A program made the translations under genes and the position numbers. A stretch of 64,000 nt of DNA, from positions 827,001 to 891,000 of the forward strand of contig NZ_CP150269.1 of the NCBI RefSeq assembly GCF_037976825.1, written 5' to 3'. Of the stretch, positions 1 to 64,000 are shown piece by piece; the first letter of the stretch is position 1, and every line of letters starts with the position of its first letter. Source of the stretch: Paenibacillus sp. FSL K6-1330. GTDB lineage: Bacteria > Bacillota > Bacilli > Paenibacillales > Paenibacillaceae. Below the pieces are notes generated by a model. The model saw only the letters and a list, made by a program, of their open reading frames with translations, did no database searches and had not been told where the DNA came from.

Positions 1-1
1 G

Positions 2-1756
2 GTGGGCACTGTGCCCAAACAAGAAAAGGTTTCAATGTCATGGCTGCTGCGGTATTTAAAACCGGTTAAAGGACGGCTGATACTGCTGATCATGATGCTG
101 CTGACGTCGACAGGTTTGCAGCTTCTGAATCCGCAGATTGTCAAACGGTTTATTGACACGGCAGCCGAAGGCGGCGTTATAGCCACGCTGATTCAACTGG
201 CGGGATTGTTTCTGGTCGTGGCTGTTTTTAATCAGCTGATTACCGTGGCTGTCAGCTATATGGGGAACGATATTTCATGGCGCGCAACGAACCGGCTTCG
301 CGGCGATCTTTTGAAGCATTGTTTACGGCTGGATATGCGATTTCATAATGTGAAAACGCCAGGCGAGATGATTGAGCGGGTTGATGGCGACGTGACGAAT
401 ATTTCGAACTTCTTCGCGATGTTCATCGTGCAGGTTATCGGAAGTTTTGTGCTGCTCGCCGGCATACTAGGATTTATGTTCACAGTCAATCTGCCGATCG
501 CGATCGTCATGACGGTGTTTACACTGCTGTCTATTTTGTTCATGGTGTTCATCCGGAATATGGGCGTCAATTCTTCGAAGAATGAACGGGAAGCCAGCGC
601 TTCGCTGTTTGGCTTAATTGAGGAACGCATCGCTGGCATTGAGGATGTACAGGCGAACGGCAATGTGCCGTATGTGATGAATCGGTTTCATCGCATGATG
701 CGCAGCGTGTTCCTGAAAGGAAGAAAAGCCTGGATGCTTCGCGTCGTCCCTTGGAATACCACGGTGATTCTGTTTGCCCTTGCAGTTACCGCTGTCCTGC
801 TACTAGGGGTTCGTTATTATTTGATCGGTGAAATTACGCTAGGGACCCTCTTCCTAATCTATCAATATACGCAGATGCTGAATGACCCGATCGAGATGCT
901 GGGTGACCAGGTGCAGGAGTTCCAAAAGGCAAAATCCGGCATGCTGCGTTCCAGAGAGCTGCTGTCCAATAAGAGCGAGATTGTAGACGGAGAACAAGAA
1001 GAGCTTCCGGAGGGAGCGCTCGGTTTGGAATTTGAGGGGGTCAACTTCAGTTATAACGAGGATAAACCGGTGCTAAAAGACATCAACTTTGAGGTCAAAC
1101 CAGGCGAACGCCTGGGTATTATCGGACGTACCGGCAGCGGAAAGTCGAGTCTCAGCCGTATTCTGCTTCGACTGTATAACATCGACAGCGGTGTGATCCG
1201 CGTTGGGGGGACCGATATCACGAAGCTGAAGCTGCCTGCGCTTTACCGCCGGGTGGGGATGGTCACGCAGGATGTACAGCTGTTTGATGGCTCGCTGCGT
1301 GACAACCTGACGTTGTTCGATAAGGGCGTGTCGGATGCATTTATTCTGGAAACGACGGAGCGTCTGGGACTTCGGCAATGGATCGATGCGCAGCCGGAAG
1401 GTCTGGATACTCATCTGACAACAGGCGGAGCATCGCTATCCGCGGGGGAAGCGCAGCTATTCGCTTTAACCCGGGTATTTTTGACGCAGCCGAGCCTGGT
1501 GATTCTGGATGAACCGTCCTCACGCCTAGACGCCGCAACGGAAATGATGCTGCAGACGGCCGTGGATCAGCTGATGAGCAGTTGTACGGGCATCATCATC
1601 GCGCACCGGCTGGCTACGCTGGAGCAGGTGGATAAAATTATGGTGCTGGGTGACGGACGAATTCTGGAATTCGGAGCACGGGAAGCACTTGCACAAGATC
1701 CGGCATCGTATTATGCCAGACTGCTGATCACAGGCAGAGAGGAGGAACTGGCATGA
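2..1756 (+). CDS. ABC exporter half-transporter, subunit A of a heterodimer
   Basis: Fused membrane and ATPase half-transporter of the multidrug/lipid exporter type. Residues about 20-310 hold hydrophobic membrane segments; the ATPase domain follows. Walker A (GRTGSGKSS) is at about 375-383, Walker B ends in D503-E504 with the catalytic Glu present, and the H-loop reads IIAHRL. The signature is LSAGE (479-483) instead of LSGGQ, so this C-loop is degenerate. The stop overlaps the start of the next gene by 4 bases (ATGA), so the two halves are translationally coupled. Length (584 aa) is normal for the family, but the frame is open to the window edge; GTG codons lie at 2 and 11 and the true start may be upstream. 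Substrate unknown. Confidence 0.93.
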
Positions 1757-3558
1757 CCATCACAGGTTTTATAGGGCGCCTATTTCGTTTCAAGCCTTCA
1801 TTATTTTTATTCAACGGTCTGTTGTGGTGCATATTTCATTCCTTGCCGCTATTGATCGGACTTGGGATGCAGTGGTTTTTTGACCGGGCTACATCGAATT
1901 CGACGGATTATGTATGGCTGGCCGTTCCTTTGATCTTTATTGCCGTAGTAAGGGTTGCGCGGGTGGGGACGTTCTTTGCGGCCTTTTATCAATGGGTAAC
2001 GTATATTTACCACATTCAGGCCATTCTGCGCACGAACATGCTAGCTGGGATCATGCGCTGGCCGGGGCGGAATTTGCCGGCTTCTCCAGGGGAGGCGATG
2101 AGTCGCTTCCGCGATGACGTGGAAGAAGTTGTGGAATACGTGGAATCCTGGGTGGATTTCTGGGGGCGCCTCGTTTTTGCCCTCGTCTCCGTAGTCATTA
2201 TGGCAAGCATTAACTGGAAGATCATGCTGGTGGCCGTGCTGCCGCTCGTAGTGGTCACACTCCTGAACAATCTGTCCGGCAACCGCGCGCGTCGTTACGG
2301 GCTAAAGAACCGGGAAGCTACGGGGCGCATTACAAGCTTTATCGCGGAAACCTTCGGTGCGGTTCAAGCCTTGAAGCTCGGGCAGGCCGAGGATCATGTT
2401 CATGAGCGCTTCATGAAGCTGAACGAAGACCGCCGGCAGGCAGCGCTGAAGGATAATCTGTTCAAACAATGGATGCGATCCTTGAATCAGCATGTGCTTA
2501 GCATCTGTACGGGACTAATTCTGCTGATGTGCGCTGCTGAAATGCAGGCCGGGCATTTTACCGTCGGGGATTTCGCTTTGTTTACGTCTTACCTGGCTAA
2601 TATCGGCTTCAGTATTTCCTTGTTCGGGTATATGGTGTTCCAGCACAAGCGGCTGAAGGTTTCCTTTGACCGGATGCGCTCGCTGTTCCGTCCTGGTGAG
2701 GAAGACCGGATTATTGAGGCACGGGAAACGTATCTGAACGAAGAGCCGCCGGAACTGCCCGTCATTCACAGAGAACCGGGGGAGAAGCTGCAGGAGCTGG
2801 AAGTCAAGAATTTATCATATCATTACCCGAATTCGGAGAATGGCATATCGGATATTAATTTCCGCTTGGAGCGCGGCAAGTTTCTGGTGGTGACAGGACG
2901 AATCGGAGCGGGGAAATCGACGCTTGTTCGGACATTGCTGGGTCTGCTGCCGAAGCAGGAAGGGACGATCCGCTGGAACGGGGAAGAGGTGGATCCAGCA
3001 ACCTTCCTTATGCCTCCTCGGGCGGCGTATACACCGCAGGTTCCTAGGCTGTTTAGTGATCCCTTGAGAGAGAACATTGTTCAAGGGAAGAAAGAGCGGA
3101 CGGAGGAAGCTCTGGAACGTGCCATCCGTCTGGCCGTCATGGAGAAGGATATCGAGAATCTGGATCAGGGACTGGAGACGTTGGTCGGTCCGAGGGGCGT
3201 TATGCTGTCGGGCGGACAAATCCAGCGGGCGGCTACGGCACGCATGCTGATTACGGGCGCGGATTTATTCATTTTTGATGATCTGTCCAGCGCGCTGGAC
3301 GTGGAGACGGAGCAGCTGGTATGGGATGGGTTGTTCAAGGAGCGGGACGTCACTTGCATCGCGGTATCGCATCGCAGGGCAGCCCTTTCGAAGGCCGATC
3401 ATATCATCGTCATGAAGGATGGCCGGATCGAAGCGGAGGGCAGCTTGTCCGAGCTGCTCGCAACGAGCGAAGAGATGCAGCTGTTATGGCAGGGCGAGCA
3501 GTCCGCTGTCGAGGCTGAAGCCGTCGTAAAGGACGGAGCTGAGGTTAGCAAGGTATAA
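1753..3558 (+). CDS. ABC exporter half-transporter, subunit B of a heterodimer
   Basis: Second half of the exporter, 601 aa, overlapping the first gene by 4 bases. An N-terminal membrane domain (about residues 15-320) precedes an ATPase domain with Walker [10 protein letters not shown] (382-390), an intact LSGGQ signature (485-489) and Walker B ending in D509-D510, where Asp replaces the catalytic Glu. This complements the degenerate signature of subunit A: the composite site built from this Walker B and the partner's LSAGE should be hydrolysis-poor, the other site canonical. That is the arrangement of BmrCD/TM287-288-type heterodimers (family knowledge). A short hydrophilic tail follows the ATPase domain. 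Substrate cannot be told from sequence. Confidence 0.93.
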
Positions 3559-3606
3559 CATCAAGTTTGGTTTGGAATTGGGGATGTTAGAACAGATTTC
3601 GAGCAA

Positions 3607-3642
3607 GGCAGTTTCCGTTGGTATGGAAGCTGCCTTTTTTTT
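3607..3642 (+). terminator. Rho-independent terminator after the ABC pair
   Basis: A 10-bp stem (one G-T pair) at 3607-3616 and 3625-3634 with an 8-base loop is followed by eight T. It ends the ABC exporter operon. A TATAAT at 3644-3649 directly after it may belong to the next gene. Confidence 0.85.
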
Positions 3643-3701
3643 GTATAATATACATGGAAAATAATGGGTCAATCATTCTGATGTATCAGGGGGAGTTCTA
3701 T

Positions 3702-4259
3702 ATGAAGAATCGCAAATTCTTGGTAACCTTCGGTTATAACCTGGACCATAGCAATATCGATTACCTGGTGTCAGATCGCCTGTCCCGCCATAAGGGCTGG
3801 ATTCAGAAGGATTACTTCCATCCGGTGCTGCACAAAGGGGCTGCGTGTATTCTAAACTACCAGATCATCGACACGAATGTTGCCAGAGTCTCGCAGCGGT
3901 ATTACTTGGATGATTACCACGTCACGGAAGCCCAGCTGCAAGGCTTTCTTTACTCGTTAAACAAGCTGAAGGGCACGCATGTGTTATGCAATCCCACGAA
4001 GCAGGGACATCACTGGACCGTCATCGACGAAGTCGAGTACAGCTGTTATGCTTATCAGACATTGGATGGAAGGGATCTCCGTTTTATAGAATACGATAAC
4101 GATGCCAGGGCGGATGCGAACATGAAGAAGGGGATACCCCAGATTCCCGAGCATCAGCATTACCTAACCTTTCCCTCAGACTGCAGTCAAGAAGAGAAGG
4201 ATCGGCGGTTGACCGATTGGTTCAAAGGGATAATAGAAGCGGGCAGGCAGGAGCCTTAA
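3702..4259 (+). CDS. Conserved hypothetical protein, 185 aa
   Basis: No family recognised. The frame extends further upstream, but the start is set at ATG 3702 because GGGGGAG lies just before it and upstream codons fall in the terminator/promoter region. The product is soluble and rich in Tyr, His and Asp, with no signal peptide or membrane segment. It begins with a basic MKNRKF stretch, has a central part with several His and Cys, and ends in a charged helix-like tail. It stands alone between a terminator and the holin-like gene. Confidence 0.7.
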   Translation: MKNRKFLVTFGYNLDHSNIDYLVSDRLSRHKGWIQKDYFHPVLHKGAACILNYQIIDTNVARVSQRYYLDDYHVTEAQLQGFLYSLNKLKGTHVLCNPTKQGHHWTVIDEVEYSCYAYQTLDGRDLRFIEYDNDARADANMKKGIPQIPEHQHYLTFPSDCSQEEKDRRLTDWFKGIIEAGRQEP

Positions 4260-4471
4260 GAACCGCGCCATTCATATTGGATAGTCACTGCGTATTTCCT
4301 CCACCCGGGAATAACGTAAATTTTTGCTGCGTCTGCTCATCGTCAAACCTATCGAAAATTCCATTTCGCAGATTCTATTATTTTACTTACGAGAATAAGG
4401 ATATAAATACAAGCCAATCGATAGGCTCGAGGAATAGGATGTAGAAGATGAATGGAAAGGGTGGGTTTACC

Positions 4472-4747
4472 ATGGAATGGAGCGTCATTTTTCAATTGAT
4501 CGACCCGCGGCTCTTCATGGTCGTTGCTGCCTGTTGGGTAATCGGATATGTGCTGAAGCAAACCCCCAAGGTTCCGAATTGGAGCATTGTATATCTGGTT
4601 ATAGTCGTATCGATTCTGTTCACGACCGGCTTGATCGGCTGGAGCGTGGAAAATATCATTCAAGGCATACTCGCAGGGGCGTTTGCGGTATTCGGGCATC
4701 AGGCCGTTAAACAAACAGCAGAGGCGATTGCGACTAGAAAGAAGTAA
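4472..4747 (+). CDS. Small holin-like membrane protein
   Basis: 91-aa protein with two or three predicted membrane segments (about residues 10-27, 36-55 and 58-75) and a short basic tail ending in TRKK. The pattern resembles phage holins of the Hol44/superfamily V type, but no endolysin or other phage gene is nearby, so it is an orphan and may have another role. ATG 4472 was preferred over ATG 4448 because GAAAGGGTGGG sits at the right distance before it. Confidence 0.6.
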   Translation: MEWSVIFQLIDPRLFMVVAACWVIGYVLKQTPKVPNWSIVYLVIVVSILFTTGLIGWSVENIIQGILAGAFAVFGHQAVKQTAEAIATRKK

Positions 4748-4860
4748 GAACGGCTGAATGACCCAGGGTGGTTTTTGCCTAAACCGAACTTTACCTGGCA
4801 GTCTGCCGCTTGAGCCTGTTATTCTTAGGTTCAAGAGATGATGTAAGGGAGCGTGAAGAT

Positions 4861-5379
4861 TTGCAGAGGAAAACGTTGACGGTTGAGGCATTGCCTGGGT
4901 TTGAGCCGGAGATTGGCCGGTGGATATGGGGACTTGAAGATGTGCGGCGAACGATATTGAGACGGCTGGAAGGGATTCGGCATGAGTTTTTGAACCATAA
5001 GGTGGACGGTCGGCAGTCGATCGGTTCACTGTTGTATCATATCGCTTACATTGAAGCGGACTGGCTGTACGCCGAGGTGCTTGAATCCGCTTGGGACCCG
5101 AAAATTAAGACATGCTTTCCCTGGGATCACCGTACCGAGGATAACAGTCTTTCTGAAGTGCCGGATCAGTCATTGGAGGAACACCTTCACCGCATGCAGA
5201 GAGTACGTCATGAATTGCTTGCCCATTTCAAAGGCATGGACCTCTCGGACTGGAGGCGAGTCAGACAACTGGAACCGTACGATGTGACGCCCGAATGGGT
5301 CATCTATCATCTGATTGAGCATGAATCCCATCATCGTGGACAGATATTTCAGCTGTTAAGAGAGTTGGAACACGCATAA
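4861..5379 (+). CDS. DinB/YfiT-like four-helix metal-dependent protein
   Basis: 172-aa protein of the DinB/YfiT superfamily: four-helix proteins that bind a divalent metal by three His and often act as thiol-dependent transferases. The pattern is visible: an N-terminal helix, LYHIAYIEADW with the first His, and a C-terminal VIYHLIEHESHHRGQI helix with the His cluster. TTG 4861 is favoured because AAGGGAG lies 9 bases upstream; an in-frame TTG at 4810 has no such site. Substrate unknown. No obvious operon partner. Confidence 0.8.
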   Translation: MQRKTLTVEALPGFEPEIGRWIWGLEDVRRTILRRLEGIRHEFLNHKVDGRQSIGSLLYHIAYIEADWLYAEVLESAWDPKIKTCFPWDHRTEDNSLSEVPDQSLEEHLHRMQRVRHELLAHFKGMDLSDWRRVRQLEPYDVTPEWVIYHLIEHESHHRGQIFQLLRELEHA

Positions 5380-5473
5380 GGATCGATTGTCCACTCAAGT
5401 GAAAGTGGGGCCTTCGCGGCTAAAGCCGGAGCCTTTTGAGACTGCTGCTATACATGTTAAAATTGCCCAGGGC

Positions 5474-5497
5474 AGGGAGCTTTCCTTGCTCTTTTTT
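5474..5497 (+). terminator. Weak terminator-like hairpin
   Basis: A 7-bp stem with wobble pairs at 5474-5480 and 5486-5492, followed by six T, downstream of the DinB-like gene. Confidence 0.45.
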
Positions 5498-5569
5498 GTA
5501 TATCCTGCAACGATTCAGCATGTCAAAACGTAATAAGCAGATAAAGAGCACGGTATCGGAGGAGATAGG

Positions 5570-5725
5570 ATGAATAATGAATTTTACGTGGGATGGGGAA
5601 CGCTGGCGTTAATTAATGCCGGATTGGCTCAAGGAAAAAACAGAACGGGATTAAACTGGTTTCTGCTATCCCTGTTGTTAGGCCCGCTCGCAACCCTGTT
5701 TCTTGTTCTGTCAGCTAAAAGATGA
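5570..5725 (+). CDS. 51-aa single-pass membrane peptide
   Basis: A short gene with a strong ribosome site (GGAGGAG at 5559-5565) and an ATG start. The product has an N-terminal polar part (MNNEFYVGWG), a QGKNRTG turn and one clear membrane helix (about residues 30-47, Leu/Phe-rich, with a G-P in the middle), ending in SAKR. It resembles the many uncharacterised single-pass peptides of Bacillales. It is followed at once by a two-way terminator, which supports its being a real transcription unit. Function unknown. Confidence 0.7.
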   Translation: MNNEFYVGWGTLALINAGLAQGKNRTGLNWFLLSLLLGPLATLFLVLSAKR

Positions 5726-5741
5726 TTTGAGTAATAAAAGA

Positions 5742-5769
5742 GCCGCCTCCCGGCAAGGGAAGCGGCCTT
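5742..5769. terminator. Bidirectional terminator between convergent genes
   Basis: A 10-bp stem with one C-A mismatch (5742-5751 and 5757-5766). A-rich sequence lies on one side and TTT on the other, between the 51-aa peptide gene (+) and the 76-aa gene (-). Confidence 0.75.
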
Positions 5770-5776
5770 TATCGTA

Positions 5777-6007
5777 TTACATCCGTTGAAACATAGCGGT
5801 GTCACGGCTGTAGTGTGTCAGATAACCTGTCTCTTCGTTGCGGATGCGGACGACATCCGGTGTATAGCATTCAATGTAACCTCGCTCGATCTCCACGTAT
5901 ACGCTAGCGGGATCCTCTTCCCATACGGAAACAACCGTTTCCGACAGTGCGGCCGCGAAAAAATGGATGTCTTGCGATAGGTACCGACTATTGCGGTCTG
6001 TATTCAT
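5777..6007 (-). CDS. Hypothetical protein, 76 aa, coupled to the HAD nucleotidase gene
   Basis: Small soluble protein of unknown family. Its ATG directly follows the stop codon of the upstream nucleotidase gene, so translation is probably coupled. The middle is rich in acidic residues and beta-prone stretches (VYVEIERGYIECY). No motif recognised. Confidence 0.7.
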   Translation of the reverse strand: MNTDRNSRYLSQDIHFFAAALSETVVSVWEEDPASVYVEIERGYIECYTPDVVRIRNEETGYLTHYSRDTAMFQRM

Positions 6008-6583
6008 TTATTTCATATCCCCTTGATGGTTAGAATCAGATAAAATACGGTCAACTAACTTGTTCATTCCCTTCCAGGAATCCTTCAGAATAAATTCATG
6101 CTGAATATGCGCGTTCCACGGACGCGGAATCAGAATGGTTTGCTTTCCGGCTTTTCTGGCGGCAATCGCATTATGGGGACCATCGTCAATCAGAAGATCG
6201 AATTCCACCAAATCCTTGCGCTTGGCCACGAAAAAATTCTCGAACGGAATAAAAGGCATATGTCGCTGCAGCCATCTCCACTTCTCGGGCACCGAGGAGG
6301 GACGGGCTGCGGTAACAACAATAACGTCATAATCATGCGTCATTCTGTGGACTTCGTCAATCGTATATTCATCAAATATTTCAAGTTCTTCATATAAGCC
6401 CGGCTTTCCGAAGAAAAACTCTTCTGAGCAGTCAGGATGCCAGATTTGGTGCAGATTATAATCGGTAATCTGATCCAGCGTCAGCTGAGGATCTTTGTAC
6501 TGCAGATTGTGATAGTGAATGGCCTTGGGTATGAGATGGCAGATGGTATCATCCATATCGATGGCGACTATTTTTTTGCTCAT
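6008..6583 (-). CDS. HAD-family 5'(3')-deoxyribonucleotidase-like protein
   Basis: 191-aa HAD hydrolase resembling the NT5C-type 5' nucleotidases that dephosphorylate (deoxy)nucleoside monophosphates. Motif I is DMDDT at residues 9-13 (nucleophile D9, acid/base D11), motif II lies in VIVVTAA, a Lys-containing segment AKRKD serves as motif III, and motif IV is LLIDDGPHN. No signal peptide; cytoplasmic. It heads a two-gene unit with the 76-aa gene. Exact substrate not proven. Confidence 0.85.
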   Translation of the reverse strand: MSKKIVAIDMDDTICHLIPKAIHYHNLQYKDPQLTLDQITDYNLHQIWHPDCSEEFFFGKPGLYEELEIFDEYTIDEVHRMTHDYDVIVVTAARPSSVPEKWRWLQRHMPFIPFENFFVAKRKDLVEFDLLIDDGPHNAIAARKAGKQTILIPRPWNAHIQHEFILKDSWKGMNKLVDRILSDSNHQGDMK

Positions 6584-6804
6584 ATCGTCATTACTCTCCT
6601 GTAAACATGAATTCTAAGAAACGATGATGTTCCGTAATTGTAAGGGACAGGATGCTTATTGGCAAACCGGAATCAAAAATGGGAGGGTGTAACATTTTAT
6701 CTCCCCAAACTCTTATAAACTAAGTATAGCATTAATACGGTCAACAACCTTCCTGATATTTACCGGTTGCGGGAATAACTTAATAATAGAGACCTTCACC
6801 CATT

Positions 6805-6838
6805 ATGACAGTACATGTCATGATTGCCCTTTTATAAT
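6805..6838 (+). promoter_or_regulatory. Putative operator dyad and -10 box before the UvrA-like gene
   Basis: A perfect inverted repeat ATGACA-N5-TGTCAT (6805-6821) lies 11 bases upstream of a TATAAT (6833-6838). It would cover the -35 region of the promoter for the gene at 6872. A dimeric repressor or a MerR-type activator would bind such a site; no adjacent regulator gene is present. Confidence 0.5.
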
Positions 6839-6871
6839 AGGAACACTACAGGGTATAAGGGAGGAGCGGCC

Positions 6872-9124
6872 ATGGCGCAAGAATATATCAACATACGTGG
6901 AGCCAGGGAGAATAATCTGAAGAATGTTTCACTGCAAATTCCAAAACGAAAGATCACGGTCTTTACCGGCGTATCGGGCTCGGGCAAATCGTCCATCGTG
7001 TTCGATACCATCAGTTCAGAAGCTCAGCGATTGCTGAATGAGACGTTTACCGCTTTTGTTCGAAACCGACTTCCACGGCATAGCCAGCCGGACGTCGATT
7101 CTATCGAGAACTTGTCGACGGCCATCGTCATCGACCAGAAGCGTTTGGGGGGGAATTCACGGTCCACGCTAGGCACGATCACGGATCTGTACGCCATACT
7201 CCGTCTGTTGTTTTCCAGGGTGGGACAGCCATTTGTGGGATACTCCAACGTCTTTTCTTTTAACGATCCGCAAGGCATGTGTCCGGAATGTCAGGGAATC
7301 GGCAGGAAGGTTGAGCTGGATCTAAATAAACTGCTGGATACGAGCAAATCTTTGAATGAGGGAGCAGTCCGATTTCCTATTTTCTCAGTGGATAGCTGGT
7401 ATATGAAAAATTACACCATGTCCGGTTTCTTTGATAACGATAAGAAGCTGGCCGACTATTCGGAAGCGGAATGGGATCTCTTCCTATACGGCAAGGAGGG
7501 AAAGGTGACGTTTCCGTCCAAGGGTGGACCGGTACAGTCTGACTTCGAAGGTCTCGTGTTGAAGTTCAACCGGCTGTACATCCAGAGAGACAGCAGTGAA
7601 TTGTCCGAACGCACCTTAAATCACGTCAAAAATTTTATTACGCATGGCACATGCCCGTTATGCGAGGGGACACGGCTCAGTCAAGCGGCATTAAGCTGCA
7701 GAATCAACGGGTATAATATCGCCGAGTGTGCGGCCATGGAGATTGGGGAGTTAAGAGAGGTCATCCTGAATATCAAGGAGCCTGTGGCTGCCAGTATGGT
7801 GGCCAGTTTGGCCGAGCGGCTGCAGCACTTGATGGATATGGGGCTGGATTACTTAACGCTGAATCGGGAGACGACCACGCTCTCCGGAGGTGAATCGCAG
7901 CGGGTGAAGATGGTTAGGCATCTGGGCAGCAGTCTGACGGACATGATGTATGTTTTTGATGAGCCGAGCGTTGGTTTGCATCCCCGGGATGTTCACCGCC
8001 TGAACGACATGCTCAGGAAGCTTCGTGACAAGGGCAACACGGTGCTGGTCGTGGAGCATGACCGCGACGTGATTGAAATTGCCGACCATGTGGTGGATGT
8101 GGGACCGAATGCAGGTACCCGGGGAGGGGAAGTTGTCTTCGAGGGTACGGTTGAGCAGCTGTGCAGCCAAGACTCTACGTTAACCGGGCAGTATATGAAA
8201 CGCTGCATGCCGATGAAAGAACAGTTCCGGGTACCGACAGGACAAATGCGGATTACCAATGCCAGTCATCATAACCTGAAAAATGTAACGGTGGATATCC
8301 CGGAAGGCGTGTTAACCGTGGTCACGGGCGTAGCGGGGTCAGGCAAGAGCTCGCTGATTCATCATGCCTTCCTGTCCCAGCATCCCGAGGCTGTCGTCAT
8401 CGACCAGTCCGCCGTCAGCACCTCGATTCGTTCCAATCCTGCTACCTATACGGGGATCATGGATGACATCCGGAGCATGTTTGCCAAAGCTAACGATCAG
8501 AGTCCATCCCTGTTCAGCTTCAATTCCAAAGGAGCCTGTCCCGACTGCCACGGTCTCGGGTTCATCTATACGGACCTGGCGTTTATGGAAGGCATCAAGT
8601 CTCCGTGCGACACCTGTGATGGCAGACGCTTTAAGGATGATGTGCTGCAGTATAAACTCCATGGAAAAATGATTACCGACGTACTGGATATGACGGTGCT
8701 GCAGGCACTCGATTTTTTCGAGAAAAAAGAAATCAGACGGCGGCTGGAGGCCCTGCACGATGTCGGCTTGCACTATCTAACGCTCGGACAGCCGCTAAGC
8801 ACCCTGTCAGGGGGCGAAAGCCAGCGCATCAAGCTGGCCAGCGAGCTGCACAGACAGGGAAAGATCTACGTGATGGACGAGCCGACAACGGGGCTGCATA
8901 TGTCAGATGTCGGGCATTTGCTGGACATGATGAATCGGCTCGTCGATAACGGCAGCTCGGTGATCGTGATCGAGCACAATCTGGATGTAATCCGTCAAGC
9001 GGATTGGATCATCGATCTTGGACCCGAGGGCGGCAGCAGGGGAGGCAGGGTCATGTTCGAAGGAACGCCTGCTGAACTGATCATGGCGGAACAATCGCTG
9101 ACTGCAAAGTATGTACGGGGTTAG
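6872..9124 (+). CDS. Short UvrA-like double-ABC protein (drug-resistance/UvrA2 class)
   Basis: 750-aa cytoplasmic protein with two UvrA-type ATPase domains. Walker A motifs are at about 33-40 (GVSGSGKS) and 486-493 (GVAGSGKS); both signatures read LSGGESQR; both Walker B regions contain DEP. Zinc-finger cysteine pairs CPEC, CPLC, CPDC and CDTC are present. At 750 aa it is some 200 residues shorter than housekeeping UvrA, and the stretch after the first Walker A is too short for a full UvrB-binding domain. It therefore belongs with UvrA2/DrrC-like paralogues linked to tolerance of DNA-binding compounds rather than with UvrABC repair. ATG 6872 follows GGGAGGAG; a possible operator lies upstream. 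Confidence 0.9.
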
Positions 9125-9249
9125 CGGGAGATCAAAGAAGTGGAGTGAATGGCGGGTACTTACCGGAGTCTGACCAAACCCATGCAGTATGTTACATGGA
9201 GCAGGCACGAATTCATTTCCGTAGTTGTTTCATAGTGGACTTTATAGTG

Positions 9250-9277
9250 GCCGTGCCGCATATCCCCGCGGCACGGC
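9250..9277 (+). terminator. GC-rich hairpin after the UvrA-like gene
   Basis: A perfect 10-bp stem (9250-9259/9268-9277) with an 8-base loop. The T tract behind it is poor, so termination is probable but not certain. The rest of the gap to 9422 shows only a possible promoter and the GGGGG ribosome site. Confidence 0.5.
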
Positions 9278-9422
9278 TATTCTATGGTTGTTAGGCTTAT
9301 ATGATCGCTTAAACGGCAATACTGTATGCTGCGACAGACTAAGTTGGTTAATGAAGTACGTGTAATGACTCGGTCTGCATTCCTAATAAGCAGCATCTTT
9401 ATTGTAAACGGGGGATACGACA

Positions 9423-11099
9423 ATGCAGAAAGTATGGTGGAAAGAAGCCGTTGCTTACGAGATCTATCCGCGCAGTTTTATGGATTCGAATGAAGACGGC
9501 ATCGGAGATCTGCAAGGGGTTATATCACGCCTGGATTATTTGAAGGATCTCGGGATTGATGTTATATGGGTATGCCCCATCTATCGATCATCCAATAGCG
9601 ACAACGGTTACGATATCAGTGATTATCAGGATATTATGACGGAGTTCGGATCCATGGCCGACTTCGATCAACTGCTGGCCGAAATCCATAACCGCGGCAT
9701 GCGCCTTATTATGGATCTGGTGCTCAATCACACCTCGGATGAACATCCGTGGTTTATTGAATCCCGTTCCTCAAGGACTAATCCGAAGCGGGATTACTAC
9801 ATCTGGCGGGATGCGAGGGATGGGGCCGAGCCGAACAATTGGGAATCCATCTTTACTGGTTCCGCTTGGGAATATGACGAGTTAACGGATCAATATTATC
9901 TCCACCTCTATTCCAAGAAGCAGCCTGATTTAAATATGGAGAATTCTGCGGTCAGGGATGATCTGGTCAGGATGATCCGTTGGTGGCTCGATAAAGGGAT
10001 TGACGGTTTCCGTGTGGATGCGATCACCCATATTAAGAAACTGCCGGGTTTGCCGGATATGCCCAATCCGAATCATCTTCGATATGTCGACTCGAATCCG
10101 GGACATCGGAATATAGCGGGCATCCATGATTTTCTTCAACAATTCAAACGCGAAGCGTTCGCCCATTATGACATTATGACGGTTGGCGAAGCGAGTGGCA
10201 TTCCGATATCGGAAGCAGACCGCTGGATTGGGGAAGAGAATGGGGCACTGAACATGATTTTTCAATTTGAGCATGTCAATCTTGATTTCGGACTCGAAGG
10301 GCGCTGGGATTATGCGATCTGGGACTTGGCCGAATTGAAGCAGATCATGCATAAATGGCAGACGGGACTTGAAGGCGTGGGCTGGAATGCCCTCTATATG
10401 GAGAATCATGATCAACCGCGCTCCGTATCCCGTTTTGGCGATCCGGTTCACTATCATAAGGAATCGGCCAAGATGCTGGCTACTTTTTTTATGCTGATGC
10501 AGGGGACGCCGTTTATTTACCAGGGGCAGGAAATCGGAATGACGAATGTTGAGTTTGCGGAGCTGAGCGATTATCGAGACGTGGAGATCTACAACTATTA
10601 CCGCGAGCGGCTGTTGGACGGGAAAGACGTGTCCGAGACGATGCGCAGAATCGCGTACCGGGCAAGGGACAATGCAAGAACGCCGATGCAATGGGATGAT
10701 ACGCTTTATGGCGGCTTTTCCACGGTTGTGCCGTGGATCCGCTGCAATCCGAATTATCATGAGATCAACGTGAAGCAGCAGTTAAATGATCCCGATTCCA
10801 TTCTCAATTACTATAAAGCCTTGATTCGTCTGCGCAAATCCAGTGAGGCGTTGATCTACGGAACATATGAAGCGGTGCTTCAGGAGCATCCGGAAATATT
10901 CGCCTATTCCAGGTCGCTCGGGAACGAGATGTACTTGGTCGTACTCAACTTCTATAGCGGAACACCGGATTTTCAATTCCCTGTCGAGTGGCGTGAGCAT
11001 CAACCGGAAGTTGTACTCTCGAACTACAAGCGCTCGGAGCGAAGTTTCGGCGAATTCGCTCTACACCCTTATGAAGCGATAGTTTATCGTGTAAACTAA
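9423..11099 (+). CDS. GH13 alpha-glucosidase (oligo-1,6-glucosidase type)
   Basis: 558-aa cytoplasmic glycoside hydrolase of family GH13, probably the oligo-1,6-glucosidase subgroup that cleaves short alpha-glucosides. Visible are the calcium-loop pattern DSNEDGIGD (21-29), DLVLNHTSDEH (98-108), nucleophile D199 in GFRVDAI, acid/base E256 in VGEASG, and D330 in ENHDQPR. No signal peptide, so the substrate is imported first. GGGGGATACGA precedes ATG 9423. The polyol dehydrogenase gene follows 39 bases later in the same direction, probably one operon. Specificity (isomaltose, maltose, dextrin) cannot be settled here. Confidence 0.92.
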   Translation: MQKVWWKEAVAYEIYPRSFMDSNEDGIGDLQGVISRLDYLKDLGIDVIWVCPIYRSSNSDNGYDISDYQDIMTEFGSMADFDQLLAEIHNRGMRLIMDLVLNHTSDEHPWFIESRSSRTNPKRDYYIWRDARDGAEPNNWESIFTGSAWEYDELTDQYYLHLYSKKQPDLNMENSAVRDDLVRMIRWWLDKGIDGFRVDAITHIKKLPGLPDMPNPNHLRYVDSNPGHRNIAGIHDFLQQFKREAFAHYDIMTVGEASGIPISEADRWIGEENGALNMIFQFEHVNLDFGLEGRWDYAIWDLAELKQIMHKWQTGLEGVGWNALYMENHDQPRSVSRFGDPVHYHKESAKMLATFFMLMQGTPFIYQGQEIGMTNVEFAELSDYRDVEIYNYYRERLLDGKDVSETMRRIAYRARDNARTPMQWDDTLYGGFSTVVPWIRCNPNYHEINVKQQLNDPDSILNYYKALIRLRKSSEALIYGTYEAVLQEHPEIFAYSRSLGNEMYLVVLNFYSGTPDFQFPVEWREHQPEVVLSNYKRSERSFGEFALHPYEAIVYRVN

Positions 11100-11138
11100 G
11101 TTCGTAAGCGATTTCTTGAAATGAGAGGTGAATGCAGC

Positions 11139-12200
11139 TTGTCACAACCAAACATGATGTCTGCCGCCGTTCTTGATCGCCCTTTATCCATTGGGGTGAA
11201 GCAGGTTCCCATTCCGGAGCCAAAGCCGGATGAAGCCTTGATTCAAGTGTATTGCATCGGCATATGCGGTTCGGATGTGCATTACTATGAGCATGGACGG
11301 ATTGGCAGGTATGAGGTGAAGGAACCGTTGATTCTGGGACATGAGCTTGCCGGCGTTGTCGTAAGGACGGGGGAGAAGGTGAGAAATGTCTCCGCCGGTG
11401 ACCGCGTGGCCGTGGAACCGGGCGTTACGTGCGGGCGCTGCTCTTATTGTAAAAGCGGACGTTACAACCTGTGTCCGGATGTTGTATTTATGGCCACCCC
11501 GCCGGTTGACGGAGCTTGGGCCGAATACGTCGCGGTGCGAAGCGACTTTCTGTTCCGGCTGCCGGATGAAATGTCCTTTGAGGAAGGCGCTTTGCTTGAA
11601 CCGCTGTCCGTAGGACTTCATGCCGTACGCCGCGGGCGTATGCACCCGGAGGACCGGGTGCTGGTTCTCGGCCTGGGGCCGATTGGCCTGCTTGCTATGG
11701 AGGCGGCCAAAATGTCCGGAGCTTCTCAGGTATATGGCAGCGACGTCGTGGAATACCGGCGTAATTTGGCCCTTCAGATGGAAGCCTCCGGCGTGATCAA
11801 TCCGATGGATGAATCCGTTCCGCAGCGGTTGAACGAACTTACGGGCGGCAAAGGGATTGATCTTATTATTGAAACGTCGGGCAACGCCGGTGCCATCGCG
11901 GATTCAATCGGTTATGTGAACCGCGGAGGCCGGATCGTGTATGTAGGTCTGCCGACAAACGATGCCATCCCGGTGGATATCGGCGCTTTGGTTGACGCCG
12001 AGCTGGATGTATACGGCGTGTTCCGCTATGCGAACACGTACCCGGCGGCTATACAGATGCTGCAAAACAAGGGCAGCCGCATACGCGATATCATCACCCA
12101 CCAGTTTTCCTTGGATCAGATCGAGGAAGCTGTAGAGCTTGCTCGTACGCACAAGGACACCAGCGTAAAAGTCATGATCTATCCTCATTCAACCGCATAA
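11139..12200 (+). CDS. Zinc-dependent polyol (sorbitol/xylitol-type) dehydrogenase
   Basis: Medium-chain zinc alcohol dehydrogenase, about 353 aa, of the sorbitol/L-iditol/xylitol dehydrogenase type; oxidises a polyol to a ketose with NAD(P). Catalytic zinc ligands lie in GICGSDVHYYEHG and LGHELAG; the structural zinc site is CGRCSYCKSGRYNLC; the cofactor fold shows LGLGPIGLLA. TTG 11139 is preferred because GAGAGGTG lies 8 bases upstream; ATG 11121 and ATG 11154 lack a good site. It follows the alpha-glucosidase gene and ends before a two-way terminator. Substrate inferred from family only. Confidence 0.9.
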   Translation: MSQPNMMSAAVLDRPLSIGVKQVPIPEPKPDEALIQVYCIGICGSDVHYYEHGRIGRYEVKEPLILGHELAGVVVRTGEKVRNVSAGDRVAVEPGVTCGRCSYCKSGRYNLCPDVVFMATPPVDGAWAEYVAVRSDFLFRLPDEMSFEEGALLEPLSVGLHAVRRGRMHPEDRVLVLGLGPIGLLAMEAAKMSGASQVYGSDVVEYRRNLALQMEASGVINPMDESVPQRLNELTGGKGIDLIIETSGNAGAIADSIGYVNRGGRIVYVGLPTNDAIPVDIGALVDAELDVYGVFRYANTYPAAIQMLQNKGSRIRDIITHQFSLDQIEEAVELARTHKDTSVKVMIYPHSTA

Positions 12201-12276
12201 TATGGTTGCAGCCGGGAGAGCCGCTTCCGGGACCGGCATGTTCAATATTGCCCAAACAACGTCATTGCATCATCAT

Positions 12277-12317
12277 AAAAAGGCACCACTCCAGCATTAG
12301 TCGGAGCGGTGCCTTTT
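12277..12317. terminator. Bidirectional terminator
   Basis: A long stem (about 15 bp with one mismatch, AAAAGGCACC paired with GGTGCCTTTT) separates the dehydrogenase gene (+) from the anti-sigma gene (-). T tracts occur on both strands. Confidence 0.88.
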
Positions 12318-12328
12318 CATGATCCAGG

Positions 12329-13177
12329 TTAGTTCGGGCGTTCATTGCTCATCCAGCTGTCGATACGCAGATCATCGCTGTAGCTGTCGCGAGCCGAAAT
12401 TTCACCAAGCTTTTGCTCGGCTTCCTCACGGGTATCGAACCCGCCGATGACCGCGATGAAGTCACCGCCAGCGGTCTTAATGAAGGTCACGTCGTCTTCC
12501 ATATAAATCTCTTCAAGAATAGCAAGGGATTCCCCTTGTGGCATGGCTTCACTGCGGATATAGAAGACCTCGCGCGGGTTTACCGGCTCGCCGGTCGAAG
12601 TGAGCTTCAGCTCAATATAGCCGGGGTCTTTATATTCGGATACGGTATGCTTCACGCCATCCTTCAGTTCAACGACAAAACGCATGGCCGAGTCATCCAA
12701 AATCACATTTTCATAGACATCCTTCACCAGCGGCAGGGCCAGCATGTCTTTCTTGAGGGTTTCATAATCAAAGTTTCGTACACCGTTAAACGTGAAGATC
12801 AGACGGTTTGGTGCATCCCGGTGATCCACGGTGTAGGACGGGACACTGGAAACGGACTTGCCTTCCTGATCAAATTGAATCTTAATCACGTCCTCGGAAG
12901 CTTCCGTACCCACGGTAACGCCGTCGGTCCGCTCGCCTCCGCCCCCGAACTGCAGAACCTGAACGATGCTGCCCACCACGGGGACTTTGGCTAAGGCGTT
13001 TGCCACCGTCGGGATGTTGACCACGAATAGTACGGCAATGGCAGCTGCAACAACGGACGAATATCTCGTCAAGCGCATGGATCGTTTGCGGGCAGCCGCC
13101 TTTTTCTGTGCTGCGGCCATAACATCGGTTAGCTGGGCAGGGATCTCAATGTGTTCGTAGCGTTCTTTTCCTGTCAT
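12329..13177 (-). CDS. Membrane-anchored anti-sigma factor (DUF4179-like)
   Basis: 282 aa: a basic cytoplasmic N-terminus, one membrane helix (about residues 40-60), then TVANALAKVPVVGSIVQVL, a stretch typical of DUF4179-type anti-sigma factors, and a mostly beta extracellular domain. The last 45 residues (DFIAVIGGFDTREEAEQKLGEI) resemble a SPOR-like peptidoglycan-binding fold, which would let the protein sense the wall; this is inference. It overlaps the sigma factor gene by 4 bases and is cotranscribed. By analogy it holds the sigma factor at the membrane until a signal releases it. Confidence 0.82.
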   Translation of the reverse strand: MTGKERYEHIEIPAQLTDVMAAAQKKAAARKRSMRLTRYSSVVAAAIAVLFVVNIPTVANALAKVPVVGSIVQVLQFGGGGERTDGVTVGTEASEDVIKIQFDQEGKSVSSVPSYTVDHRDAPNRLIFTFNGVRNFDYETLKKDMLALPLVKDVYENVILDDSAMRFVVELKDGVKHTVSEYKDPGYIELKLTSTGEPVNPREVFYIRSEAMPQGESLAILEEIYMEDDVTFIKTAGGDFIAVIGGFDTREEAEQKLGEISARDSYSDDLRIDSWMSNERPN

Positions 13178-13692
13178 AGATTATCGACCTCTCCCTCGAT
13201 TAAATACGATTTTAATTTTCCGATAATGCGGTAGAATCTGGTCTTGACCGTGTTTTCGGACAATGACAGCACATCCGCCATTTCTCGAAAGCGCAGGTCC
13301 TCAAAAAACTTCAGAATAATATAGGTTTTCTCTTCTGGCATCAGTCTGTCCAGCGCATCATATAAATCCATTTTCTCTTCCAGCGGTAGGGTATGCTCTG
13401 CGGCTGCATAGTCTTGCGTTTGGTCCTCCATATAAGTTACCCGCTTCTTGCGACCGAGATGGTCGATGGCAGCGTTAATGACAATCCGGGTCATCCAGGA
13501 CTCAAAATACTGCGGCGTGTTCATCCGCTCGTAAGCGAGATATCCCTTATAGGTTGCCTCGGAGACGATATCGAGTGCCTCCTGCTCATTTTTGACATAG
13601 CAATAGGCCACCCGGTATAACTTGCTTTTGCATTTCTCAATATTTTCACTGAACTGTTTTGGTTTCGACTCTTTCGCTCTCAGTTCACTCAC
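13174..13692 (-). CDS. ECF-type RNA polymerase sigma factor
   Basis: 172-aa sigma-70 family protein of the extracytoplasmic function class. Region 2 is visible (KLYRVAYCYVKNEQEALDIV then YFESWMTRIVINAAID) and region 4 ends in LSLSENTVKTRFYRIIGKLK, a DNA-binding helix-turn-helix. The anti-sigma gene overlaps its 3' end. The start is odd: GTG 13692 overlaps its own AGGAG, leaving no spacer, while an in-frame CTG at 13683 lies 8 bases after the same AGGAG and could be the real start. Confidence 0.9.
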   Translation of the reverse strand: MSELRAKESKPKQFSENIEKCKSKLYRVAYCYVKNEQEALDIVSEATYKGYLAYERMNTPQYFESWMTRIVINAAIDHLGRKKRVTYMEDQTQDYAAAEHTLPLEEKMDLYDALDRLMPEEKTYIILKFFEDLRFREMADVLSLSENTVKTRFYRIIGKLKSYLIEGEVDNL

Positions 13693-13699
13693 TCCTAAC

Positions 13700-13713
13700 T
13701 ACTAGCGCTAGTA
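13700..13713. promoter_or_regulatory. 14-bp perfect palindrome at the sigma factor 5' end
   Basis: TACTAGCGCTAGTA is a perfect palindrome just upstream of the sigma factor ribosome site, close to the expected transcription start. A second perfect 14-bp palindrome, CTCAAGTACTTGAG, lies at 13773-13786. Both could be operators; no binding protein is known from the sequence. Confidence 0.45.
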
Positions 13714-13897
13714 TTTTATGTCATGGCACGAATTCGTTTTGATCTATTCCTGGTTTAATGGGTTGGATCATGCTCAAGTACTTGAGTGCGCTTGACTGAT
13801 CATTAGACCCTGGAGCGGGCCAAATAGTTTTAGCCGGGGATAAAAAAGTTGCGGTTGGTGAGATATGCCATCTGATTCGCTTGAAAAATTAATCCGT

Positions 13898-13930
13898 GGA
13901 CTTAACAGAAGTCCTTAACGGTGTTACTAT
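13898..13930 (+). promoter_or_regulatory. Promoter with operator dyad for the MFS efflux gene
   Basis: TTAACA (13902-13907), a 17-base spacer and TACTAT (13925-13930) form a possible promoter. The -35 box sits inside the inverted repeat GGACTT-N5-AAGTCC (13898-13914), so a repressor could cover it. Confidence 0.45.
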
Positions 13931-13950
13931 ATTAACCATATAAAATGTAC

Positions 13951-14017
13951 GGAGGCCAGAACATGTAGGTTTTTCTACCCTAACCAACACAACTAAATAC
14001 AGAATTGGGGTAGAAAG
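13951..14017 (+). promoter_or_regulatory. Leader with start-stop codon pair and sequestered ribosome site
   Basis: GGAGG (13951-13955) is followed 7 bases later by ATG-TAG (13963-13968), a start codon directly followed by a stop. Downstream, TTTCTACCC (13972-13980) is exactly complementary to GGGTAGAAA (14008-14016), the ribosome site of the MFS gene. A shorter competing hairpin, GTAG/CTAC (13965-13978), excludes that pairing. A ribosome at the start-stop site would mask the sequestering arm. This resembles translational attenuation of drug-resistance genes, but it is inferred, not shown. Confidence 0.5.
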
Positions 14018-15262
14018 ATGAAGAGGAAATCTTTTCGGTATCTCTGGATAGGTCAGGCGCTCGCCAATAGCGGCGATTTGTTTTACATTGTCGGCCTGAT
14101 GGCAATTATCTATGGGATTACGGGATCCGCCATGTTGATGGCCATGATACCTTTTGTCACGACGATGGCACGGTTTATAAGCGGGAGCTTTGCGCCCGTG
14201 TTGATGGATAAATACAGCCTCAAGTCGCTGCTTGCTTCGTCGCAAATCGGGAAAACGGCCGTGTTGTTCCTATTGTTAATGACCTACTATGTGCTGGGAG
14301 AGCAGGAGGTGACGGTCTATGCGATCCTCGGATTCGTATTCCTCATCTCTTTGCTTGATGGCTGGGCTGCACCTGCAAGCCATGCCATGCTGCCGCGTCT
14401 GGTGGATGCCACCGAGCTGACGAAAGCGAATAGCTTTGTTGCCATCGTGGAGCAGCTAATTCAACTGGGGGGCTGGGCCGTTGGGGGACTGCTGGTCGTA
14501 GTCTTGGGCGGAAGCAACGTAATATGGCTGACCTTTGCCCTAGCCCTCGCCGCCGCAGTCTTCATGAAGCTTATAGAGGATCGGCATGAATCCACCCAGG
14601 AACAGAAAGAGAAGGCTCACGTTTCGAATTGGCGCTCCATTCAGGAAGGCTGGACACTCATTTGGAAACAGCCTTCTCTTCGGGCAATTCATGTGATTTA
14701 TGTATTGGAGACGATGGCGGGCGTGATTTGGATCGCAGCGACCATCTACGTGTATGTAGCCGATGTGCTGCACAGGGAGGAGGCATGGTGGGGATATATC
14801 AACGCAAGCTTTTTCCTAGGACTCATGCTGGGTGGACTGTTTGGAATGAGAAACGCGGGGCTGATCGACCGCAACATCCGCAAGTTCGTCATCTGCTCTT
14901 CCTTCGGCATTAGTATCATGACGTTCGGTTTTGGATTGACCTCGGTGCCTTGGCTGGCCCTGGTGTTCTCGGCAGGCTTCGGCGTTTTTGAACAGCTTAA
15001 GGCAGTCTCGCTTCAGACTACACTGCAGCGGGGCGTATCTGTCCATGTATTGCCAAAAGTGTACGCAGCTCAAAGCGCGCTTGTTTCGCTGGTATTCGGA
15101 TTATCCACCCTGTTGTTTGGGTTCATAACCGATGAATTCGGCGTTCGGGCTACGTACATCATCGCTGCCACGGTATTGTTCATCTCGGGATGTTACGCAT
15201 TACGGATACGAACGAGATTGCCGGAGTTAGGGGAGGGGCTTGAACAAGGACGGATCGGATAA
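14018..15262 (+). CDS. MFS efflux protein (MefA-like group)
   Basis: 414-aa major facilitator with about 12 membrane segments. The N-terminus (FRYLWIGQALANSGDLFYIV) and an acidic cytoplasmic loop in the middle (ESTQEQKEKAH) match the group that includes macrolide exporters such as MefA and siderophore exporters. Substrate unknown, but the attenuator-like leader before it suggests a ribosome-targeting drug. GGGG at 14007-14010 serves as ribosome site. Monocistronic: a terminator follows. Confidence 0.88.
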   Translation: MKRKSFRYLWIGQALANSGDLFYIVGLMAIIYGITGSAMLMAMIPFVTTMARFISGSFAPVLMDKYSLKSLLASSQIGKTAVLFLLLMTYYVLGEQEVTVYAILGFVFLISLLDGWAAPASHAMLPRLVDATELTKANSFVAIVEQLIQLGGWAVGGLLVVVLGGSNVIWLTFALALAAAVFMKLIEDRHESTQEQKEKAHVSNWRSIQEGWTLIWKQPSLRAIHVIYVLETMAGVIWIAATIYVYVADVLHREEAWWGYINASFFLGLMLGGLFGMRNAGLIDRNIRKFVICSSFGISIMTFGFGLTSVPWLALVFSAGFGVFEQLKAVSLQTTLQRGVSVHVLPKVYAAQSALVSLVFGLSTLLFGFITDEFGVRATYIIAATVLFISGCYALRIRTRLPELGEGLEQGRIG

Positions 15263-15271
15263 TCAATAAAC

Positions 15272-15300
15272 AAAAGGCGAGCTTAAAGCTCGTCTTTTTT
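15272..15300 (+). terminator. Terminator after the MFS efflux gene
   Basis: Stem GGCGAGC/GCTCGTC (15276-15282/15288-15294, one G-T pair), extended by A-T pairs, then TTTTTT. Confidence 0.85.
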
Positions 15301-15351
15301 GCATGCATAAATCGCGGGGCGATACTAGTTTGAAAATATTTGGAAATCCGG

Positions 15352-15393
15352 TTGACAATCCATCTACTACGTATTACGATATACCTGTAGTAG
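15352..15393 (+). promoter_or_regulatory. Promoter/operator box 1 upstream of padR
   Basis: TTGACA (15352-15357), 17 bases, TACGAT (15375-15380). The -10 is flanked by the inverted repeat CTACTAC/GTAGTAG (15364-15370 and 15387-15393). The box is a clear relative of the one at 15454, about 102 bp downstream. Confidence 0.55.
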
Positions 15394-15453
15394 GTCACAC
15401 TGAATACCGACATCACTGAACAATGAGGTTGCAAAAATATTTTAAAGAAGTTG

Positions 15454-15510
15454 TTGACACCCCCTGCTACTCAGTATTACAATGTACGTGTAATGAGTAA
15501 TACTTAATAG
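15454..15510 (+). promoter_or_regulatory. Promoter/operator box 2 upstream of padR
   Basis: TTGACA (15454-15459), 18 bases, TACAAT (15478-15483). It shares CTACT, GTATTAC and TGTA elements at the same spacing with box 1. It ends in AGTAATACTTAATAG (15496-15510), a variant of the box found before padR and before the ABC gene. ACTTAATAG at 15502-15510 pairs with CTATTAAGT at 15527-15535, a 9-bp hairpin between this box and padR. Confidence 0.5.
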
Positions 15511-15556
15511 TGTGTTTTTCCAAACGCTATTAAGTAAAAATTTCCTTCGGTACTAT

Positions 15557-15586
15557 GTTATACTGAATATAGGTAATACTAAGTAG
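15557..15586 (+). promoter_or_regulatory. PadR-type operator copy A
   Basis: A 30-bp box running from GTTATAC to AAGTAG directly upstream of padR. It is repeated with about five mismatches at 16436-16465 before the ABC ATPase gene. TATACT within it can serve as a -10. It probably marks autoregulation by PadR. Confidence 0.55.
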
Positions 15587-15616
15587 GGGAGGGCGAAATA
15601 GAGGAGGCTTTCGAAT

Positions 15617-15937
15617 ATGGAAAATTTAACTGAAATGCTGAAGGGTTCGCTGGAAGGCTGTGTGCTGGAAATCATCAGCCGCCGTGAAACCTATGGTTAC
15701 GAGATTACCCGCCGTCTGAACGAGCTTGGGTTTACCGAAGTCGTGGAAGGAACGGTCTACACCATACTCGTGCGGTTAGAAAAGAAAAAGCTGGTGAACA
15801 TTGAAAAGAAACCGTCAGACATGGGGCCTCCGCGCAAGTTTTACTCACTTAATGAGGCTGGCCGCCAGGAGCTTGAATCGTTTTGGGAAAGGTGGGATTT
15901 CTTATCATCAAAAATCAACGTCTTGAAGTCAATCTAG
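15617..15937 (+). CDS. PadR-family transcriptional regulator
   Basis: 106-aa winged-helix regulator. The family pattern is clear: LKGSLEGCVLEIISRRETYGYEI, then GTVYTILVRLEKKKLV (recognition region), PRKFYSLNEAGRQEL (wing) and a short C-terminal helix for dimerisation. GAGGAGG precedes ATG 15617. It heads a cluster with a DUF1048 gene and a DrrAB-like exporter, a common setting in which PadR represses the exporter until a drug-like ligand binds. Repeated operator-like boxes lie before it and before the exporter. Confidence 0.93.
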   Translation: MENLTEMLKGSLEGCVLEIISRRETYGYEITRRLNELGFTEVVEGTVYTILVRLEKKKLVNIEKKPSDMGPPRKFYSLNEAGRQELESFWERWDFLSSKINVLKSI

Positions 15938-16007
15938 CCTCATAAGATATTCCGTCCGATATTTTTGGAGTGCCTTGTTCCGCTTTATATAAAAGGAGGA
16001 AAATTAT

Positions 16008-16349
16008 ATGTTGGAAATGTTCAAAAAAATGATTGGTGATAAAAAAGAGTACAAAATGATGATGGCACGGGTTGAAGCCCTGCCTGAGGACTACCAGTTT
16101 GTATTTAAGAAAATTCAAAACTACATGTGGAATTTCTCAGCGGGCAACGGGATGGATATGCTGCACATGCAGTATGAATTAATCGAGTTGTTCGAAGCCG
16201 GAGCAGCTGAAGGCAGACAAGTGCTGGAAATCACCGGGGAAGACGTGGCGTCCTTTGCTGACGAACTAGTAGCAAACGCTAAAACCTATGTAGCCAAGTA
16301 TCGGGAAGATTTGAATCAGAGTATCATGAACCGATTGGGTAAAAAATAA
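16008..16349 (+). CDS. DUF1048 family protein
   Basis: 113-aa, mostly helical protein of the DUF1048 family (MLEMFKKMIGDKKEYKMMM, then YQFVFKKIQNYMW, then a VASFADELV helix). Members usually sit beside PadR regulators, as here, and are thought to be small helical accessory proteins; the function is not established. AAAGGAGGAAAAT gives a strong ribosome site. It lies in the PadR transcription unit, ahead of the exporter promoter. Confidence 0.88.
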   Translation: MLEMFKKMIGDKKEYKMMMARVEALPEDYQFVFKKIQNYMWNFSAGNGMDMLHMQYELIELFEAGAAEGRQVLEITGEDVASFADELVANAKTYVAKYREDLNQSIMNRLGKK

Positions 16350-16435
16350 ATTCAATAGATCATACCGACTGATTAGCTGGTTACTAATGTGAATTGCCAC
16401 CTTCGCTATTCAGTTAATTTTTAACCCGGTAGTAA

Positions 16436-16465
16436 GTTATACAGATTATCAGTAATACTAAATAG
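16436..16465 (+). promoter_or_regulatory. PadR-type operator copy B before the ABC exporter
   Basis: GTTATAC-AGA-TTATCA-GTAATACTAAATAG matches the 15557-15586 box with about five substitutions. It lies 54 bases before the ABC ATPase start, so both units of the cluster are likely controlled by the same regulator. Confidence 0.55.
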
Positions 16466-16518
16466 TTGGGTGCAGGCAACCTAGCTCCGCAAGGCGCTAA
16501 TTATGAGGAGGAAAAAAT

Positions 16519-17280
16519 ATGAGGAATGCAGCGATTTCTGTAAAAGGGTTAAAAAAATCCTTTAAAGACAAGGAAGTTTTAAAGGGGGTGGATTTTGAAG
16601 TGCGGCGTGGGGAAATTTTCGCGCTGCTGGGCTCAAATGGAGCAGGCAAGACAACGACAGTCAACATTCTCTCAACGCTGATGAAGCTCGATGGCGGCCA
16701 AGTAGGTATTTGCGGCTTTGACGTCCAGCGTCAACCGGATCATGTTCGCCAGAGCATCAGCCTGACAGGGCAGTTCGCAGCTTTAGACGGCATGCTTACC
16801 GGGCGGGAAAACCTGATGATGATTGCCAAGATGCGGGGAGTTTCCAATCCAGCTCAAGTCGCCGACGATCTGCTTGCAAGATTCAGCCTGACCGATGCGG
16901 CTAGCCGCCGGGCAGATAAATATTCCGGCGGGATGAAGCGCCGGCTTGACATCGCCATGAGCCTGATCGGGACACCGGCCGTCATTTTTCTCGACGAACC
17001 GACGACAGGGCTTGACCCCGAAGCGCGGATTGAGGTCTGGAATACCGTCAAGGAGCTTGCCGGCGGCGGCACGACCATCTTGCTGACGACCCAGTACCTA
17101 GAGGAAGCCGAACAACTGGCGGACCGCATCGCCATTCTGCATGGCGGAAAAATCATCACGACCGGTACCCTTACCGAACTCAAAGAGATGTTCCCGCCAG
17201 CCAAAGTGGAGTACATTGAGAAGCAGCCGACATTGGAGGAAATTTTCCTCGCGATCATCGGCAACAAGGAGGCGATGTAA
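16519..17280 (+). CDS. ABC transporter ATPase, DrrA-like
   Basis: 253-aa ATPase subunit of a two-component drug-type exporter. Walker A GSNGAGKTT begins at residue 38, the signature reads YSGGMKRR, and Walker B is VIFLDEPTTGLD. A C-terminal extension (PAKVEYIEKQPTLEEIFLAI) matches the DrrA subfamily. The permease ATG immediately follows its stop codon. The product should sit at the inner face of the membrane as a dimer with two permease subunits. Confidence 0.93.
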   Translation: MRNAAISVKGLKKSFKDKEVLKGVDFEVRRGEIFALLGSNGAGKTTTVNILSTLMKLDGGQVGICGFDVQRQPDHVRQSISLTGQFAALDGMLTGRENLMMIAKMRGVSNPAQVADDLLARFSLTDAASRRADKYSGGMKRRLDIAMSLIGTPAVIFLDEPTTGLDPEARIEVWNTVKELAGGGTTILLTTQYLEEAEQLADRIAILHGGKIITTGTLTELKEMFPPAKVEYIEKQPTLEEIFLAIIGNKEAM

Positions 17281-18030
17281 ATGAAAAGCAAAACAGGGGT
17301 GTTACTAGGGCGTTTAATGCGAAACATCATGCGCAGCCCGGACACAATTATCACGGTGGCGATTACGCCGATTATGATGATGCTGCTGTTTGTCTACGTA
17401 TTTGGCGGCGCCATAGAGACAGGTACGGACAATTACGTCAATTATTTATTGCCGGGAATTTTGCTGATGGCTATCGCATCCGGCGTTGCTTACACTTCCT
17501 TGCGGCTGTTTACGGATGTAAAGAGTGGGTTGATGGCGCGTTTCATTACCATGCCGATCAAGCGCTCGTCGGTATTGTGGGCTCACGTATTGACCTCACT
17601 TGTTTCCAATGCGCTTACTGTCGTGGTGGTTTTCCTCGTCGCGCTCTTGATGGGCTTCCGCTCCGGCGCCGATATCCTGGATTGGCTCGCAGTAGCTGGG
17701 ATACTCGGGTTGTTTACGCTGGCGCTGACATGGCTGGCGGTCATTCCCGGATTGACAGCGGGGTCTATGGAAGGGGCGACAGCCTACTCGTACCCGCTAA
17801 TTTTCCTGCCGTTTATTAGTTCGGCCTTTGTCCCCACCGAAACCATGCCTAAAATTGTCCGTGCGTTTGCTGAGAACCAGCCCGTGACTTCAATCGTGAA
17901 TGCGATTCGTGCCCTCTTATATGAAGGGACGGTTGGCAACGATATCTGGATCGCGCTTGCCTGGTGTGTCGGCATCATGGTCATCGCTTACTTCTTCGCC
18001 AGTAAAACATTTAAACGCCAGTTAGGGTAA
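17281..18030 (+). CDS. ABC-2 type permease, DrrB-like
   Basis: 249-aa ABC-2 membrane subunit with about six helices (first at residues 20-45), pairing with the ATPase just upstream with no gap. The FLPFISSAFVPTETMP segment before the last helices is typical of daunorubicin-type DrrB permeases. Exports an unknown, probably hydrophobic compound. The operon ends in a strong terminator. Confidence 0.92.
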   Translation: MKSKTGVLLGRLMRNIMRSPDTIITVAITPIMMMLLFVYVFGGAIETGTDNYVNYLLPGILLMAIASGVAYTSLRLFTDVKSGLMARFITMPIKRSSVLWAHVLTSLVSNALTVVVVFLVALLMGFRSGADILDWLAVAGILGLFTLALTWLAVIPGLTAGSMEGATAYSYPLIFLPFISSAFVPTETMPKIVRAFAENQPVTSIVNAIRALLYEGTVGNDIWIALAWCVGIMVIAYFFASKTFKRQLG

Positions 18031-18066
18031 GTAACCCATTGGGAATGTGGAGAAATTGACGTAACA

Positions 18067-18103
18067 GAGGCCCTCCCGTGTTACCCAGGGGAGGGCCTCT
18101 TTT
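18067..18103. terminator. Bidirectional terminator
   Basis: A perfect 11-bp stem, GAGGCCCTCCC with its complement at 18089-18099, then TTTT, between the DrrB-like gene (+) and the giant repeat gene (-). Confidence 0.9.
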
Positions 18104-18117
18104 GGAATGCTATGGTG

Positions 18118-21100
18118 TTACCGTGAAGGACCGATCGCAATCCAGGACATGAAACCATAGGCGAGATTGCAGTTAGGCTGGCGGCTCACTTCAAGGACGG
18201 CGGTATCCTCGCGCTGGGATTTCAGAGAGATTTGGAAGCCAGGATTGTTGCTCATCCCCACAATGATATAGTTGATCCCACCAAAGGCTTCCTCGAATTG
18301 GACGGTTACCTCGGTTAACGTCTCAGCTCCAAATACAAATGGCGTCATGCCGAATTGCTGCAGCTTCGGCTGGCCAGGTGTGCTGCGCACTGGCGTAAAG
18401 CATAAATGTTCTTCCGTTACTGCGCCTTTAGCCAATTGTTGTCCGGTAACGGCTCCTTCGGCCAGATGGGTGCTTGTGACGGCGCCGTTTGCAAGCTTAT
18501 CGCTATCAATGGAGCCTTCGGCTAAGGTGAAGTCGTTGAAGGCATCCGGACCGAGATGCTTGCTGCTGATAGTTCCATTGGCAATTTGCGCGCCTGTGAG
18601 TGAGGCGTCGGCAACGTGAGCGCCGGTGATGGAGGCATCCGCAATCTTGCTGCCGTCAATGGAGCCATCAGCTAACGAGAAGTTATCGAAGGCATCTGGT
18701 CCGAGGTGCTTGCTGCCGATAGTTCCGTCGGCAATTTGCGCGCCAGTCAGGGAGCCGTTAGCAACGTGCGATCCTGTGATGGAGGCCTTAGCAATCTTGC
18801 TGCCGCCAATGGAACCTTTGGCTAACGAGAAGTCGTTGAAGACATCCGGTCCGAGGTGCTTGCTGCTAATAGTTCCGTCAGCAATCTGCGCACCAGTCAG
18901 GGAGCCGTCAGCAACATGCTTGCCGGTGATGGAGGCATCCGCAATCTTGCTGCCGTCAATGGAGCCATCAGCTAAAGAGAAGTTATCGAAGGCATCTGGT
19001 CCGAGGTGCTTGCTGCCGATAGTTCCGTCGGCAATTTGCGCGCCCGTGAGCGAACCATCTACAACGTGCGATCCAGTGATGGAATCCTCCGCAATCTTGC
19101 TGCCGTTAATGGAGCCATCGGCTAACGAGAAGTTATCGAAGGCATCCGGACCGAGGTGCTTGCTGCCGATAGTTCCGTCGGCAATTTGTGCGCCTGTCAG
19201 GGAGCCATCAGCAATGTGCGCGCTAGTGATGGAATCCTCCGCAATCTTGCTGCCGTTAATGGAGCCATCAGCTAACGAGAAGTTATCGAAGGCATCTGGT
19301 CCGAGGTGCTTGCTGCTAATAGTTCCGTCGGCAATTTGCGCGCCCGTGAGCGAACCATCTACAACGTGCGATCCAGTGATGGAATCCTCCGCAATCTTGC
19401 TGCCGTTAATGGAGCCATCAGCTAACGAGAAGTTATCGAAGGCATCCGGTCCGAGGTGCTTGCTGCTAATAGTTCCATCTGCAATCTGTGCACCAGTCAG
19501 GGCGCCGTCAGCAACGTGCGATCCTGTGATGGAGGCCTTAGCAATCTTGCTGCCGCCAATGGAACCTTCGGCTAACGAGAAGTCGTTGAAGACATCCGGT
19601 CCGAGGTGCTTGCTGCTAATAGTTCCGTCGGCAATTTGTGCGCCAGTCAGGGAGCCATCAGCAATTTGCGCGCCCGTGAGCGAACCATCTACAACGTGCG
19701 ATCCAGTGATGGAATCCTCCGCAATCTTGCTGCCGTCAATGGAGCCATCGGCTAACGAGAAGTTATCGAAGGCATCTGGACCGAGATGTTTGCTGCCGAT
19801 AGCTCCGTCAGCAATCTGCGCACCAGTCAGTGAGCCGTCAGCAACATGCTTGCCGGTGATGGAATCCTCCGCAATCTTGTTGCCTGTCACCGATCCATCA
19901 GTTAACGAAAAGCTATTGAAGGCATCCGGTCCGAGGTGCTTGCTGCTAATAGTTCCGTCAGCAATCTGCGCACCAGTCAGTGAGCCGTTAGCAACGTGCG
20001 ATCCTGTGATGGAGGCCTTAGCAATCTTGCTGCCTGTCACCGATCCATCAGTTAACGAAAAGCTATTGAAGGCATCTGGTCCCAGGTGCTTGCTGCCGAT
20101 AGTTCCGTCGGCAATCTGCGTGCCTGTGAGCGAACTATCTACAACGTGAGCGCCAGTAATGGAGGCATTAGCAATCTTGCTGCCGTCAATGGAGCCTTCG
20201 GCTAATGTGAAGTCGTTGAAGGCATCCGGACCGAGATGCTGGCTGCCGATCGCCCCGTTGGCAATTTGCGCACCAGTCAGGGAACCTTCAGCAACATGCG
20301 TGCCAGTGATGGAAGCCTTAGCAATCTTGCTGCCGTCAATGGATCCATCGGCTAACGAGAAGTTATCGAAGGCATCCGGTCCTAGGTGTTGTCTGCCGAT
20401 GGCTCCGTCAGCAATTTGCGCACCAGTCAGTGAGCCTTCGGCAATCTGCACGCCTGTGAGCGAACCATCCGCAACGTGTTCGGCGGTGATGGAAGCCTTA
20501 GCAATGTTGCTGCCGGTCACCGATCCCTCATCTAGAGTGAAGTTATCGAAGGCATCCGGTCCTAGGTGTTGTCTGCCGATGGCTCCGTCAGCAATTTGCG
20601 CACCAGTCAGTGAGCCTTCGGCAATCTGCACGCCTGTGAGCGAACCATCCGCAACGTGTTCGGCGGTGATGGAAGCCTTAGCAATGTTGCTACCGGTCAC
20701 CGATCCCTCGTCTAGGGTAAAGTTATCGAAGGCATCTGGTCCTAGGTGCTGTCTGCCGATGGCTCCGTCAGCAATTTGCGCACCAGTCAGTGAGCCTTCG
20801 GCAATCTGCACGCCCATGAGCGAACCATCCGCAACGTGTTCGGCGGTGATGGAAGCCTCCGCAATCTTGCTCCCGTCAATGGATCCATCGGCTAACGAGA
20901 AGTTATCGAAGGCATCCGGTCCTAGGTGTTGTCTGCCGATGGCTCCGTCAGCAATTTGCGCACCAGTCAGTGAGCCTTCGGCAATCTGCACGCCTGTGAG
21001 CGAACCATCCGCAACGTGTTCGGCGGTGATGGAAGCCTTAGCAATGTTGCTGCCGGTCACCGATCCCTCATCTAGAGTGAAGTTATCGAAGGCATCCGGT

Positions 21101-24100
21101 CCTAGGTGTTGTCTGCCGATGGCTCCGTCAGCAATTTGCGCACCAGTCAGTGAGCCTTCGGCAATCTGCACGCCTGTGAGCGAACCATCCGCAACGTGTT
21201 CGGCGGTGATGGAAGCCTTAGCAATGTTGCTGCCGGTCACCGATCCCTCATCTAGAGTGAAGTTATCGAAGGCATCCAGTCCTAGGTGTTGTCTGCCGAT
21301 GGCTCCGTCAGCAATTTGCGCACCAGTCAGTGAGCCTTCGGCAATCTGCACGCCTGTGAGCGAACCATCCGCAACGTGTTCGGCGGTGATGGAAGCCTTA
21401 GCAATGTTGCTGCCGGTCACCGATCCCTCATCTAGAGTGAAGTTATCGAAGGCATCCGGTCCTAGGTGCTGTCTGCCGATGGCTCCGTCAGCAATTTGCG
21501 CACCAGTCAGTGAGCCTTCGGCAATCTGCACGCCTGTGAGCGAACCATCCGCAACGTGTTCGGCGGTGATGGAAGCCTCCGCAATCATGCTGCTGGTCAC
21601 CGATCCTTCATCTAGGGTAAAGTTATCGAAGGCATCCGGTCCGAGATGCCGGCTGCCGATGGTCCCATCGGCAATTTGAGCTCCTGTGAGAGAGCCGTTC
21701 GCAACGTGTTCGGCGGTGATGGAAGCCTTAGCAATCTTGCTGCCGTCAATGGATCCATCGGCTAACGAGAAGTTGTTGAAGGCATCTGGTCCGAGATGCC
21801 GGCTGCCGATGGCTCCGTCAGCAATTTGCGCACCAGTCAGTGAGCCTTCGGCAATCTGCACGCCTGTGAGCGAACCATCCGCAACGTGTTCGGCGGTGAT
21901 GGAAGCCCCCGCAATCATGCTGCCAGTAACCGATCCTTCGTCTAGGGTGAAGTTATCGAAGGCATCCGGTCCGAGATGCCGGCTGCCGATGGTCCCATCG
22001 GCAATTTGAGCTCCTGTGAGAGAGCCGTTCGCAACGTGAGTACCGGATATCGTCTCCTTCGCAATCTTACTTCCCGTAATTCCACGGTCCTGCACATGTT
22101 CCGTTGTGATTGCACTGGCTTCGATATGCTGCGAACCGATGCTAGAAATTTGCAGGTGATGGGGAAGAACGGCGCCCTCCGCCAACTGCCTCGATTTAAC
22201 GGCCCCCGGCTGTAAATGATCGACGCCAACACTGTCCGGCTGCAGGTGGACATGACCGACAGACTGATTTCCTAGATGTGCTGCGTTGACCGAGTACGGC
22301 GCCAAATGATGGCTCTGAATCGAGAACAATTCAACATGCTTGGAGCTCACAGCACCTTCGGCGATATGTCCGCTCTGGATCGATTCTCCGGCGACATGCT
22401 CAGGAAGGACGGCGCCGTTTGTAATATGTGCGGATTCTATGCTCTCGGCTTGAATGTGCCGGGCAGTGACAGAGCCGGAAGCAAGATGGCGGCCGGTCAC
22501 AGATCCTTCATCCATATGCTGTGATTTGACAATATCCACGCCCAGGTGGTCAGACTGGACGCTCGCTTCTTGCAGATGCACTGCTGAAATGGAGAGAGGC
22601 TTGATCTTATCGCCGCTCACGGCATTCGCTTGCAATGCGGTTCCCGAGACCGACGAAGGCGAGAGATGGGCTTCTGAAATGGATTGTGATCTGATTTTTA
22701 CGCCCGGGATGCTGCCGTCTGCAAACAACGCTTCTGCAGAGCGGCTTTCGTCAGCCAGATGGCTTAACGTGATGGATTTTTTCTTCAAGTGATAGCCATG
22801 AATGGCTTCCTGCACGATATGTTTGCCCAGGATGGATTCCAGTCCCAGATGCGCGCCCTCTACAGCTTGCGGAGCAATTTTCTCCGAAGTAACGGCCTTA
22901 TTCTGAATCGCTTCTGAAGTTACCGAATACGGCGAGAAGTGAGTGGATTGAACCGCTTTTGGAGCTATTTTGCCAGCGGAGACACTGCTCTCAGCTAGTT
23001 TATTTGAAGTTACAGCCAGGTCTGTCAATTTATCCGTGGACACGCTTTCCGGAGACAGCTTCAGCGAGGTTACCGCATGGTCCCCCAAATGTCGTGGTGC
23101 AATGACCCCATCGCCGATTGAGGACTCCACAATGCTGCCTGCAGCAATTTTATCTGTTGTTACCGCTCCCTGGGCGAGCGCTTGTGACCGTACGCTTCCC
23201 TTCTGCAGATGGCGGCTGGCCACAGAGCCATCGGTCAGATGCGGCTCGCGAACCGCACCATTTTGCAGGGCTTCAGCACCTACACTGCCTGCTGACAAGT
23301 GCTGCTGTTGAATGGCTTCGCTGGCAATATTTCCGGAGGTTACGCCATGTTTAGCAATAATGGCTCCGCCAACCGATCCAAGCGCAAGCTTTTGGCTGGT
23401 CACGCTTTCGGGTGCCAGCATCTCTTCGCCGACGGATGCAGGCTGAAGATGCTGCTTCCCGATCGCTCCGTCTGCCAGATGTTGTTCTGCGATCGTTTTG
23501 GGCTGAATGGCACGCCCTATGACGCTCTGAGGCGCGAAATGCTGAGGTAAGATGCTGCCCTCTGCAATATGCTCTGCATTTACAGTATCCGCAGCGAGAT
23601 GCCGGGTTTGAATGGCATCCGATGCAATCTGATCCGATTCTACCGCACCCTTAGCCAAATGGCGTGTTTGAACGGCTTCATTGGCAATTTTGTTAGGGAG
23701 TATGCTCTGATCCGCGATTTTCGAAGCCGTAACCGCTTGTTCAACCAGCTTTACCGTGTGGACGGATTGATCGGCAAGCTTGGAACTGGTGACACTGGAA
23801 TCAGACAGATGGCGGGCGGATACAGCGTTGATGTTGATCTGATCGGAACCGATGGAGCCGGGCTGGATTTGCTCTGATCCTATGGCTCTGTCCGCTAAAT
23901 GTCGGGAGCTGAGCGAGCCTTCTTTAATATGCCCGGCGTTGATGGCACCGTCTGCAATTAGGCCTGGCCCGATGCTGCCGGCAGCAATGTGCTTCGCAGT
24001 TACGGCCTCGCTGGTCAAATGTTTGCTTTCGATGCTTTGCGGTTTTATGTGAGAACCTGAGATGGTGTCATCGGCGATTTTTTTGCCTGTTACGGCTTCG

Positions 24101-24990
24101 TCACGGATTTTGGTTGAAGTGACTGCATCCTCTGCAATCTTGGAGCTATGGACGCTCTCATTAGCGAGATGTCGGGTTTCTACGGCGCTGGATGCGATTT
24201 TGTCCCCTTGAACCGATTGGTCTTCGAGCAGGTCGCTTGTCACGAGGAGCTGTTGCAGATGACGTGCAGTAATAGCCCCATCTGCGATTTTGTCGCTGAC
24301 CACGGCGTGGTCTGCCAGTTTTTGTGAAGTTACACTACCATCCTTGATCTTGCTAGCATTTACGGAACCGTCCCGAAACTTGCGCGTAGATAAGATGCCA
24401 TCCATCAAATGTTCTCCTGTGACTGATAATGGTGCGATTTTTCCGGAAGTTACAGATTCATCGGCAAGGTGCAGACTAGTGATGCTGTAATCCTGTATAG
24501 CTTCAGGTCCGACGGCACCACGTGACAGCTTGGATGCTGTGACAGCTCTCGAAGCGATCCGGCTTTCGGTTACCGCATATTCCCCTATGTCCTCTGTATA
24601 TATGAATGCGCCCTTAATTTCAGGCATTTCCTTTTCCAAAATCAACTGCACATGCTCGTTCTCCATCTCTGGAAGGGATGGGGGATCGTTAGGCATGGTC
24701 GGGGGTTCAGCGGCTACAGCATCTTCTGTAGGTATGATAGCCTCTTCGTCAGAAGTCGATAGTGGGGTGTTTTCTTTATTTTCTTTGTTTTCTTCTTGTT
24801 TTAATTCCATGAGGCCGATAAGATCCTCATCCAGATCCATAATGGTTGCTGCTGAGAGGATATGGGCATCTTTATCTTTTTTGTGGCTGCGTCCTTTATT
24901 TCGCTCAAGCAGATCGAATTCCCTTGTAGTGGGATCTACCCTGTAGGGCTGGGAAGAGGAAGATGATGGGCTTTTCTTCTTTTTCTTCAA
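18118..24990 (-). CDS. Giant decapeptide-repeat fibre protein with WIAIGP C-terminal domain
   Basis: About 2290 aa. N-terminus: Lys/Ser-rich start, then an acidic low-complexity region (to about residue 136) with no signal peptide. Next come about 206 ten-residue repeats (pattern x-G-S-V/I-T-x-x-K/H-I/L-A) in strict register, broken once by a single inserted residue (DESRSAEALFA). Hydrophobic residues recur every five positions, as expected for a beta-solenoid or fibrous trimer. The last 94 residues form a beta-rich domain ending in SWIAIGPSR, which tentatively resembles H-type lectin domains. TTG 24990 is chosen because GGAAGGAG lies 9 bases before it; ATG 25032 has no ribosome site and lies inside a SigmaK-like -10. 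Likely a spore-surface fibre; a phage-tail-like origin of the repeat is possible. Confidence 0.82.
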   Translation of the reverse strand: MKKKKKSPSSSSSQPYRVDPTTREFDLLERNKGRSHKKDKDAHILSAATIMDLDEDLIGLMELKQEENKENKENTPLSTSDEEAIIPTEDAVAAEPPTMPNDPPSLPEMENEHVQLILEKEMPEIKGAFIYTEDIGEYAVTESRIASRAVTASKLSRGAVGPEAIQDYSITSLHLADESVTSGKIAPLSVTGEHLMDGILSTRKFRDGSVNASKIKDGSVTSQKLADHAVVSDKIADGAITARHLQQLLVTSDLLEDQSVQGDKIASSAVETRHLANESVHSSKIAEDAVTSTKIRDEAVTGKKIADDTISGSHIKPQSIESKHLTSEAVTAKHIAAGSIGPGLIADGAINAGHIKEGSLSSRHLADRAIGSEQIQPGSIGSDQININAVSARHLSDSSVTSSKLADQSVHTVKLVEQAVTASKIADQSILPNKIANEAVQTRHLAKGAVESDQIASDAIQTRHLAADTVNAEHIAEGSILPQHFAPQSVIGRAIQPKTIAEQHLADGAIGKQHLQPASVGEEMLAPESVTSQKLALGSVGGAIIAKHGVTSGNIASEAIQQQHLSAGSVGAEALQNGAVREPHLTDGSVASRHLQKGSVRSQALAQGAVTTDKIAAGSIVESSIGDGVIAPRHLGDHAVTSLKLSPESVSTDKLTDLAVTSNKLAESSVSAGKIAPKAVQSTHFSPYSVTSEAIQNKAVTSEKIAPQAVEGAHLGLESILGKHIVQEAIHGYHLKKKSITLSHLADESRSAEALFADGSIPGVKIRSQSISEAHLSPSSVSGTALQANAVSGDKIKPLSISAVHLQEASVQSDHLGVDIVKSQHMDEGSVTGRHLASGSVTARHIQAESIESAHITNGAVLPEHVAGESIQSGHIAEGAVSSKHVELFSIQSHHLAPYSVNAAHLGNQSVGHVHLQPDSVGVDHLQPGAVKSRQLAEGAVLPHHLQISSIGSQHIEASAITTEHVQDRGITGSKIAKETISGTHVANGSLTGAQIADGTIGSRHLGPDAFDNFTLDEGSVTGSMIAGASITAEHVADGSLTGVQIAEGSLTGAQIADGAIGSRHLGPDAFNNFSLADGSIDGSKIAKASITAEHVANGSLTGAQIADGTIGSRHLGPDAFDNFTLDEGSVTSSMIAEASITAEHVADGSLTGVQIAEGSLTGAQIADGAIGRQHLGPDAFDNFTLDEGSVTGSNIAKASITAEHVADGSLTGVQIAEGSLTGAQIADGAIGRQHLGLDAFDNFTLDEGSVTGSNIAKASITAEHVADGSLTGVQIAEGSLTGAQIADGAIGRQHLGPDAFDNFTLDEGSVTGSNIAKASITAEHVADGSLTGVQIAEGSLTGAQIADGAIGRQHLGPDAFDNFSLADGSIDGSKIAEASITAEHVADGSLMGVQIAEGSLTGAQIADGAIGRQHLGPDAFDNFTLDEGSVTGSNIAKASITAEHVADGSLTGVQIAEGSLTGAQIADGAIGRQHLGPDAFDNFTLDEGSVTGSNIAKASITAEHVADGSLTGVQIAEGSLTGAQIADGAIGRQHLGPDAFDNFSLADGSIDGSKIAKASITGTHVAEGSLTGAQIANGAIGSQHLGPDAFNDFTLAEGSIDGSKIANASITGAHVVDSSLTGTQIADGTIGSKHLGPDAFNSFSLTDGSVTGSKIAKASITGSHVANGSLTGAQIADGTISSKHLGPDAFNSFSLTDGSVTGNKIAEDSITGKHVADGSLTGAQIADGAIGSKHLGPDAFDNFSLADGSIDGSKIAEDSITGSHVVDGSLTGAQIADGSLTGAQIADGTISSKHLGPDVFNDFSLAEGSIGGSKIAKASITGSHVADGALTGAQIADGTISSKHLGPDAFDNFSLADGSINGSKIAEDSITGSHVVDGSLTGAQIADGTISSKHLGPDAFDNFSLADGSINGSKIAEDSITSAHIADGSLTGAQIADGTIGSKHLGPDAFDNFSLADGSINGSKIAEDSITGSHVVDGSLTGAQIADGTIGSKHLGPDAFDNFSLADGSIDGSKIADASITGKHVADGSLTGAQIADGTISSKHLGPDVFNDFSLAKGSIGGSKIAKASITGSHVANGSLTGAQIADGTIGSKHLGPDAFDNFSLADGSIDGSKIADASITGAHVADASLTGAQIANGTISSKHLGPDAFNDFTLAEGSIDSDKLANGAVTSTHLAEGAVTGQQLAKGAVTEEHLCFTPVRSTPGQPKLQQFGMTPFVFGAETLTEVTVQFEEAFGGINYIIVGMSNNPGFQISLKSQREDTAVLEVSRQPNCNLAYGFMSWIAIGPSR
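18510..22050 (-). repeat. Tandem array of 22 units of 150 or 180 bp inside the giant gene
   Basis: The segment coding for GPDAF (variants GLDAF, GPDVF) recurs 22 times. Copies start at plus-strand positions such as 18541, 18691, 18841, 19591, 19771, 20551, 20731, 21091, 21781 and 21961. Units are five decapeptides (150 bp), or six (180 bp) when an extra GVQIAEGSLT decad is present. Neighbouring units are nearly identical over long stretches, so recent expansion by unequal exchange is likely and length may vary between strains. Confidence 0.95.
22051..24582 (-). repeat. Diverged decapeptide (30-bp) repeat region
   Basis: The N-terminal half of the repeat domain keeps the ten-residue register, but the copies have diverged strongly at DNA level. 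It is the older part of the array; the 3' half is the recently amplified part. Confidence 0.9.
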
Positions 24991-25026
24991 AACAACACGC
25001 TCCTTCCGAATACTCATCGTCTTCGG

Positions 25027-25054
25027 TATCATATGCAGCCGTTTAGGCGGCTGT
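25027..25054 (-). promoter_or_regulatory. SigmaK-like promoter of the giant repeat gene
   Basis: On the minus strand, CATATGATA (25035-25027) matches the SigmaK -10 consensus CATAnnnTA. The -35 dinucleotide AC (25054-25053) lies 17 bases upstream. Transcription would start near 25020, downstream of ATG 25032 and upstream of the ribosome site at 25007-25000, in agreement with the TTG start. The CAGCCG/CGGCTG dyad (25036-25053) fills the spacer. Confidence 0.55.
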
Positions 25055-25100
25055 CACTGGTCTTTTGGGATTCGACACACGAAAGGGCAGCGTAACATGG

Positions 25101-25127
25101 AAAAGGACCCGGCCAAAGGCCGAGTCC
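25101..25127 (-). terminator. Minus-strand terminator
   Basis: A 10-bp stem with one G-T pair on the minus strand and a 3-base loop, followed by TTTT at 25104-25101. No annotated minus-strand gene lies directly upstream of it, which is why the stretch before it is listed as a candidate transcript. Confidence 0.7.
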
Positions 25128-25411
25128 TTGATTGAGCGCTAAAAAGCACATATAAAATTTAACCCCTGACGGCCGATAACGGCTGTACAGTCGGTTCCGT
25201 ATTTGAAGTATTTTCAAGAATCTTTGCTTCTAAAACGACAAAAGCCCTGCCTCTCTTTCGTCCTTGCGGCTCCGATGACCGCGCCAGTGTGAATCAGAAA
25301 TCCGTTCCATAAAACTCATACTCTAGGGTCATAAAATAGGAATTTGCACTTCAACAGAGATGTAAATAACCATGTTTCGAGGAACTAACGGGGTTAAACT
25401 TCATGTAACAA
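25101..25411 (-). ncRNA. Candidate unidentified minus-strand transcript, about 310 nt
   Basis: A good promoter, TTGCTT-N17-TATAAT (25446-25418, minus strand), and a strong terminator (25127-25101) bracket this gap. The only ORF of note is 29 codons (25319-25230) without a clear ribosome site. No known riboswitch or RNA family was recognised. It could be a small RNA or a short peptide message; either is a guess. Confidence 0.35.
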
Positions 25412-25417
25412 TTACTT

Positions 25418-25446
25418 ATTATAGCACAGTTGCTCGCAATAAGCAA
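25418..25446 (-). promoter_or_regulatory. SigmaA-type promoter, minus strand
   Basis: TTGCTT, 17 bases, perfect TATAAT, reading leftward into the gap between the giant gene and the HD-GYP gene. Confidence 0.55.
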
Positions 25447-25641
25447 AGATATTCAAATGTATATTAGAATGTTATGCAAAAACGCTTGATTTTTTCTGGA
25501 AATCCAACGATATTCATATTAACAGTTTTTTCTTGCAAATTCTGCTGTTGGGCTCTTAAGCTTGTAGCATCATGTCGAATACGTTCGGATTCACACCTGC
25601 CTTGCCGATGTTTATTATCTGTTAATGAAAGTAGGCGTTCC

Positions 25642-27147
25642 ATGCAACTGTATAAGTCTTTTCTTAAACAGCTAATCCGGAACTATATGATCGGGTCCAT
25701 TGCAGCTGTGCTTGTTGTGGGTGGCGTATTAATGGTAACAACTCTGGAAATTCCTTTTGAGGAAGGCGCGCGTCTTGTGGTCATACTGGCTATTTCGTTC
25801 ATGGTGATGATGGCGTCGGAGCTGACCGTCTTTCTTCGGTATTTACGACCGATTCACGCGGGCTTTGATGAAGGCCATACGGATTTGGAAACGTTGGAAA
25901 AAGCATATTTGAGTATACACCGCATGCCGCGTATGGTGGTATACCGCATATTCGGACCTCATCTGCTCGGTTTGTCACTTCCGGCTATACTGCTTACGGT
26001 TTGGATGATGGAGCAGGGAAAACTGAATTTTCCGCCGTTCTATATATGGCTGGCTTGCCTGGGGGCGGTCTTGCTAGCCAGCTGTCATGCCATGATCGAA
26101 TTCTTCCTGACGATTGCTGCTATCCGTCCGCTGATCAAGGAGATCCGGCGGCAGGCGTTGTCGCGATATGGCGTGGATTTTTCCCTTGAGGGCCATGTAT
26201 TCATGGCGATTCGGACGAAGTTTCTGCTGAGCACGATGCTGATCGGCACCTTTCCGCTGTTTCTGTTCAGTCTAGCGGTGCAGATCCGCCTGGAGGGGCT
26301 CAGTCAGATTGTAGCTCAGCAGTACTGGGGTTGGGCGGGATTTATATTGCTGCTGGGTGTCGGTTTTGCTTATATCGGCGCTTGGCTCTTGACCCAGGAT
26401 TTACAGCGGCCGATCCGGCAGCTGTACCGGGCGATGAATGAGATTAAGGAAGGACGTCTGATCCAGACCTCCAATCTCTATTCCGATGAATTTTCCAATT
26501 TGATCGCTGGTTTCAATATGATGGTTCGCGGTCTGCAGGTGCGGGAGGAGCGGAACCGCAAGCTGCTGGACAGCTACTTTGCTGCCCTGGCAGCGGCGCT
26601 GGATGCCAGAGATCCTTACACAGCAGGACATTCGCTTCGGGTGGCGGAATACTCGGTATTAATCGGCCAGCTGGCGGGACTCAGCGAAGTGCAGGTTGAT
26701 CTTTTGCACAAGACGGCATTGCTGCATGATATCGGTAAAATCGGGGTCCGGGACAACATTTTGCTGAAGGAAGGAAAGCTGACGGCAGAGGAGTTCGATC
26801 AGGTAAAGGCCCACCCGGCTCAAGGAGAGAACATTCTGCTGCAGATCGAGCCTGCCGATGCGATGGCGCCTTATCTGGAGGGAGTGCGATCCCATCATGA
26901 GCGTTATGACGGGGGCGGATATCCTGATGGGTTGAAGGGGAAGGAAATCCCGCTGTTTGGCCGGATTATTGCTGTTGCCGATGCCTATGATGCCATGACG
27001 TCGGATCGGCCCTACCGCAGCGGCATGAAATCCGTTGATGCCTTGAACATATTAGAAGCCGGTAGGGGAACCCAGTGGGATCCCGATTATGCGGGCATGT
27101 TCGTTAAATATATGAAAGCGGAGAAGAAGGTCATTACGATCCGCTAG
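25642..27147 (+). CDS. Membrane HAMP/HD-GYP domain phosphodiesterase
   Basis: About 501 aa. Several membrane helices fill the N-terminal 250 residues; a HAMP-like linker follows (PIRQLYRAMNEIKEG...SDEFSNLIAGFN), then an HD-GYP domain with H362-D363 in HDIGKIG and the GYP triplet at 426-428 within a DGGGYPDGL stretch. HD-GYP proteins hydrolyse cyclic di-GMP, so this is probably a membrane sensor lowering c-di-GMP. The frame continues 56 codons upstream, but ATG 25642 gives a natural membrane-protein start; its ribosome site (AAAGTAGG) is weak, so the start is uncertain. Monocistronic with a terminator after it. Confidence 0.88.
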   Translation: MQLYKSFLKQLIRNYMIGSIAAVLVVGGVLMVTTLEIPFEEGARLVVILAISFMVMMASELTVFLRYLRPIHAGFDEGHTDLETLEKAYLSIHRMPRMVVYRIFGPHLLGLSLPAILLTVWMMEQGKLNFPPFYIWLACLGAVLLASCHAMIEFFLTIAAIRPLIKEIRRQALSRYGVDFSLEGHVFMAIRTKFLLSTMLIGTFPLFLFSLAVQIRLEGLSQIVAQQYWGWAGFILLLGVGFAYIGAWLLTQDLQRPIRQLYRAMNEIKEGRLIQTSNLYSDEFSNLIAGFNMMVRGLQVREERNRKLLDSYFAALAAALDARDPYTAGHSLRVAEYSVLIGQLAGLSEVQVDLLHKTALLHDIGKIGVRDNILLKEGKLTAEEFDQVKAHPAQGENILLQIEPADAMAPYLEGVRSHHERYDGGGYPDGLKGKEIPLFGRIIAVADAYDAMTSDRPYRSGMKSVDALNILEAGRGTQWDPDYAGMFVKYMKAEKKVITIR

Positions 27148-27197
27148 AGGTGACAAGCAGGGAATCGCAGCTGGGTCTGTGGAATAGGAATAAGAAG

Positions 27198-27232
27198 GAG
27201 ACCGTACCTTGCAGGTAAACGGCCTCTTTTTT
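27198..27232 (+). terminator. Terminator after the HD-GYP gene
   Basis: Stem GAG-CCGT/ACGG-CTC with one mismatch (27198-27205/27219-27226), then six T. Confidence 0.7.
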
Positions 27233-27476
27233 GTGTGGCTGTCGTTAACATATCACTGGACCCCAGGGCAGCCAGACAAGTGTTGCGATTTTCATGCTGC
27301 TTCTGCCAGTTGGCTAGAGATGAATGAAATATGGATATCATATCATCTGGTGAGTCGCATACCGTCTCATCGTGATGACATCGTTTGCCAGGATTCAGAG
27401 AAACTTCTACGGGGTATACACAAGTACAGGCAATTCTACATTTCATCATTCATTACTCTAAGAGGAGCTGATATTT
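27233..27476. other. Gap before the CsbD-like gene
   Basis: No gene seen. GGGTAT at 27412-27417 matches the -10 of SigmaB-type promoters, which control csbD in Bacillus, but no convincing GTTTaa -35 box lies at the right distance. GAGGAGC just before 27477 is the ribosome site of the next gene. Confidence 0.4.
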
Positions 27477-27680
27477 ATGGATAGCAACGTATTTAAAGGG
27501 AAATGGAAACAGATGAAGGGTGAAGCGAAGAAGCAATGGGGCAAATTGACGGATGACGATCTTGATGTGATCGACGGCGAGAAAGATAAATTGGTTGGCA
27601 AGCTGCAGGAACGCTACGGACATACGAAGGATGCGGCGGAGCGTGAATATACGGATTGGAGTTCAAGATACCGCGACTAG
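27477..27680 (+). CDS. CsbD-family stress protein
   Basis: 67-aa acidic/basic helical protein of the CsbD family (FKGKWKQMKGEAKKQWGKLTDDDLDVIDGEKDKLVGKLQERYG covers the domain, cited from its known pattern). In Bacillus csbD belongs to the general stress regulon; the biochemical role is unknown. AGAGGAGC is the ribosome site. The next small gene starts 32 bases after its stop. Confidence 0.92.
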   Translation: MDSNVFKGKWKQMKGEAKKQWGKLTDDDLDVIDGEKDKLVGKLQERYGHTKDAAEREYTDWSSRYRD

Positions 27681-27712
27681 TCTTGAGGAAGATAAGGGAG
27701 GCAGAACGAATC

Positions 27713-27988
27713 ATGTTGGAATCCCGGGTTGTGACCGGCAAGGTGATCGATATTCGTGACGGCAAGGTGTTTACCTTACACGGAGACATGGTCAGCACCT
27801 ATCATTTGGGATACTATGAGATGATGAATGAGGAAGTTCTCCCTGTCGCAGACAGTCAGCAGGCGGCATTGTCCACCGCGGGGCTTATGGCGGAGGAAAC
27901 GGCCGAATCCTCCGGCCGGCTCCGCAGGGAGTGGAAACCGCTGACCAGCTTCATAACCGCTTGGAGAAAGAGTGCAAATCGAGCCTGA
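27713..27988 (+). CDS. Hypothetical protein, 91 aa
   Basis: Soluble protein with a beta-rich N-terminal half (SRVVTGKVIDIRDGKVFTL) and a basic C-terminal tail. No family recognised. The start is ATG 27713 with GGGAGG 11 bases before it, a rather long spacer. Probably cotranscribed with the CsbD-like gene. Its last codons lie inside the terminator stem. Confidence 0.65.
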   Translation: MLESRVVTGKVIDIRDGKVFTLHGDMVSTYHLGYYEMMNEEVLPVADSQQAALSTAGLMAEETAESSGRLRREWKPLTSFITAWRKSANRA

Positions 27989-28006
27989 TTTGCGCTCTTT
28001 TTTTTT
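27969..28006 (+). terminator. Terminator overlapping the end of the 91-aa gene
   Basis: A 12-bp stem (27969-27980/27987-27998) followed by eight or more T. The stop codon at 27986-27988 lies in the loop and right arm. Confidence 0.9.
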
Positions 28007-28136
28007 GTCTTTTTATGCTTGGATGTTCAGGTTATGCGCCATGAGAAATTCATGTGAGTTTTATATTTAAAAAGTCATATTGACTTGGGTCCGATGCGGT
28101 GTAGAATGGGGTCAAAAGGAAGTATGATCAGCCCAT

Positions 28137-29423
28137 TTGAAGTCATCGAAGGAGTGTATCACCATCAAGGCTGTCCAGGTTATTCACAAGCCGCACAAAC
28201 AGGTTTCGCATCAGCGTAAACATTTGATGACGGCCACATGGGAAGGGGTGCCGGCTGTCATCTTGCAGACACTGTTGGGCGGTCCCTTCTTGACAGGGTA
28301 TTTATTGTACTTAGGTGCGGAATCCAGTGAGGTTGGGTTTGTTCTGGCTGTCACTACGCTGTTCAACGTACTTCAGATTCTGGTTGCGTACCTGATCCAG
28401 CGCCTGCAGTACCGCAAGAAGGCGATGATTGTCTTCACCTTTATGCACCGCATTTTGTGGGGGGCCACGGGGATCATCCCGTTGATCTTCCCGGAACGAT
28501 GGTGGATTCCGGTGTTTATGATCCTCTATATGGCCGCCTTTATTGCCAATACCGTATCCGCTATGCTCTGGACCTCGCTGATCAGCGATATGGTGCCGTC
28601 CAAGGTCCGGGGACGTTATTTTGGCATACGTAATACCATCTTGAATGCGCTCGGCGCCTTGACCCTGTTTGTTGGCGGGATCATCCTGGACCGTGTTCCC
28701 GGCGGCGGGGGCTTTCTTATTCTGTTCATCATCTCTTGGATCGCCATTGCTTCGAACTTATCCTTATTCTTTTTATACCCTGACCCTCCCTTCGAGCACT
28801 CGAGCGAGCGTCAGTTTAAGGCGATGATCCGAAAGCCGCTGTCGGATACCACATTTATCAAATCTACACTGTTTCTGGCGGGCTGGCTCTTTCTGCAGAC
28901 GTTGATTGTTCCGCTCTACTCGTATGCCATGCTGGACATCCTGCATATCTCGTATTCGGTCGTATCCATTATGACCGTTGCACAGACCGTGATCATGATG
29001 ATCGGTTTCTACGTATGGGGGAATTTGAATGCGCGCTACCGCAACAGAACCTTGCTCTATTGGACATTGCCGCTAATTGCGGGGTCATGCTTGACATGGG
29101 GCTTGCTGTCCGTCCTGCCCATGATTCCGGTGCTGCTGCTGTCTCATATGCTGCTTGGTGCCGGCGTAGGTGGCTTTAACCAGCTTGCCTTTAACTTTAT
29201 GATCGGGGATACGCCGAAAAGCGAACGACCAATGTTTATCGCCGTATACTCCGCCATCACGGGGTTTACCTCTTTTCTAGGTCCCGTGCTGGGCGGGTTC
29301 ATATTCAAAAGGATCGCAGATGCACCGGACTGGGTAGCCCGATATGGCTTCCAAACCACAGTGGGCCTGCTGATGGTGCTCATTGCTTTGACGGTGGGGC
29401 GGAGAGTGCTTCGTGCTGCTTAG
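28137..29423 (+). CDS. MFS transporter
   Basis: Up to 428 aa with about 12 membrane helices starting at EGVPAVILQTLLGG. The loop SDMVPSKVRGRYFGIRNT resembles the conserved MFS loop between helices 2 and 3 or 4 and 5. Substrate unknown. The start is unclear: TTG 28137 has no well-placed ribosome site, whereas a good AAGGAG (28149-28154) is followed 9 bases later by an ATC codon, not by ATG/GTG/TTG. ATG 28227 would still leave all helices but has no ribosome site. Confidence 0.82.
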   Translation: MKSSKECITIKAVQVIHKPHKQVSHQRKHLMTATWEGVPAVILQTLLGGPFLTGYLLYLGAESSEVGFVLAVTTLFNVLQILVAYLIQRLQYRKKAMIVFTFMHRILWGATGIIPLIFPERWWIPVFMILYMAAFIANTVSAMLWTSLISDMVPSKVRGRYFGIRNTILNALGALTLFVGGIILDRVPGGGGFLILFIISWIAIASNLSLFFLYPDPPFEHSSERQFKAMIRKPLSDTTFIKSTLFLAGWLFLQTLIVPLYSYAMLDILHISYSVVSIMTVAQTVIMMIGFYVWGNLNARYRNRTLLYWTLPLIAGSCLTWGLLSVLPMIPVLLLSHMLLGAGVGGFNQLAFNFMIGDTPKSERPMFIAVYSAITGFTSFLGPVLGGFIFKRIADAPDWVARYGFQTTVGLLMVLIALTVGRRVLRAA

Positions 29424-29498
29424 AAGAGCGGCAGGCTGCAGAGGCCTTTCATGTTATTCATATTTCATATCATGAATTGAGGGAGGGTGTGAGGTGGA

Positions 29499-30167
29499 GT
29501 GGTTGCACTCGTAGTCGGGGCCACAGGGCTTGTGGGTCGTATGGTAGCCGAAGAACTGCTGGGCCGTGAGGAGGTGGAGGAGGTCCGCGTGCTGGTACGA
29601 AGACTTCCTGATGTTGCGCATCCCAAGCTGTTGCCTATTCTGGTGGAATGGGATCAGCTAGATCGATATAGCGAAGCTTTTTCCGGCGTCCATAGCGTGT
29701 ATTGCTGCCTGGGAACAACGATCAAAAGGGCCGGTTCCCAGCAGCAGTTCCATAAAGTGGATGTGGACTATGTCATCAAGACAGCGGAGCTGGCTAAGCG
29801 GCACGGGGTAAGACAATTTATGGCGGTCAGCTCCGCAGGCGCCAATCCGAAGGTGCGTAATTTTTATCTTCGGACCAAGGGAGAGGTTGAAGAGAAGCTG
29901 GCGAAGATTGGTTTTTGGGGGCTGCATCTGTTCAGACCGTCATTACTGCTGGGCGAGCGGCCCGAGTGGCGGTTTGGAGAGCGGGTGGCATCGGTTCTCA
30001 TGACTTCCCTCGACTTTGCATTCAAAGGTCCGAAGCTGGCCCCATACCGGGCTATACCTGCGAGAAAAGTAGCCAAGTCGATGGTGAATATCGGCTTAAC
30101 GGATATGAAAGGCCACCATGTGTATACCAATGAAGTCATCCATGTTCTCGGCGAGGCTGCCGATTAA
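29499..30167 (+). CDS. Atypical short-chain dehydrogenase (TIP30/HTATIP2-like)
   Basis: 222-aa NAD(P)-binding protein. GATGLVG at residues 7-13 is the nucleotide loop, with V/A-rich strands around it. MAVSSAGANP and a Y-L-R-T-K stretch stand in the place of the catalytic Ser and Tyr-x-x-x-Lys. Similar proteins are annotated as NAD-dependent epimerase or oxidoreductase; the substrate is unknown. GTG 29499 is used; an upstream in-frame GTG runs straight into a stop, and AGGTGGA gives the ribosome site. Confidence 0.85.
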   Translation: MVALVVGATGLVGRMVAEELLGREEVEEVRVLVRRLPDVAHPKLLPILVEWDQLDRYSEAFSGVHSVYCCLGTTIKRAGSQQQFHKVDVDYVIKTAELAKRHGVRQFMAVSSAGANPKVRNFYLRTKGEVEEKLAKIGFWGLHLFRPSLLLGERPEWRFGERVASVLMTSLDFAFKGPKLAPYRAIPARKVAKSMVNIGLTDMKGHHVYTNEVIHVLGEAAD

Positions 30168-30235
30168 ATTTGCCAGAGTACCTGTGGCAGATTACAATGT
30201 ACACAGATAGGAATACATAGAAAGGGTGACAAAAC

Positions 30236-30616
30236 ATGAGTAAACATATCATATCGACCAACAAAGCCCCTGGAGCTATCGGACCATACAGCCAAGCTGT
30301 TGAAATCAATGGATTTGTGTATACTTCAGGCCAACTGGGATTGAATCCGGAAACAGGGGAATTCGGTGAAGGGGTTCAGGAGCAAGCGAAGTTGTCGCTC
30401 AACAACGTAAAGGCGATTCTTGAAGCAGCCGGGACAAGCCTCGACCACGTGGTGAAAACCACCGTATTTTTGAAGGATATGAACGATTTTGCAGCGGTGA
30501 ACGAAGTGTACGGCAGCTTCTTCTCCGAGCCATACCCAGCACGCAGCGCCGTTGAGGTTGCTCGTTTGCCGAAGGACGGACTGGTTGAGATTGAGGTCAT
30601 CGCCGTTAAGCAATAA
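30236..30616 (+). CDS. ridA: RidA family 2-iminobutanoate/2-iminopropanoate deaminase
   Basis: 126-aa RidA (YjgF/UK114) protein. It hydrolyses reactive enamine/imine intermediates released by PLP enzymes such as threonine dehydratase. The family pattern is complete: APGAIGPYSQAV at the start, FVYTSGQLGLNPETGE, and near the end ARSAVEVARLPKDGLVEIEVIAV containing the substrate-binding Arg. Forms trimers in the cytoplasm. AAAGGGTGAC precedes the ATG. Followed by a strong terminator. Confidence 0.95.
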   Translation: MSKHIISTNKAPGAIGPYSQAVEINGFVYTSGQLGLNPETGEFGEGVQEQAKLSLNNVKAILEAAGTSLDHVVKTTVFLKDMNDFAAVNEVYGSFFSEPYPARSAVEVARLPKDGLVEIEVIAVKQ

Positions 30617-30635
30617 GCGATTATCAATGTAAAAA

Positions 30636-30669
30636 GGAGCTTTGCCTGCATTGGCAAAGCTCCTTTTTT
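30636..30669 (+). terminator. Terminator after ridA
   Basis: A perfect 11-bp stem, GGAGCTTTGCC/GGCAAAGCTCC, a 6-base loop and six T. The dispersed intergenic repeat starts directly after it. Confidence 0.92.
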
Positions 30670-30760
30670 AAGAGACAAGAAAGTATAAAGATCCGAGGCT
30701 CAGCATCCTTATCTCGCAAGAAAAACTTCCTGTCTTCTGAGAAAGTACGTCGATGGACGT
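30670..30760 (+). repeat. Dispersed intergenic element, copy 1
   Basis: This stretch matches 45500-45610 in order and sequence: AAGAGA-C/T-AAGAAAG, GAGGCT, CATCCT, then ATCTCGCAAGAAAAACTTCC, TGTC, TCTGA, AAAGT, CGTCGAT, ACGT. The other copy has 13 extra bases in the middle. GAGACAAG near the start can pair with CTTATCTC, and here the end forms an ACGTC/GACGT hairpin followed by TTTTTC. It holds no ORF. Confidence 0.7.
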
Positions 30761-30790
30761 TTTTCTTATGTTTATTGGAGATCGTGCACA

Positions 30791-30819
30791 TTGAGTAATA
30801 CGAACCTACGTTCTATAAT
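30791..30819 (+). promoter_or_regulatory. SigmaA-type promoter of the serine hydrolase gene
   Basis: TTGAGT (30791-30796), 17 bases, TATAAT (30814-30819), about 50 bases before the start codon. Confidence 0.7.
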
Positions 30820-30869
30820 AAACGGAGAAGCAAGTATATAGGTCAAACTAATAATAGGGAGGGGATATC

Positions 30870-31913
30870 TTGGGGATGGAGCCTAATATGAATAAGAATA
30901 TTCGAGAATGGATGGAGCAATATCAGGTATCCGGTTTAAGCATGGCACGGATTGCTGAAGGTCATATTCGGGTGGCAGAAAGCTACGGCACTTTGGAAGC
31001 TGGAACCGGCAACATGGTAACCGGACATTCAATATTTAATGCTTGTTCGATCAGTAAATTCGTTACCTCGATGCTCGTTATGAAGCTGGTTGGTCAAGGG
31101 CTGCTGGATTTGGATGAAGATGTTAATGTTAAACTTACCACCTGGAAAGTTCCAGAGAACGAATTCACCCGGCATAGCAAAGTGACCCTCCGAACATTAT
31201 TGTGCCATCAGTCGGGAATCATGGATCCTGAAGGCAGTTTTGGCGAATGGGACTCCGCGCATGGTTTCCCTTCTATGGTAGAACTGTTGGAGGGAAGGAC
31301 GCCATATTGCAATGAAGCGATTCGTGTCACATATGAGCCCGGGAGTGAATTTGCATACTCGGATGCCGGTTTTTGCATCATTCAATTGCTGATCGAAGAC
31401 GTGTCTCGTAAGCCATTTCAGGTGCTGATGAAGGAGCAGGTATTTGAACCGTTAAATATGAAGGACAGTATACTGAATCCGACCATTTCCCAATCCATAA
31501 GCGGACAGTTATCATGTGGCCATAACAAGAACGGGGAGTTAGTTCAGGGCAAATATCCGATGTACCCCTACGCGGCAGCATCCGGTTTATGGACCACACC
31601 ATCCGATCTAGCCATCTTGGCGATTGAATTCATGGATTCTTTAAATGGCAGAAGCAGAATAGGGTTATCCGAGGATAGAGCGAAGGAATGGATTACTCCT
31701 CAATGCAGCAAGGAATGGACCGGGCTGGGTGTTTTTTTGGGTGAGTCTGATCAAGAGGTTGAGGTTTCATCACTCGGATGGGGTGTAGGATTTCAATGCA
31801 TGATGACCATGCGGCCGTATTCAGGGAAGGGGATCATAATCATGACAAATACAGATCTGGGTGTTCATCAATCCAAGGGGATTATAGGAGATATTCAAAG
31901 ATCAATGGAATAG
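30870..31913 (+). CDS. Serine hydrolase of the class C beta-lactamase fold
   Basis: 347-aa beta-lactamase-fold hydrolase without a signal peptide. The nucleophile motif S-x-x-K is SISK in NACSISKFVTSM; the second motif is YSD (usual Y-x-N) in FAYSDAGFCI. Such cytoplasmic members act as esterases or peptidases rather than antibiotic-resistance enzymes. TTG 30870 has GGGAGGGG 5 bases before it; ATG 30876 is the alternative. Monocistronic. Confidence 0.88.
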   Translation: MGMEPNMNKNIREWMEQYQVSGLSMARIAEGHIRVAESYGTLEAGTGNMVTGHSIFNACSISKFVTSMLVMKLVGQGLLDLDEDVNVKLTTWKVPENEFTRHSKVTLRTLLCHQSGIMDPEGSFGEWDSAHGFPSMVELLEGRTPYCNEAIRVTYEPGSEFAYSDAGFCIIQLLIEDVSRKPFQVLMKEQVFEPLNMKDSILNPTISQSISGQLSCGHNKNGELVQGKYPMYPYAAASGLWTTPSDLAILAIEFMDSLNGRSRIGLSEDRAKEWITPQCSKEWTGLGVFLGESDQEVEVSSLGWGVGFQCMMTMRPYSGKGIIIMTNTDLGVHQSKGIIGDIQRSME

Positions 31914-32005
31914 AACCCTTTCAACCCCTTGGATTAGATCAACAACAGTCTTTACGTTTGATCGAGTAGGAAGCGAATCGAAAGCAAGAAACTTCTCTTT
32001 TGCGT

Positions 32006-32037
32006 AAGATCCGGTCTCGGTTTAATACCGGGATCTT
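32006..32037. terminator. Hairpin between convergent genes
   Basis: AAGATCC-GGT pairs with ACC-GGGATCTT (one bulge), overlapping the end of the TspO-like gene. T tracts are short, so efficiency is doubtful. Confidence 0.45.
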
Positions 32038-32786
32038 CTCCGATTGCGCGTAAAGAAGAGCCATATGGCATATACAAGCAGGACGATAGAGAGTACAAAG
32101 GCGGTCATTAAGATGCTGTCGGTCTCCCGGTGCTCGGCTGCGATGGCGATGTAAGCCCAGGTGAAGACCAGCGGCACGATGCTGTCCCGGTAACGTTGAC
32201 CGATCAATATGGCGAGTAATGCACCAATACAGAGCAGCACAATCCCCAAAGTGGTCTCGCGCAGGCCAAAGAGGCTCCAGTCATTCTTCTGAAACACGAT
32301 CCCGACATTGACGATAAAGGCAGGGCACACCCAGCCGATATATAGGCTGAACGGCAATTTCAGACAGAACTTCTCGCCTGTCGTCGGATAATCTATCGTA
32401 TGCGTACGCACATACAGAACCCACAGGGTTAACAGCAGTAAGAACATCATCACGACAGACCATTCAATATACAAATAGTGCCACAATACAAGCCACGCCA
32501 TATTAAATACACAGCTAAGTATAAACCATGGTCCGATGGATCTTACGGAATCGCGGTTTCCGGTATCACGACGCAGCTGGTAGATGACAAAAAAGAACAG
32601 CAGCACATAGATGACGGACCATATGGAAAAGGCATATCCTGCGGGGGTGATCGCCGTATAATACATATCCGATATCTCCCCGGTTGTTCTGCCGCCAAGC
32701 GGCAGCATGCCTGATAACACATTCATGGCGATTACCCCGGCGAAAAACAGCAGATTCCACCAGCGGTACGGGTTGTTGCGGTACAT
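32022..32786 (-). CDS. TspO/MBR-like tryptophan-rich membrane protein, long form
   Basis: 254-aa membrane protein rich in Trp. The TspO signature is recognisable in ITPAGYAFSIWSVIYVLLF and in FNMAWLVLWHY. It has about seven or eight helices rather than the usual five, so it belongs to the long bacterial variants. TspO proteins bind porphyrins or other ligands; the role here is unknown. AGGAGGAG lies before the ATG. Confidence 0.85.
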   Translation of the reverse strand: MYRNNPYRWWNLLFFAGVIAMNVLSGMLPLGGRTTGEISDMYYTAITPAGYAFSIWSVIYVLLFFFVIYQLRRDTGNRDSVRSIGPWFILSCVFNMAWLVLWHYLYIEWSVVMMFLLLLTLWVLYVRTHTIDYPTTGEKFCLKLPFSLYIGWVCPAFIVNVGIVFQKNDWSLFGLRETTLGIVLLCIGALLAILIGQRYRDSIVPLVFTWAYIAIAAEHRETDSILMTAFVLSIVLLVYAIWLFFTRNRRRSRY

Positions 32787-32881
32787 ATAATCTCCTCCTG
32801 ATATCAGTCTGGAATATATAGAATATACCCAAAAGAATGAATATCGAGCCAGCAGCTAAGAAAGGGGCACCGGCCCTTCAC

Positions 32882-34498
32882 TTAACTCATATGTTTCTTG
32901 CGGTATTCGTTGGGCGTGAACCCCTCCATCTTCTTGAACACTTTGCTGAAATACTTCTCATCCTGGTAACCGACCATCTCCGCGATTTGGGCGATCCGGA
33001 TCTGGGGATTGAGCAGCAGCGTTTTAGCCTTGTCGATTCGAATCCTCCCGAGAAAATCCGATAGCGTCACACCGAATTCCTGCTTGAATTTGCGCGAAAT
33101 GTATTCCCTGCTAAGAAAGAACTTCCCCGCAATTTGCTGAAGTGAAATCTCCTCATGATAGTGCTGCTCCAAATAGCGGGCAATGTCATGAATGATATGA
33201 TTGTCCTTGGAATGAATCTGAGTAAGAACGCGGGATGCCGCATAAAGCCTTCCGCTGATCTGTTCGCGCCAGCGATCCCAGCAGATCATGCCATCCTCGC
33301 TGTAAGGAAGCGGGAAGGGAGGGTCTTGCGAGATTTCAGCGTCTTCGACGGGTTCTTGCGTGCTGCTTACCTCATTTTCCGTCCAGTGATACTGAATCCA
33401 GTCCCATTCTGAATTCCACCTTGCCAGATGCTCAGGCGATACGAGATCCCTCTCCCGAACATCCTGCAGCCACTCTTCCGTGGCTGTCTCGATGCGTTCC
33501 TTACTCCCGCTGAGTGCAGCCAGCTTGAATTTCTCCTCGTAGGAGGAGAGCCGCAGGGTGCGCGAGCCTTCGCTTTCAACGGCACGTTCGCGATGAATAC
33601 GGCATTTGCCGGTTAATAAATTGCGGCTGTATAAGGCTTGGACGGCATTTAGATAAGCCTTCGGCAGATCGTCGGGAAAGGCGCCTGCTTTGGCGGCACC
33701 GAAATGGCTCCGCCTGCGAAGGGTAGAGAAGAACCCGTCATTTATTCGATCCAGTACGTCGTTAAAGGGAAGCCGCGGATTCCAACAGAGAATAATGATT
33801 TCCCCGGGTTTGTCGATATGTCGAAAGGCAACCCCCTGATCCATTAACAGCTCATTGCAAATATTAATGAGCGTGAAGGATAACAGATGGCGCCTGTTGC
33901 GGAATTTGGACAGCAAAGCTTCGTCAAATTGATCATCGCGTAGCACCGCAACATTATAGACCATGCTGGTTACTGGCAGCGTCATCCGGTTCCGCAATTG
34001 AGAAACCACGCTGTCCTTGTTGCCATAGCCGTTAACTAGATCCGAGAGCAGGCGGTCCATATAGAAAGGGGTCATCTGATTCATTTCGATATTCTGATTG
34101 GTAATCTGCTGCCGTTTCTCTTCCTCGAGCTGCCAGGTTTGAACCGCTTTGGTCAGTGCCTCGTTCAAGCTGTCCGGTTCAACGGGCTTGAGAATATAGT
34201 CAATGCCTCCCGAACGGATCGTATGACGTACATATTCAAAATCATCATATCCGCTAATGACGAGCACTTTAATATCCGGTTTCGTGTTATGCAGCCAGGT
34301 GAGCAGCTCCAGTCCGTTTTTGCGGGGCATTCGCATGTCGGTCATGACAATTTGCGGTTTGTTCTCCTCGATTAAGCGCACCGCTTCCTCACCGTCAGCG
34401 GCCTGATCGATTTCCGTGATTCCATGCCGCTCCCAGTCTGCCAGGAGCCCTATAGCCTCCCGCACATGCTGTTCGTCATCTACGATCAATACTCTCAT
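32882..34498 (-). CDS. AraC-type response regulator (YesN-like)
   Basis: 538 aa: an N-terminal receiver domain (MRVLIVDDE, phospho-acceptor Asp in MTDMRMP), a long middle region, and a C-terminal AraC double helix-turn-helix (EEISLQQIAGKFFLSREYISRKFKQEFG, then IAQIAEMVGYQDEKYFSKVFKK). ATG 34498 starts one base after the kinase stop, with GGGAGAG in the kinase 3' end; GTG 34510 is too close to that site. It should activate the divergent sugar importer when phosphorylated by the adjacent kinase. Confidence 0.93.
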   Translation of the reverse strand: MRVLIVDDEQHVREAIGLLADWERHGITEIDQAADGEEAVRLIEENKPQIVMTDMRMPRKNGLELLTWLHNTKPDIKVLVISGYDDFEYVRHTIRSGGIDYILKPVEPDSLNEALTKAVQTWQLEEEKRQQITNQNIEMNQMTPFYMDRLLSDLVNGYGNKDSVVSQLRNRMTLPVTSMVYNVAVLRDDQFDEALLSKFRNRRHLLSFTLINICNELLMDQGVAFRHIDKPGEIIILCWNPRLPFNDVLDRINDGFFSTLRRRSHFGAAKAGAFPDDLPKAYLNAVQALYSRNLLTGKCRIHRERAVESEGSRTLRLSSYEEKFKLAALSGSKERIETATEEWLQDVRERDLVSPEHLARWNSEWDWIQYHWTENEVSSTQEPVEDAEISQDPPFPLPYSEDGMICWDRWREQISGRLYAASRVLTQIHSKDNHIIHDIARYLEQHYHEEISLQQIAGKFFLSREYISRKFKQEFGVTLSDFLGRIRIDKAKTLLLNPQIRIAQIAEMVGYQDEKYFSKVFKKMEGFTPNEYRKKHMS

Positions 34499-34499
34499 T

Positions 34500-36284
34500 C
34501 TACTGTTCACTCTCCCATATGTTGATATCGAGCGTGACCCTGACGCCGTGTGGCACTACATTCTCTATCGTTAACCCAGCCTTGTTGTCGGAGTATAAGT
34601 TCAAACGCATCAATACGTTTAAGAGCCCGATCGAATCATTGCCGGCATCGTGTCGGTCAGGGTGGCCGTAAGCAGTTGCAAGCTTGCTGCGAATCGAAGC
34701 GAGCTCGGCCTCTTCGATGGATGACCCGTTATTTTCAACGACGACGATCAAGCGGAGATCTTCCGAGATGAGGGAAGATATGGATATATGTCCGACGCCG
34801 GCGTGTGTATTCATGCCATGCTTGAAATAATTCTCGACAATCGGCTGCAGGATCATTTTTGGAACCGGAGCCGTAAGGCTCTCCGGATCCAAATCCCATG
34901 TGATGTCCAGTTGGTCCCGGAACCGTTGCTTCTGCAGCTCAAGGTACAGCCGCACATGGTTGATCTCATCCTGGAGCGTTACTTTGCCCTCGCTGTTGCG
35001 CATATTGTAGCGCATCATATTCGCCAGTGAAGAGAGCAGGGAATAGATTCGCGGCACATTGTGCTGCAGGGCCAAGGTACCAATCGACTGAAGCGAATTG
35101 TATAGGAAATGCGGATCGATCTGAGCTTGGAGTGCCTTCAACTGATTGGTTTTATTGGCGATTTCCAGCCGGTACTCACGCAGGATCAGGTTGTTGATGG
35201 TGTCCATCATGGTTCGGAAGCGGCGGGAGAGAATCCCGATCTCATCCGGGCTTGTAACCTCAATATCCACGTCAAGCCGCCCGGTTTTCACCTGATTCAT
35301 ATAGCTTGTGAGTTGTTTAATGGGTTTTGTAATCCGAATGGATATCCATAGCGTGCCGAATATGACAATGAACAGTGCTAATATCGCAATAATCGCGTTA
35401 ATGCTCGTTAGTTCTGTCGAATGTTTGTACAGCGTTTGATGCGGGATTTGTTTGACTAGCGTCCAGGGAGCATAGGGCAAATCCAGCTTCTCGTAGACGA
35501 TCATCGCGTCTGCGCCATCGTAATATCCATGATCCGCTTGAGCGATTTTGCCCATAAGCACAGGGTCGTCCAGACGTTGCCCTCTCTGCTGCGGATCCGG
35601 ACCGTAGATGATGCTTCCCTTGTCATCAATCAAGTATAGCTGTTCTTCCCCTTTAGCATACAGCTGATCGCAAATAGCCAAAATACTGTCAAGTTTCACA
35701 TCGATGGCCATAAGGGCATATTGGTCGGGTGACGGTACGTTGGTGATGGATCGATAGAAGGTGAAAACTTCAAAATTCAGAATGTCCGCAGGCCGCGGTG
35801 GGAACCCGTAACTGTGCACCTGATGGACGGGCTCGATGGCCGTATTGCCCGTGCCGAACTCTTCAATTTTGTGATAGGGCGCCTGTCGGAATTCCCTGCG
35901 AGGCAGATTGCTGGATACTTGGGTGGACTGTCCAGTCAAATTATTGTGCAGATAGATTTGATGCACGTCTTGCGTGCCCGTTTGAATGGCCTGCAAGGTC
36001 GTATATAGCTCGGCTACAACCCGGTGATTATCGGGATCCAGAGCAAGATTGCGCAGAAAATGGGGATCGGAATATACGGACAGGGAGGCGCGGTCGATGC
36101 CGCGCAAATAGTTCATCAGATTGGTCGCTCCTTGATAAATCAACCGTATATTTTCATTCACCGTCTGCTCCTTCACGGACTCGCGGGTATGCGTAAAAGT
36201 AATGAATAGCGAGAGCAGGAGCGGAATGGTAGTGACAGCGAGCATGAACGTGATCAGCCGGGTCTGGATGCTGCGGTATTTCAT
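34500..36284 (-). CDS. Sensor histidine kinase (YesM-like)
   Basis: 594 aa: membrane helix 1 (about 12-30), an extracellular sensing region of some 250 residues, membrane helix 2 (about 285-308), a HAMP linker, a His kinase domain of the LytS/YesM type with the phospho-accepting His in QAQIDPHFLYNSLQ, and a C-terminal ATPase domain (ILQPIVENYFKHG, N box). The response regulator follows directly. Divergent from the importer genes, so it probably senses the sugar or its binding protein. Confidence 0.93.
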   Translation of the reverse strand: MKYRSIQTRLITFMLAVTTIPLLLSLFITFTHTRESVKEQTVNENIRLIYQGATNLMNYLRGIDRASLSVYSDPHFLRNLALDPDNHRVVAELYTTLQAIQTGTQDVHQIYLHNNLTGQSTQVSSNLPRREFRQAPYHKIEEFGTGNTAIEPVHQVHSYGFPPRPADILNFEVFTFYRSITNVPSPDQYALMAIDVKLDSILAICDQLYAKGEEQLYLIDDKGSIIYGPDPQQRGQRLDDPVLMGKIAQADHGYYDGADAMIVYEKLDLPYAPWTLVKQIPHQTLYKHSTELTSINAIIAILALFIVIFGTLWISIRITKPIKQLTSYMNQVKTGRLDVDIEVTSPDEIGILSRRFRTMMDTINNLILREYRLEIANKTNQLKALQAQIDPHFLYNSLQSIGTLALQHNVPRIYSLLSSLANMMRYNMRNSEGKVTLQDEINHVRLYLELQKQRFRDQLDITWDLDPESLTAPVPKMILQPIVENYFKHGMNTHAGVGHISISSLISEDLRLIVVVENNGSSIEEAELASIRSKLATAYGHPDRHDAGNDSIGLLNVLMRLNLYSDNKAGLTIENVVPHGVRVTLDINIWESEQ

Positions 36285-36438
36285 GAAGGATCACCCCCTG
36301 GATTATCGAATGGGCATAAGCGCGTATGGTCAATATTTTACACCTAACGGTTCATGATTCTCCGTGTTTATTGTTTACAGGTTACCGCATAATGGCTGTA
36401 CATCATACAACAACTTAACGAAAAGGGGAGATCAAGGG

Positions 36439-37320
36439 ATGAATCGAAAAAAATCTTCGGCGCTGCTGCAGCAGTTTCTTTTCGTGGGACCTTCCACTAT
36501 TTTTTTCATCCTGATCATGATCATTCCGTTCCTTCTGGGTCTTTATTATTCCTTCACGAACTGGAATGGCGTGTCAAGCAAAATCGACTTTGTCGGCTTT
36601 GATAATTTTGTTACCATCTTTACCAATGATGATAAATTCCGTGATGCTTTCTGGTTCACAACCCGGTTTACGGTGCTTGGCGTCATCCTGACGAATCTGC
36701 TCGGATTTTTACTGGCTTACTTCCTGACCAAGCCGCTTAAGACGCGAAACATCCTCCGGACGATCTTCTTCATGCCAAACGTGATCGGCGGCTTGCTGCT
36801 CGGTTTCATCTGGCAGTTTATCTTTGTCAAAGGGTTTGCAGCGATCGGCAATGCCACGAACCTGGGATTCTTTAACTTGCCGTGGCTTGGCACCAAGGGG
36901 ACAGCCTTTTGGGCAATTGTAATCGTTTTCGTCTGGCAGACGGCCGGTTACCTGATGGTTATCTACATCTCCTCACTTAACAACGTGCCGAAGGATATTC
37001 TGGAGGCTGCCGAAATTGACGGTGCGAGCAGAGGGCAGGTCCTGCGGTCCATTATTATCCCGCTTGTCATGCCGGCGGTTACGGTATGTTTGTTCCTGGC
37101 AATTTCCTGGTCCTTCAAAATGTTCGATTTGAACCTTTCCCTGACCAAAGGCGGGCCGTTCGGTTCCACGGAGTCGGTGGCCATGAATATTTACAACGAG
37201 GCTTATACGAATAACCGTCTCGGACTCGGAACGGCGAAGGCAGTCATCTTCTTCATCGTAGTTGCCATCATAACAAGTCTGCAGGTTCGATTCACGAAGA
37301 GCAAGGAGGTTGAGGCGTAA
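36439..37320 (+). CDS. Sugar ABC transporter permease, MalF/UgpA type
   Basis: 293-aa inner-membrane permease of a CUT1 sugar importer with six helices. The EAA loop that contacts the ATPase is visible (DILEAAEIDGASRGQVLRSIIIP). ATG 36439 follows AAGGGGAG; the frame extends upstream without a ribosome site. The stop overlaps the next start by one base. No ATPase gene is in the cluster, so a shared MsmX-like ATPase encoded elsewhere is expected. Confidence 0.94.
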   Translation: MNRKKSSALLQQFLFVGPSTIFFILIMIIPFLLGLYYSFTNWNGVSSKIDFVGFDNFVTIFTNDDKFRDAFWFTTRFTVLGVILTNLLGFLLAYFLTKPLKTRNILRTIFFMPNVIGGLLLGFIWQFIFVKGFAAIGNATNLGFFNLPWLGTKGTAFWAIVIVFVWQTAGYLMVIYISSLNNVPKDILEAAEIDGASRGQVLRSIIIPLVMPAVTVCLFLAISWSFKMFDLNLSLTKGGPFGSTESVAMNIYNEAYTNNRLGLGTAKAVIFFIVVAIITSLQVRFTKSKEVEA

Positions 37321-38156
37321 TGGAGACCACGAGAAAATACCGGCTGAACACCATGGCCACCGAGATCATCATGATCATCGTAGCCTTGCTCTTCCTGGTC
37401 CCGTTCTACTTCCTGTTCGTGAACTCTGTCAAAACCTTCGGCGATCTGTTGACGGACTCAGCAGGGCTTCCGACCACTCTTGAATGGAGCAACTATTCAC
37501 GGGCGTGGGATATCACCAACTTTCCGCAGGCGTTCTGGAACTCGCTGGTCGTTACGATTGCGAGCAATCTGCTGCTGGCGATGTTAAGTGCCATGACCGC
37601 CTACCAGATGGTTCGCCGGAACACGCGTTTTAACCAGATCATGTTTGCGCTGTTTGTGGCGGCGATGGTCATTCCGTTCCAATCGATCATGATTCCGCTC
37701 GTGAAAGTGACGGCAACGCTTGGGATTAACAACAGCTTGTATGGACTTATTATCTGTTACTTGGGCTTTGGAGTTCCGCTTAGCGTATTCCTGTTCCATG
37801 GGTTCGTGAAATCGATTCCGATGGAGATCGAAGAAGCTGCAACTGTAGATGGATCCAGCGGATACGGCGTCTTCTTCCGGGTGGTATTCCCGCTGATGAA
37901 GCCGATGTTCGTTACAGTCATCATCCTGAACACCCTGTGGATCTGGAATGACTATCTGCTACCATCCTTGATCCTGCAGTCCGCAGAGCTTCGGACCATT
38001 CCAATTGCTACTTTTGCCTTTTTTGGGCAGTATACGAAGCAGTGGGATTTGGCTCTTCCGGCGCTGGTGCTGGGGATCATGCCGGTCATTATTTTCTTCC
38101 TGGCCATGCAGAAATACATCATTGAAGGCATCACGCAAGGAGCGGTGAAGGGATAG
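37320..38156 (+). CDS. Sugar ABC transporter permease, MalG/UgpE type
   Basis: 278-aa second permease, six helices, with the EAA loop EIEEAATVDGSSGYGVFFRVVFP. It starts on the last base of the previous stop codon. It forms the membrane channel with the previous protein and receives substrate from the lipoprotein encoded next. Confidence 0.94.
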   Translation: METTRKYRLNTMATEIIMIIVALLFLVPFYFLFVNSVKTFGDLLTDSAGLPTTLEWSNYSRAWDITNFPQAFWNSLVVTIASNLLLAMLSAMTAYQMVRRNTRFNQIMFALFVAAMVIPFQSIMIPLVKVTATLGINNSLYGLIICYLGFGVPLSVFLFHGFVKSIPMEIEEAATVDGSSGYGVFFRVVFPLMKPMFVTVIILNTLWIWNDYLLPSLILQSAELRTIPIATFAFFGQYTKQWDLALPALVLGIMPVIIFFLAMQKYIIEGITQGAVKG

Positions 38157-38236
38157 CCGTCAATCGGTCAATTCCCTCCCCCTCAAAGATCAATATAATA
38201 CCTGATTTAACGAAAAAAGGTTGATTATACTGAAAA

Positions 38237-38250
38237 AGAAAACGCTATCA
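38237..38250 (+). promoter_or_regulatory. Putative cre box (CcpA site) before the binding-protein gene
   Basis: AGAAAACGCTATCA matches the cre consensus TGWAANCGNTNWCA at all specified positions but the first. It lies 45 bases before the binding-protein gene, suggesting catabolite repression of the importer or of its most highly expressed gene. Confidence 0.55.
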
Positions 38251-38294
38251 ATGAATGCTGCACACAATTTATAGAAAAAAAGGGAGGATTCACA

Positions 38295-39584
38295 ATGAAG
38301 AAATACGGTAAGCTGCTCCTGGTCATGGTTCTGGCTTTCTCCACGCTTCTTGCGGCCTGCGGCGGCAAGAGTGAGGACAATCAAGGCGCTGAAGGTGGTG
38401 CCGAAGGCGGAACGAAAACAATTAAGATTTTCCAATTTAAAGTCGAAATCGCCGAGGCTCTGAATAAACTGAAAGCTGAATACGAAAAAGAACATCCCGG
38501 CATTAAGCTGGACATTCAAACCGTTGGCGGCGGCTCCGATTATGGCGCGGCGCTGAAAGCGAAGTTCGCTTCCGGCGATGAGCCGGACATTTTCAACGTT
38601 GGCGGATATCGCGATCTCGAAACGTGGTTCGAGAATGTCGAGGATCTCTCGGATCAGCCATGGGTGAAGGACGTGGTTGACGTTGCTAAAGAGCCTATGA
38701 CCAAAGACGGTAAACTGTACGGACAACCGATGACTATCGAGGGTTATGGATTCATTTATAATAAAGACTTGTTTGAGAAAGCGGGTATTACCGAGCTTCC
38801 TAAGACGCTTACGGAGCTTGAGGAAGCGGCCAAAAAACTGCAAGCGGCTGGCATTACGCCATTCGTTAATGGATACCAAGAGACCTGGATTTTGGCCAAC
38901 CACTTGTTGAACATTCCATTCGCCCATCAGGAAGATCCAGGTTCATTCGTCAAAGGAATGAATGAAGGTACGGAGAAACTGGTAGGCAACGCGAGATTCG
39001 ACGAATGGATGAGACTGTTCGACCTTACTGTTCAGTACGGTCAGAAGAACCCGCTGACGACAGATTACAACACGGAAATCACGACCTTTGCCAGCGGTGA
39101 AGCAGCTATGACCCAGAACGGGAACTGGACGCAAGTGCAAATCGACGGCATCAATCCGGATCTGAACATTGGCCTTCTGCCAATGCCGATCAATGACAAT
39201 GCCGAAGAGAATGACAAGCTTCCGATCGGTGTGCCAAACAACTGGGTCGTGAACAACAAATCCAAGGTGAAGGATGAAGCCAAGGAATTCCTGAACTGGC
39301 TCGTTACTTCGGAGACCGGTAAACGTTATATTACAGAAGAGTTCAAGTTCATCCCGGCACTGACCAGCATCGAGGCGAATAGCGAGACGCTTGGCGATTT
39401 GGGTAACGATGTCGTGAAATACAGTAAAGAAAACAAAGCGCTCAGCTGGGAGTTCAACAAATTCCCTGATGGCGGTATGAATGAATTCGGCAGCCAGATG
39501 CAGGGTTATGTTGCTGGCAATGTGGACAAGAACCAATTGTTCGAAGGCATTCAGAAATCATGGGAAAGCTTGAAGGCGAAGTAA
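38295..39584 (+). CDS. Extracellular sugar-binding lipoprotein
   Basis: 429-aa solute-binding protein of family 1. The signal peptide ends in lipobox LAAC (Cys at about 22), followed by a Gly/Glu linker. The binding-protein fold is visible (FNVGGYRDLETWFENVEDL, GQPMTIEGYGFIYNKDLFEKAGI, FASGEAAMTQNGNWTQ). It delivers a carbohydrate, probably an oligosaccharide, to the two permeases upstream. AGGGAGG precedes the ATG. A separate 138-base gap with a cre box allows its own expression level. Confidence 0.95.
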   Translation: MKKYGKLLLVMVLAFSTLLAACGGKSEDNQGAEGGAEGGTKTIKIFQFKVEIAEALNKLKAEYEKEHPGIKLDIQTVGGGSDYGAALKAKFASGDEPDIFNVGGYRDLETWFENVEDLSDQPWVKDVVDVAKEPMTKDGKLYGQPMTIEGYGFIYNKDLFEKAGITELPKTLTELEEAAKKLQAAGITPFVNGYQETWILANHLLNIPFAHQEDPGSFVKGMNEGTEKLVGNARFDEWMRLFDLTVQYGQKNPLTTDYNTEITTFASGEAAMTQNGNWTQVQIDGINPDLNIGLLPMPINDNAEENDKLPIGVPNNWVVNNKSKVKDEAKEFLNWLVTSETGKRYITEEFKFIPALTSIEANSETLGDLGNDVVKYSKENKALSWEFNKFPDGGMNEFGSQMQGYVAGNVDKNQLFEGIQKSWESLKAK

Positions 39585-39640
39585 TCACGAAGGTGACGTC
39601 TACCATGCTATACCATCGAAATGATCCATTGACGTGAATA

Positions 39641-39682
39641 GGGGCTGTCTCAAAGATATATCGTCTTTTTGAAAACAGTCCC
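39641..39682. repeat. Short imperfect inverted repeat resembling insertion-sequence ends
   Basis: GGGGCTGTCTCAAAGA (39641-39656) faces TCTTTTTGAAAACAGTCCC (39664-39682). The outer bases look like those of several insertion-sequence ends. It is only 42 bp, so it may be a terminator-like hairpin or a remnant. Confidence 0.35.
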
Positions 39683-39701
39683 GATGTCATTCATGCATCA
39701 T

Positions 39702-39749
39702 AAAAGGTCGAAGACAGACTCATTTAGAGCGCTGGTCTTCGACCTTTTT
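39702..39749 (+). terminator. Terminator after the sugar importer genes
   Basis: A perfect stem of about 14 bp (AAAAGGTCGAAGAC with GTCTTCGACCTTTT), a 19-base loop, then T tract. Confidence 0.85.
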
Positions 39750-39841
39750 GTTTGTCACATACCTTAGCTTTGGGGCAACGTCTTTATAGTTGATAAGTAT
39801 GCCCCGTCCCAAGGGGAAGAAGAATCGGAGCATGGTTATTA

Positions 39842-40054
39842 CTAATAATTATTTCGGATCAGTAAATAAATAATGAGACCGACAATAGGGAAGAACAACA
39901 AGCCCAGCACAACCAGAATCGCAAATTCGGGGCTGCGGCCTTTTCGCCGGGCGTCATTATAACCCCATACGCAGACGGCGATGTGAAGAAAGAAGAAGAA
40001 GAATCCCAGTAATAACGTCACAATTCCTAAGATACCAAAGCCAACAAAACTCAT
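39842..40054 (-). CDS. Small two-helix membrane protein, 70 aa
   Basis: Two membrane helices (about 4-28 with a run of five Phe, and 43-65) joined by a basic loop NDARRKGRSPEF. The second helix, with FFPIVGLIIYLLIR, resembles PLDc_N-type small membrane domains. GGGAGGG precedes the ATG. Function unknown. Confidence 0.75.
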   Translation of the reverse strand: MSFVGFGILGIVTLLLGFFFFFLHIAVCVWGYNDARRKGRSPEFAILVVLGLLFFPIVGLIIYLLIRNNY

Positions 40055-40367
40055 AATAAAATACCCTCCCGAACTCTAAATGTATGATTTACATACGGTC
40101 GATCAGCAGAAGGGTCGCAAAAAAACAAAAAGATTTGGAATTTTCCTGCCGGGGGTAACCGGAGATTGCATAAGAATAGGGATATTTTATTAACCTATAT
40201 AGGAGAATTCTGCAATACATAGATCACAACGAAATAGTAAATACATGGTATGATAAAGGTTGACGTTATTTTGGCGTGGGAACGATTTCGCCATCGTTTT
40301 GAAATGTTGAAGCTATCGTATAAGATAGTAATAATATCTATAAAGCAGGAAAAGACGGGAGACAACG
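40055..40367. other. Gap before the SNF2 helicase gene
   Basis: No gene seen. An extended -10, TGGTATGAT (40246-40254), may be the helicase promoter. A perfect hairpin AACGAT-N6-ATCGTT (40281-40298) followed by TT, and a CTATC/GATAG hairpin near 40313-40328, lie in the presumed leader. Confidence 0.4.
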
Positions 40368-43300
40368 ATGAATCAACCGCTCTATGGCGTATGGCTAGGT
40401 GACGTATTCTTTTGTTTTTCCGGTGAGGTTTCGGAACCGAGAGTGGATGCTTGGAGCCGCGTGGTCCGTACCTTTCGCAAACCGGATGGAACCCGTCCCT
40501 TCGCTAACGCTTCCCTCCGGCTTGCCGAGCTCAGATATCCGGCCAAAGTCCTCGGATCGAAAAGCACACGGCGTCCGGAACGGAAGACACTTGGCGGACG
40601 GACGATGGAAGGGCTTGCTCTGACACCGGGAGACGCATTTCAATTGCTGATCTCGCTGGATTCTGAGTATTATCAGACTCAGGGACTAAACGTCGGTGAA
40701 GAAATGGAATATTGGGTACAAGTGAGCAGATTTGCATTGGAGCTGCTCCTGCAAGGGAAGTTTGCACCGGGGACAGCCGAGGTGCCTGCCGTGGGCAGGC
40801 GCCGGACAACGATGCAAAATATAAAAGCGGTATGGAAGCCGCAGCTGTCTGCCGAGGATACAGCACGCTTTTTGCAGCTGGCAGCGAATATCCCGCCCAT
40901 TGCGATGGGGACGCCCGCAGCTCTTGCCGGATTCGATCCTTCAACCCGTGAGGAAGCAGGGGCTATTGTGCTGTATTCTTTTCTGTGCGGTGTGATCGAC
41001 AGCCAGGCCCGGGCAGCTGTCCGTGAATCGGAGGATAAGCTTCGGACCTATCTGGCGAATTATCGGCGGGGACAATCTCCCCTGGCCGAGCTGTGGTGGA
41101 ACAGCCTGTTGACCGTCAGTCGGGATATTCCCATTCAAGGGACGGCTGAGGAAGTCAGCGAGCTGGAGGAAGCTGTTGAACGTGTTGGAGGGACAACGTT
41201 TCCTTATGCCAGCGGGGAGGATCAGCCTCCCGAGAATGGAACCGTTGGACTTGGGCTGCGGCTTGAGCCGCCTTTGGACGAGACCCAGAAGGACTGGAAG
41301 GTGTCCTTCTGGGTACGAAGCCAGGAGGACGAAGGCTTATCAATGCCAGTCCGCAGCATTTGGGGAAATCCGGAATCCGATCAGCTGATCCGTGGACGGA
41401 TGTATTCTAGGATTCAGCTGCAGCTGTTAATGAAGCTGGGAGAAGCGGTAGAACTGGCACCGGAGCTGGCCGCAGGCTTGTACGGGCGTGCTCCCGAGAG
41501 CGTGTCGCTATCGCTTGACCGCTTGTCCACGTTTATGAAGGAATCGGTTCCGAAATTAACGGCGAGCGGAGTCACGGTCCAAATGCCTTCACGATGGAGC
41601 AGGGAAGGGCGCCGCCGCGTCGGCTTATCTCTCAAAATGATGCCGGATGCAAAATCATCCGGTGAAGCGCATCGACTGCCGGTGTTAGGCATGGAGCATC
41701 TGGTCAGCTTTCAGATCTCTGCAGCGATGGGAGGCCAATCCCTGACGCGCGAAGAGTTAAAGTTTCTGGCCGAACAGAATCTGCCCTATGTCCAGTTCCG
41801 CGGGGAATGGGTTGAGGTGGATCTGAAGGAGATCAACCAAGTGCTGCGGTTCATGAAGCGCCATGAGAAGGGCGAGATGGAGCTTGCGGAATGGATGCAC
41901 CTTAGCGCTGATATGGATGGAGAACGCCTGTGGAAGGGTCTCTTTATCGAAGAAGTGGAGACAACGGGTTTGCTATCTTCTTTACTGGATGGAGAGACGT
42001 CCCGCAAGCTGCCATCCCGCCCGATTCCTTCCTCGCTTCACGGCGAACTGAGACCGTATCAGGAACGGGGATATCAGTGGCTAAGCGTGATGCGCGATTT
42101 GGGATTTGGTGTTTGCCTTGCCGACGATATGGGACTTGGAAAAACGGTACAGGTCATCACCTGTCTGCTGGAGCGTCTCAATACGGAATCCGCTGGCGGT
42201 CCGGTGCTGATTATTTGCCCGACCTCGCTTCTGGGTAACTGGCAGCGGGAAATTCAGCGATTTGCACCGGATCTGACCTTGCATGTGCACCATGGCGTTC
42301 GACGCCTGCGTGGCGAAGACTTTTTGCAGGAAGCGGCCAATCATGATATCGTGCTGACCACCTATCACTTGGCGGGAAGAGACGGCGGTGATTTATCCTC
42401 TATCCAGTGGTCGAGTGTGGTGCTCGACGAAGCACAATATATTAAGAATTACCGTACGAAGCAAGCGCAGAGCGTCATGAAATTATCCGCGCCTCACCGT
42501 ATTGCCATGACCGGAACACCGGTGGAGAACCGTTTGGCGGAGCTGTGGTCGATCTTTCATTTTCTCAATCCGGGATATCTCGGCTCCTTTAACACCTTCC
42601 GTCAGCGCTATGCGCCAGGAGAGGGGCAGCAGGAGAGATTCCGTGAGCTTCATAAGCTGGTATCTCCATTCATGCTGCGCAGACTCAAGAGCGATCCGGA
42701 TATTCGCAAGGATCTGCCGGAGAAGCTGGAATTGAAATCATATTGCCCGCTGACCGAGGTTCAAGGCGCGATGTACCAAGCGGTTGTCGATGAGATGATG
42801 GGGCAGATCGAGAGCCGATCGGGCATAGCCCGCAAGGGACTCGTGCTTTCGTCCCTCACCAAGCTGAAGCAAATATGCGATCATCCGCAGCTCCTTCGAC
42901 ATGACGAAGGACGCGCGGTGCGTGCGGAGTCCTCGGGCAAAATGGAGCGTATGCTTGAAATTCTCGACAACATCGCAGATGTCGGAGAATCGGCGTTGAT
43001 CTTTACCCAGTATGTGGGCATGGGTGAACTGCTGGTAAGCATGCTTGGACGTAAATACGGGAAGGAGCCGTATTTCCTTCACGGAGGGGTGCCCAAACGG
43101 GAACGGGATGAGATGGTACGGGCATTCCAGGCAGGCGAGGGGCCCGAGTTCTTTGTTCTCTCGTTAAAAGCCGGGGGCGTAGGCCTGAATTTGACCCGCG
43201 CGAACCATGTGCTTCACTATGACCGGTGGTGGAACCCGGCGGTCGAGAATCAGGCGACGGACCGTGTATTCCGGATCGGGCAGCACCGTAACGTTCAGGT

Positions 43301-43469
43301 GCACAAGCTGATTTCTCAGGGAACGCTGGAGGAGCGGATTGACGAGCTGATCGAACAGAAGAAGGCGTTATCCGAGCAGGTTGTCGGGTCAGGCGAAACA
43401 TGGCTGACGGAAATGTCGGACGGTGAGCTCCGCCAGCTGATTGAGCTGCAGGAGCAAGATTGGATGTAA
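40368..43469 (+). CDS. SNF2-family DNA helicase/translocase (YwqA-like)
   Basis: 1033-aa SWI2/SNF2 ATPase. The N-terminal 550 residues hold the bacterial SNF2-associated region. The motor follows: motif I DMGLGKT (K592), motif II DEAQ (687-690), motif III MTGTPVEN, then helicase C-terminal motifs ALIFTQYV, LSLKAGGVGLNLTRA and ATDRVFRIGQHR. Such proteins (RapA/YwqA group) remodel protein-DNA or RNA polymerase complexes; the exact role here is not known. A SWIM zinc-finger gene follows 69 bases later, a conserved pairing in Bacillales. Confidence 0.93.
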   Translation: MNQPLYGVWLGDVFFCFSGEVSEPRVDAWSRVVRTFRKPDGTRPFANASLRLAELRYPAKVLGSKSTRRPERKTLGGRTMEGLALTPGDAFQLLISLDSEYYQTQGLNVGEEMEYWVQVSRFALELLLQGKFAPGTAEVPAVGRRRTTMQNIKAVWKPQLSAEDTARFLQLAANIPPIAMGTPAALAGFDPSTREEAGAIVLYSFLCGVIDSQARAAVRESEDKLRTYLANYRRGQSPLAELWWNSLLTVSRDIPIQGTAEEVSELEEAVERVGGTTFPYASGEDQPPENGTVGLGLRLEPPLDETQKDWKVSFWVRSQEDEGLSMPVRSIWGNPESDQLIRGRMYSRIQLQLLMKLGEAVELAPELAAGLYGRAPESVSLSLDRLSTFMKESVPKLTASGVTVQMPSRWSREGRRRVGLSLKMMPDAKSSGEAHRLPVLGMEHLVSFQISAAMGGQSLTREELKFLAEQNLPYVQFRGEWVEVDLKEINQVLRFMKRHEKGEMELAEWMHLSADMDGERLWKGLFIEEVETTGLLSSLLDGETSRKLPSRPIPSSLHGELRPYQERGYQWLSVMRDLGFGVCLADDMGLGKTVQVITCLLERLNTESAGGPVLIICPTSLLGNWQREIQRFAPDLTLHVHHGVRRLRGEDFLQEAANHDIVLTTYHLAGRDGGDLSSIQWSSVVLDEAQYIKNYRTKQAQSVMKLSAPHRIAMTGTPVENRLAELWSIFHFLNPGYLGSFNTFRQRYAPGEGQQERFRELHKLVSPFMLRRLKSDPDIRKDLPEKLELKSYCPLTEVQGAMYQAVVDEMMGQIESRSGIARKGLVLSSLTKLKQICDHPQLLRHDEGRAVRAESSGKMERMLEILDNIADVGESALIFTQYVGMGELLVSMLGRKYGKEPYFLHGGVPKRERDEMVRAFQAGEGPEFFVLSLKAGGVGLNLTRANHVLHYDRWWNPAVENQATDRVFRIGQHRNVQVHKLISQGTLEERIDELIEQKKALSEQVVGSGETWLTEMSDGELRQLIELQEQDWM

Positions 43470-43538
43470 CCGGATTGCGTACGGCGCATGGAGCAGCCGA
43501 TAAGACATACAAAAATGGATGCCAGGGAGGTGTGGGCT

Positions 43539-44276
43539 ATGGAATCTGCGGAATCGGCCGAACGAATCAGGCTGGAGATCGAACCTGGATGGTTAAAGGG
43601 GAAAGTGGACGGAGCTGATGAATCATCGGGGACGTATGAGGTCAGCGTTCAGGTGAAGACGCTGAACCCCGCTGCCCGTGAGGCGGTGCTGGCTTATCTA
43701 GAGGAAGACCCGCAGGCGCTGTACCGCCTGCTTGCAGGGCAGGACGCCCTTTGGCTGGCCGAGCTGGCGCCATCGCCCCTGCAGGGCGAAGAGCCGGCCG
43801 CCGATGCCCGCTGCACCTGCGGCCAAAGGGCCTGCGGGCATGCCGCAGCCTTGCTGGCTGCCGCGGCCCTGCGGCTTGCGGCAGAGCCGCTCCAGCAGCT
43901 GACGCTGCTGGGGCTGCCGCGGGAAGCGCTGCTGGCCGGCGTCTTCGACGCCTGGGCCAAAGCAGCCCCGCCGCCAGCAGGCGGCTCTGCCGCAGAGCAG
44001 GCCACCCGGGCGAAGGAGAAGGGACCGTCCGGTCCTTCTCCGGGCGAATGGGTGGCCGAAGCGGCGGCCGAGGGCCGATTGCACCGGCCTGGCCCGCAGC
44101 TTAGCGAGCTGGCGGTGCAGCTATCACCGCCGCCTCCGGCAGATCAGCTAGGTCCAGTCGGCGACTGGACAAGCTTACTGCCTGGCGTTCGCGGCGCTTC
44201 CAAAGCGCTCAGCGTGATTGCCCGCGGAGCGGCCAAGCAAGCCGAGCAGAAGCGTCGCAATTTGAAGTCGCCGTAA
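43539..44276 (+). CDS. SWIM zinc-finger protein, GC-rich and Ala-rich
   Basis: 245 aa. A SWIM-type zinc finger (C-x-C-x4-C-x-H) is visible in CTCGQRACGH near residue 90. The N-terminal part (IRLEIEPGWLKGKVDG) resembles other SNF2-linked SWIM proteins (YwqB type). The rest is low-complexity Ala/Pro/Gly with a basic tail. Bases 43740-44110 are far richer in G+C than the neighbours. ATG 43539 has GGGAGGTG upstream. SWIM domains bind DNA or proteins; it probably assists the adjacent helicase. Confidence 0.82.
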   Translation: MESAESAERIRLEIEPGWLKGKVDGADESSGTYEVSVQVKTLNPAAREAVLAYLEEDPQALYRLLAGQDALWLAELAPSPLQGEEPAADARCTCGQRACGHAAALLAAAALRLAAEPLQQLTLLGLPREALLAGVFDAWAKAAPPPAGGSAAEQATRAKEKGPSGPSPGEWVAEAAAEGRLHRPGPQLSELAVQLSPPPPADQLGPVGDWTSLLPGVRGASKALSVIARGAAKQAEQKRRNLKSP

Positions 44277-44464
44277 GGTTGGAAATCCATCACAGAATTG
44301 TAATGGATTTGATAGAAGCGGCGCCATAAATCGAGGGAAACGGCCGGATATTTGACGTAAACGGAGATTATCCGGCAGGATTCGACAGCTGCTCGTTTGT
44401 TCTGTTCATTCTGAATGAGGTACAATGGGGTCAGGACAAACCGTGGGAAAGGAAGAAGCAATAG

Positions 44465-45343
44465 ATGAATGCATTTTCGGGAAAACGAACACGATTTACA
44501 AGCGTAATGCTGTCATCCTTGATGTTAGCAGGGGCCATTTTGGCAGGATGTCAATCGAATGATACCGGTTCCGGTAAGGAACAGGGTCAGGAATTGCAGT
44601 CGCCGGCCGAGGGCCAGGAAGGAAACACAATTCCTGAGGGTGGCGCGGGTAATGGAGAGGCAGGGGCTGAGAATCAGCCAGCGGATCCGGTTATGGCGAA
44701 GCGCAGCGAGAATGCACTTCAAGCCACGATCCAGGAGAGCGGCGGCAAGCAGGTCGTAACCAACGCGGAGGCTATGACGGTGGTTGTAAATAAGCAGCGC
44801 AGCTTGCCTGATGGTTATGAACCAAGTGATCTCGTGGAGCCGAATGTCCCATTTTCTTTTGATGAGCCGCATGAAAAACGGCATCTGAGAAAAGAAGCGG
44901 CTGACGCGCTCGAGGAATTGTTCGATGCGGCCAAAGCGGATGGCATCGAACTGCGCGCCGTATCGGGATACCGTTCCTATGCCCGTCAGAAAAGTATATA
45001 TGAGAATAATGTTCGTACCAAAGGGGAAGTCGAGGCTAATCGTGTAAGCGCGGTGCCGGGTACGAGTGAGCATCAGACAGGCCTTACGATTGACGTGTCC
45101 AGTCCAAGTGCAGGTAATGCGCTGGAGGAAACGTTCGGTCATACGGCGGAAGGGCAGTGGCTGGCGCAACACGCGTCGGAATTCGGCTTCATTATTCGTT
45201 ATCCAGAAGGAGCCGAGAATATTACCGGTTATGTATACGAGCCATGGCATATCCGTTATGTAGGCAAGGATCTGGCGCCGGATATTGCCGACAGCGGCAT
45301 GACGCTGGAAGAATACCTCGATGAGGCGAACATTAAACTGTAA
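44465..45343 (+). CDS. D-alanyl-D-alanine carboxypeptidase lipoprotein, VanY-like
   Basis: 292-aa peptidase of family M15B. The lipobox LAGC (Cys about 29) anchors it to the outer face of the membrane; an acidic/Gly-rich linker follows. Zinc-site motifs are SGYRSYARQ, SEHQTGLTIDVS (His and Asp ligands) and PWHIRYVG (last His). It trims the terminal D-Ala of peptidoglycan stem peptides. Monocistronic, with a long terminator. Confidence 0.92.
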   Translation: MNAFSGKRTRFTSVMLSSLMLAGAILAGCQSNDTGSGKEQGQELQSPAEGQEGNTIPEGGAGNGEAGAENQPADPVMAKRSENALQATIQESGGKQVVTNAEAMTVVVNKQRSLPDGYEPSDLVEPNVPFSFDEPHEKRHLRKEAADALEELFDAAKADGIELRAVSGYRSYARQKSIYENNVRTKGEVEANRVSAVPGTSEHQTGLTIDVSSPSAGNALEETFGHTAEGQWLAQHASEFGFIIRYPEGAENITGYVYEPWHIRYVGKDLAPDIADSGMTLEEYLDEANIKL

Positions 45344-45450
45344 GCTGTGCTAATAGTCGTAGGATAAACGGGACTTTTTATCCTTGTACACCGGCTTGCG
45401 AATCTATAAAGTAGAACAGGACCTGCGCAAGGCCGGGTGATGTTCTTGTT

Positions 45451-45499
45451 ATACGAATGAATCCCGGGGCGGCTTGGCTCCGGGATTCATTCGTATTTT
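45451..45499 (+). terminator. Long terminator after the carboxypeptidase gene
   Basis: A 17-bp perfect stem starting at ATACGAATG (45451-45467 with 45480-45496), then TTTT. The second copy of the dispersed element starts directly after it. Confidence 0.9.
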
Positions 45500-45610
45500 A
45501 AGAGATAAGAAAGCATCAACTTCAGAGGCTTACCATCCTGATCTCGCAAGAAAAACTTCCGCTAAATACGGTCTGTCATCTGAAAAAGTTCGTCGATATA
45601 CGTACGGACT
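45500..45610 (+). repeat. Dispersed intergenic element, copy 2
   Basis: Related to 30670-30760 over its whole length, with a 13-base insertion after AAAAACTTCC. As with copy 1, it sits right after a terminator. GAGATAAG can pair with CTGATCTC (one mismatch). Confidence 0.7.
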
Positions 45611-45618
45611 GATAGTCT

Positions 45619-45987
45619 TTACTTATTTAATGGCGAGTCCTCATAACCGGGATCATCGTAGCCGGTGTCGGTCAGCTTGCCGAGGATATTCATGTCCTCA
45701 ATGGTTTTGCGCGTGCGTTCATCACCATGTTCATGGAGAAAGTGGTAGAGGTTCATCGTTCGTTCATCATATTGCTCGGCAGCATCGTCATGATCCGCCG
45801 ACTTGTAAGGGACGAAAGTACGTTTAAACGCATACCGATCGCTGCTGCTGACTTCATACAGCAGCCCCCTCAGCTTGGAGACCTCTTCATCATCCATATA
45901 TACGACATATTCATTCGTATCGTTCGGTACATCCTGGATCAGATTGTGATTGACTGAAACATAATACGTCTTTTTATCGTTTCTCAT
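45619..45987 (-). CDS. Hypothetical protein, 122 aa
   Basis: Soluble acidic protein without a signal peptide. It opens with a beta hairpin-like KTYYVSVNHNLI and EYVVYMDDEEV, and ends in an Asp/Tyr/Pro-rich tail. No family recognised. The ribosome site TGGAGGG fits the ATG start. Confidence 0.72.
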   Translation of the reverse strand: MRNDKKTYYVSVNHNLIQDVPNDTNEYVVYMDDEEVSKLRGLLYEVSSSDRYAFKRTFVPYKSADHDDAAEQYDERTMNLYHFLHEHGDERTRKTIEDMNILGKLTDTGYDDPGYEDSPLNK

Positions 45988-46143
45988 ATTAAATCCCTCC
46001 AGACTTCGGCAGCTAAGGGCTGCTCGGATTAGGACGAGGCTGCAAGCCGACAGTATAATGGCATGGTACTGACCAGTTTTCTAATCATATACACGTTCGA
46101 GACACGGATGAATCAGCAGCGGGGTTGGAAGGTGCTTCCTTTT
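45988..46143. other. Gap left of the zinc-ribbon gene promoter
   Basis: No gene or clear hairpin seen between the 122-aa gene (reading left) and the promoter at 46144. Confidence 0.4.
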
Positions 46144-46172
46144 TCACATGGGGCAAGGAATTTGGTATGATA
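46144..46172 (+). promoter_or_regulatory. SigmaA-type promoter of the zinc-ribbon gene
   Basis: TTCACA (46144-46149), 17 bases, TATGAT (46167-46172) with a TTGG extension before it. The leader to the start codon would be about 185 nt. It holds a TAGCC/GGCTA hairpin near 46257-46275 but no recognised riboswitch. Confidence 0.6.
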
Positions 46173-46365
46173 GAATCACCATGGTAGCAGTATACTGGAC
46201 GATGAGGAGCATATCATCACAATAAGTAGTATGCGAAACGGTAAAAAAACATGGGATAGCCGGTTTATGGCTAGCTAAAAATCGTTAATAACCTTAATGA
46301 AGAGATATGACAATGCGCCGGCGGCTCGCTGGTGAATCGGATATGAGAAAGAGGAGGATTCATAA

Positions 46366-47187
46366 ATGAATATTTTACAAAAGCTCAAGGATGGAGCCAA
46401 CCGCGCAACGGAAAAGGCTCAGCACGTGGTGGAAGTGAATAAGCTCAACAGCCAAATTTCCGAAATCGAACAGCAGAAGAACACATATTACTTGCAGATG
46501 GGTAAAGTGTTCTATGAGGGCTACCGTCAGCAGGACATGGCGATGGCTGAAAAAGAAATGGTCGAGCTTGCGCAAACCTGCGATGGATTGCAGGAGCAAA
46601 TCGAAGCAATTCGGAACCGCATTGCGGTCCTCAAGAATGAGCGGGTCTGTGAATGCGGGCGGGTGGTCGCGCTGGATGCAAATTTCTGTCCATACTGTGG
46701 GAATAAGCTTGATAATTTAATTCACCCTGAGAAGTCAACAGCGGAAGAACCAAGGGAGCCTGAGCGTAAGATCATGTTTGATAAACATGAATATGCAGCG
46801 GCTGAAGAACAACAGGAGCAGGACGAATTGCATACCTATGATTTCCGTTCGAATCCGGATCCATACGAGCCGGATATGTATGAACCGGAGCCGGAGCGGC
46901 AGCACGAGGAAATGGAGCTGTCTGAACCGGAGGTTGATCCGGAACAGCTGCGTATCGAGCAGGAGGAGCAGGAGAAGGAGCGCCGTCACTGGGAAGAACT
47001 CGAGCGGGAGCGGGAGAGGCAGCTGGAACTGGACCGCCGCATTCGTTTCTGGCAGGAGAATAACCAAAGTCAGGACTATGTTGGTGATGATGAGGCGGTG
47101 CGCGATATGGTGAAGTGCCAGATTTGCAGTGTCGACCTGCCAAAAGGCTCAAAATGGTGTCCGCGCTGCGGAGCTGAACAGATTTAA
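46366..47187 (+). CDS. Coiled-coil protein with two zinc ribbons
   Basis: 273 aa. An N-terminal helix rich in Lys/Gln (residues 1-95, coiled-coil-like) leads to a first zinc ribbon (CECG...CPYCG, about 94-112). A long acidic, Glu/Pro-rich region follows, then a second zinc ribbon at the C-terminus (CQIC...CPRCG). No signal peptide or membrane helix. Probably a cytoplasmic scaffold; function unknown. GAGGAGG precedes the ATG. Confidence 0.8.
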   Translation: MNILQKLKDGANRATEKAQHVVEVNKLNSQISEIEQQKNTYYLQMGKVFYEGYRQQDMAMAEKEMVELAQTCDGLQEQIEAIRNRIAVLKNERVCECGRVVALDANFCPYCGNKLDNLIHPEKSTAEEPREPERKIMFDKHEYAAAEEQQEQDELHTYDFRSNPDPYEPDMYEPEPERQHEEMELSEPEVDPEQLRIEQEEQEKERRHWEELERERERQLELDRRIRFWQENNQSQDYVGDDEAVRDMVKCQICSVDLPKGSKWCPRCGAEQI

Positions 47188-47285
47188 GATATAGGGATTC
47201 GGACGATCATGCCCTTAACGCGAGTGTTAATATGACAGTATGAATGATAGAGCAAGCGTTCGAGCATCTTGGGAGGACTAATATT

Positions 47286-48185
47286 ATGGAACAATTGCTG
47301 CATCATTTGCGGAATTTGGGATTTACGGAGATTGAATCGAAAATTATGGTGGACCTTGCCGAGTATGGGCCGGCGGGTGGTTATGAGGTAGCTAAACGAC
47401 TTGGAGCTTCGCGCTCTAATGTCTATGCAGCCATGCAGCGTTTGGAGCGGCAAGGGGCACTTGAGCGAATGGACGGGGAACCCGTCCGTTACCGTTCGTT
47501 GAAACCGGAGGAACTGACACGAATGATATCCGGCCGTGTGGAGGCATCACTCGCTTTTGTTGAGAAGAGCTTGCCGCGAGGAAGCGGTACCGCTGCTCCC
47601 TTCCTTAGTATGGAAGGTGATCAGGCGGTGCTTGATGTGCTCGTCCGGGAATTGAAGCGAGCGAAACAAGAGATCGTGGTTGACGTCTGGCGTGAAGAGG
47701 CATCGCTTCTGCGTGAACCGCTGGCGGAAGCGGAGGCTAGGGGAGTCAAGGTGCTGTGGGCTTGTGACGGCCCGGACCAGGGACTCTCAAGAACGCTGGC
47801 ATGGTCTGGCTGGAACGGCCTTGCGGAGCGCAGAGGAGGCGGCCGGAAATTTTCCTTTGTTGTGGACCGGCAGTGGTGCATATTAGGGATGCGCGGCGGG
47901 GAATATGATACAGGAGCGGTCATCACGGAGCATCCGGTACTAGCGGAGCTCCTGCTGCATCATTTTACTCAGGAGATGGTATTGTTCCAGCTGGAACAGG
48001 ACATGGGTGAGCAGCTGGAGGCGCGTTATGGAGAGCACTTTGGTCTGATCCAGAGCCTGTATCTTAATGCGGAAGCCGATGCCGAAGCTCAGGAAGACCA
48101 GGCTCCAGAACCGAAATCCAAACTAGTGGAGTATGAAGCTGATTCTAACTCAATGGACGGGGATAGCAGTCGAAATACGGCCTAG
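47286..48185 (+). CDS. TrmB-family transcriptional regulator
   Basis: 299 aa. N-terminal winged helix of the TrmB type (LRNLGFTEIESKIMVDLAEYGPAGGYEVAKRLG, then SRSNVYAAMQRLERQGAL). A PLD-like sensor region follows (EIVVDVWREEASLLREPLAEAEARGVKVLW) that in family members binds sugars or similar ligands, and an acidic tail closes it. ATG 47286 has TGGGAGGA upstream; the frame starts earlier without such a site. Target genes unknown. Confidence 0.87.
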   Translation: MEQLLHHLRNLGFTEIESKIMVDLAEYGPAGGYEVAKRLGASRSNVYAAMQRLERQGALERMDGEPVRYRSLKPEELTRMISGRVEASLAFVEKSLPRGSGTAAPFLSMEGDQAVLDVLVRELKRAKQEIVVDVWREEASLLREPLAEAEARGVKVLWACDGPDQGLSRTLAWSGWNGLAERRGGGRKFSFVVDRQWCILGMRGGEYDTGAVITEHPVLAELLLHHFTQEMVLFQLEQDMGEQLEARYGEHFGLIQSLYLNAEADAEAQEDQAPEPKSKLVEYEADSNSMDGDSSRNTA

Positions 48186-48283
48186 GGTTTCGGCTCAGCT
48201 CATGGGAAGCTTTTCTAGAAGTGACTTTTGTCACAGTTAGACATTATGGTTCATCGTACAATGTAATAAACATATAGATAAGG

Positions 48284-48310
48284 AACGCCGGGATTTATCT
48301 TGGCGTTTAT
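48284..48310 (+). terminator. Weak terminator after the TrmB-like gene
   Basis: AACGCC/GGCGTT stem with a 12-base loop, followed by TATTT. Confidence 0.5.
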
Positions 48311-48417
48311 TTGCTTAAGATCCAGCAACAGGTGGGAATGAAGGTATGTAGCTGGTAGGAGAGCATGAATGAGACGATTTTTAATCGCAATCATGACAAC
48401 CAAGAGAAGGGGGATGA

Positions 48418-48729
48418 ATGAGCATGGAATGCATCGTTCATTTTACAGTGGGACATAAGGAAGAACCTAAGAAGCTTCGGGGATTGATTTTTGTGGATAA
48501 AGGAGAGAATCCCACAGGTCAGCAGCTGCTCGATATGTTTCATGAAATGGAGTATAAGGTGGTACCTGACCCGCATGATGAACTTCTTTTTAAACCAGAG
48601 AATCCCACGGAAAGTTATACTTATATACGTGTGAACGAACTCGATATGGGTCAAGAAAAATATACGGAAGACCGCAATCTGAAATCACTGCTAAACGAGC
48701 TGCTGCCTAAACAGCGCACCGGCCTGTAA
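48418..48729 (+). CDS. Hypothetical protein, 103 aa
   Basis: Soluble acidic protein with ECIVHFTVGHKEE at the start and a central YKVVPDPHDELLFKP stretch. No family recognised. AAGGGGG lies 4 bases before ATG 48418 and 10 before ATG 48424; the second may be the true start. Confidence 0.68.
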   Translation: MSMECIVHFTVGHKEEPKKLRGLIFVDKGENPTGQQLLDMFHEMEYKVVPDPHDELLFKPENPTESYTYIRVNELDMGQEKYTEDRNLKSLLNELLPKQRTGL

Positions 48730-48818
48730 CGGCTTGCTGGAGACATCATACTTGCGAAGAAATGAATAACCCCATCTGCCTTTCGTAACGTCCGCTGGGA
48801 TTCGCAAAATCCGCTTGT

Positions 48819-48824
48819 TATAAT
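48819..48824 (+). promoter_or_regulatory. -10 box of the metallophosphoesterase gene
   Basis: TATAAT preceded by TTGT. It overlaps an in-frame ATG at 48823, which therefore cannot be the start. No good -35 is visible. Confidence 0.5.
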
Positions 48825-48846
48825 GGATGTACGGAAGGGGATGGAG

Positions 48847-49944
48847 ATGTTTATTTTTGCAGGAATCGTTGCATTATTGATTTACGGCTTGCTGGTTTAT
48901 TATATTGGTCGAAGCGTATGGAGCTGGATGAAACCGGGCCCATCCCTTGTGCTCAAATGGACATACATAGTCGTACTGACGGTGGTATCGACATCGTTTA
49001 TTTCAGGACGGTTCTTTGGTAACCTCACCTTGCTGAGTGTGATAGGATCGTATTGGATGGCTATTTTCTATGTCCTGATCATCCTTCTCCCGTTGATGCA
49101 TATCATGTTGTGGCTGCTGAGATTGACGGCATTGCGAAGAGATGGCCTGGAGAAGGCGGCGGGTTCTATCGTGTTGGTGCTCATGGTGATTGTGATCGGT
49201 TTCGGCTCATTTAATGCGTATAGTCCAACGGTTCGAGCTTATGATATTCACGTAGATAAGAACGCCGGCACACTTGAGCAGCTGAATATCGTTATGGCAT
49301 CCGACATGCACTTCGGCGTCTTGTCAGGTAAAGCCCATGCTGCGCGCATGGTGAAGGAGATCAATGACTTAAAGCCGGATCTGGTATTGTTTCCAGGTGA
49401 TATCATCGATGACGACCTGGATGCTTATTTACGCCAGGGGATCGATCAGATTCTGACCGGTATCCAGGCAACGTATGGTGTGTATGCCTCACTGGGCAAT
49501 CATGACCGATTCGAAGGGGAAATTCCGGAACTGATCGAAGCACTTGAGCAGAGCGGCATGACCGTGCTGTATGATGAGAAATTGACGGTGGAGGGCCTGA
49601 CGCTGGTTGGCAGACGGGATAAACAGGATCAGGAGCGGGCCGAATTGTCCACGATCATGGATGGGACCGATCTATCCCAGCCGATCCTTCTGCTTGATCA
49701 TCAGCCGAATGCGCTGGAGGAAGCACAGCAGCAGGGCGTAGACCTTATCGTTTCTGGGCATACGCACCGTGGGCAGGTATTCCCGGCACATCTGATTACG
49801 GAGGCCATGTTCGAGAATGATTGGGGATATCTGCAAAAAGGCCAGATGCATTCCATCGTGTCCTCGGGCTACGGCTTCTGGGGACCGCCGATTCGTCTGG
49901 GTTCCCGCTCCGAGATTGTTCAAATCCATGTTACATTTCAATAG
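48847..49944 (+). CDS. Membrane-anchored metallophosphoesterase (YkuE-like)
   Basis: About 365 aa: four N-terminal membrane helices (within residues 1-135), then a calcineurin-type phosphoesterase. Metal ligands are visible in ASDMHFG, PGDIIDDD, LGNHDRF and SGHTHRGQ. YkuE-like members act on phospholipid-like or wall-linked substrates outside the cell; the substrate here is unknown. ATG 48847 is chosen because GGAAGGGG lies 6 bases upstream and earlier ATGs lie in or next to the -10 box. Confidence 0.88.
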   Translation: MFIFAGIVALLIYGLLVYYIGRSVWSWMKPGPSLVLKWTYIVVLTVVSTSFISGRFFGNLTLLSVIGSYWMAIFYVLIILLPLMHIMLWLLRLTALRRDGLEKAAGSIVLVLMVIVIGFGSFNAYSPTVRAYDIHVDKNAGTLEQLNIVMASDMHFGVLSGKAHAARMVKEINDLKPDLVLFPGDIIDDDLDAYLRQGIDQILTGIQATYGVYASLGNHDRFEGEIPELIEALEQSGMTVLYDEKLTVEGLTLVGRRDKQDQERAELSTIMDGTDLSQPILLLDHQPNALEEAQQQGVDLIVSGHTHRGQVFPAHLITEAMFENDWGYLQKGQMHSIVSSGYGFWGPPIRLGSRSEIVQIHVTFQ

Positions 49945-49974
49945 ATGATATTGAGGGTTGAGGGGTATACCGAG

Positions 49975-50176
49975 TGAACGCAGGTTTAACCGCTGGTGAC
50001 ATGGAAATGGAATGGAAGGGAATGGGAATGGGAATGGGAATGGGAATGATATCTTATTCCCCTAGCAGCAAGCTCATGGTGGAACTTATACGCTCCGTAT
50101 CCAACTGGTTGATGTAAACGGCGATGTGTCGGTGCCCATCGGTGATCCTATGGAATCGATTATGGAGGTTTTTTAG
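49975..50176 (+). pseudogene. Possible decayed small gene with GGGAAT repeat
   Basis: GTG 49975 opens a 47-codon frame through the GGGAAT repeat (coding alternating Met-Gly) to a stop near 50117. A different frame, 50066-50176, reads like a proper C-terminal piece (TYTLRIQLVDVNGDVSVPIGD) and ends in TAG just before a terminator. Together they look like one gene broken by a frameshift. The parent family was not recognised. Confidence 0.35.
50018..50047 (+). repeat. (GGGAAT)5 tandem repeat, G-quadruplex motif
   Basis: Five GGG tracts separated by AAT at exact 6-base spacing, flanked by looser GGAATGGAA. This meets the sequence rule for an intramolecular G-quadruplex on the plus strand. Confidence 0.9.
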
Positions 50177-50196
50177 CGGATTTAGTGCCTCTGCAG

Positions 50197-50230
50197 GCTG
50201 TCCCATGAAACTTATGGGGCAGCTTTTTTT
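50197..50230 (+). terminator. Terminator after the decayed locus
   Basis: GCTGTCCCAT/ATGGGGCAGC stem (one G-T pair), 7-base loop, eight T. Its presence supports a former gene upstream. Confidence 0.88.
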
Positions 50231-50365
50231 CCTTTAATTGACCGGCAGTTTATTATTTCCGTAAATTTTCACTTTATTTTTTCATAGGGAATGCGTTATA
50301 CTTCATTCATTCGGAAATATACCATTTACACGTAAGCATTCTAAGGAATTTGGATATTATACATT

Positions 50366-50435
50366 TTCTCGTATAGGTGCAGGAATTGGCCTGCATGTCT
50401 CTACCCGATCACCGGAAATGATTGGACTACGGGTT
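50366..50435 (+). ncRNA. Purine riboswitch aptamer, guanine class
   Basis: P1 is CTCGTA/TACGGG (50368-50373 and 50428-50433). P2 is TGCAGG/CCTGCA with a TTGG loop, followed by the conserved TGTCTCTACC junction. P3 is CCGATCA/TGATTGG with loop CCGGAAA. The 3' junction GACTAC carries C at the ligand-pairing position, which selects guanine, hypoxanthine or xanthine rather than adenine. It controls the xpt-pbuX operon. Confidence 0.93.
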
Positions 50436-50510
50436 ATAGCAGCAGCAGCGGACAAGCCAGGTCAATTCCATTTGACCTCAGGTGGCTCACGGTGCGTTTT
50501 TGTTGCTTAT

Positions 50511-50564
50511 GCCCACTTGTTTCTTTCCCGGCGATTCGGTGAAAGGAGGAAGTGGGCTTTTTTT
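50511..50564 (+). terminator. Riboswitch-controlled terminator before xpt
   Basis: A long stem beginning GCCCACTT and closing AAGTGGGC, with seven T behind it, 35 bases before the xpt start. In the ligand-bound state this should terminate transcription; a GGTCAA/TTGACC hairpin (50460-50477) lies between aptamer and terminator. Confidence 0.9.
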
Positions 50565-50598
50565 GCTTGGAATGTAAACAAATTTAAGGGGGAGCATC

Positions 50599-51168
50599 AT
50601 GCAATTACTGCAGAACAAAGTGAAAGAGGAAGGCATTGTATTAAGCGGACAGGTACTTAAGGTGGATTCATTCCTGAACCACCAGATGGACCCGGTATTG
50701 ATGAAAGAGGTGGGGAAGGAATTTACGCGATTGTTTAAGGAAGCGAACGTGACTCGTGTATTGACCATTGAATCCTCCGGCATCGCGCCCGGCATTATGA
50801 CCGCCCTTGAGATGGAAGTGCCTCTCATCTTTGCACGGAAGCAGAAGTCGCTGACCCTCCGTGAGGATATATTCGTGGAGAAGGTGTATTCCTTCACCAA
50901 GCAGGAGACGAACGAAATTACGGTCGCGAAGAAATTCATCAAACCCGGCGATAAAGTGCTGATCGTGGATGACTTCCTTGCTAACGGCGAGGCGGCATTC
51001 GGGCTTGCTCGAATCGTAGAGCAGGCGGGCGCCGAGGTGGTAGGCATCGGGATCGTCATTGAAAAGGCATTTCAACCAGGCGGACGCTTGTTAGCCGAAG
51101 CGGGCTACCGGGTAGAATCGCTCGTACGGATTGCATCACTTGAAGATGGGGTAGTGACATTCGCATAG
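50599..51168 (+). CDS. xpt: Xanthine phosphoribosyltransferase
   Basis: 189 aa. Converts xanthine (and PRPP) to XMP for purine salvage. The PRPP-binding loop is [16 protein letters not shown]; the N-terminal part ([20 protein letters not shown]) is typical of Xpt. Cytoplasmic. First gene after the guanine-class riboswitch, with the xanthine permease 40 bases downstream, as in Bacillus. GGGGGAGC is the ribosome site. Confidence 0.96.
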
Positions 51169-51208
51169 ACCGAAAGCTGACAATTTAATTGGGGGGAATC
51201 AAGGAGCC

Positions 51209-52570
51209 ATGGAACAACAGAAACAAGCGGTGCAAGAACCGATTTTTGATAAAAATCGGAGTCCGGGCAAAACCTTTTCACTGGGTTTACAGCATGTATT
51301 GGCAATGTACGCAGGGGCTATCATCGTACCGCTTATCGTTGGCGGGCAGCTCGGCTTAACGACGGAGCAGCTGACGTATCTCATCGCCATCGACCTGCTT
51401 GCTTGCGGGGTTGCAACCTTGCTGCAGGTATTCGGCAACAAGTACTTGGGTATCGGTCTTCCGGTCATGCTCGGCTGCGCATTCCAGGCTGTAGGTCCGA
51501 TGATCATTATCGGGCAGAAGCACGGGATGTCGGCAATTTATGGAGCGATTATCGCTTCCGGTTTATTTGTCATTCTGTTCTCCGGTTTATTCGGTAAGCT
51601 GATTAAGGTATTCCCGCCTGTCGTGACAGGCTCGGTTGTTACAATTATCGGGTTGACGCTGATTCCCGTAGCTTTGAATGATCTTGGCGGCGGTCAAGGC
51701 AGCGAGGATTTTGGCAGTGCGCTCAACATTTCCCTTGGCTTCGGCGTTCTTGCCTTCATCATTATCATGAATCGGTTTGCCAAAGGTTTCTTGCGTTCGA
51801 TATCGGTACTTCTAGGTCTTATTCTAGGCACCTTGGTAGCCGCATTCTACGGTGGAGTGGATTTAACCCCGCTGCGCGAAGCCGGCTGGTTCCGTGCTCC
51901 GCAGCCTTTCTTTTTTGGTACGCCGGAGTTTAAGATCGTTCCGATCATGACAATGATTCTGGTGGCGATTGTCAGTGTTGCCGAATCGACAGGCGTATTT
52001 ATGGCGCTTGGCAAAATCGTGGATCGTGACATTACCTCCAAGGATTTGTCCCGTGGTTACCGTGCGGAGGGTCTTGCGATTGTGGTAGGCGGTATTTTCA
52101 ATTCGTTCCCTTATACGACATACTCTCAAAACGTGGGTCTGATTCAGATGAGCCGTGTGAAGACGCGTGACGTGATCGTTGTGGCAGGCGGCTTGCTGGT
52201 CTTGATCGGATTTGTTCCGAAGATTGCCGCCATGACACAGCTTGTACCAACATCCGTTCTGGGTGGAGCCATGGTAGCCCTGTTCGGCATGGTTGTATCT
52301 TCCGGTATTCGGATGTTAGGGGATCAAGTAGACCTTAACCGACACGAGAACCTTTTTATTATTGCATGTTCCGTCGGCATGGGCCTTGGTGTGACAACCG
52401 TACCGGGTCTGTTCGCGAGTCTGCCTGACAACCTGCGTATTCTTGCCGATAACGGCATTGTGGCGGGCAGCTTGACAGCGATTGTGCTGAACCTGATCTT
52501 CAATGGTTTGAGAAATACCAAGCCCACTTCCACAGAGCAAGGTGATTCAGCAGAAGGACACGCTGCGTAA
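51209..52570 (+). CDS. pbuX: Xanthine permease
   Basis: 453-aa nucleobase:cation symporter-2 with about 12-14 membrane segments. Family features: GLQHVLAMYAGAIIVPLIVG near the start, and the QNVGLIQMSRV segment after NSFPYTTYS. It takes up xanthine for the enzyme encoded upstream, under the same riboswitch. A short intergenic gap and a terminator after it close the operon. Confidence 0.95.
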   Translation: MEQQKQAVQEPIFDKNRSPGKTFSLGLQHVLAMYAGAIIVPLIVGGQLGLTTEQLTYLIAIDLLACGVATLLQVFGNKYLGIGLPVMLGCAFQAVGPMIIIGQKHGMSAIYGAIIASGLFVILFSGLFGKLIKVFPPVVTGSVVTIIGLTLIPVALNDLGGGQGSEDFGSALNISLGFGVLAFIIIMNRFAKGFLRSISVLLGLILGTLVAAFYGGVDLTPLREAGWFRAPQPFFFGTPEFKIVPIMTMILVAIVSVAESTGVFMALGKIVDRDITSKDLSRGYRAEGLAIVVGGIFNSFPYTTYSQNVGLIQMSRVKTRDVIVVAGGLLVLIGFVPKIAAMTQLVPTSVLGGAMVALFGMVVSSGIRMLGDQVDLNRHENLFIIACSVGMGLGVTTVPGLFASLPDNLRILADNGIVAGSLTAIVLNLIFNGLRNTKPTSTEQGDSAEGHAA

Positions 52571-52584
52571 CAAATGTCTTTAAA

Positions 52585-52614
52585 AGCAGCCGGATGAACT
52601 CCGGCTGCTTTTTT
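52585..52614 (+). terminator. Terminator after pbuX
   Basis: A perfect 9-bp stem AGCAGCCGG/CCGGCTGCT, a 7-base loop and six T. Confidence 0.92.
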
Positions 52615-52642
52615 GTCCGGTCCCGTTAGTTCGAACCCCAAC

Positions 52643-52680
52643 AAAACGGCTACCTTCATAGAGTGAAGGTAGCCGTTTTT
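52643..52680. terminator. Second, bidirectional terminator
   Basis: AAAACGGCTACCTTC pairs perfectly with GAAGGTAGCCGTTTT around a 7-base loop. It serves the minus-strand gene at 52700 and backs up pbuX termination. Confidence 0.9.
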
Positions 52681-52699
52681 TACGTGAGGTACAAAATCT

Positions 52700-53038
52700 T
52701 TAGACTCGCTGCATTTGTTTCTCTGCAATATTGCCGATCCAGGGCAGCTTGAACCATTTTCCCTGAATGGCGTTGGCCATAAGCACCAGCCACATCAAGA
52801 CGCCGACCAGCGCCAGGAGGGCGGAGGCCAGTAGGCCGATGATGGGCACCGCGCTCGACAGCAGGTGAGCGACGGCCAGGATGCCGAAGGCCAGCAAGGA
52901 CTGCAGAGCATGGAATATGACGTAGCGGCTTCTTTTTTCTAATGATAGAAACAGAATTCCTCCGACCATCGGAAATAGATAGCACAGCGTAGCCGCCAGA
53001 TTCTCGGGAAGTCCTGTGGACGATTTGAAAGGGGACAT
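52700..53038 (-). CDS. DUF4870-like small membrane protein
   Basis: 112 aa with three membrane helices. ENLAATLCYLFPMVGGILFLSLEK, YVIFHALQSLLAFGI and a last helix with WLVLMANAIQGKWFKLPWIG match the Tic20/DUF4870 pattern. Function unknown. The start is the ATG after AAGGAG and 8 bases; the frame runs upstream without a better site. Confidence 0.85.
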   Translation of the reverse strand: MSPFKSSTGLPENLAATLCYLFPMVGGILFLSLEKRSRYVIFHALQSLLAFGILAVAHLLSSAVPIIGLLASALLALVGVLMWLVLMANAIQGKWFKLPWIGNIAEKQMQRV

Positions 53039-53137
53039 CTCATCAACTCCTTGTCTTAGACCGGTACTGGGGTAGGGCAAGCTTTATACCTTACCTTATG
53101 AGCCGATGGGACAAAGTATGATGGTTAAATCCCGAAC

Positions 53138-55099
53138 TTATTTCATTTTTAATTGCAGCAGATACTTCACGAGAGCATCCTGCTGCTCTTGCGTGAAACC
53201 GCTGCTTTCGTCCACCCAATACTCATGCCCCTGACCGGTGACATGGGTGTCTCTCAGCCTTGAATCCTTGCGGTTCGCCTCGATGACCTGCAGTCTCAGC
53301 TTGCGGTCAATCAGGGCTTTCAGGCTGTTGTATGGGTCCGGGTGAATCCCTTTCATAAGCGTCTGCGAGACGCCGGTTTGTGTCAGCTCAGGCCCAACCG
53401 CTACGCCGCCGTCGTGCAAATACGGTGCGGACCAGCGAAGACCGATCAACCCTTTGACCTTATAACCGCCGCCCAACTGTTTATGGCCGAAGCCCAACTC
53501 GATCTGCTCGGGGGCGATATCATCCAGCGGGATTTTGGTTACCTTGGCATCCGGAGGGATCGGCACAGGCGTGTCGGGTGGATAGAACTCTGCTTCGCCA
53601 AAAGCGTTCTGCGTACGATGGAAAGCCTTGGCCCTAGCAGGCTCGGTACCAATTTCGGTCGCGCGCATAACGCGATTATTCGTAAAGAAGTCGCCAGCAT
53701 GGCAAGTGATGCATTGTGCTTTTTTGAAGACTTCCGCTCCGAGGTTGATCGTTTTGGCATCCGAGATTTCCTTGGGATCCGTTTCAGGCGGACGGATGGT
53801 ATTCTGATAGGCGGACATGGCATTAACCTGCTCCCCAGCCTTGAATCCCGGAGAGCTGACGTACAGCCCGTTCGGTGCGATGGCTGAAACCTTCGGGAAA
53901 TTCGGAATCTTAATCACCTCATTCACGCCGGGGGTTCCAGGATTGGGATCCAGCCGGTTAAAGAATTCGGTTGGCTTCAGCCCGCTGCTCGGATCATAGC
54001 GAAATTTGCGATGGGCTGCATTTTGCAGAATGGTGCCCACATAAATCTCTTTATCGATCCCCCATAACGGTTCGCTAACCTCAGTTTGACTCAGGGTGTC
54101 CGTATTCTGGGCGTGAACATTGTTGCTGAAGGTACTAAGTCCCTTGAAGGGACCCATGGTAGCGAAGCCGCTCCAGCTGTAGGGATGATCGCCCTTCGTA
54201 AACATATCGGGAATTTGGGTCACGTCGCTCACCAGATCCACGGTTGTATCGAAAGTGCCGGGCATCCATTTGATCAGATTTTCGTCAACGGCTTTCTCTA
54301 GCAGGGTGGGATCGGGCAGCGCTTCGGTTTTTCCTTTAGAGTTTACAACCGTACGCTGCTCATTCTTAACGTAATCCACCAGACTCGTAATGTCAGTATG
54401 GGTAAAATACGCCGCGCTATTCGGAGCCAGTGCCAGCATTAAACCGAGGTTTAGATCGGAATTGGGCGCTCCTTCCACAACCATTCCCGTTTCCCGGTTT
54501 ACGGTCGCATGGCAGGCCATGCAGCTAACGCCGATGCGGGCTTTGCCTTCGGCATATTTAACCGTAACGCCAATGGGGGAATAGGCGCCTTTGGCTACGT
54601 CAAAGCCGGTATCAATCTTATCTCCCTTACGGAAGGATTTGTCGCCGATCGTAACATCCTGATCGAGTTCAACGCGTAGATTGGTTGTTCCGCGTCCCTT
54701 TAACTCGGCGATAGCTTTTGCCACGTTTTTCAGCTTCATCGGACCATCGACGATCCCCAAGATATCCGTTAAAAACACCTCATTGCCAAAGGACTCCTCA
54801 TACAGTGTACGGCGCCCTAAGGCAAGCAGCTCTTTCGTCACCTCAACGGCGCCATGGGCGGCTGTTAATCTGGGGTCCTGATCCTTCAAGGCGGTACCGG
54901 GAACCGTAAGTGTCTTGCCCCAGATATCATACTGACGAATGAAACCCGTTTGCTGGGCTTGGAGCTGCGTAGTATTCTCAAGCTTATGTGCCGGTGGTAT
55001 ATAGGCGTATTCCGGCTCCACGATAGAAGCTGCAAGCCATATGGCTCCTACGATGGCGATCGGGATCAGCCATAGCAGAAGACGCTTCGATTTTCGCAT
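53138..55099 (-). CDS. Membrane-anchored di-haem cytochrome c
   Basis: 653 aa. An uncleaved N-terminal membrane anchor (residues 7-27) is followed by a large extracytoplasmic domain with two haem c sites, CMACH (193-197) and CITCH (463-467). The 270-residue gap between them, and the size, recall di-haem peroxidase/MauG/RoxA-type proteins, but the catalytic type cannot be told. It may pass electrons to the caa3 oxidase encoded at 58.7-62.6 kb; this is inference. Monocistronic or paired with the small gene upstream. Confidence 0.85.
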   Translation of the reverse strand: MRKSKRLLLWLIPIAIVGAIWLAASIVEPEYAYIPPAHKLENTTQLQAQQTGFIRQYDIWGKTLTVPGTALKDQDPRLTAAHGAVEVTKELLALGRRTLYEESFGNEVFLTDILGIVDGPMKLKNVAKAIAELKGRGTTNLRVELDQDVTIGDKSFRKGDKIDTGFDVAKGAYSPIGVTVKYAEGKARIGVSCMACHATVNRETGMVVEGAPNSDLNLGLMLALAPNSAAYFTHTDITSLVDYVKNEQRTVVNSKGKTEALPDPTLLEKAVDENLIKWMPGTFDTTVDLVSDVTQIPDMFTKGDHPYSWSGFATMGPFKGLSTFSNNVHAQNTDTLSQTEVSEPLWGIDKEIYVGTILQNAAHRKFRYDPSSGLKPTEFFNRLDPNPGTPGVNEVIKIPNFPKVSAIAPNGLYVSSPGFKAGEQVNAMSAYQNTIRPPETDPKEISDAKTINLGAEVFKKAQCITCHAGDFFTNNRVMRATEIGTEPARAKAFHRTQNAFGEAEFYPPDTPVPIPPDAKVTKIPLDDIAPEQIELGFGHKQLGGGYKVKGLIGLRWSAPYLHDGGVAVGPELTQTGVSQTLMKGIHPDPYNSLKALIDRKLRLQVIEANRKDSRLRDTHVTGQGHEYWVDESSGFTQEQQDALVKYLLQLKMK

Positions 55100-55163
55100 G
55101 TCATATCACCCTTTTATAAGCAGGTCTGATGAATCATCTCTTCACTGCCGATATGCAAGGGTT

Positions 55164-55442
55164 TTAATCTACTTCCACATCATGCCGCAGCGGAGATTCG
55201 GCATTCACCTGTTTATCAGGACCTTTTTCCTTCGGAACCAGTCGCTCATCTGTCATGCCTCGATGGTGGTTTTCAAAATCATACTCCGCCAGCCGCCACT
55301 CCGTGGAGCCCTTCTGGGGATCGAACGGAAATTCCTCACCGCGTTTCAAATATTCCTCCCGTCCCCATTCATTCGTGTAGGTTCCGTCTACTTCAACCTC
55401 TTCTCGTGAAATAGGGTGGAGATCCTTGTCTTTACCGGACAT
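55164..55442 (-). CDS. Hypothetical hydrophilic protein, 92 aa
   Basis: Charged soluble protein (MSGKDKDLHPISREEVEVDG...), no membrane segment or motif. The start is the ATG after AGGAG with a 9-base spacer. It precedes the di-haem cytochrome gene in the same direction, 64 bases apart, and may be cotranscribed. Confidence 0.7.
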   Translation of the reverse strand: MSGKDKDLHPISREEVEVDGTYTNEWGREEYLKRGEEFPFDPQKGSTEWRLAEYDFENHHRGMTDERLVPKEKGPDKQVNAESPLRHDVEVD

Positions 55443-55602
55443 GTCGTATGCTCCTCTCAGGCTTGATTTTAGAAATGATTCATATCGCATAAAGTAACCA
55501 GAAAGAGGAGGTACTATCCGCTGAAATTTGCATGAAAGGTCAGGTTATCGGCGTGCCAACGAATCGAGTGCTTCTTGCACAGAGTCCGACGCTGGCGATC
55601 TG

Positions 55603-56652
55603 TCAGCTATTTGGCGAAGACGTTGCGGATATTGATTTTAGAGCATCGAGAATATAGCGCTCCAGCAGAAACCGCGGGTTCTTCCAACGGCTGACCTTGC
55701 TGTCGGCCGTAAATACGGCGACTGTACCCAATTGGGGGAAAAGGTAGATTTGCTGTCCCCCATGGCCGTGTGCGAGTGCAAAGGGAGTCCCGTTCTGAAC
55801 TCCGGTCCACCACTGGAATCCGTAATCGCCAAACGCGGGATAGCCCTCAACCTGCGGAGCGAGTGCTTGCTTAAGCCATGATTCCGGGATGAGTGTTGCA
55901 CCTTGCCAACGTCCCCCATTCAGGCAGCAAAGACCGAATTTGGCCATGTCGCGTGAGGTAAGATTGAGGCCAATGTGACCCATACTGTGGCCCTCGGGGC
56001 TTGGGGACCAGGCGGTATGACGAATGCCGAGCGGCTCGAATACATGTTGTCTGGCATAGGCGTAAGCATCCATTCCTGTAGCCTCGCTAATGGCAACGGA
56101 GAGCAGATGGGAATCAATGCTCCGGTATTGAAAGAGGCCCATTTCCTGTTCAATGACAGGGAGGGATAGCGCGAAGCTCGTCCATTTTCGGGTGGCGTGG
56201 AACCGGTGAATGAGCGGTTCCCCGAGCTTTTTACCGGTTTGCCACGCAAAGCCTGAGGTCATCGTCAGCAGATGATGAAGGGAAACCTTTTGCAATAGGG
56301 GATGGGCTCGTTCGGGAACATATCGCTGGAAGATTTCAATTACTGAGGAATTCAGGTCAGGTAATTCGCCGCGTGAGTGGGCGATGCCGCATAATACCGA
56401 CGTAAAACTCTTGGTAGCGGACCTGAGATCATTCAGCGAGGTCATGCCATGACCGTTGTAATAGCGTTCGTAGATGAGTTTGCCGGCATGGAGCAGAAGA
56501 AAGCTGCGCATTTTCGGGTATTGTTTCTGAATAATCTGATCGACCTGATCGAGCACATCGCGCTGAAGGCCTGCGTCTTCAGGCTCCGCGACAGGAATAG
56601 GCGAGCTTATGTCAACAGAGGAGTGGAGAAAAGACTGGGTATTCGACATCAT
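55603..56652 (-). CDS. Serine hydrolase, beta-lactamase fold
   Basis: 349 aa. The S-x-x-K motif is SATK in DLRSATKSFTSVL; a Tyr lies in LFQYRSIDSHLL; HGHGGQ near the end stands in place of the KTG motif. Related to 6-aminohexanoate-dimer-hydrolase/EstB-type enzymes; no signal peptide. ATG 56652 has AAGGAGG upstream; an in-frame ATG lies much further up without a site. Confidence 0.88.
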   Translation of the reverse strand: MMSNTQSFLHSSVDISSPIPVAEPEDAGLQRDVLDQVDQIIQKQYPKMRSFLLLHAGKLIYERYYNGHGMTSLNDLRSATKSFTSVLCGIAHSRGELPDLNSSVIEIFQRYVPERAHPLLQKVSLHHLLTMTSGFAWQTGKKLGEPLIHRFHATRKWTSFALSLPVIEQEMGLFQYRSIDSHLLSVAISEATGMDAYAYARQHVFEPLGIRHTAWSPSPEGHSMGHIGLNLTSRDMAKFGLCCLNGGRWQGATLIPESWLKQALAPQVEGYPAFGDYGFQWWTGVQNGTPFALAHGHGGQQIYLFPQLGTVAVFTADSKVSRWKNPRFLLERYILDALKSISATSSPNS

Positions 56653-57035
56653 ATTTAAAGCCTCCTTGTATCTTACATATGTTATTCTGAGTATCAATTT
56701 GTGATATTCACTGATTTCTAGAGTTGGCGGGAGGTTCGATTGAATGTATCTTAACCAATTCCGGGCACAAAGAATGACCTGATGAAAAAACATAGGACAT
56801 AAAAACATTTTTTGGGAAAGATGAAACAAACAGAAGAATATGATATAATATATTAATGATTCAGTTGCATGCTGTTAGGGTATGTATAGTGTCAGGTGCA
56901 TTGGTAAGTTGCTGAATATCAACCTAATCATCACCGTAAGAACTGCAATATGGCTTCAACTTAATGAGGTAGATCTTTTCGGCATTCTCTTTAAACGGAG
57001 TAATTTTATTCCACACGTTTTGGGAGGGATCCATC
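56653..57035. other. Gap with one promoter, otherwise empty
   Basis: No gene seen. An extended -10, TGATATAAT (56841-56849), reads right towards the 62-aa gene, leaving a leader of about 180 nt without a recognised fold. Confidence 0.45.
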
Positions 57036-57224
57036 ATGGCAACGAAAGGTCACAATGAGGTTAAGGAAAGTCTGCGGGAAATGACACGAATTTTCCGGCC
57101 TAAAGATCCGAAAAAATTTGTAAAGGAGTATGTCCGGAAGTACCATATTATGGGAGGCTATGAAGAAGAGCTTACTCTTGTTGTTGAGCATGAACTTGGC
57201 AAGCTGAATTCCTCCGTTTCGTAA
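57036..57224 (+). CDS. Small hypothetical protein, 62 aa
   Basis: Basic, helical soluble protein (NEVKESLREMTRIFRPKDPKKFVKEYVRKYH). No family recognised. GGGAGGGAT precedes the ATG. A strong terminator follows 100 bases after the stop. Confidence 0.72.
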   Translation: MATKGHNEVKESLREMTRIFRPKDPKKFVKEYVRKYHIMGGYEEELTLVVEHELGKLNSSVS

Positions 57225-57321
57225 CCTGTAATAGCACCTGGTCTATAGAAATATCACCAACACGCATCGCATCTTCACCTTGTTAATGACTAATGACATG
57301 AACCATTTAGATTCTATGGTT

Positions 57322-57361
57322 AAACCGTTTTTGGGACCAATGTCCCGAAAGCGGTTTTTTT
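57322..57361 (+). terminator. Terminator after the 62-aa gene
   Basis: A long imperfect stem AAACCG...GGGAC/GTCCC...CGGTTT with a 4-base loop and seven T. Confidence 0.88.
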
Positions 57362-57496
57362 GCGTTTGTCAGTCTCCGTTTTTAGTCAACAGGCTCATAC
57401 TTCCTCGGAAAGTCCATTTTCTAGGGGCATTTTGCAATTGTCCCCACATATATTGTTAGCAATCGATCCGATTAGGATATAAGGGAGTGGACAGAT

Positions 57497-58246
57497 GTGA
57501 GGATACAGCTGAGACGGAAGGAAGAGATCGGACATATCCGCGAGGCGGGACGTATATTGGCTGCGTGTCATCGTGAAATAGCGAAAGTTATTAAACCGGG
57601 GATCACAACGAGCGAGATCGATGCCAGGGTCGAGAAGTTTCTGGAGAAGAACGGAGCCTTTCCCGAGCAAAAGGGCTATAAAGGATTTCCATACGCCACT
57701 TGTGCATCAGTAAATGATGTGGTGTGTCACGGTTTTCCCGACCAGAGGCAGCTGAAAGCGGGGGATGTCGTGACCATAGATATGGTGGTGAACAAGAACG
57801 GATGGCTGGCGGACTCCGGCTGGACCTATGCGGTAGATACGGTTTCCCCAGAAGTAAAGCAGCTGATGAAACATACGCATGAAGCGTTGTTTAAAGGGAT
57901 CGAGGCGGTACGGCATGGGGCAACCTTGGGTGACGTGGGCTATGCGATCGAGCAGGTTGCCGAAAGGGAAGGCTACGGGATTGTAAAATCGCTAGTCGGT
58001 CATGGCATCGGCCGGGCCATTCACGAACCGCCCGATGTGCTGAACTATGGAATTCCGGGAAGGGGACTCAAACTCAAACAAGGAATGGTGATTACCATCG
58101 AGCCGGTGTTCACCCTGGGACCTTCGGGTGCCGTGTTCTGGGGGGATGACGGCTGGACCATATCCAGTGCGGATGGATCGGTAGGCGTACAGTATGAGCA
58201 TACCATTGCGGTTACTCGTGAAGGTGCTGTTATTCTGACGGATTAA
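57497..58246 (+). CDS. map: Methionine aminopeptidase, type I
   Basis: 249 aa. Removes the initiator Met from new proteins. The metal ligands are in place: IDMVVNKNGWLADSGWT (two Asp), VGHGIGRAIHEPP (His), ITIEPVF (Glu) and YEHTIAV (Glu); the substrate His is in VVCHGFP. The start is GTG 57497 with GGGAG 9 bases upstream. It stands alone, so it is probably a second MetAP rather than the one in the ribosomal protein cluster. Confidence 0.94.
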   Translation: MRIQLRRKEEIGHIREAGRILAACHREIAKVIKPGITTSEIDARVEKFLEKNGAFPEQKGYKGFPYATCASVNDVVCHGFPDQRQLKAGDVVTIDMVVNKNGWLADSGWTYAVDTVSPEVKQLMKHTHEALFKGIEAVRHGATLGDVGYAIEQVAEREGYGIVKSLVGHGIGRAIHEPPDVLNYGIPGRGLKLKQGMVITIEPVFTLGPSGAVFWGDDGWTISSADGSVGVQYEHTIAVTREGAVILTD

Positions 58247-58463
58247 GATCACGAAAAATATACCATAATAATAGAAGGTATTCTTCGCGATGTTGCCTAG
58301 GCTTGCGGAGAACACCTCCTTTATCATGGGGGCTCAGATGAACGTGGAGTGGCTGCAAACAGATTCAAAATGGCGGAAATGACTGTATATATAGCTATGA
58401 AGGCTGTCGCTGACGGGTTGCAGAGGATGTCGAATGATAGGTCGTCGGGTGGGGGATACCGCT
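58247..58463. other. Gap between map and the cta promoter region
   Basis: No gene seen. An imperfect hairpin, AGGTATTCTTCGC with GCGGAGAACACCT (near 58276-58316), then CCTTTAT, may terminate map transcription. Confidence 0.4.
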
Positions 58464-58477
58464 TGAAAGCGATTGCA
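58464..58477 (+). promoter_or_regulatory. Putative cre box before the caa3 oxidase operon
   Basis: TGAAAGCGATTGCA matches the cre consensus in all but one position. It lies 61 bases upstream of the -35 box. Catabolite control of the cta cluster by CcpA is reported for Bacillus subtilis, which fits. Confidence 0.6.
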
Positions 58478-58538
58478 AAATCAGTAACGGCGCGACTTTG
58501 ACGACTTTTCGAACAATTTGTGAACTCCCTGTGAATGA

Positions 58539-58567
58539 TTGACAAAAGCAACCCATGAACTTATATT
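58539..58567 (+). promoter_or_regulatory. Promoter of the ctaCDEF operon
   Basis: A perfect TTGACA (58539-58544), 17 bases, TATATT (58562-58567), about 114 bases before the ctaC start. Confidence 0.75.
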
Positions 58568-58680
58568 TAATAAGTGATTGCTTTAATTGACAGGATTACT
58601 TCATCCGTGATTGTGCAGGTAGATTACCGCTGTTTGCGCCGGATGGTAGTCTACGAAAATCGGAAAAGTGGGGTAGATCA

Positions 58681-59730
58681 ATGATGAAACGGTGGCAGGC
58701 TGTAAAGCGTCTTCTTCCTTTGATGGCCATGTTTGCTTTGGTGTTATCCGGCTGCGGCCGAGAGGACTTGTCGGTCTTAAGACCACAAGGTCCGGTAGCA
58801 CAAGGTCAACTGGATTTAATTAAGCTCTCCATTTCGATTATGACCGTCGTAATGGTTGTGGTATTTGGAATTGCCGCATACGTGCTTGTTAAATTCCGTA
58901 GAAAAAAGGGACAAGATGAAATTCCTGAGCAAGTAGAAGGTAACCATAAGCTGGAGATTATTTGGACGGCGATTCCGCTGCTCTTGGTTCTCGTGCTTGC
59001 AGTTCCTACTATTCAAAAGGTATTTGCTTACGGAGAGAACGACTGGAACAATCCAGAAGCAGTTAAGGTGGAAGTTACTTCTCATCAGTTCTGGTGGGAG
59101 TTCAATTATCCAGACTACGGCGTAAGAACCGCTCAAGAGCTGGTTATTCCTGTAGGCAAGAAAATTGCGTTCCAATTAAAAACGAATGATGTGCTTCACT
59201 CCTTCTGGGTACCATCGCTCGGCGGTAAGATGGATACAAACACAGAAGGCAGCGTTAACTACATGACTCTGGTTGCTGACAAAGCGGATACATACATTGG
59301 TAAATGCGCAGAGTTGTGCGGTCCTTCTCACGGCTTCATGGAATTCCGGGTGAAAGCGGTTGACGATGCGGCATTTGACAAATGGGTAGCGGCATTTAAA
59401 GAACCTGCAGTGCTTCCTGCGGATGCGGCACTCGCCGAGAAATTCAAGACCAACTGCCTTTCTTGCCACGCTGTGGGCGACCAAGGCGGAGCGATGGGTC
59501 CTAACCTGACCGGCATTGGATCACGTGAGACGATTGCGAGTATCTTGCTGAACGACATAAGCGGCAAACCAGGCACAAAGCCGACGAAAGACAACCTGGT
59601 GGAATGGCTGATGGAGCCTCAGGCTGTAAAACCTGGCAACACGATGCCTAATCCGAAGGATCTCGGCTTCAGTGATGAAGAAATCGTGCAGATCGCCGAT
59701 TACTTGGCCAATTATAAGTTGGATAATTAA
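58681..59730 (+). CDS. ctaC: Cytochrome c oxidase subunit II with fused cytochrome c domain
   Basis: 349 aa. Lipobox LSGC (Cys about 25), two membrane helices, then the copper-A domain with C209, C213, H217 and M220 in CAELCGPSHGFM. A C-terminal cytochrome c domain follows with the haem site CLSCH (259-263) and a later Met ligand in NTMPNP. The fusion marks a caa3-type oxidase. It accepts electrons at the outer face and passes them to subunit I. First gene of the operon. Confidence 0.96.
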   Translation: MMKRWQAVKRLLPLMAMFALVLSGCGREDLSVLRPQGPVAQGQLDLIKLSISIMTVVMVVVFGIAAYVLVKFRRKKGQDEIPEQVEGNHKLEIIWTAIPLLLVLVLAVPTIQKVFAYGENDWNNPEAVKVEVTSHQFWWEFNYPDYGVRTAQELVIPVGKKIAFQLKTNDVLHSFWVPSLGGKMDTNTEGSVNYMTLVADKADTYIGKCAELCGPSHGFMEFRVKAVDDAAFDKWVAAFKEPAVLPADAALAEKFKTNCLSCHAVGDQGGAMGPNLTGIGSRETIASILLNDISGKPGTKPTKDNLVEWLMEPQAVKPGNTMPNPKDLGFSDEEIVQIADYLANYKLDN

Positions 59731-59765
59731 TACAGCAGCAAGAACTTTAAAAGGGGGTACAAACC

Positions 59766-61664
59766 TTGGCTCACGCTCATGCTCAAAGCCATAGCGTCAA
59801 ACGCTACACGGGGTTAATGGATTGGCTTACAACCGTTGACCACAAGAAAATCGGTATATTATACCTGATAGCGGGCGGCTTATTCTTCGGGATTGGCGGT
59901 ATTGAAGCGATTCTGATTCGCTTGCAGTTGATCAAGCCGATGAACGATCTAGTATCAGCTCAAGTATTTAACGAATTGATTACCATGCACGGAACGACGA
60001 TGATCTTCCTTGGCGTAATGCCAGTTATCTTTGCCGTGATGAATGCGGTCATTCCGCTTCAGATCGGTGCACGTGACGTCGCGTTTCCATTTTTGAACTC
60101 GCTCGGATTCTGGACATTTTTGTTCGGTGGAATTTTGCTTAACCTTAGCTGGATTATGGGCGGAGCCCCTGATGCGGGCTGGACATCCTATACGCCGCTA
60201 TCCACAACGGACTATTCATCTACACATGGTGTAGACTTCTATACAATAGGTCTTCAGATTGCAGGTCTGGGTACGTTGATCGGTGGTATCAACTTCCTGG
60301 CTACCATCATAACGATGCGTGCACCTGGAATGTCATTCATGAGAATGCCAATGTTTACATGGACGGCTTTCATTACATCGGCCATGATCCTGTTCGCATT
60401 CCCTGCAGTTACGGTAGGTCTCGTATTGCTCAGCTTTGACCGTTTGCTCGGTGCCAATTTCTTTGATGTTGCGGCTGGCGGTAGCCCCGTGTTGTGGCAA
60501 CATATTTTCTGGATCTTCGGTCACCCTGAAGTTTACATTCTGATTTTGCCGGCATTCGGTATTATCTCAGAAGTTATTCCGACATTCTCCCGTAAACGTT
60601 TGTTCGGATACAGCTCCATGGTATTTGCAACCATCCTGATCGCCTTCTTGGGCTTCATGGTTTGGGCTCACCATATGTTTACGACAGGTCTTGGACCTGT
60701 AGCGAATGCGCTCTTCTCCATCGCAACGATGCTGATCGCCGTTCCTACCGGTATCAAAATCTTTAACTGGCTGTTTACGATGTGGGGCGGTCAAATCCGC
60801 TTTACCAGTGCAAACCTGTTCGCGATCGGTTTCGTACCGACGTTCGTTATGGGTGGGGTTACCGGCGTCATGCTGGCATCTGCTCCTGCAGACTTCCAGT
60901 ACCATGATACGTATTTCGTTGTAGCTCACTTCCACTACGTTATCGTTGGTGGTCTGGTATTCGGTTTGTTTGCCGGACTCCACTACTGGTGGCCAAAAAT
61001 GTTCGGTCGCGTACTGAACGAAACGCTTGGCAAATGGACGTTCTGGTTGTTCGCAATCGGCTTCCATTTGACATTCTTCGTACAGCATTTCCTTGGACTG
61101 CTAGGTATGCAGCGGCGGATTGTCTCATACTTGCCGAACCAGAATTTTGACGAACTTAACTTTATAAGTACCATCGGCGCAATCTTGATGGGTATCGGCG
61201 TTTTGGCTTTCCTGGCAAACGTTGTTGCCACTTCGAGAAAACCGGTTGGTGCTCCGAACGATCCATGGGAAGATGGCCGTACGCTCGAGTGGAGTATTCC
61301 TTCTCCACCGCCAGAGTACAACTTCAAGCAAATTCCGCTTGTTCGCGGCATTGACGCTTATTGGAAAGAGAAGATGGCAGGCAATAAAGAGATGACACCA
61401 TCCGAACCGGTTGGTCCGATTCACATGCCTTCGCCAAGTATTCTACCGTTTGTAATGTCACTGGGTCTGTTTATCGCGGGTCTTGGTTTCATGTTTAGCA
61501 CGGAGGACTTCTCGAATTCGTTCATGAGCTTAATCTTCAATAAATATATCGTTCTGATTGTTGGTCTTCTGATTACGTTCGCGGCTATGATCGCTCGTTC
61601 CCTGTACGATGATCATGGATATCACATCGAAGTTGAAGAACTGGAAGGGGAGGGGAAAGCATGA
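59766..61664 (+). CDS. ctaD: Cytochrome c oxidase subunit I
   Basis: 632 aa, about 14 membrane helices. Haem and copper ligands are visible: TMHGTTMIF, FGHPEVYILILP (His-Tyr cross-link pair), WAHHMF, and VVAHFHYVIVGG. Catalytic subunit reducing oxygen to water and pumping protons. Starts with TTG after AAAGGGGGT. Overlaps ctaE by 4 bases. Confidence 0.97.
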   Translation: MAHAHAQSHSVKRYTGLMDWLTTVDHKKIGILYLIAGGLFFGIGGIEAILIRLQLIKPMNDLVSAQVFNELITMHGTTMIFLGVMPVIFAVMNAVIPLQIGARDVAFPFLNSLGFWTFLFGGILLNLSWIMGGAPDAGWTSYTPLSTTDYSSTHGVDFYTIGLQIAGLGTLIGGINFLATIITMRAPGMSFMRMPMFTWTAFITSAMILFAFPAVTVGLVLLSFDRLLGANFFDVAAGGSPVLWQHIFWIFGHPEVYILILPAFGIISEVIPTFSRKRLFGYSSMVFATILIAFLGFMVWAHHMFTTGLGPVANALFSIATMLIAVPTGIKIFNWLFTMWGGQIRFTSANLFAIGFVPTFVMGGVTGVMLASAPADFQYHDTYFVVAHFHYVIVGGLVFGLFAGLHYWWPKMFGRVLNETLGKWTFWLFAIGFHLTFFVQHFLGLLGMQRRIVSYLPNQNFDELNFISTIGAILMGIGVLAFLANVVATSRKPVGAPNDPWEDGRTLEWSIPSPPPEYNFKQIPLVRGIDAYWKEKMAGNKEMTPSEPVGPIHMPSPSILPFVMSLGLFIAGLGFMFSTEDFSNSFMSLIFNKYIVLIVGLLITFAAMIARSLYDDHGYHIEVEELEGEGKA

Positions 61665-62281
61665 GTCACGCTGAACATGTAAACGGCGAACTTCCTCACG
61701 AGCCGGAGAAGGCAACACTCGAAGGCCGTAATAAGGTTCTTGGTTTCTGGCTCTTCCTCGGTGGAGAGGCCGTGCTCTTTGGTACGTTGTTTGCAACGTT
61801 CCTGGCGCTTCGCGGCCAGAACAACGAAGGCCCAACCGCAGCCGAGCTGTTCTCTCTGCCAATTACGGCAGCAGCAACGCTGATATTGCTTGTCAGTTCC
61901 TTGACCAGTGTGTTCGCCATTCAGGCGCTTCACCGTCACAATATCGAGAAGCTGAAGTTGTGGCTGATCGTAACCGTTGTTCTGGGTCTTGGGTTCCTTG
62001 GCCTTGAGATTTATGAGTTCTATGAATATGTTGTGCATGAATCGTTTAACATGAAGACGAGTGCATTCTCGTCTGCATTCTATACGCTGGTTGGCTTCCA
62101 CGGTGCCCACGTTGCTTTCGGGGTTGTGTGGATCAGCCTGTTGATCGCTCAGCTGTACAGAAAAGGGTTAACCGTGGTTACAGCACCTAAGGTATATGTT
62201 TCTGCCATGTACTGGCACTTTATCGACGTTGTATGGGTGTTCATCTTCTCGGTCGTATACCTTCTTGGAAAGGTGGGCTAA
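61661..62281 (+). CDS. ctaE: Cytochrome c oxidase subunit III
   Basis: 206 aa, five membrane helices. Typical segments are LGFWLFLGGEAVLFGTLFATF, FYTLVGFHGAHVAFGVVW and YWHFIDVVWVFIF. It stabilises subunit I and its proton uptake. It overlaps ctaD by 4 bases and precedes ctaF by 3. Confidence 0.96.
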   Translation: MSHAEHVNGELPHEPEKATLEGRNKVLGFWLFLGGEAVLFGTLFATFLALRGQNNEGPTAAELFSLPITAAATLILLVSSLTSVFAIQALHRHNIEKLKLWLIVTVVLGLGFLGLEIYEFYEYVVHESFNMKTSAFSSAFYTLVGFHGAHVAFGVVWISLLIAQLYRKGLTVVTAPKVYVSAMYWHFIDVVWVFIFSVVYLLGKVG

Positions 62282-62284
62282 GGA

Positions 62285-62608
62285 ATGACTGCGAATCAAC
62301 AATCTAATGAGGGGCCTACAGTTAAACACCGCCATCGTGTGGAAGGCCCTGAGAAACACATTGTTGTCTTTATTTTCTCCATTGTCCTGACTGCGATTGC
62401 TTTTGCGGCTGTCGCAGCCGGTGGCATCAACACAGCATTTACGATCATCATTTTGCTGGTTATGGCTGTGTTGCAGGTGTTCGTACAAATGGGTTACTGG
62501 ATGCACTTGAAGGACAAAGGGCATCTAATGCCAATCCTGTTTATGATTGGCGGCTTCTTCGTAGCTAGTACCTGTATTGTCATGGCACTGTTCTGGGTTT
62601 GGTGGTAA
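62285..62608 (+). CDS. ctaF: Cytochrome c oxidase subunit IV
   Basis: 107 aa: a polar, His-rich N-terminus, then three membrane helices (about 28-48, 52-72, 80-105). VQMGYWMHLKDKGH between the last two is typical of bacterial subunit IV (CtaF). Assembly or stability subunit. A terminator follows, so the structural genes form one transcript. Confidence 0.93.
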   Translation: MTANQQSNEGPTVKHRHRVEGPEKHIVVFIFSIVLTAIAFAAVAAGGINTAFTIIILLVMAVLQVFVQMGYWMHLKDKGHLMPILFMIGGFFVASTCIVMALFWVWW

Positions 62609-62612
62609 AATG

Positions 62613-62649
62613 AAAAAGAGGTGGGCTACTTTCAGCCCCCTCTTTTTTT
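62613..62649 (+). terminator. Terminator after ctaF
   Basis: Stem AAGAGG-GGGCT/AGCCC-CCTCTT (one bulge) and seven T. ctaG downstream may depend on read-through or its own promoter. Confidence 0.85.
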
Positions 62650-62709
62650 AAATCGTAGGTAGGTGTCACAATTTGGACAGAATTTAACCCGTTATGGGGA
62701 GGTTTTTGC

Positions 62710-63618
62710 ATGCTGGGCTTAGAATATTTTAGTTTTGCAGATAAATGGAGTCCCTTGTTCCTAGCATTTATGCTGCTCGTAACAGCAGGTTACTTCCTGT
62801 TGACCGGGCCGCTGAGCAATCGATTCGAAGGGAGTGCTCCGGTTTCCGCAGGGAGGAGAACACTGTTTGTAGGCGGTATGCTTGCGTTCTATCTTGCACA
62901 GGGTGGACCCATTGAACTGCTGGGGCATACGATGTTCTCGTTTCACATGGTCAGTATGGCAATGTCCTATTTAATGGCGATGCCGCTCTTGATTCTGGGT
63001 ATTCCTGTTTGGATGTGGCGTGCCTTCGATAAGGTCAATCCGTTTAAGAATCTCGGTTTCCTTGCACGTCCGATTGTTGCCGCGGTTCTGTTTAACGGCT
63101 TATTTTCTTTTTATCACATCCCGGTTATCCATGATTTTGTTATGTTGAATTTCTGGGTGCACCGTTTGTACTATTCAATCCTGTTTATCGCTTCGCTGCT
63201 GATGTGGTGGGCCATTATTAACCCGATCCCGGAGAAGGACAAGTCCTCAGGGCTTTTGAAAATGGGGTATATTTTTCTCAATATGGTCTTGCTGACACCG
63301 GCATGTGCGCTCATTATTTTCTCGAGCGAGCCGATGTACGCAACTTATAGCGATCCGGTGGTATGGGCAAAGGCGATGGGGTACTGCGTAGCTGGCGATA
63401 CCTCGGCGTTGCTTAGTAAATTCGGCGGACCTGAGTTCTTTGGTTATCTAGAGCCTGCAATTGACCAGCGAGTGGGCGGGATCATCATGAAGTTTTTCCA
63501 AGAGATTATTTTTGCTTCGATGCTGGCCTATGTGTTCTTTCATTGGTACAAACGAGAAAATCAGGAAGACGATCCTTTGCCTGGCGAGATTCCTCCCGGC
63601 AAGCTCAATCAGGCGTAA
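62710..63618 (+). CDS. ctaG: Cytochrome c oxidase assembly factor, CtaG (Bacillus type)
   Basis: 302-aa protein with about seven membrane helices of the caa3_CtaG family, needed for copper-A or haem-copper assembly of the caa3 oxidase. Conserved parts are FYLAQGGPIELLGHTMFSFHMVSM and NFWVHRLYYSILFIASLLMWW. ATG after GGGGAGG. The DUF420 gene follows 24 bases later. Confidence 0.93.
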   Translation: MLGLEYFSFADKWSPLFLAFMLLVTAGYFLLTGPLSNRFEGSAPVSAGRRTLFVGGMLAFYLAQGGPIELLGHTMFSFHMVSMAMSYLMAMPLLILGIPVWMWRAFDKVNPFKNLGFLARPIVAAVLFNGLFSFYHIPVIHDFVMLNFWVHRLYYSILFIASLLMWWAIINPIPEKDKSSGLLKMGYIFLNMVLLTPACALIIFSSEPMYATYSDPVVWAKAMGYCVAGDTSALLSKFGGPEFFGYLEPAIDQRVGGIIMKFFQEIIFASMLAYVFFHWYKRENQEDDPLPGEIPPGKLNQA

Positions 63619-63642
63619 CAGGATTATTGAAGGGGGATCCAT

Positions 63643-64000
63643 ATGGATTGGTTTTTTATATTTCCCACGGTCAGTACAACGTTTATTGTCATCAGCGCCG
63701 TGCTGGTAGCGATTGGCTGGGGTCTTATTATTAAGGGGAAGCGCGAAGCCCACAAGAAAGTGATGATCTGGGCGGCCGTCGCGGCTGTCATCTTCTTTAT
63801 CATCTATTCCTCGCGCACCGTATTCATCGGCAACACGTCATGGGGTGGTCCCGATGATCTAAAGCCGTATTATCAGGTATTCCTGGTCTTCCACATTGTA
63901 CTGGCTACCGTAGCAGCGGTCTTTGGGATCACGACATTGACCCTCGGCTTTAAGGAGAAGTATTCCAAGCACCGCAAGTGGGGCAGAGTTACGTCGATCA
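63643..64000 (+). CDS. DUF420 family membrane protein, 5' part
   Basis: 119 codons visible; the gene runs out of the window. Three helices can be seen so far (about 8-30, 42-55, 79-103), with the basic loop KGKREAHKK before helix 2 and a His in VFHIVLATV. DUF420 proteins (YozB type) usually follow ctaG and are linked to cytochrome oxidase biogenesis; the precise role is unknown. AAGGGGG precedes ATG 63643. Confidence 0.88.
   Translation, partial: MDWFFIFPTVSTTFIVISAVLVAIGWGLIIKGKREAHKKVMIWAAVAAVIFFIIYSSRTVFIGNTSWGGPDDLKPYYQVFLVFHIVLATVAAVFGITTLTLGFKEKYSKHRKWGRVTSI

Follow-up and report, generated by a model that had tools for sequence, protein, structure and literature searches.

A giant decapeptide-repeat protein with a WIAG-tail, a probable trimeric spore-surface bristle in Paenibacillus

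What is the use, to a cell, of a protein of more than two thousand residues in which one ten-residue unit recurs about two hundred times in strict phase? The question is raised by a gene on the minus strand of a 64,000-nucleotide stretch of the genome of Paenibacillus sp. FSL K6-1330 (the window; coordinates refer to it unless a contig is named). We suggest that the giant protein is probably a product of the mother cell in sporulation and that its chains would join in threes as a long bristle on the surface of the spore. The titles and abstract openings of the top-ranked literature matches, with few subscription papers among them, hold no description of a giant decad protein.

The open frame, on the minus strand, has its first ATG at 25032 and its stop codon at 18118 and encodes 2,304 residues. 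A TTG at 24990, with a ribosome-binding site AAGGAG (25005-25000, minus strand) 9 bases ahead of it, is an alternative start that gives a protein of 2,290 residues with a predicted mass of 233 kDa. Because of the AAGGAG before the TTG, and because the starts of the relatives align there, 18118..24990 is the better gene, which agrees with the earlier, sequence-only reading of this DNA, where the open frame also ended at 24990. The procedure that chose the starts weighed the ribosome site together with basic residues and shifted the start in 10 of the 35 giants analysed, so that for these ten, with a later start, the basic character of the N-terminus is in part a product of the procedure itself. 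Opposite the repeats, two antisense frames of 507 and 506 residues lie at 18626-21679 on the plus strand; they are read as a by-product of repeat codon use, not as genes.

A dynamic-programming parse with a decad profile divides residues 137-2197 (18400..24582, minus strand) into 206 decads with exactly one one-residue insertion, while five shuffled versions of the protein yielded one decad each in the same parse. This is precisely the array of about 206 phased decapeptides, over more than 2000 residues and with a single one-residue insertion, that had been described from the letters. The insertion creates a single 11-residue unit (22720..22752, minus strand) and can be placed to that unit only. 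The commonest residues of the decad are D-G-S/A-I/V-T-G/S-x-H/K-L/I-A. Position 4 is I, V, L or F and position 9 is L, I, V, F or M in all 205 regular decads, as expected from the hydrophobic positions every five residues noted in the same reading. The second half of the array, about residues 940-2140 (approximately 18571..22173, minus strand), is a recent expansion of 60- and then 50-residue higher-order units, with a self-identity of 0.72-0.95.

The array is flanked by an N-terminal basic peptide and an acidic linker on one side and by a WIAG-tail on the other. The basic peptide (24901..24990, minus strand) carries the motif YRVDPTTREFDLL, for which an alignment of 29 giants (A4) gives the consensus YxVDNPNxxELxxL with a constant Glu. 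The linker (24583..24900, minus strand) has a net charge of -13 over residues 31-120. The tail (18130..18363, minus strand) scores 86.8 bits against the NCBIfam model NF012201, whose cut-off is 33, at residues 2224-2301 of the 2,304-residue frame. It is thus a member of the WIAG-tail proteins, and the relatives studied here are the same kind of protein; NF012201, however, names the C-terminal domain only and not the full architecture of the giant.

The tail model has a pLDDT of 93-98, and the structures that match it best are those of H-type lectins and of the heads of pyocin and phage fibres. The tail is predicted to be a six-stranded beta-sandwich of H-type-lectin-like fold, as in the heads of phage and pyocin fibres and in snail lectins. 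Both H-type lectins and phage/pyocin fibre heads are trimers, and the WIAG-tail is proposed to be a trimeric head. Searched against Pfam at E <= 10, 36 tails together hit eight families; the H-type lectin family is not one of them, and since this sequence match is missing the tail is not filed as an H-type lectin; what it shares with Helix pomatia agglutinin, discoidin and SLL-2 is a predicted fold. A Pfam scan of the giant gave just one match, to WI12 inside the repeats, which is read as a repeat-composition match, and no anchor domain, collagen or DUF4183. Homology searches for the tail within the frames of two giants gave nothing at E <= 0.001 (0 of 20 candidates and 0 of 46), although whole genomes hold dozens; this is taken as a limit of the search.

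The sequence-only reading had called a cellular gene of this size unusual, which is not supported for its own lineage. The WIAG-tail is found in 53 of 60 genomes, and in 42 of the 60 it lies in an open frame of at least 700 residues, never twice per genome (own genome included in both counts). Eleven of the 53 have the tail in shorter frames only, at least three of these near contig starts, and three of the seven genomes without it are fragmented assemblies. In G044, G051, G055 and G058, the four genomes of another family, the only WIAG-tail lies in a short frame of 203-213 residues. In a sample of the phylum, 4 of 299 genomes contain the tail, all of the window's family and the own genome among them; one further genome of that family in the sample gave no WIAG-tail. 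A scan of named genomes with the tail of one relative found 25 loci, 24 in records titled Paenibacillus and one in a Bacillus sp.

From 37 retrieved giant loci, 34 were analysed together with the window, making 35 giants. Three loci (L063, L066 and L068) were left out of the counts, as the tail pattern missed them or chose another frame; the N-terminus of all three is likewise basic and carries the Glu motif. The 35 giants have one architecture in common, in which the basic N-terminal peptide with its constant Glu is followed by the acidic linker, the decads and the WIAG-tail. Parsed with a profile derived from the window protein, the arrays contain 51-236 decads (median 152), and 27 of the 35 have no register break. 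Single-residue insertions, one or two per array, occur in the window and in three near relatives (L055, L056 and L057); longer ones are found in one relative (9 residues) and in three giants of one other family (6-7 residues). A 205-residue slice starting at YTEDI, which covers the final six residues of the linker and decads 1-20 (23986..24600, minus strand), aligns without gaps across 33 giants, window included (alignment A3); L035 and L059 were excluded because they lack the YTEDI landmark. In this slice, dS is 0.16-0.61 and dN 0.002-0.022 for five pairs of close relatives, the window's own pairs being saturated at synonymous sites. As dN is far below dS in all five, the frame is under strong purifying selection.

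Which fold do the decads adopt? One continuous beta-solenoid or a trimeric fibre had been predicted from the letters, and of this a long repeat shaft, related to phage tail fibres, is supported (see below). The monomer structure prediction proposed in the same reading did not lend it confidence: an AlphaFold2 model of the first 20 decads has a mean pLDDT of 60.1, no long strands and no solenoid.

The hydrophobic residues at every fifth position would suit a single-chain beta-solenoid of the pentapeptide-repeat type. The decads do match pentapeptide solenoids of the PDB, both designed and natural ones, with a best E of 1.7e-6 (1.5e-6 with a profile), and HetL reaches 103.2 bits. However, this is below its curated cut-off of 260, as are all other pentapeptide family scores below theirs (PipB2, 69.2 against 354). 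Position 7 would be the inward i-2 position of such a solenoid and would have to be small, whereas at least 94 of the 205 regular decads have F, E, Q, K or R there. Further, AlphaFold2 normally builds solenoids from pentapeptide repeats, but it built none from the decads. A trimer is favoured over the single chain because position 7 is often large and because the predicted fold of the tail is that of fibre heads and H-type lectins. We therefore regard the solenoid as improbable, although it is, with decads that have no fixed fold, one of the two most serious rivals. The sub-threshold pentapeptide, PipB, Qnr and DotG-type matches are read as repeat-composition matches.

The second of these rivals is a disordered, elastic or scaffolding protein of the spore coat, and it is a shade less probable still. 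The low pLDDT of the decad monomer would fit such a protein, and so would the low content of aromatic residues and cysteine (53 F/W/Y and 1 Cys across 205 decads). Nevertheless, disorder is difficult to reconcile with the unbroken register of most arrays, with the gap-free slice in 33 giants, with hydrophobic positions that are never lost among the window's decads and with the folded head predicted at the end. The trimeric bristle remains our preferred reading, and the promoter and the gene neighbourhood bear on where it would be found.

Upstream of the gene lies a promoter-like element, GTGACA-N15-GCATATGAT (25028..25057, minus strand), which ends 37 bases 5' of the start. Footprinting of upstream regions replaced textbook sigma patterns, which were weak (sigma K-type 2/35 against 0.145 expected, sigma E-type 3/35 against 1.2, sigma G-type 2/35 against 1.9). 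In the 15 upstream regions (of 35) that were aligned, GTGnC(A), 15 bases and (G)CATAnnAT form one strong block, with GTGnC and CATAnnAT invariant in all 15. The strict pattern occurs at most 80 bases from the start in 25 of the 35 giants and in none of 386 neighbouring ORFs of at least 150 residues, and the -10 alone in 33 of 35 against 26 of 386; the giants are akin to each other, so that these are not independent trials, the motif was partly defined on them (the strict pattern is present in 14 of the 15 defining giants and 11 of the 20 others) and the control ORFs begin at mechanical first starts. The exact pattern has one match in the 7.4-Mb own genome, and a looser scan picked out 3 of 29 genes of the genome's own sugar cluster and 2 of 49 genes in the window, the giant among the two.

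A CATA-type -10 belongs to the consensus of promoters read by the mother-cell sigma factors E and K. Most of the giants have such a -10 with a fixed-spacing -35, about 40 bases 5' of the start, and as the -10 and the spacing match mother-cell sigma factors the element is classed as mother-cell sigma (E/K) type. For sigma K promoters, excerpts from Eichenberger and others (PMC517825) give a five-base -35, a ten-base -10 and a gap of 14-16. SpoIVA is present in 60 of 60 genomes (own included), so presence or absence of the tail in this set cannot test the link to sporulation.

The neighbourhood of the giant in relatives is rich in sugar genes. The recurrent neighbour clusters of the 35 loci, named after scanned representatives, include phosphatidylserine decarboxylase (23 loci), YheC/D-like ATP-grasp proteins (22), GT2 glycosyltransferases (21) and RmlA-like nucleotidyltransferases (19). 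Four loci of other families have a GT4 glycosyltransferase gene immediately upstream of the giant, and in two of the loci listed RmlB/RmlD-type genes then follow; the operon part spsIJKL leads to dTDP-rhamnose synthesis, according to an excerpt from PMC7439481. The hint at spores in the sequence-only reading hence finds support in the gene neighbourhoods of relatives and in the promoter element.

The window's own giant lies outside the sugar cluster, next to an ABC transporter, an MFS protein, an HD-domain protein and a BsrC RNA, a context common to the three near relatives L055, L056 and L057. The sugar genes of its genome are found at C1:1815297-1847049, 1 Mb from the giant. Here, YheC/D, GT4 and a 193-residue WIAG paralogue with only a few decads (C1:1817909-1818490, L071:9671-10252) are ordered as around the giants of other families. 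Next come about 15 kb with other genes, then three GT2 genes, RmlA and GT-D orthologues, and further along RmlC and an RmlB-like gene. The simplest history of the clade would be that the giant moved away and the short copy stayed behind. Several proteins of the same cluster (L071 and L078, C1:1818800-1841944) have by eye GFxxGxxxGFxxGxxxGY-type repeats, mostly near the N-terminus, which are possibly a shared tag for coat targeting or assembly.

The BsrC small RNA (Rfam, 71.7 bits) is located at 25225-25312 on the plus strand, opposite to the giant and between it and the HD-domain gene. In the window and in L053, L055, L056 and L057 no more than 1.5 kb separates it from the giant, and a search of the six other loci covered did not find it; BsrC therefore marks the window's context. 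A purine riboswitch (70.6 bits) is present at 50349-50449 on the plus strand.

Similar short repeats had been said to occur in phage tail fibres, and the decads do match tail-fibre families of PHROG, best phrog_892 with an E of 1.2e-253, a type of score that repeats inflate. They also match 86 of 50,697 phage records (tblastn), at 32-40% identity to the window's decads in the 20 alignments listed of the 86. The decad-repeat tail fibres of cyanophages, Gordonia phages and Geobacillus phages are alignable in this way; the fibre of cyanophage P-SCSP1u (8i4m) gives a weak profile match and is a trimer whose distal part is not resolved in the structure, as stated in excerpts from PMC10575957. It is plausible that the kit of decads and head descended from phage fibres.

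Could the giant then simply be a phage or tailocin tail fibre left from a prophage? The decad matches and the predicted fold of the tail would both allow it, and a paper on a haptophyte virus, the one paper to which a literature search for the name WIAG-tail led, lists a tail fibre protein with this domain (excerpt from PMC12085832). However, nine neighbours in the window were scanned and none of the eight with Pfam names is a phage gene, nor is there one among the named recurrent neighbours; the shaft is homologous to those of phages, but the gene has no place among phage structural genes. Two different tails used as queries did not find the WIAG-tail in the 50,697 phage records, and it was not found in viral contigs in a search sensitive to close relatives only. 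The tail is spread through relatives, in the phylum sample those of the window's family only, and linked to spore-sugar genes. Compared with the tail fibres of R-type pyocins and gp53 of Acinetobacter phage AP22, the giant is cellular, without phage genes found beside it, and has a 206-decad shaft and a sporulation-type promoter element. A prophage origin of the window's copy is unlikely, and the giant as such a leftover fibre very unlikely. Just as improbable is a vegetative cell-surface or S-layer adhesin, although a very long, repetitive chain with a lectin-like end is typical of adhesins, given that none of the 35 giants has a signal-peptide-like stretch, that the only Pfam match lies inside the repeats and that the promoter element is of the sporulation type.

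For the trimeric spore bristle we suggest the following assembly. RNA polymerase of the mother cell with sigma E or sigma K would transcribe the gene. The protein would need no secretion signal, because the forespore lies within the mother cell. The N-terminal basic peptide, our proposed anchor, could dock onto the outer spore layer; this peptide from one relative, searched in six genomes, matched giants only, in four of the six, and no other spore protein. The tail would (i) set three chains in register, a nucleation from which they could zip into the long shaft, and (ii) as the head of the bristle offer a face that binds carbohydrates or surfaces and serves in adhesion or clumping. With three chains in register, indels that are not multiples of ten would be selected against, while the gain or loss of whole decads, or of 50- and 60-residue blocks, would change the length of the bristle. 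Ser and Thr residues of the shaft may be decorated by the glycosyltransferases of the cluster. We infer the location on the outer spore layer from neighbours and promoter, and the trimer, glycosylation and adhesion are proposed in the same conditional sense. A shaft of 2,061 residues measures about 100 nm at 0.48 nm per decad and 180 nm at the geometry of the adenovirus shaft, so the bristle would be roughly 100-180 nm long if its rise resembles that of known trimeric beta-fibres.

Among known spore proteins, the giant is in our best reading a collagen-free functional analogue of BclA. In excerpts from PMC11952670, BclA and F-BclA of the Bacillus cereus group likewise have a long repeat shaft with a variable repeat number, a C-terminal globular domain and glycosyltransferases nearby, and the collagen shaft of about 700 residues in the F-BclA tip fibrillum gives about 200 nm. 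The shaft of BclA, however, is collagen Gly-X-Y and not decads, and its head is C1q/TNF-like, whereas that of the giant is H-type-lectin-like by prediction; the window's tail gave no Pfam match.

A wider proposal, whose chances of being right or wrong we hold to be about equal, is that Paenibacillus and its order domesticated a phage-fibre kit of decad shaft and lectin-like trimeric head as one giant spore bristle per genome. It would be glycosylated by a dedicated dTDP-rhamnose cluster and form a second, collagen-free hairy nap, with its length set by a fast-evolving copy number of whole decads. If this is right, there is a place and a mechanism for a very large protein that a big group of spore formers has conserved, and it becomes a main candidate component for the outer surface of Paenibacillus-type spores. 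Parts of phage tail fibres would then serve as a cellular spore bristle, and the ten-residue units with their selected register would be a natural modular ruler for long fibres, of use in spore display and biomaterials.

Another class of fibre on the spore surface is the endospore appendage F-ENA, observed on spores of a Paenibacillus isolate according to excerpts from PMC11952670. F-ENA is a pilus of small subunits with a DUF4183 domain, while the giant is one huge chain without it. The domain is also encoded in the own genome. About 26 kb from the giant (G000:C1:818347-819351), a collagen-like protein with DUF4183 (294-residue frame) adjoins a 119-residue DUF4183 frame, which is the F-Anchor plus F-ENA architecture of spore appendages, and a third DUF4183 frame is found at 4617295.
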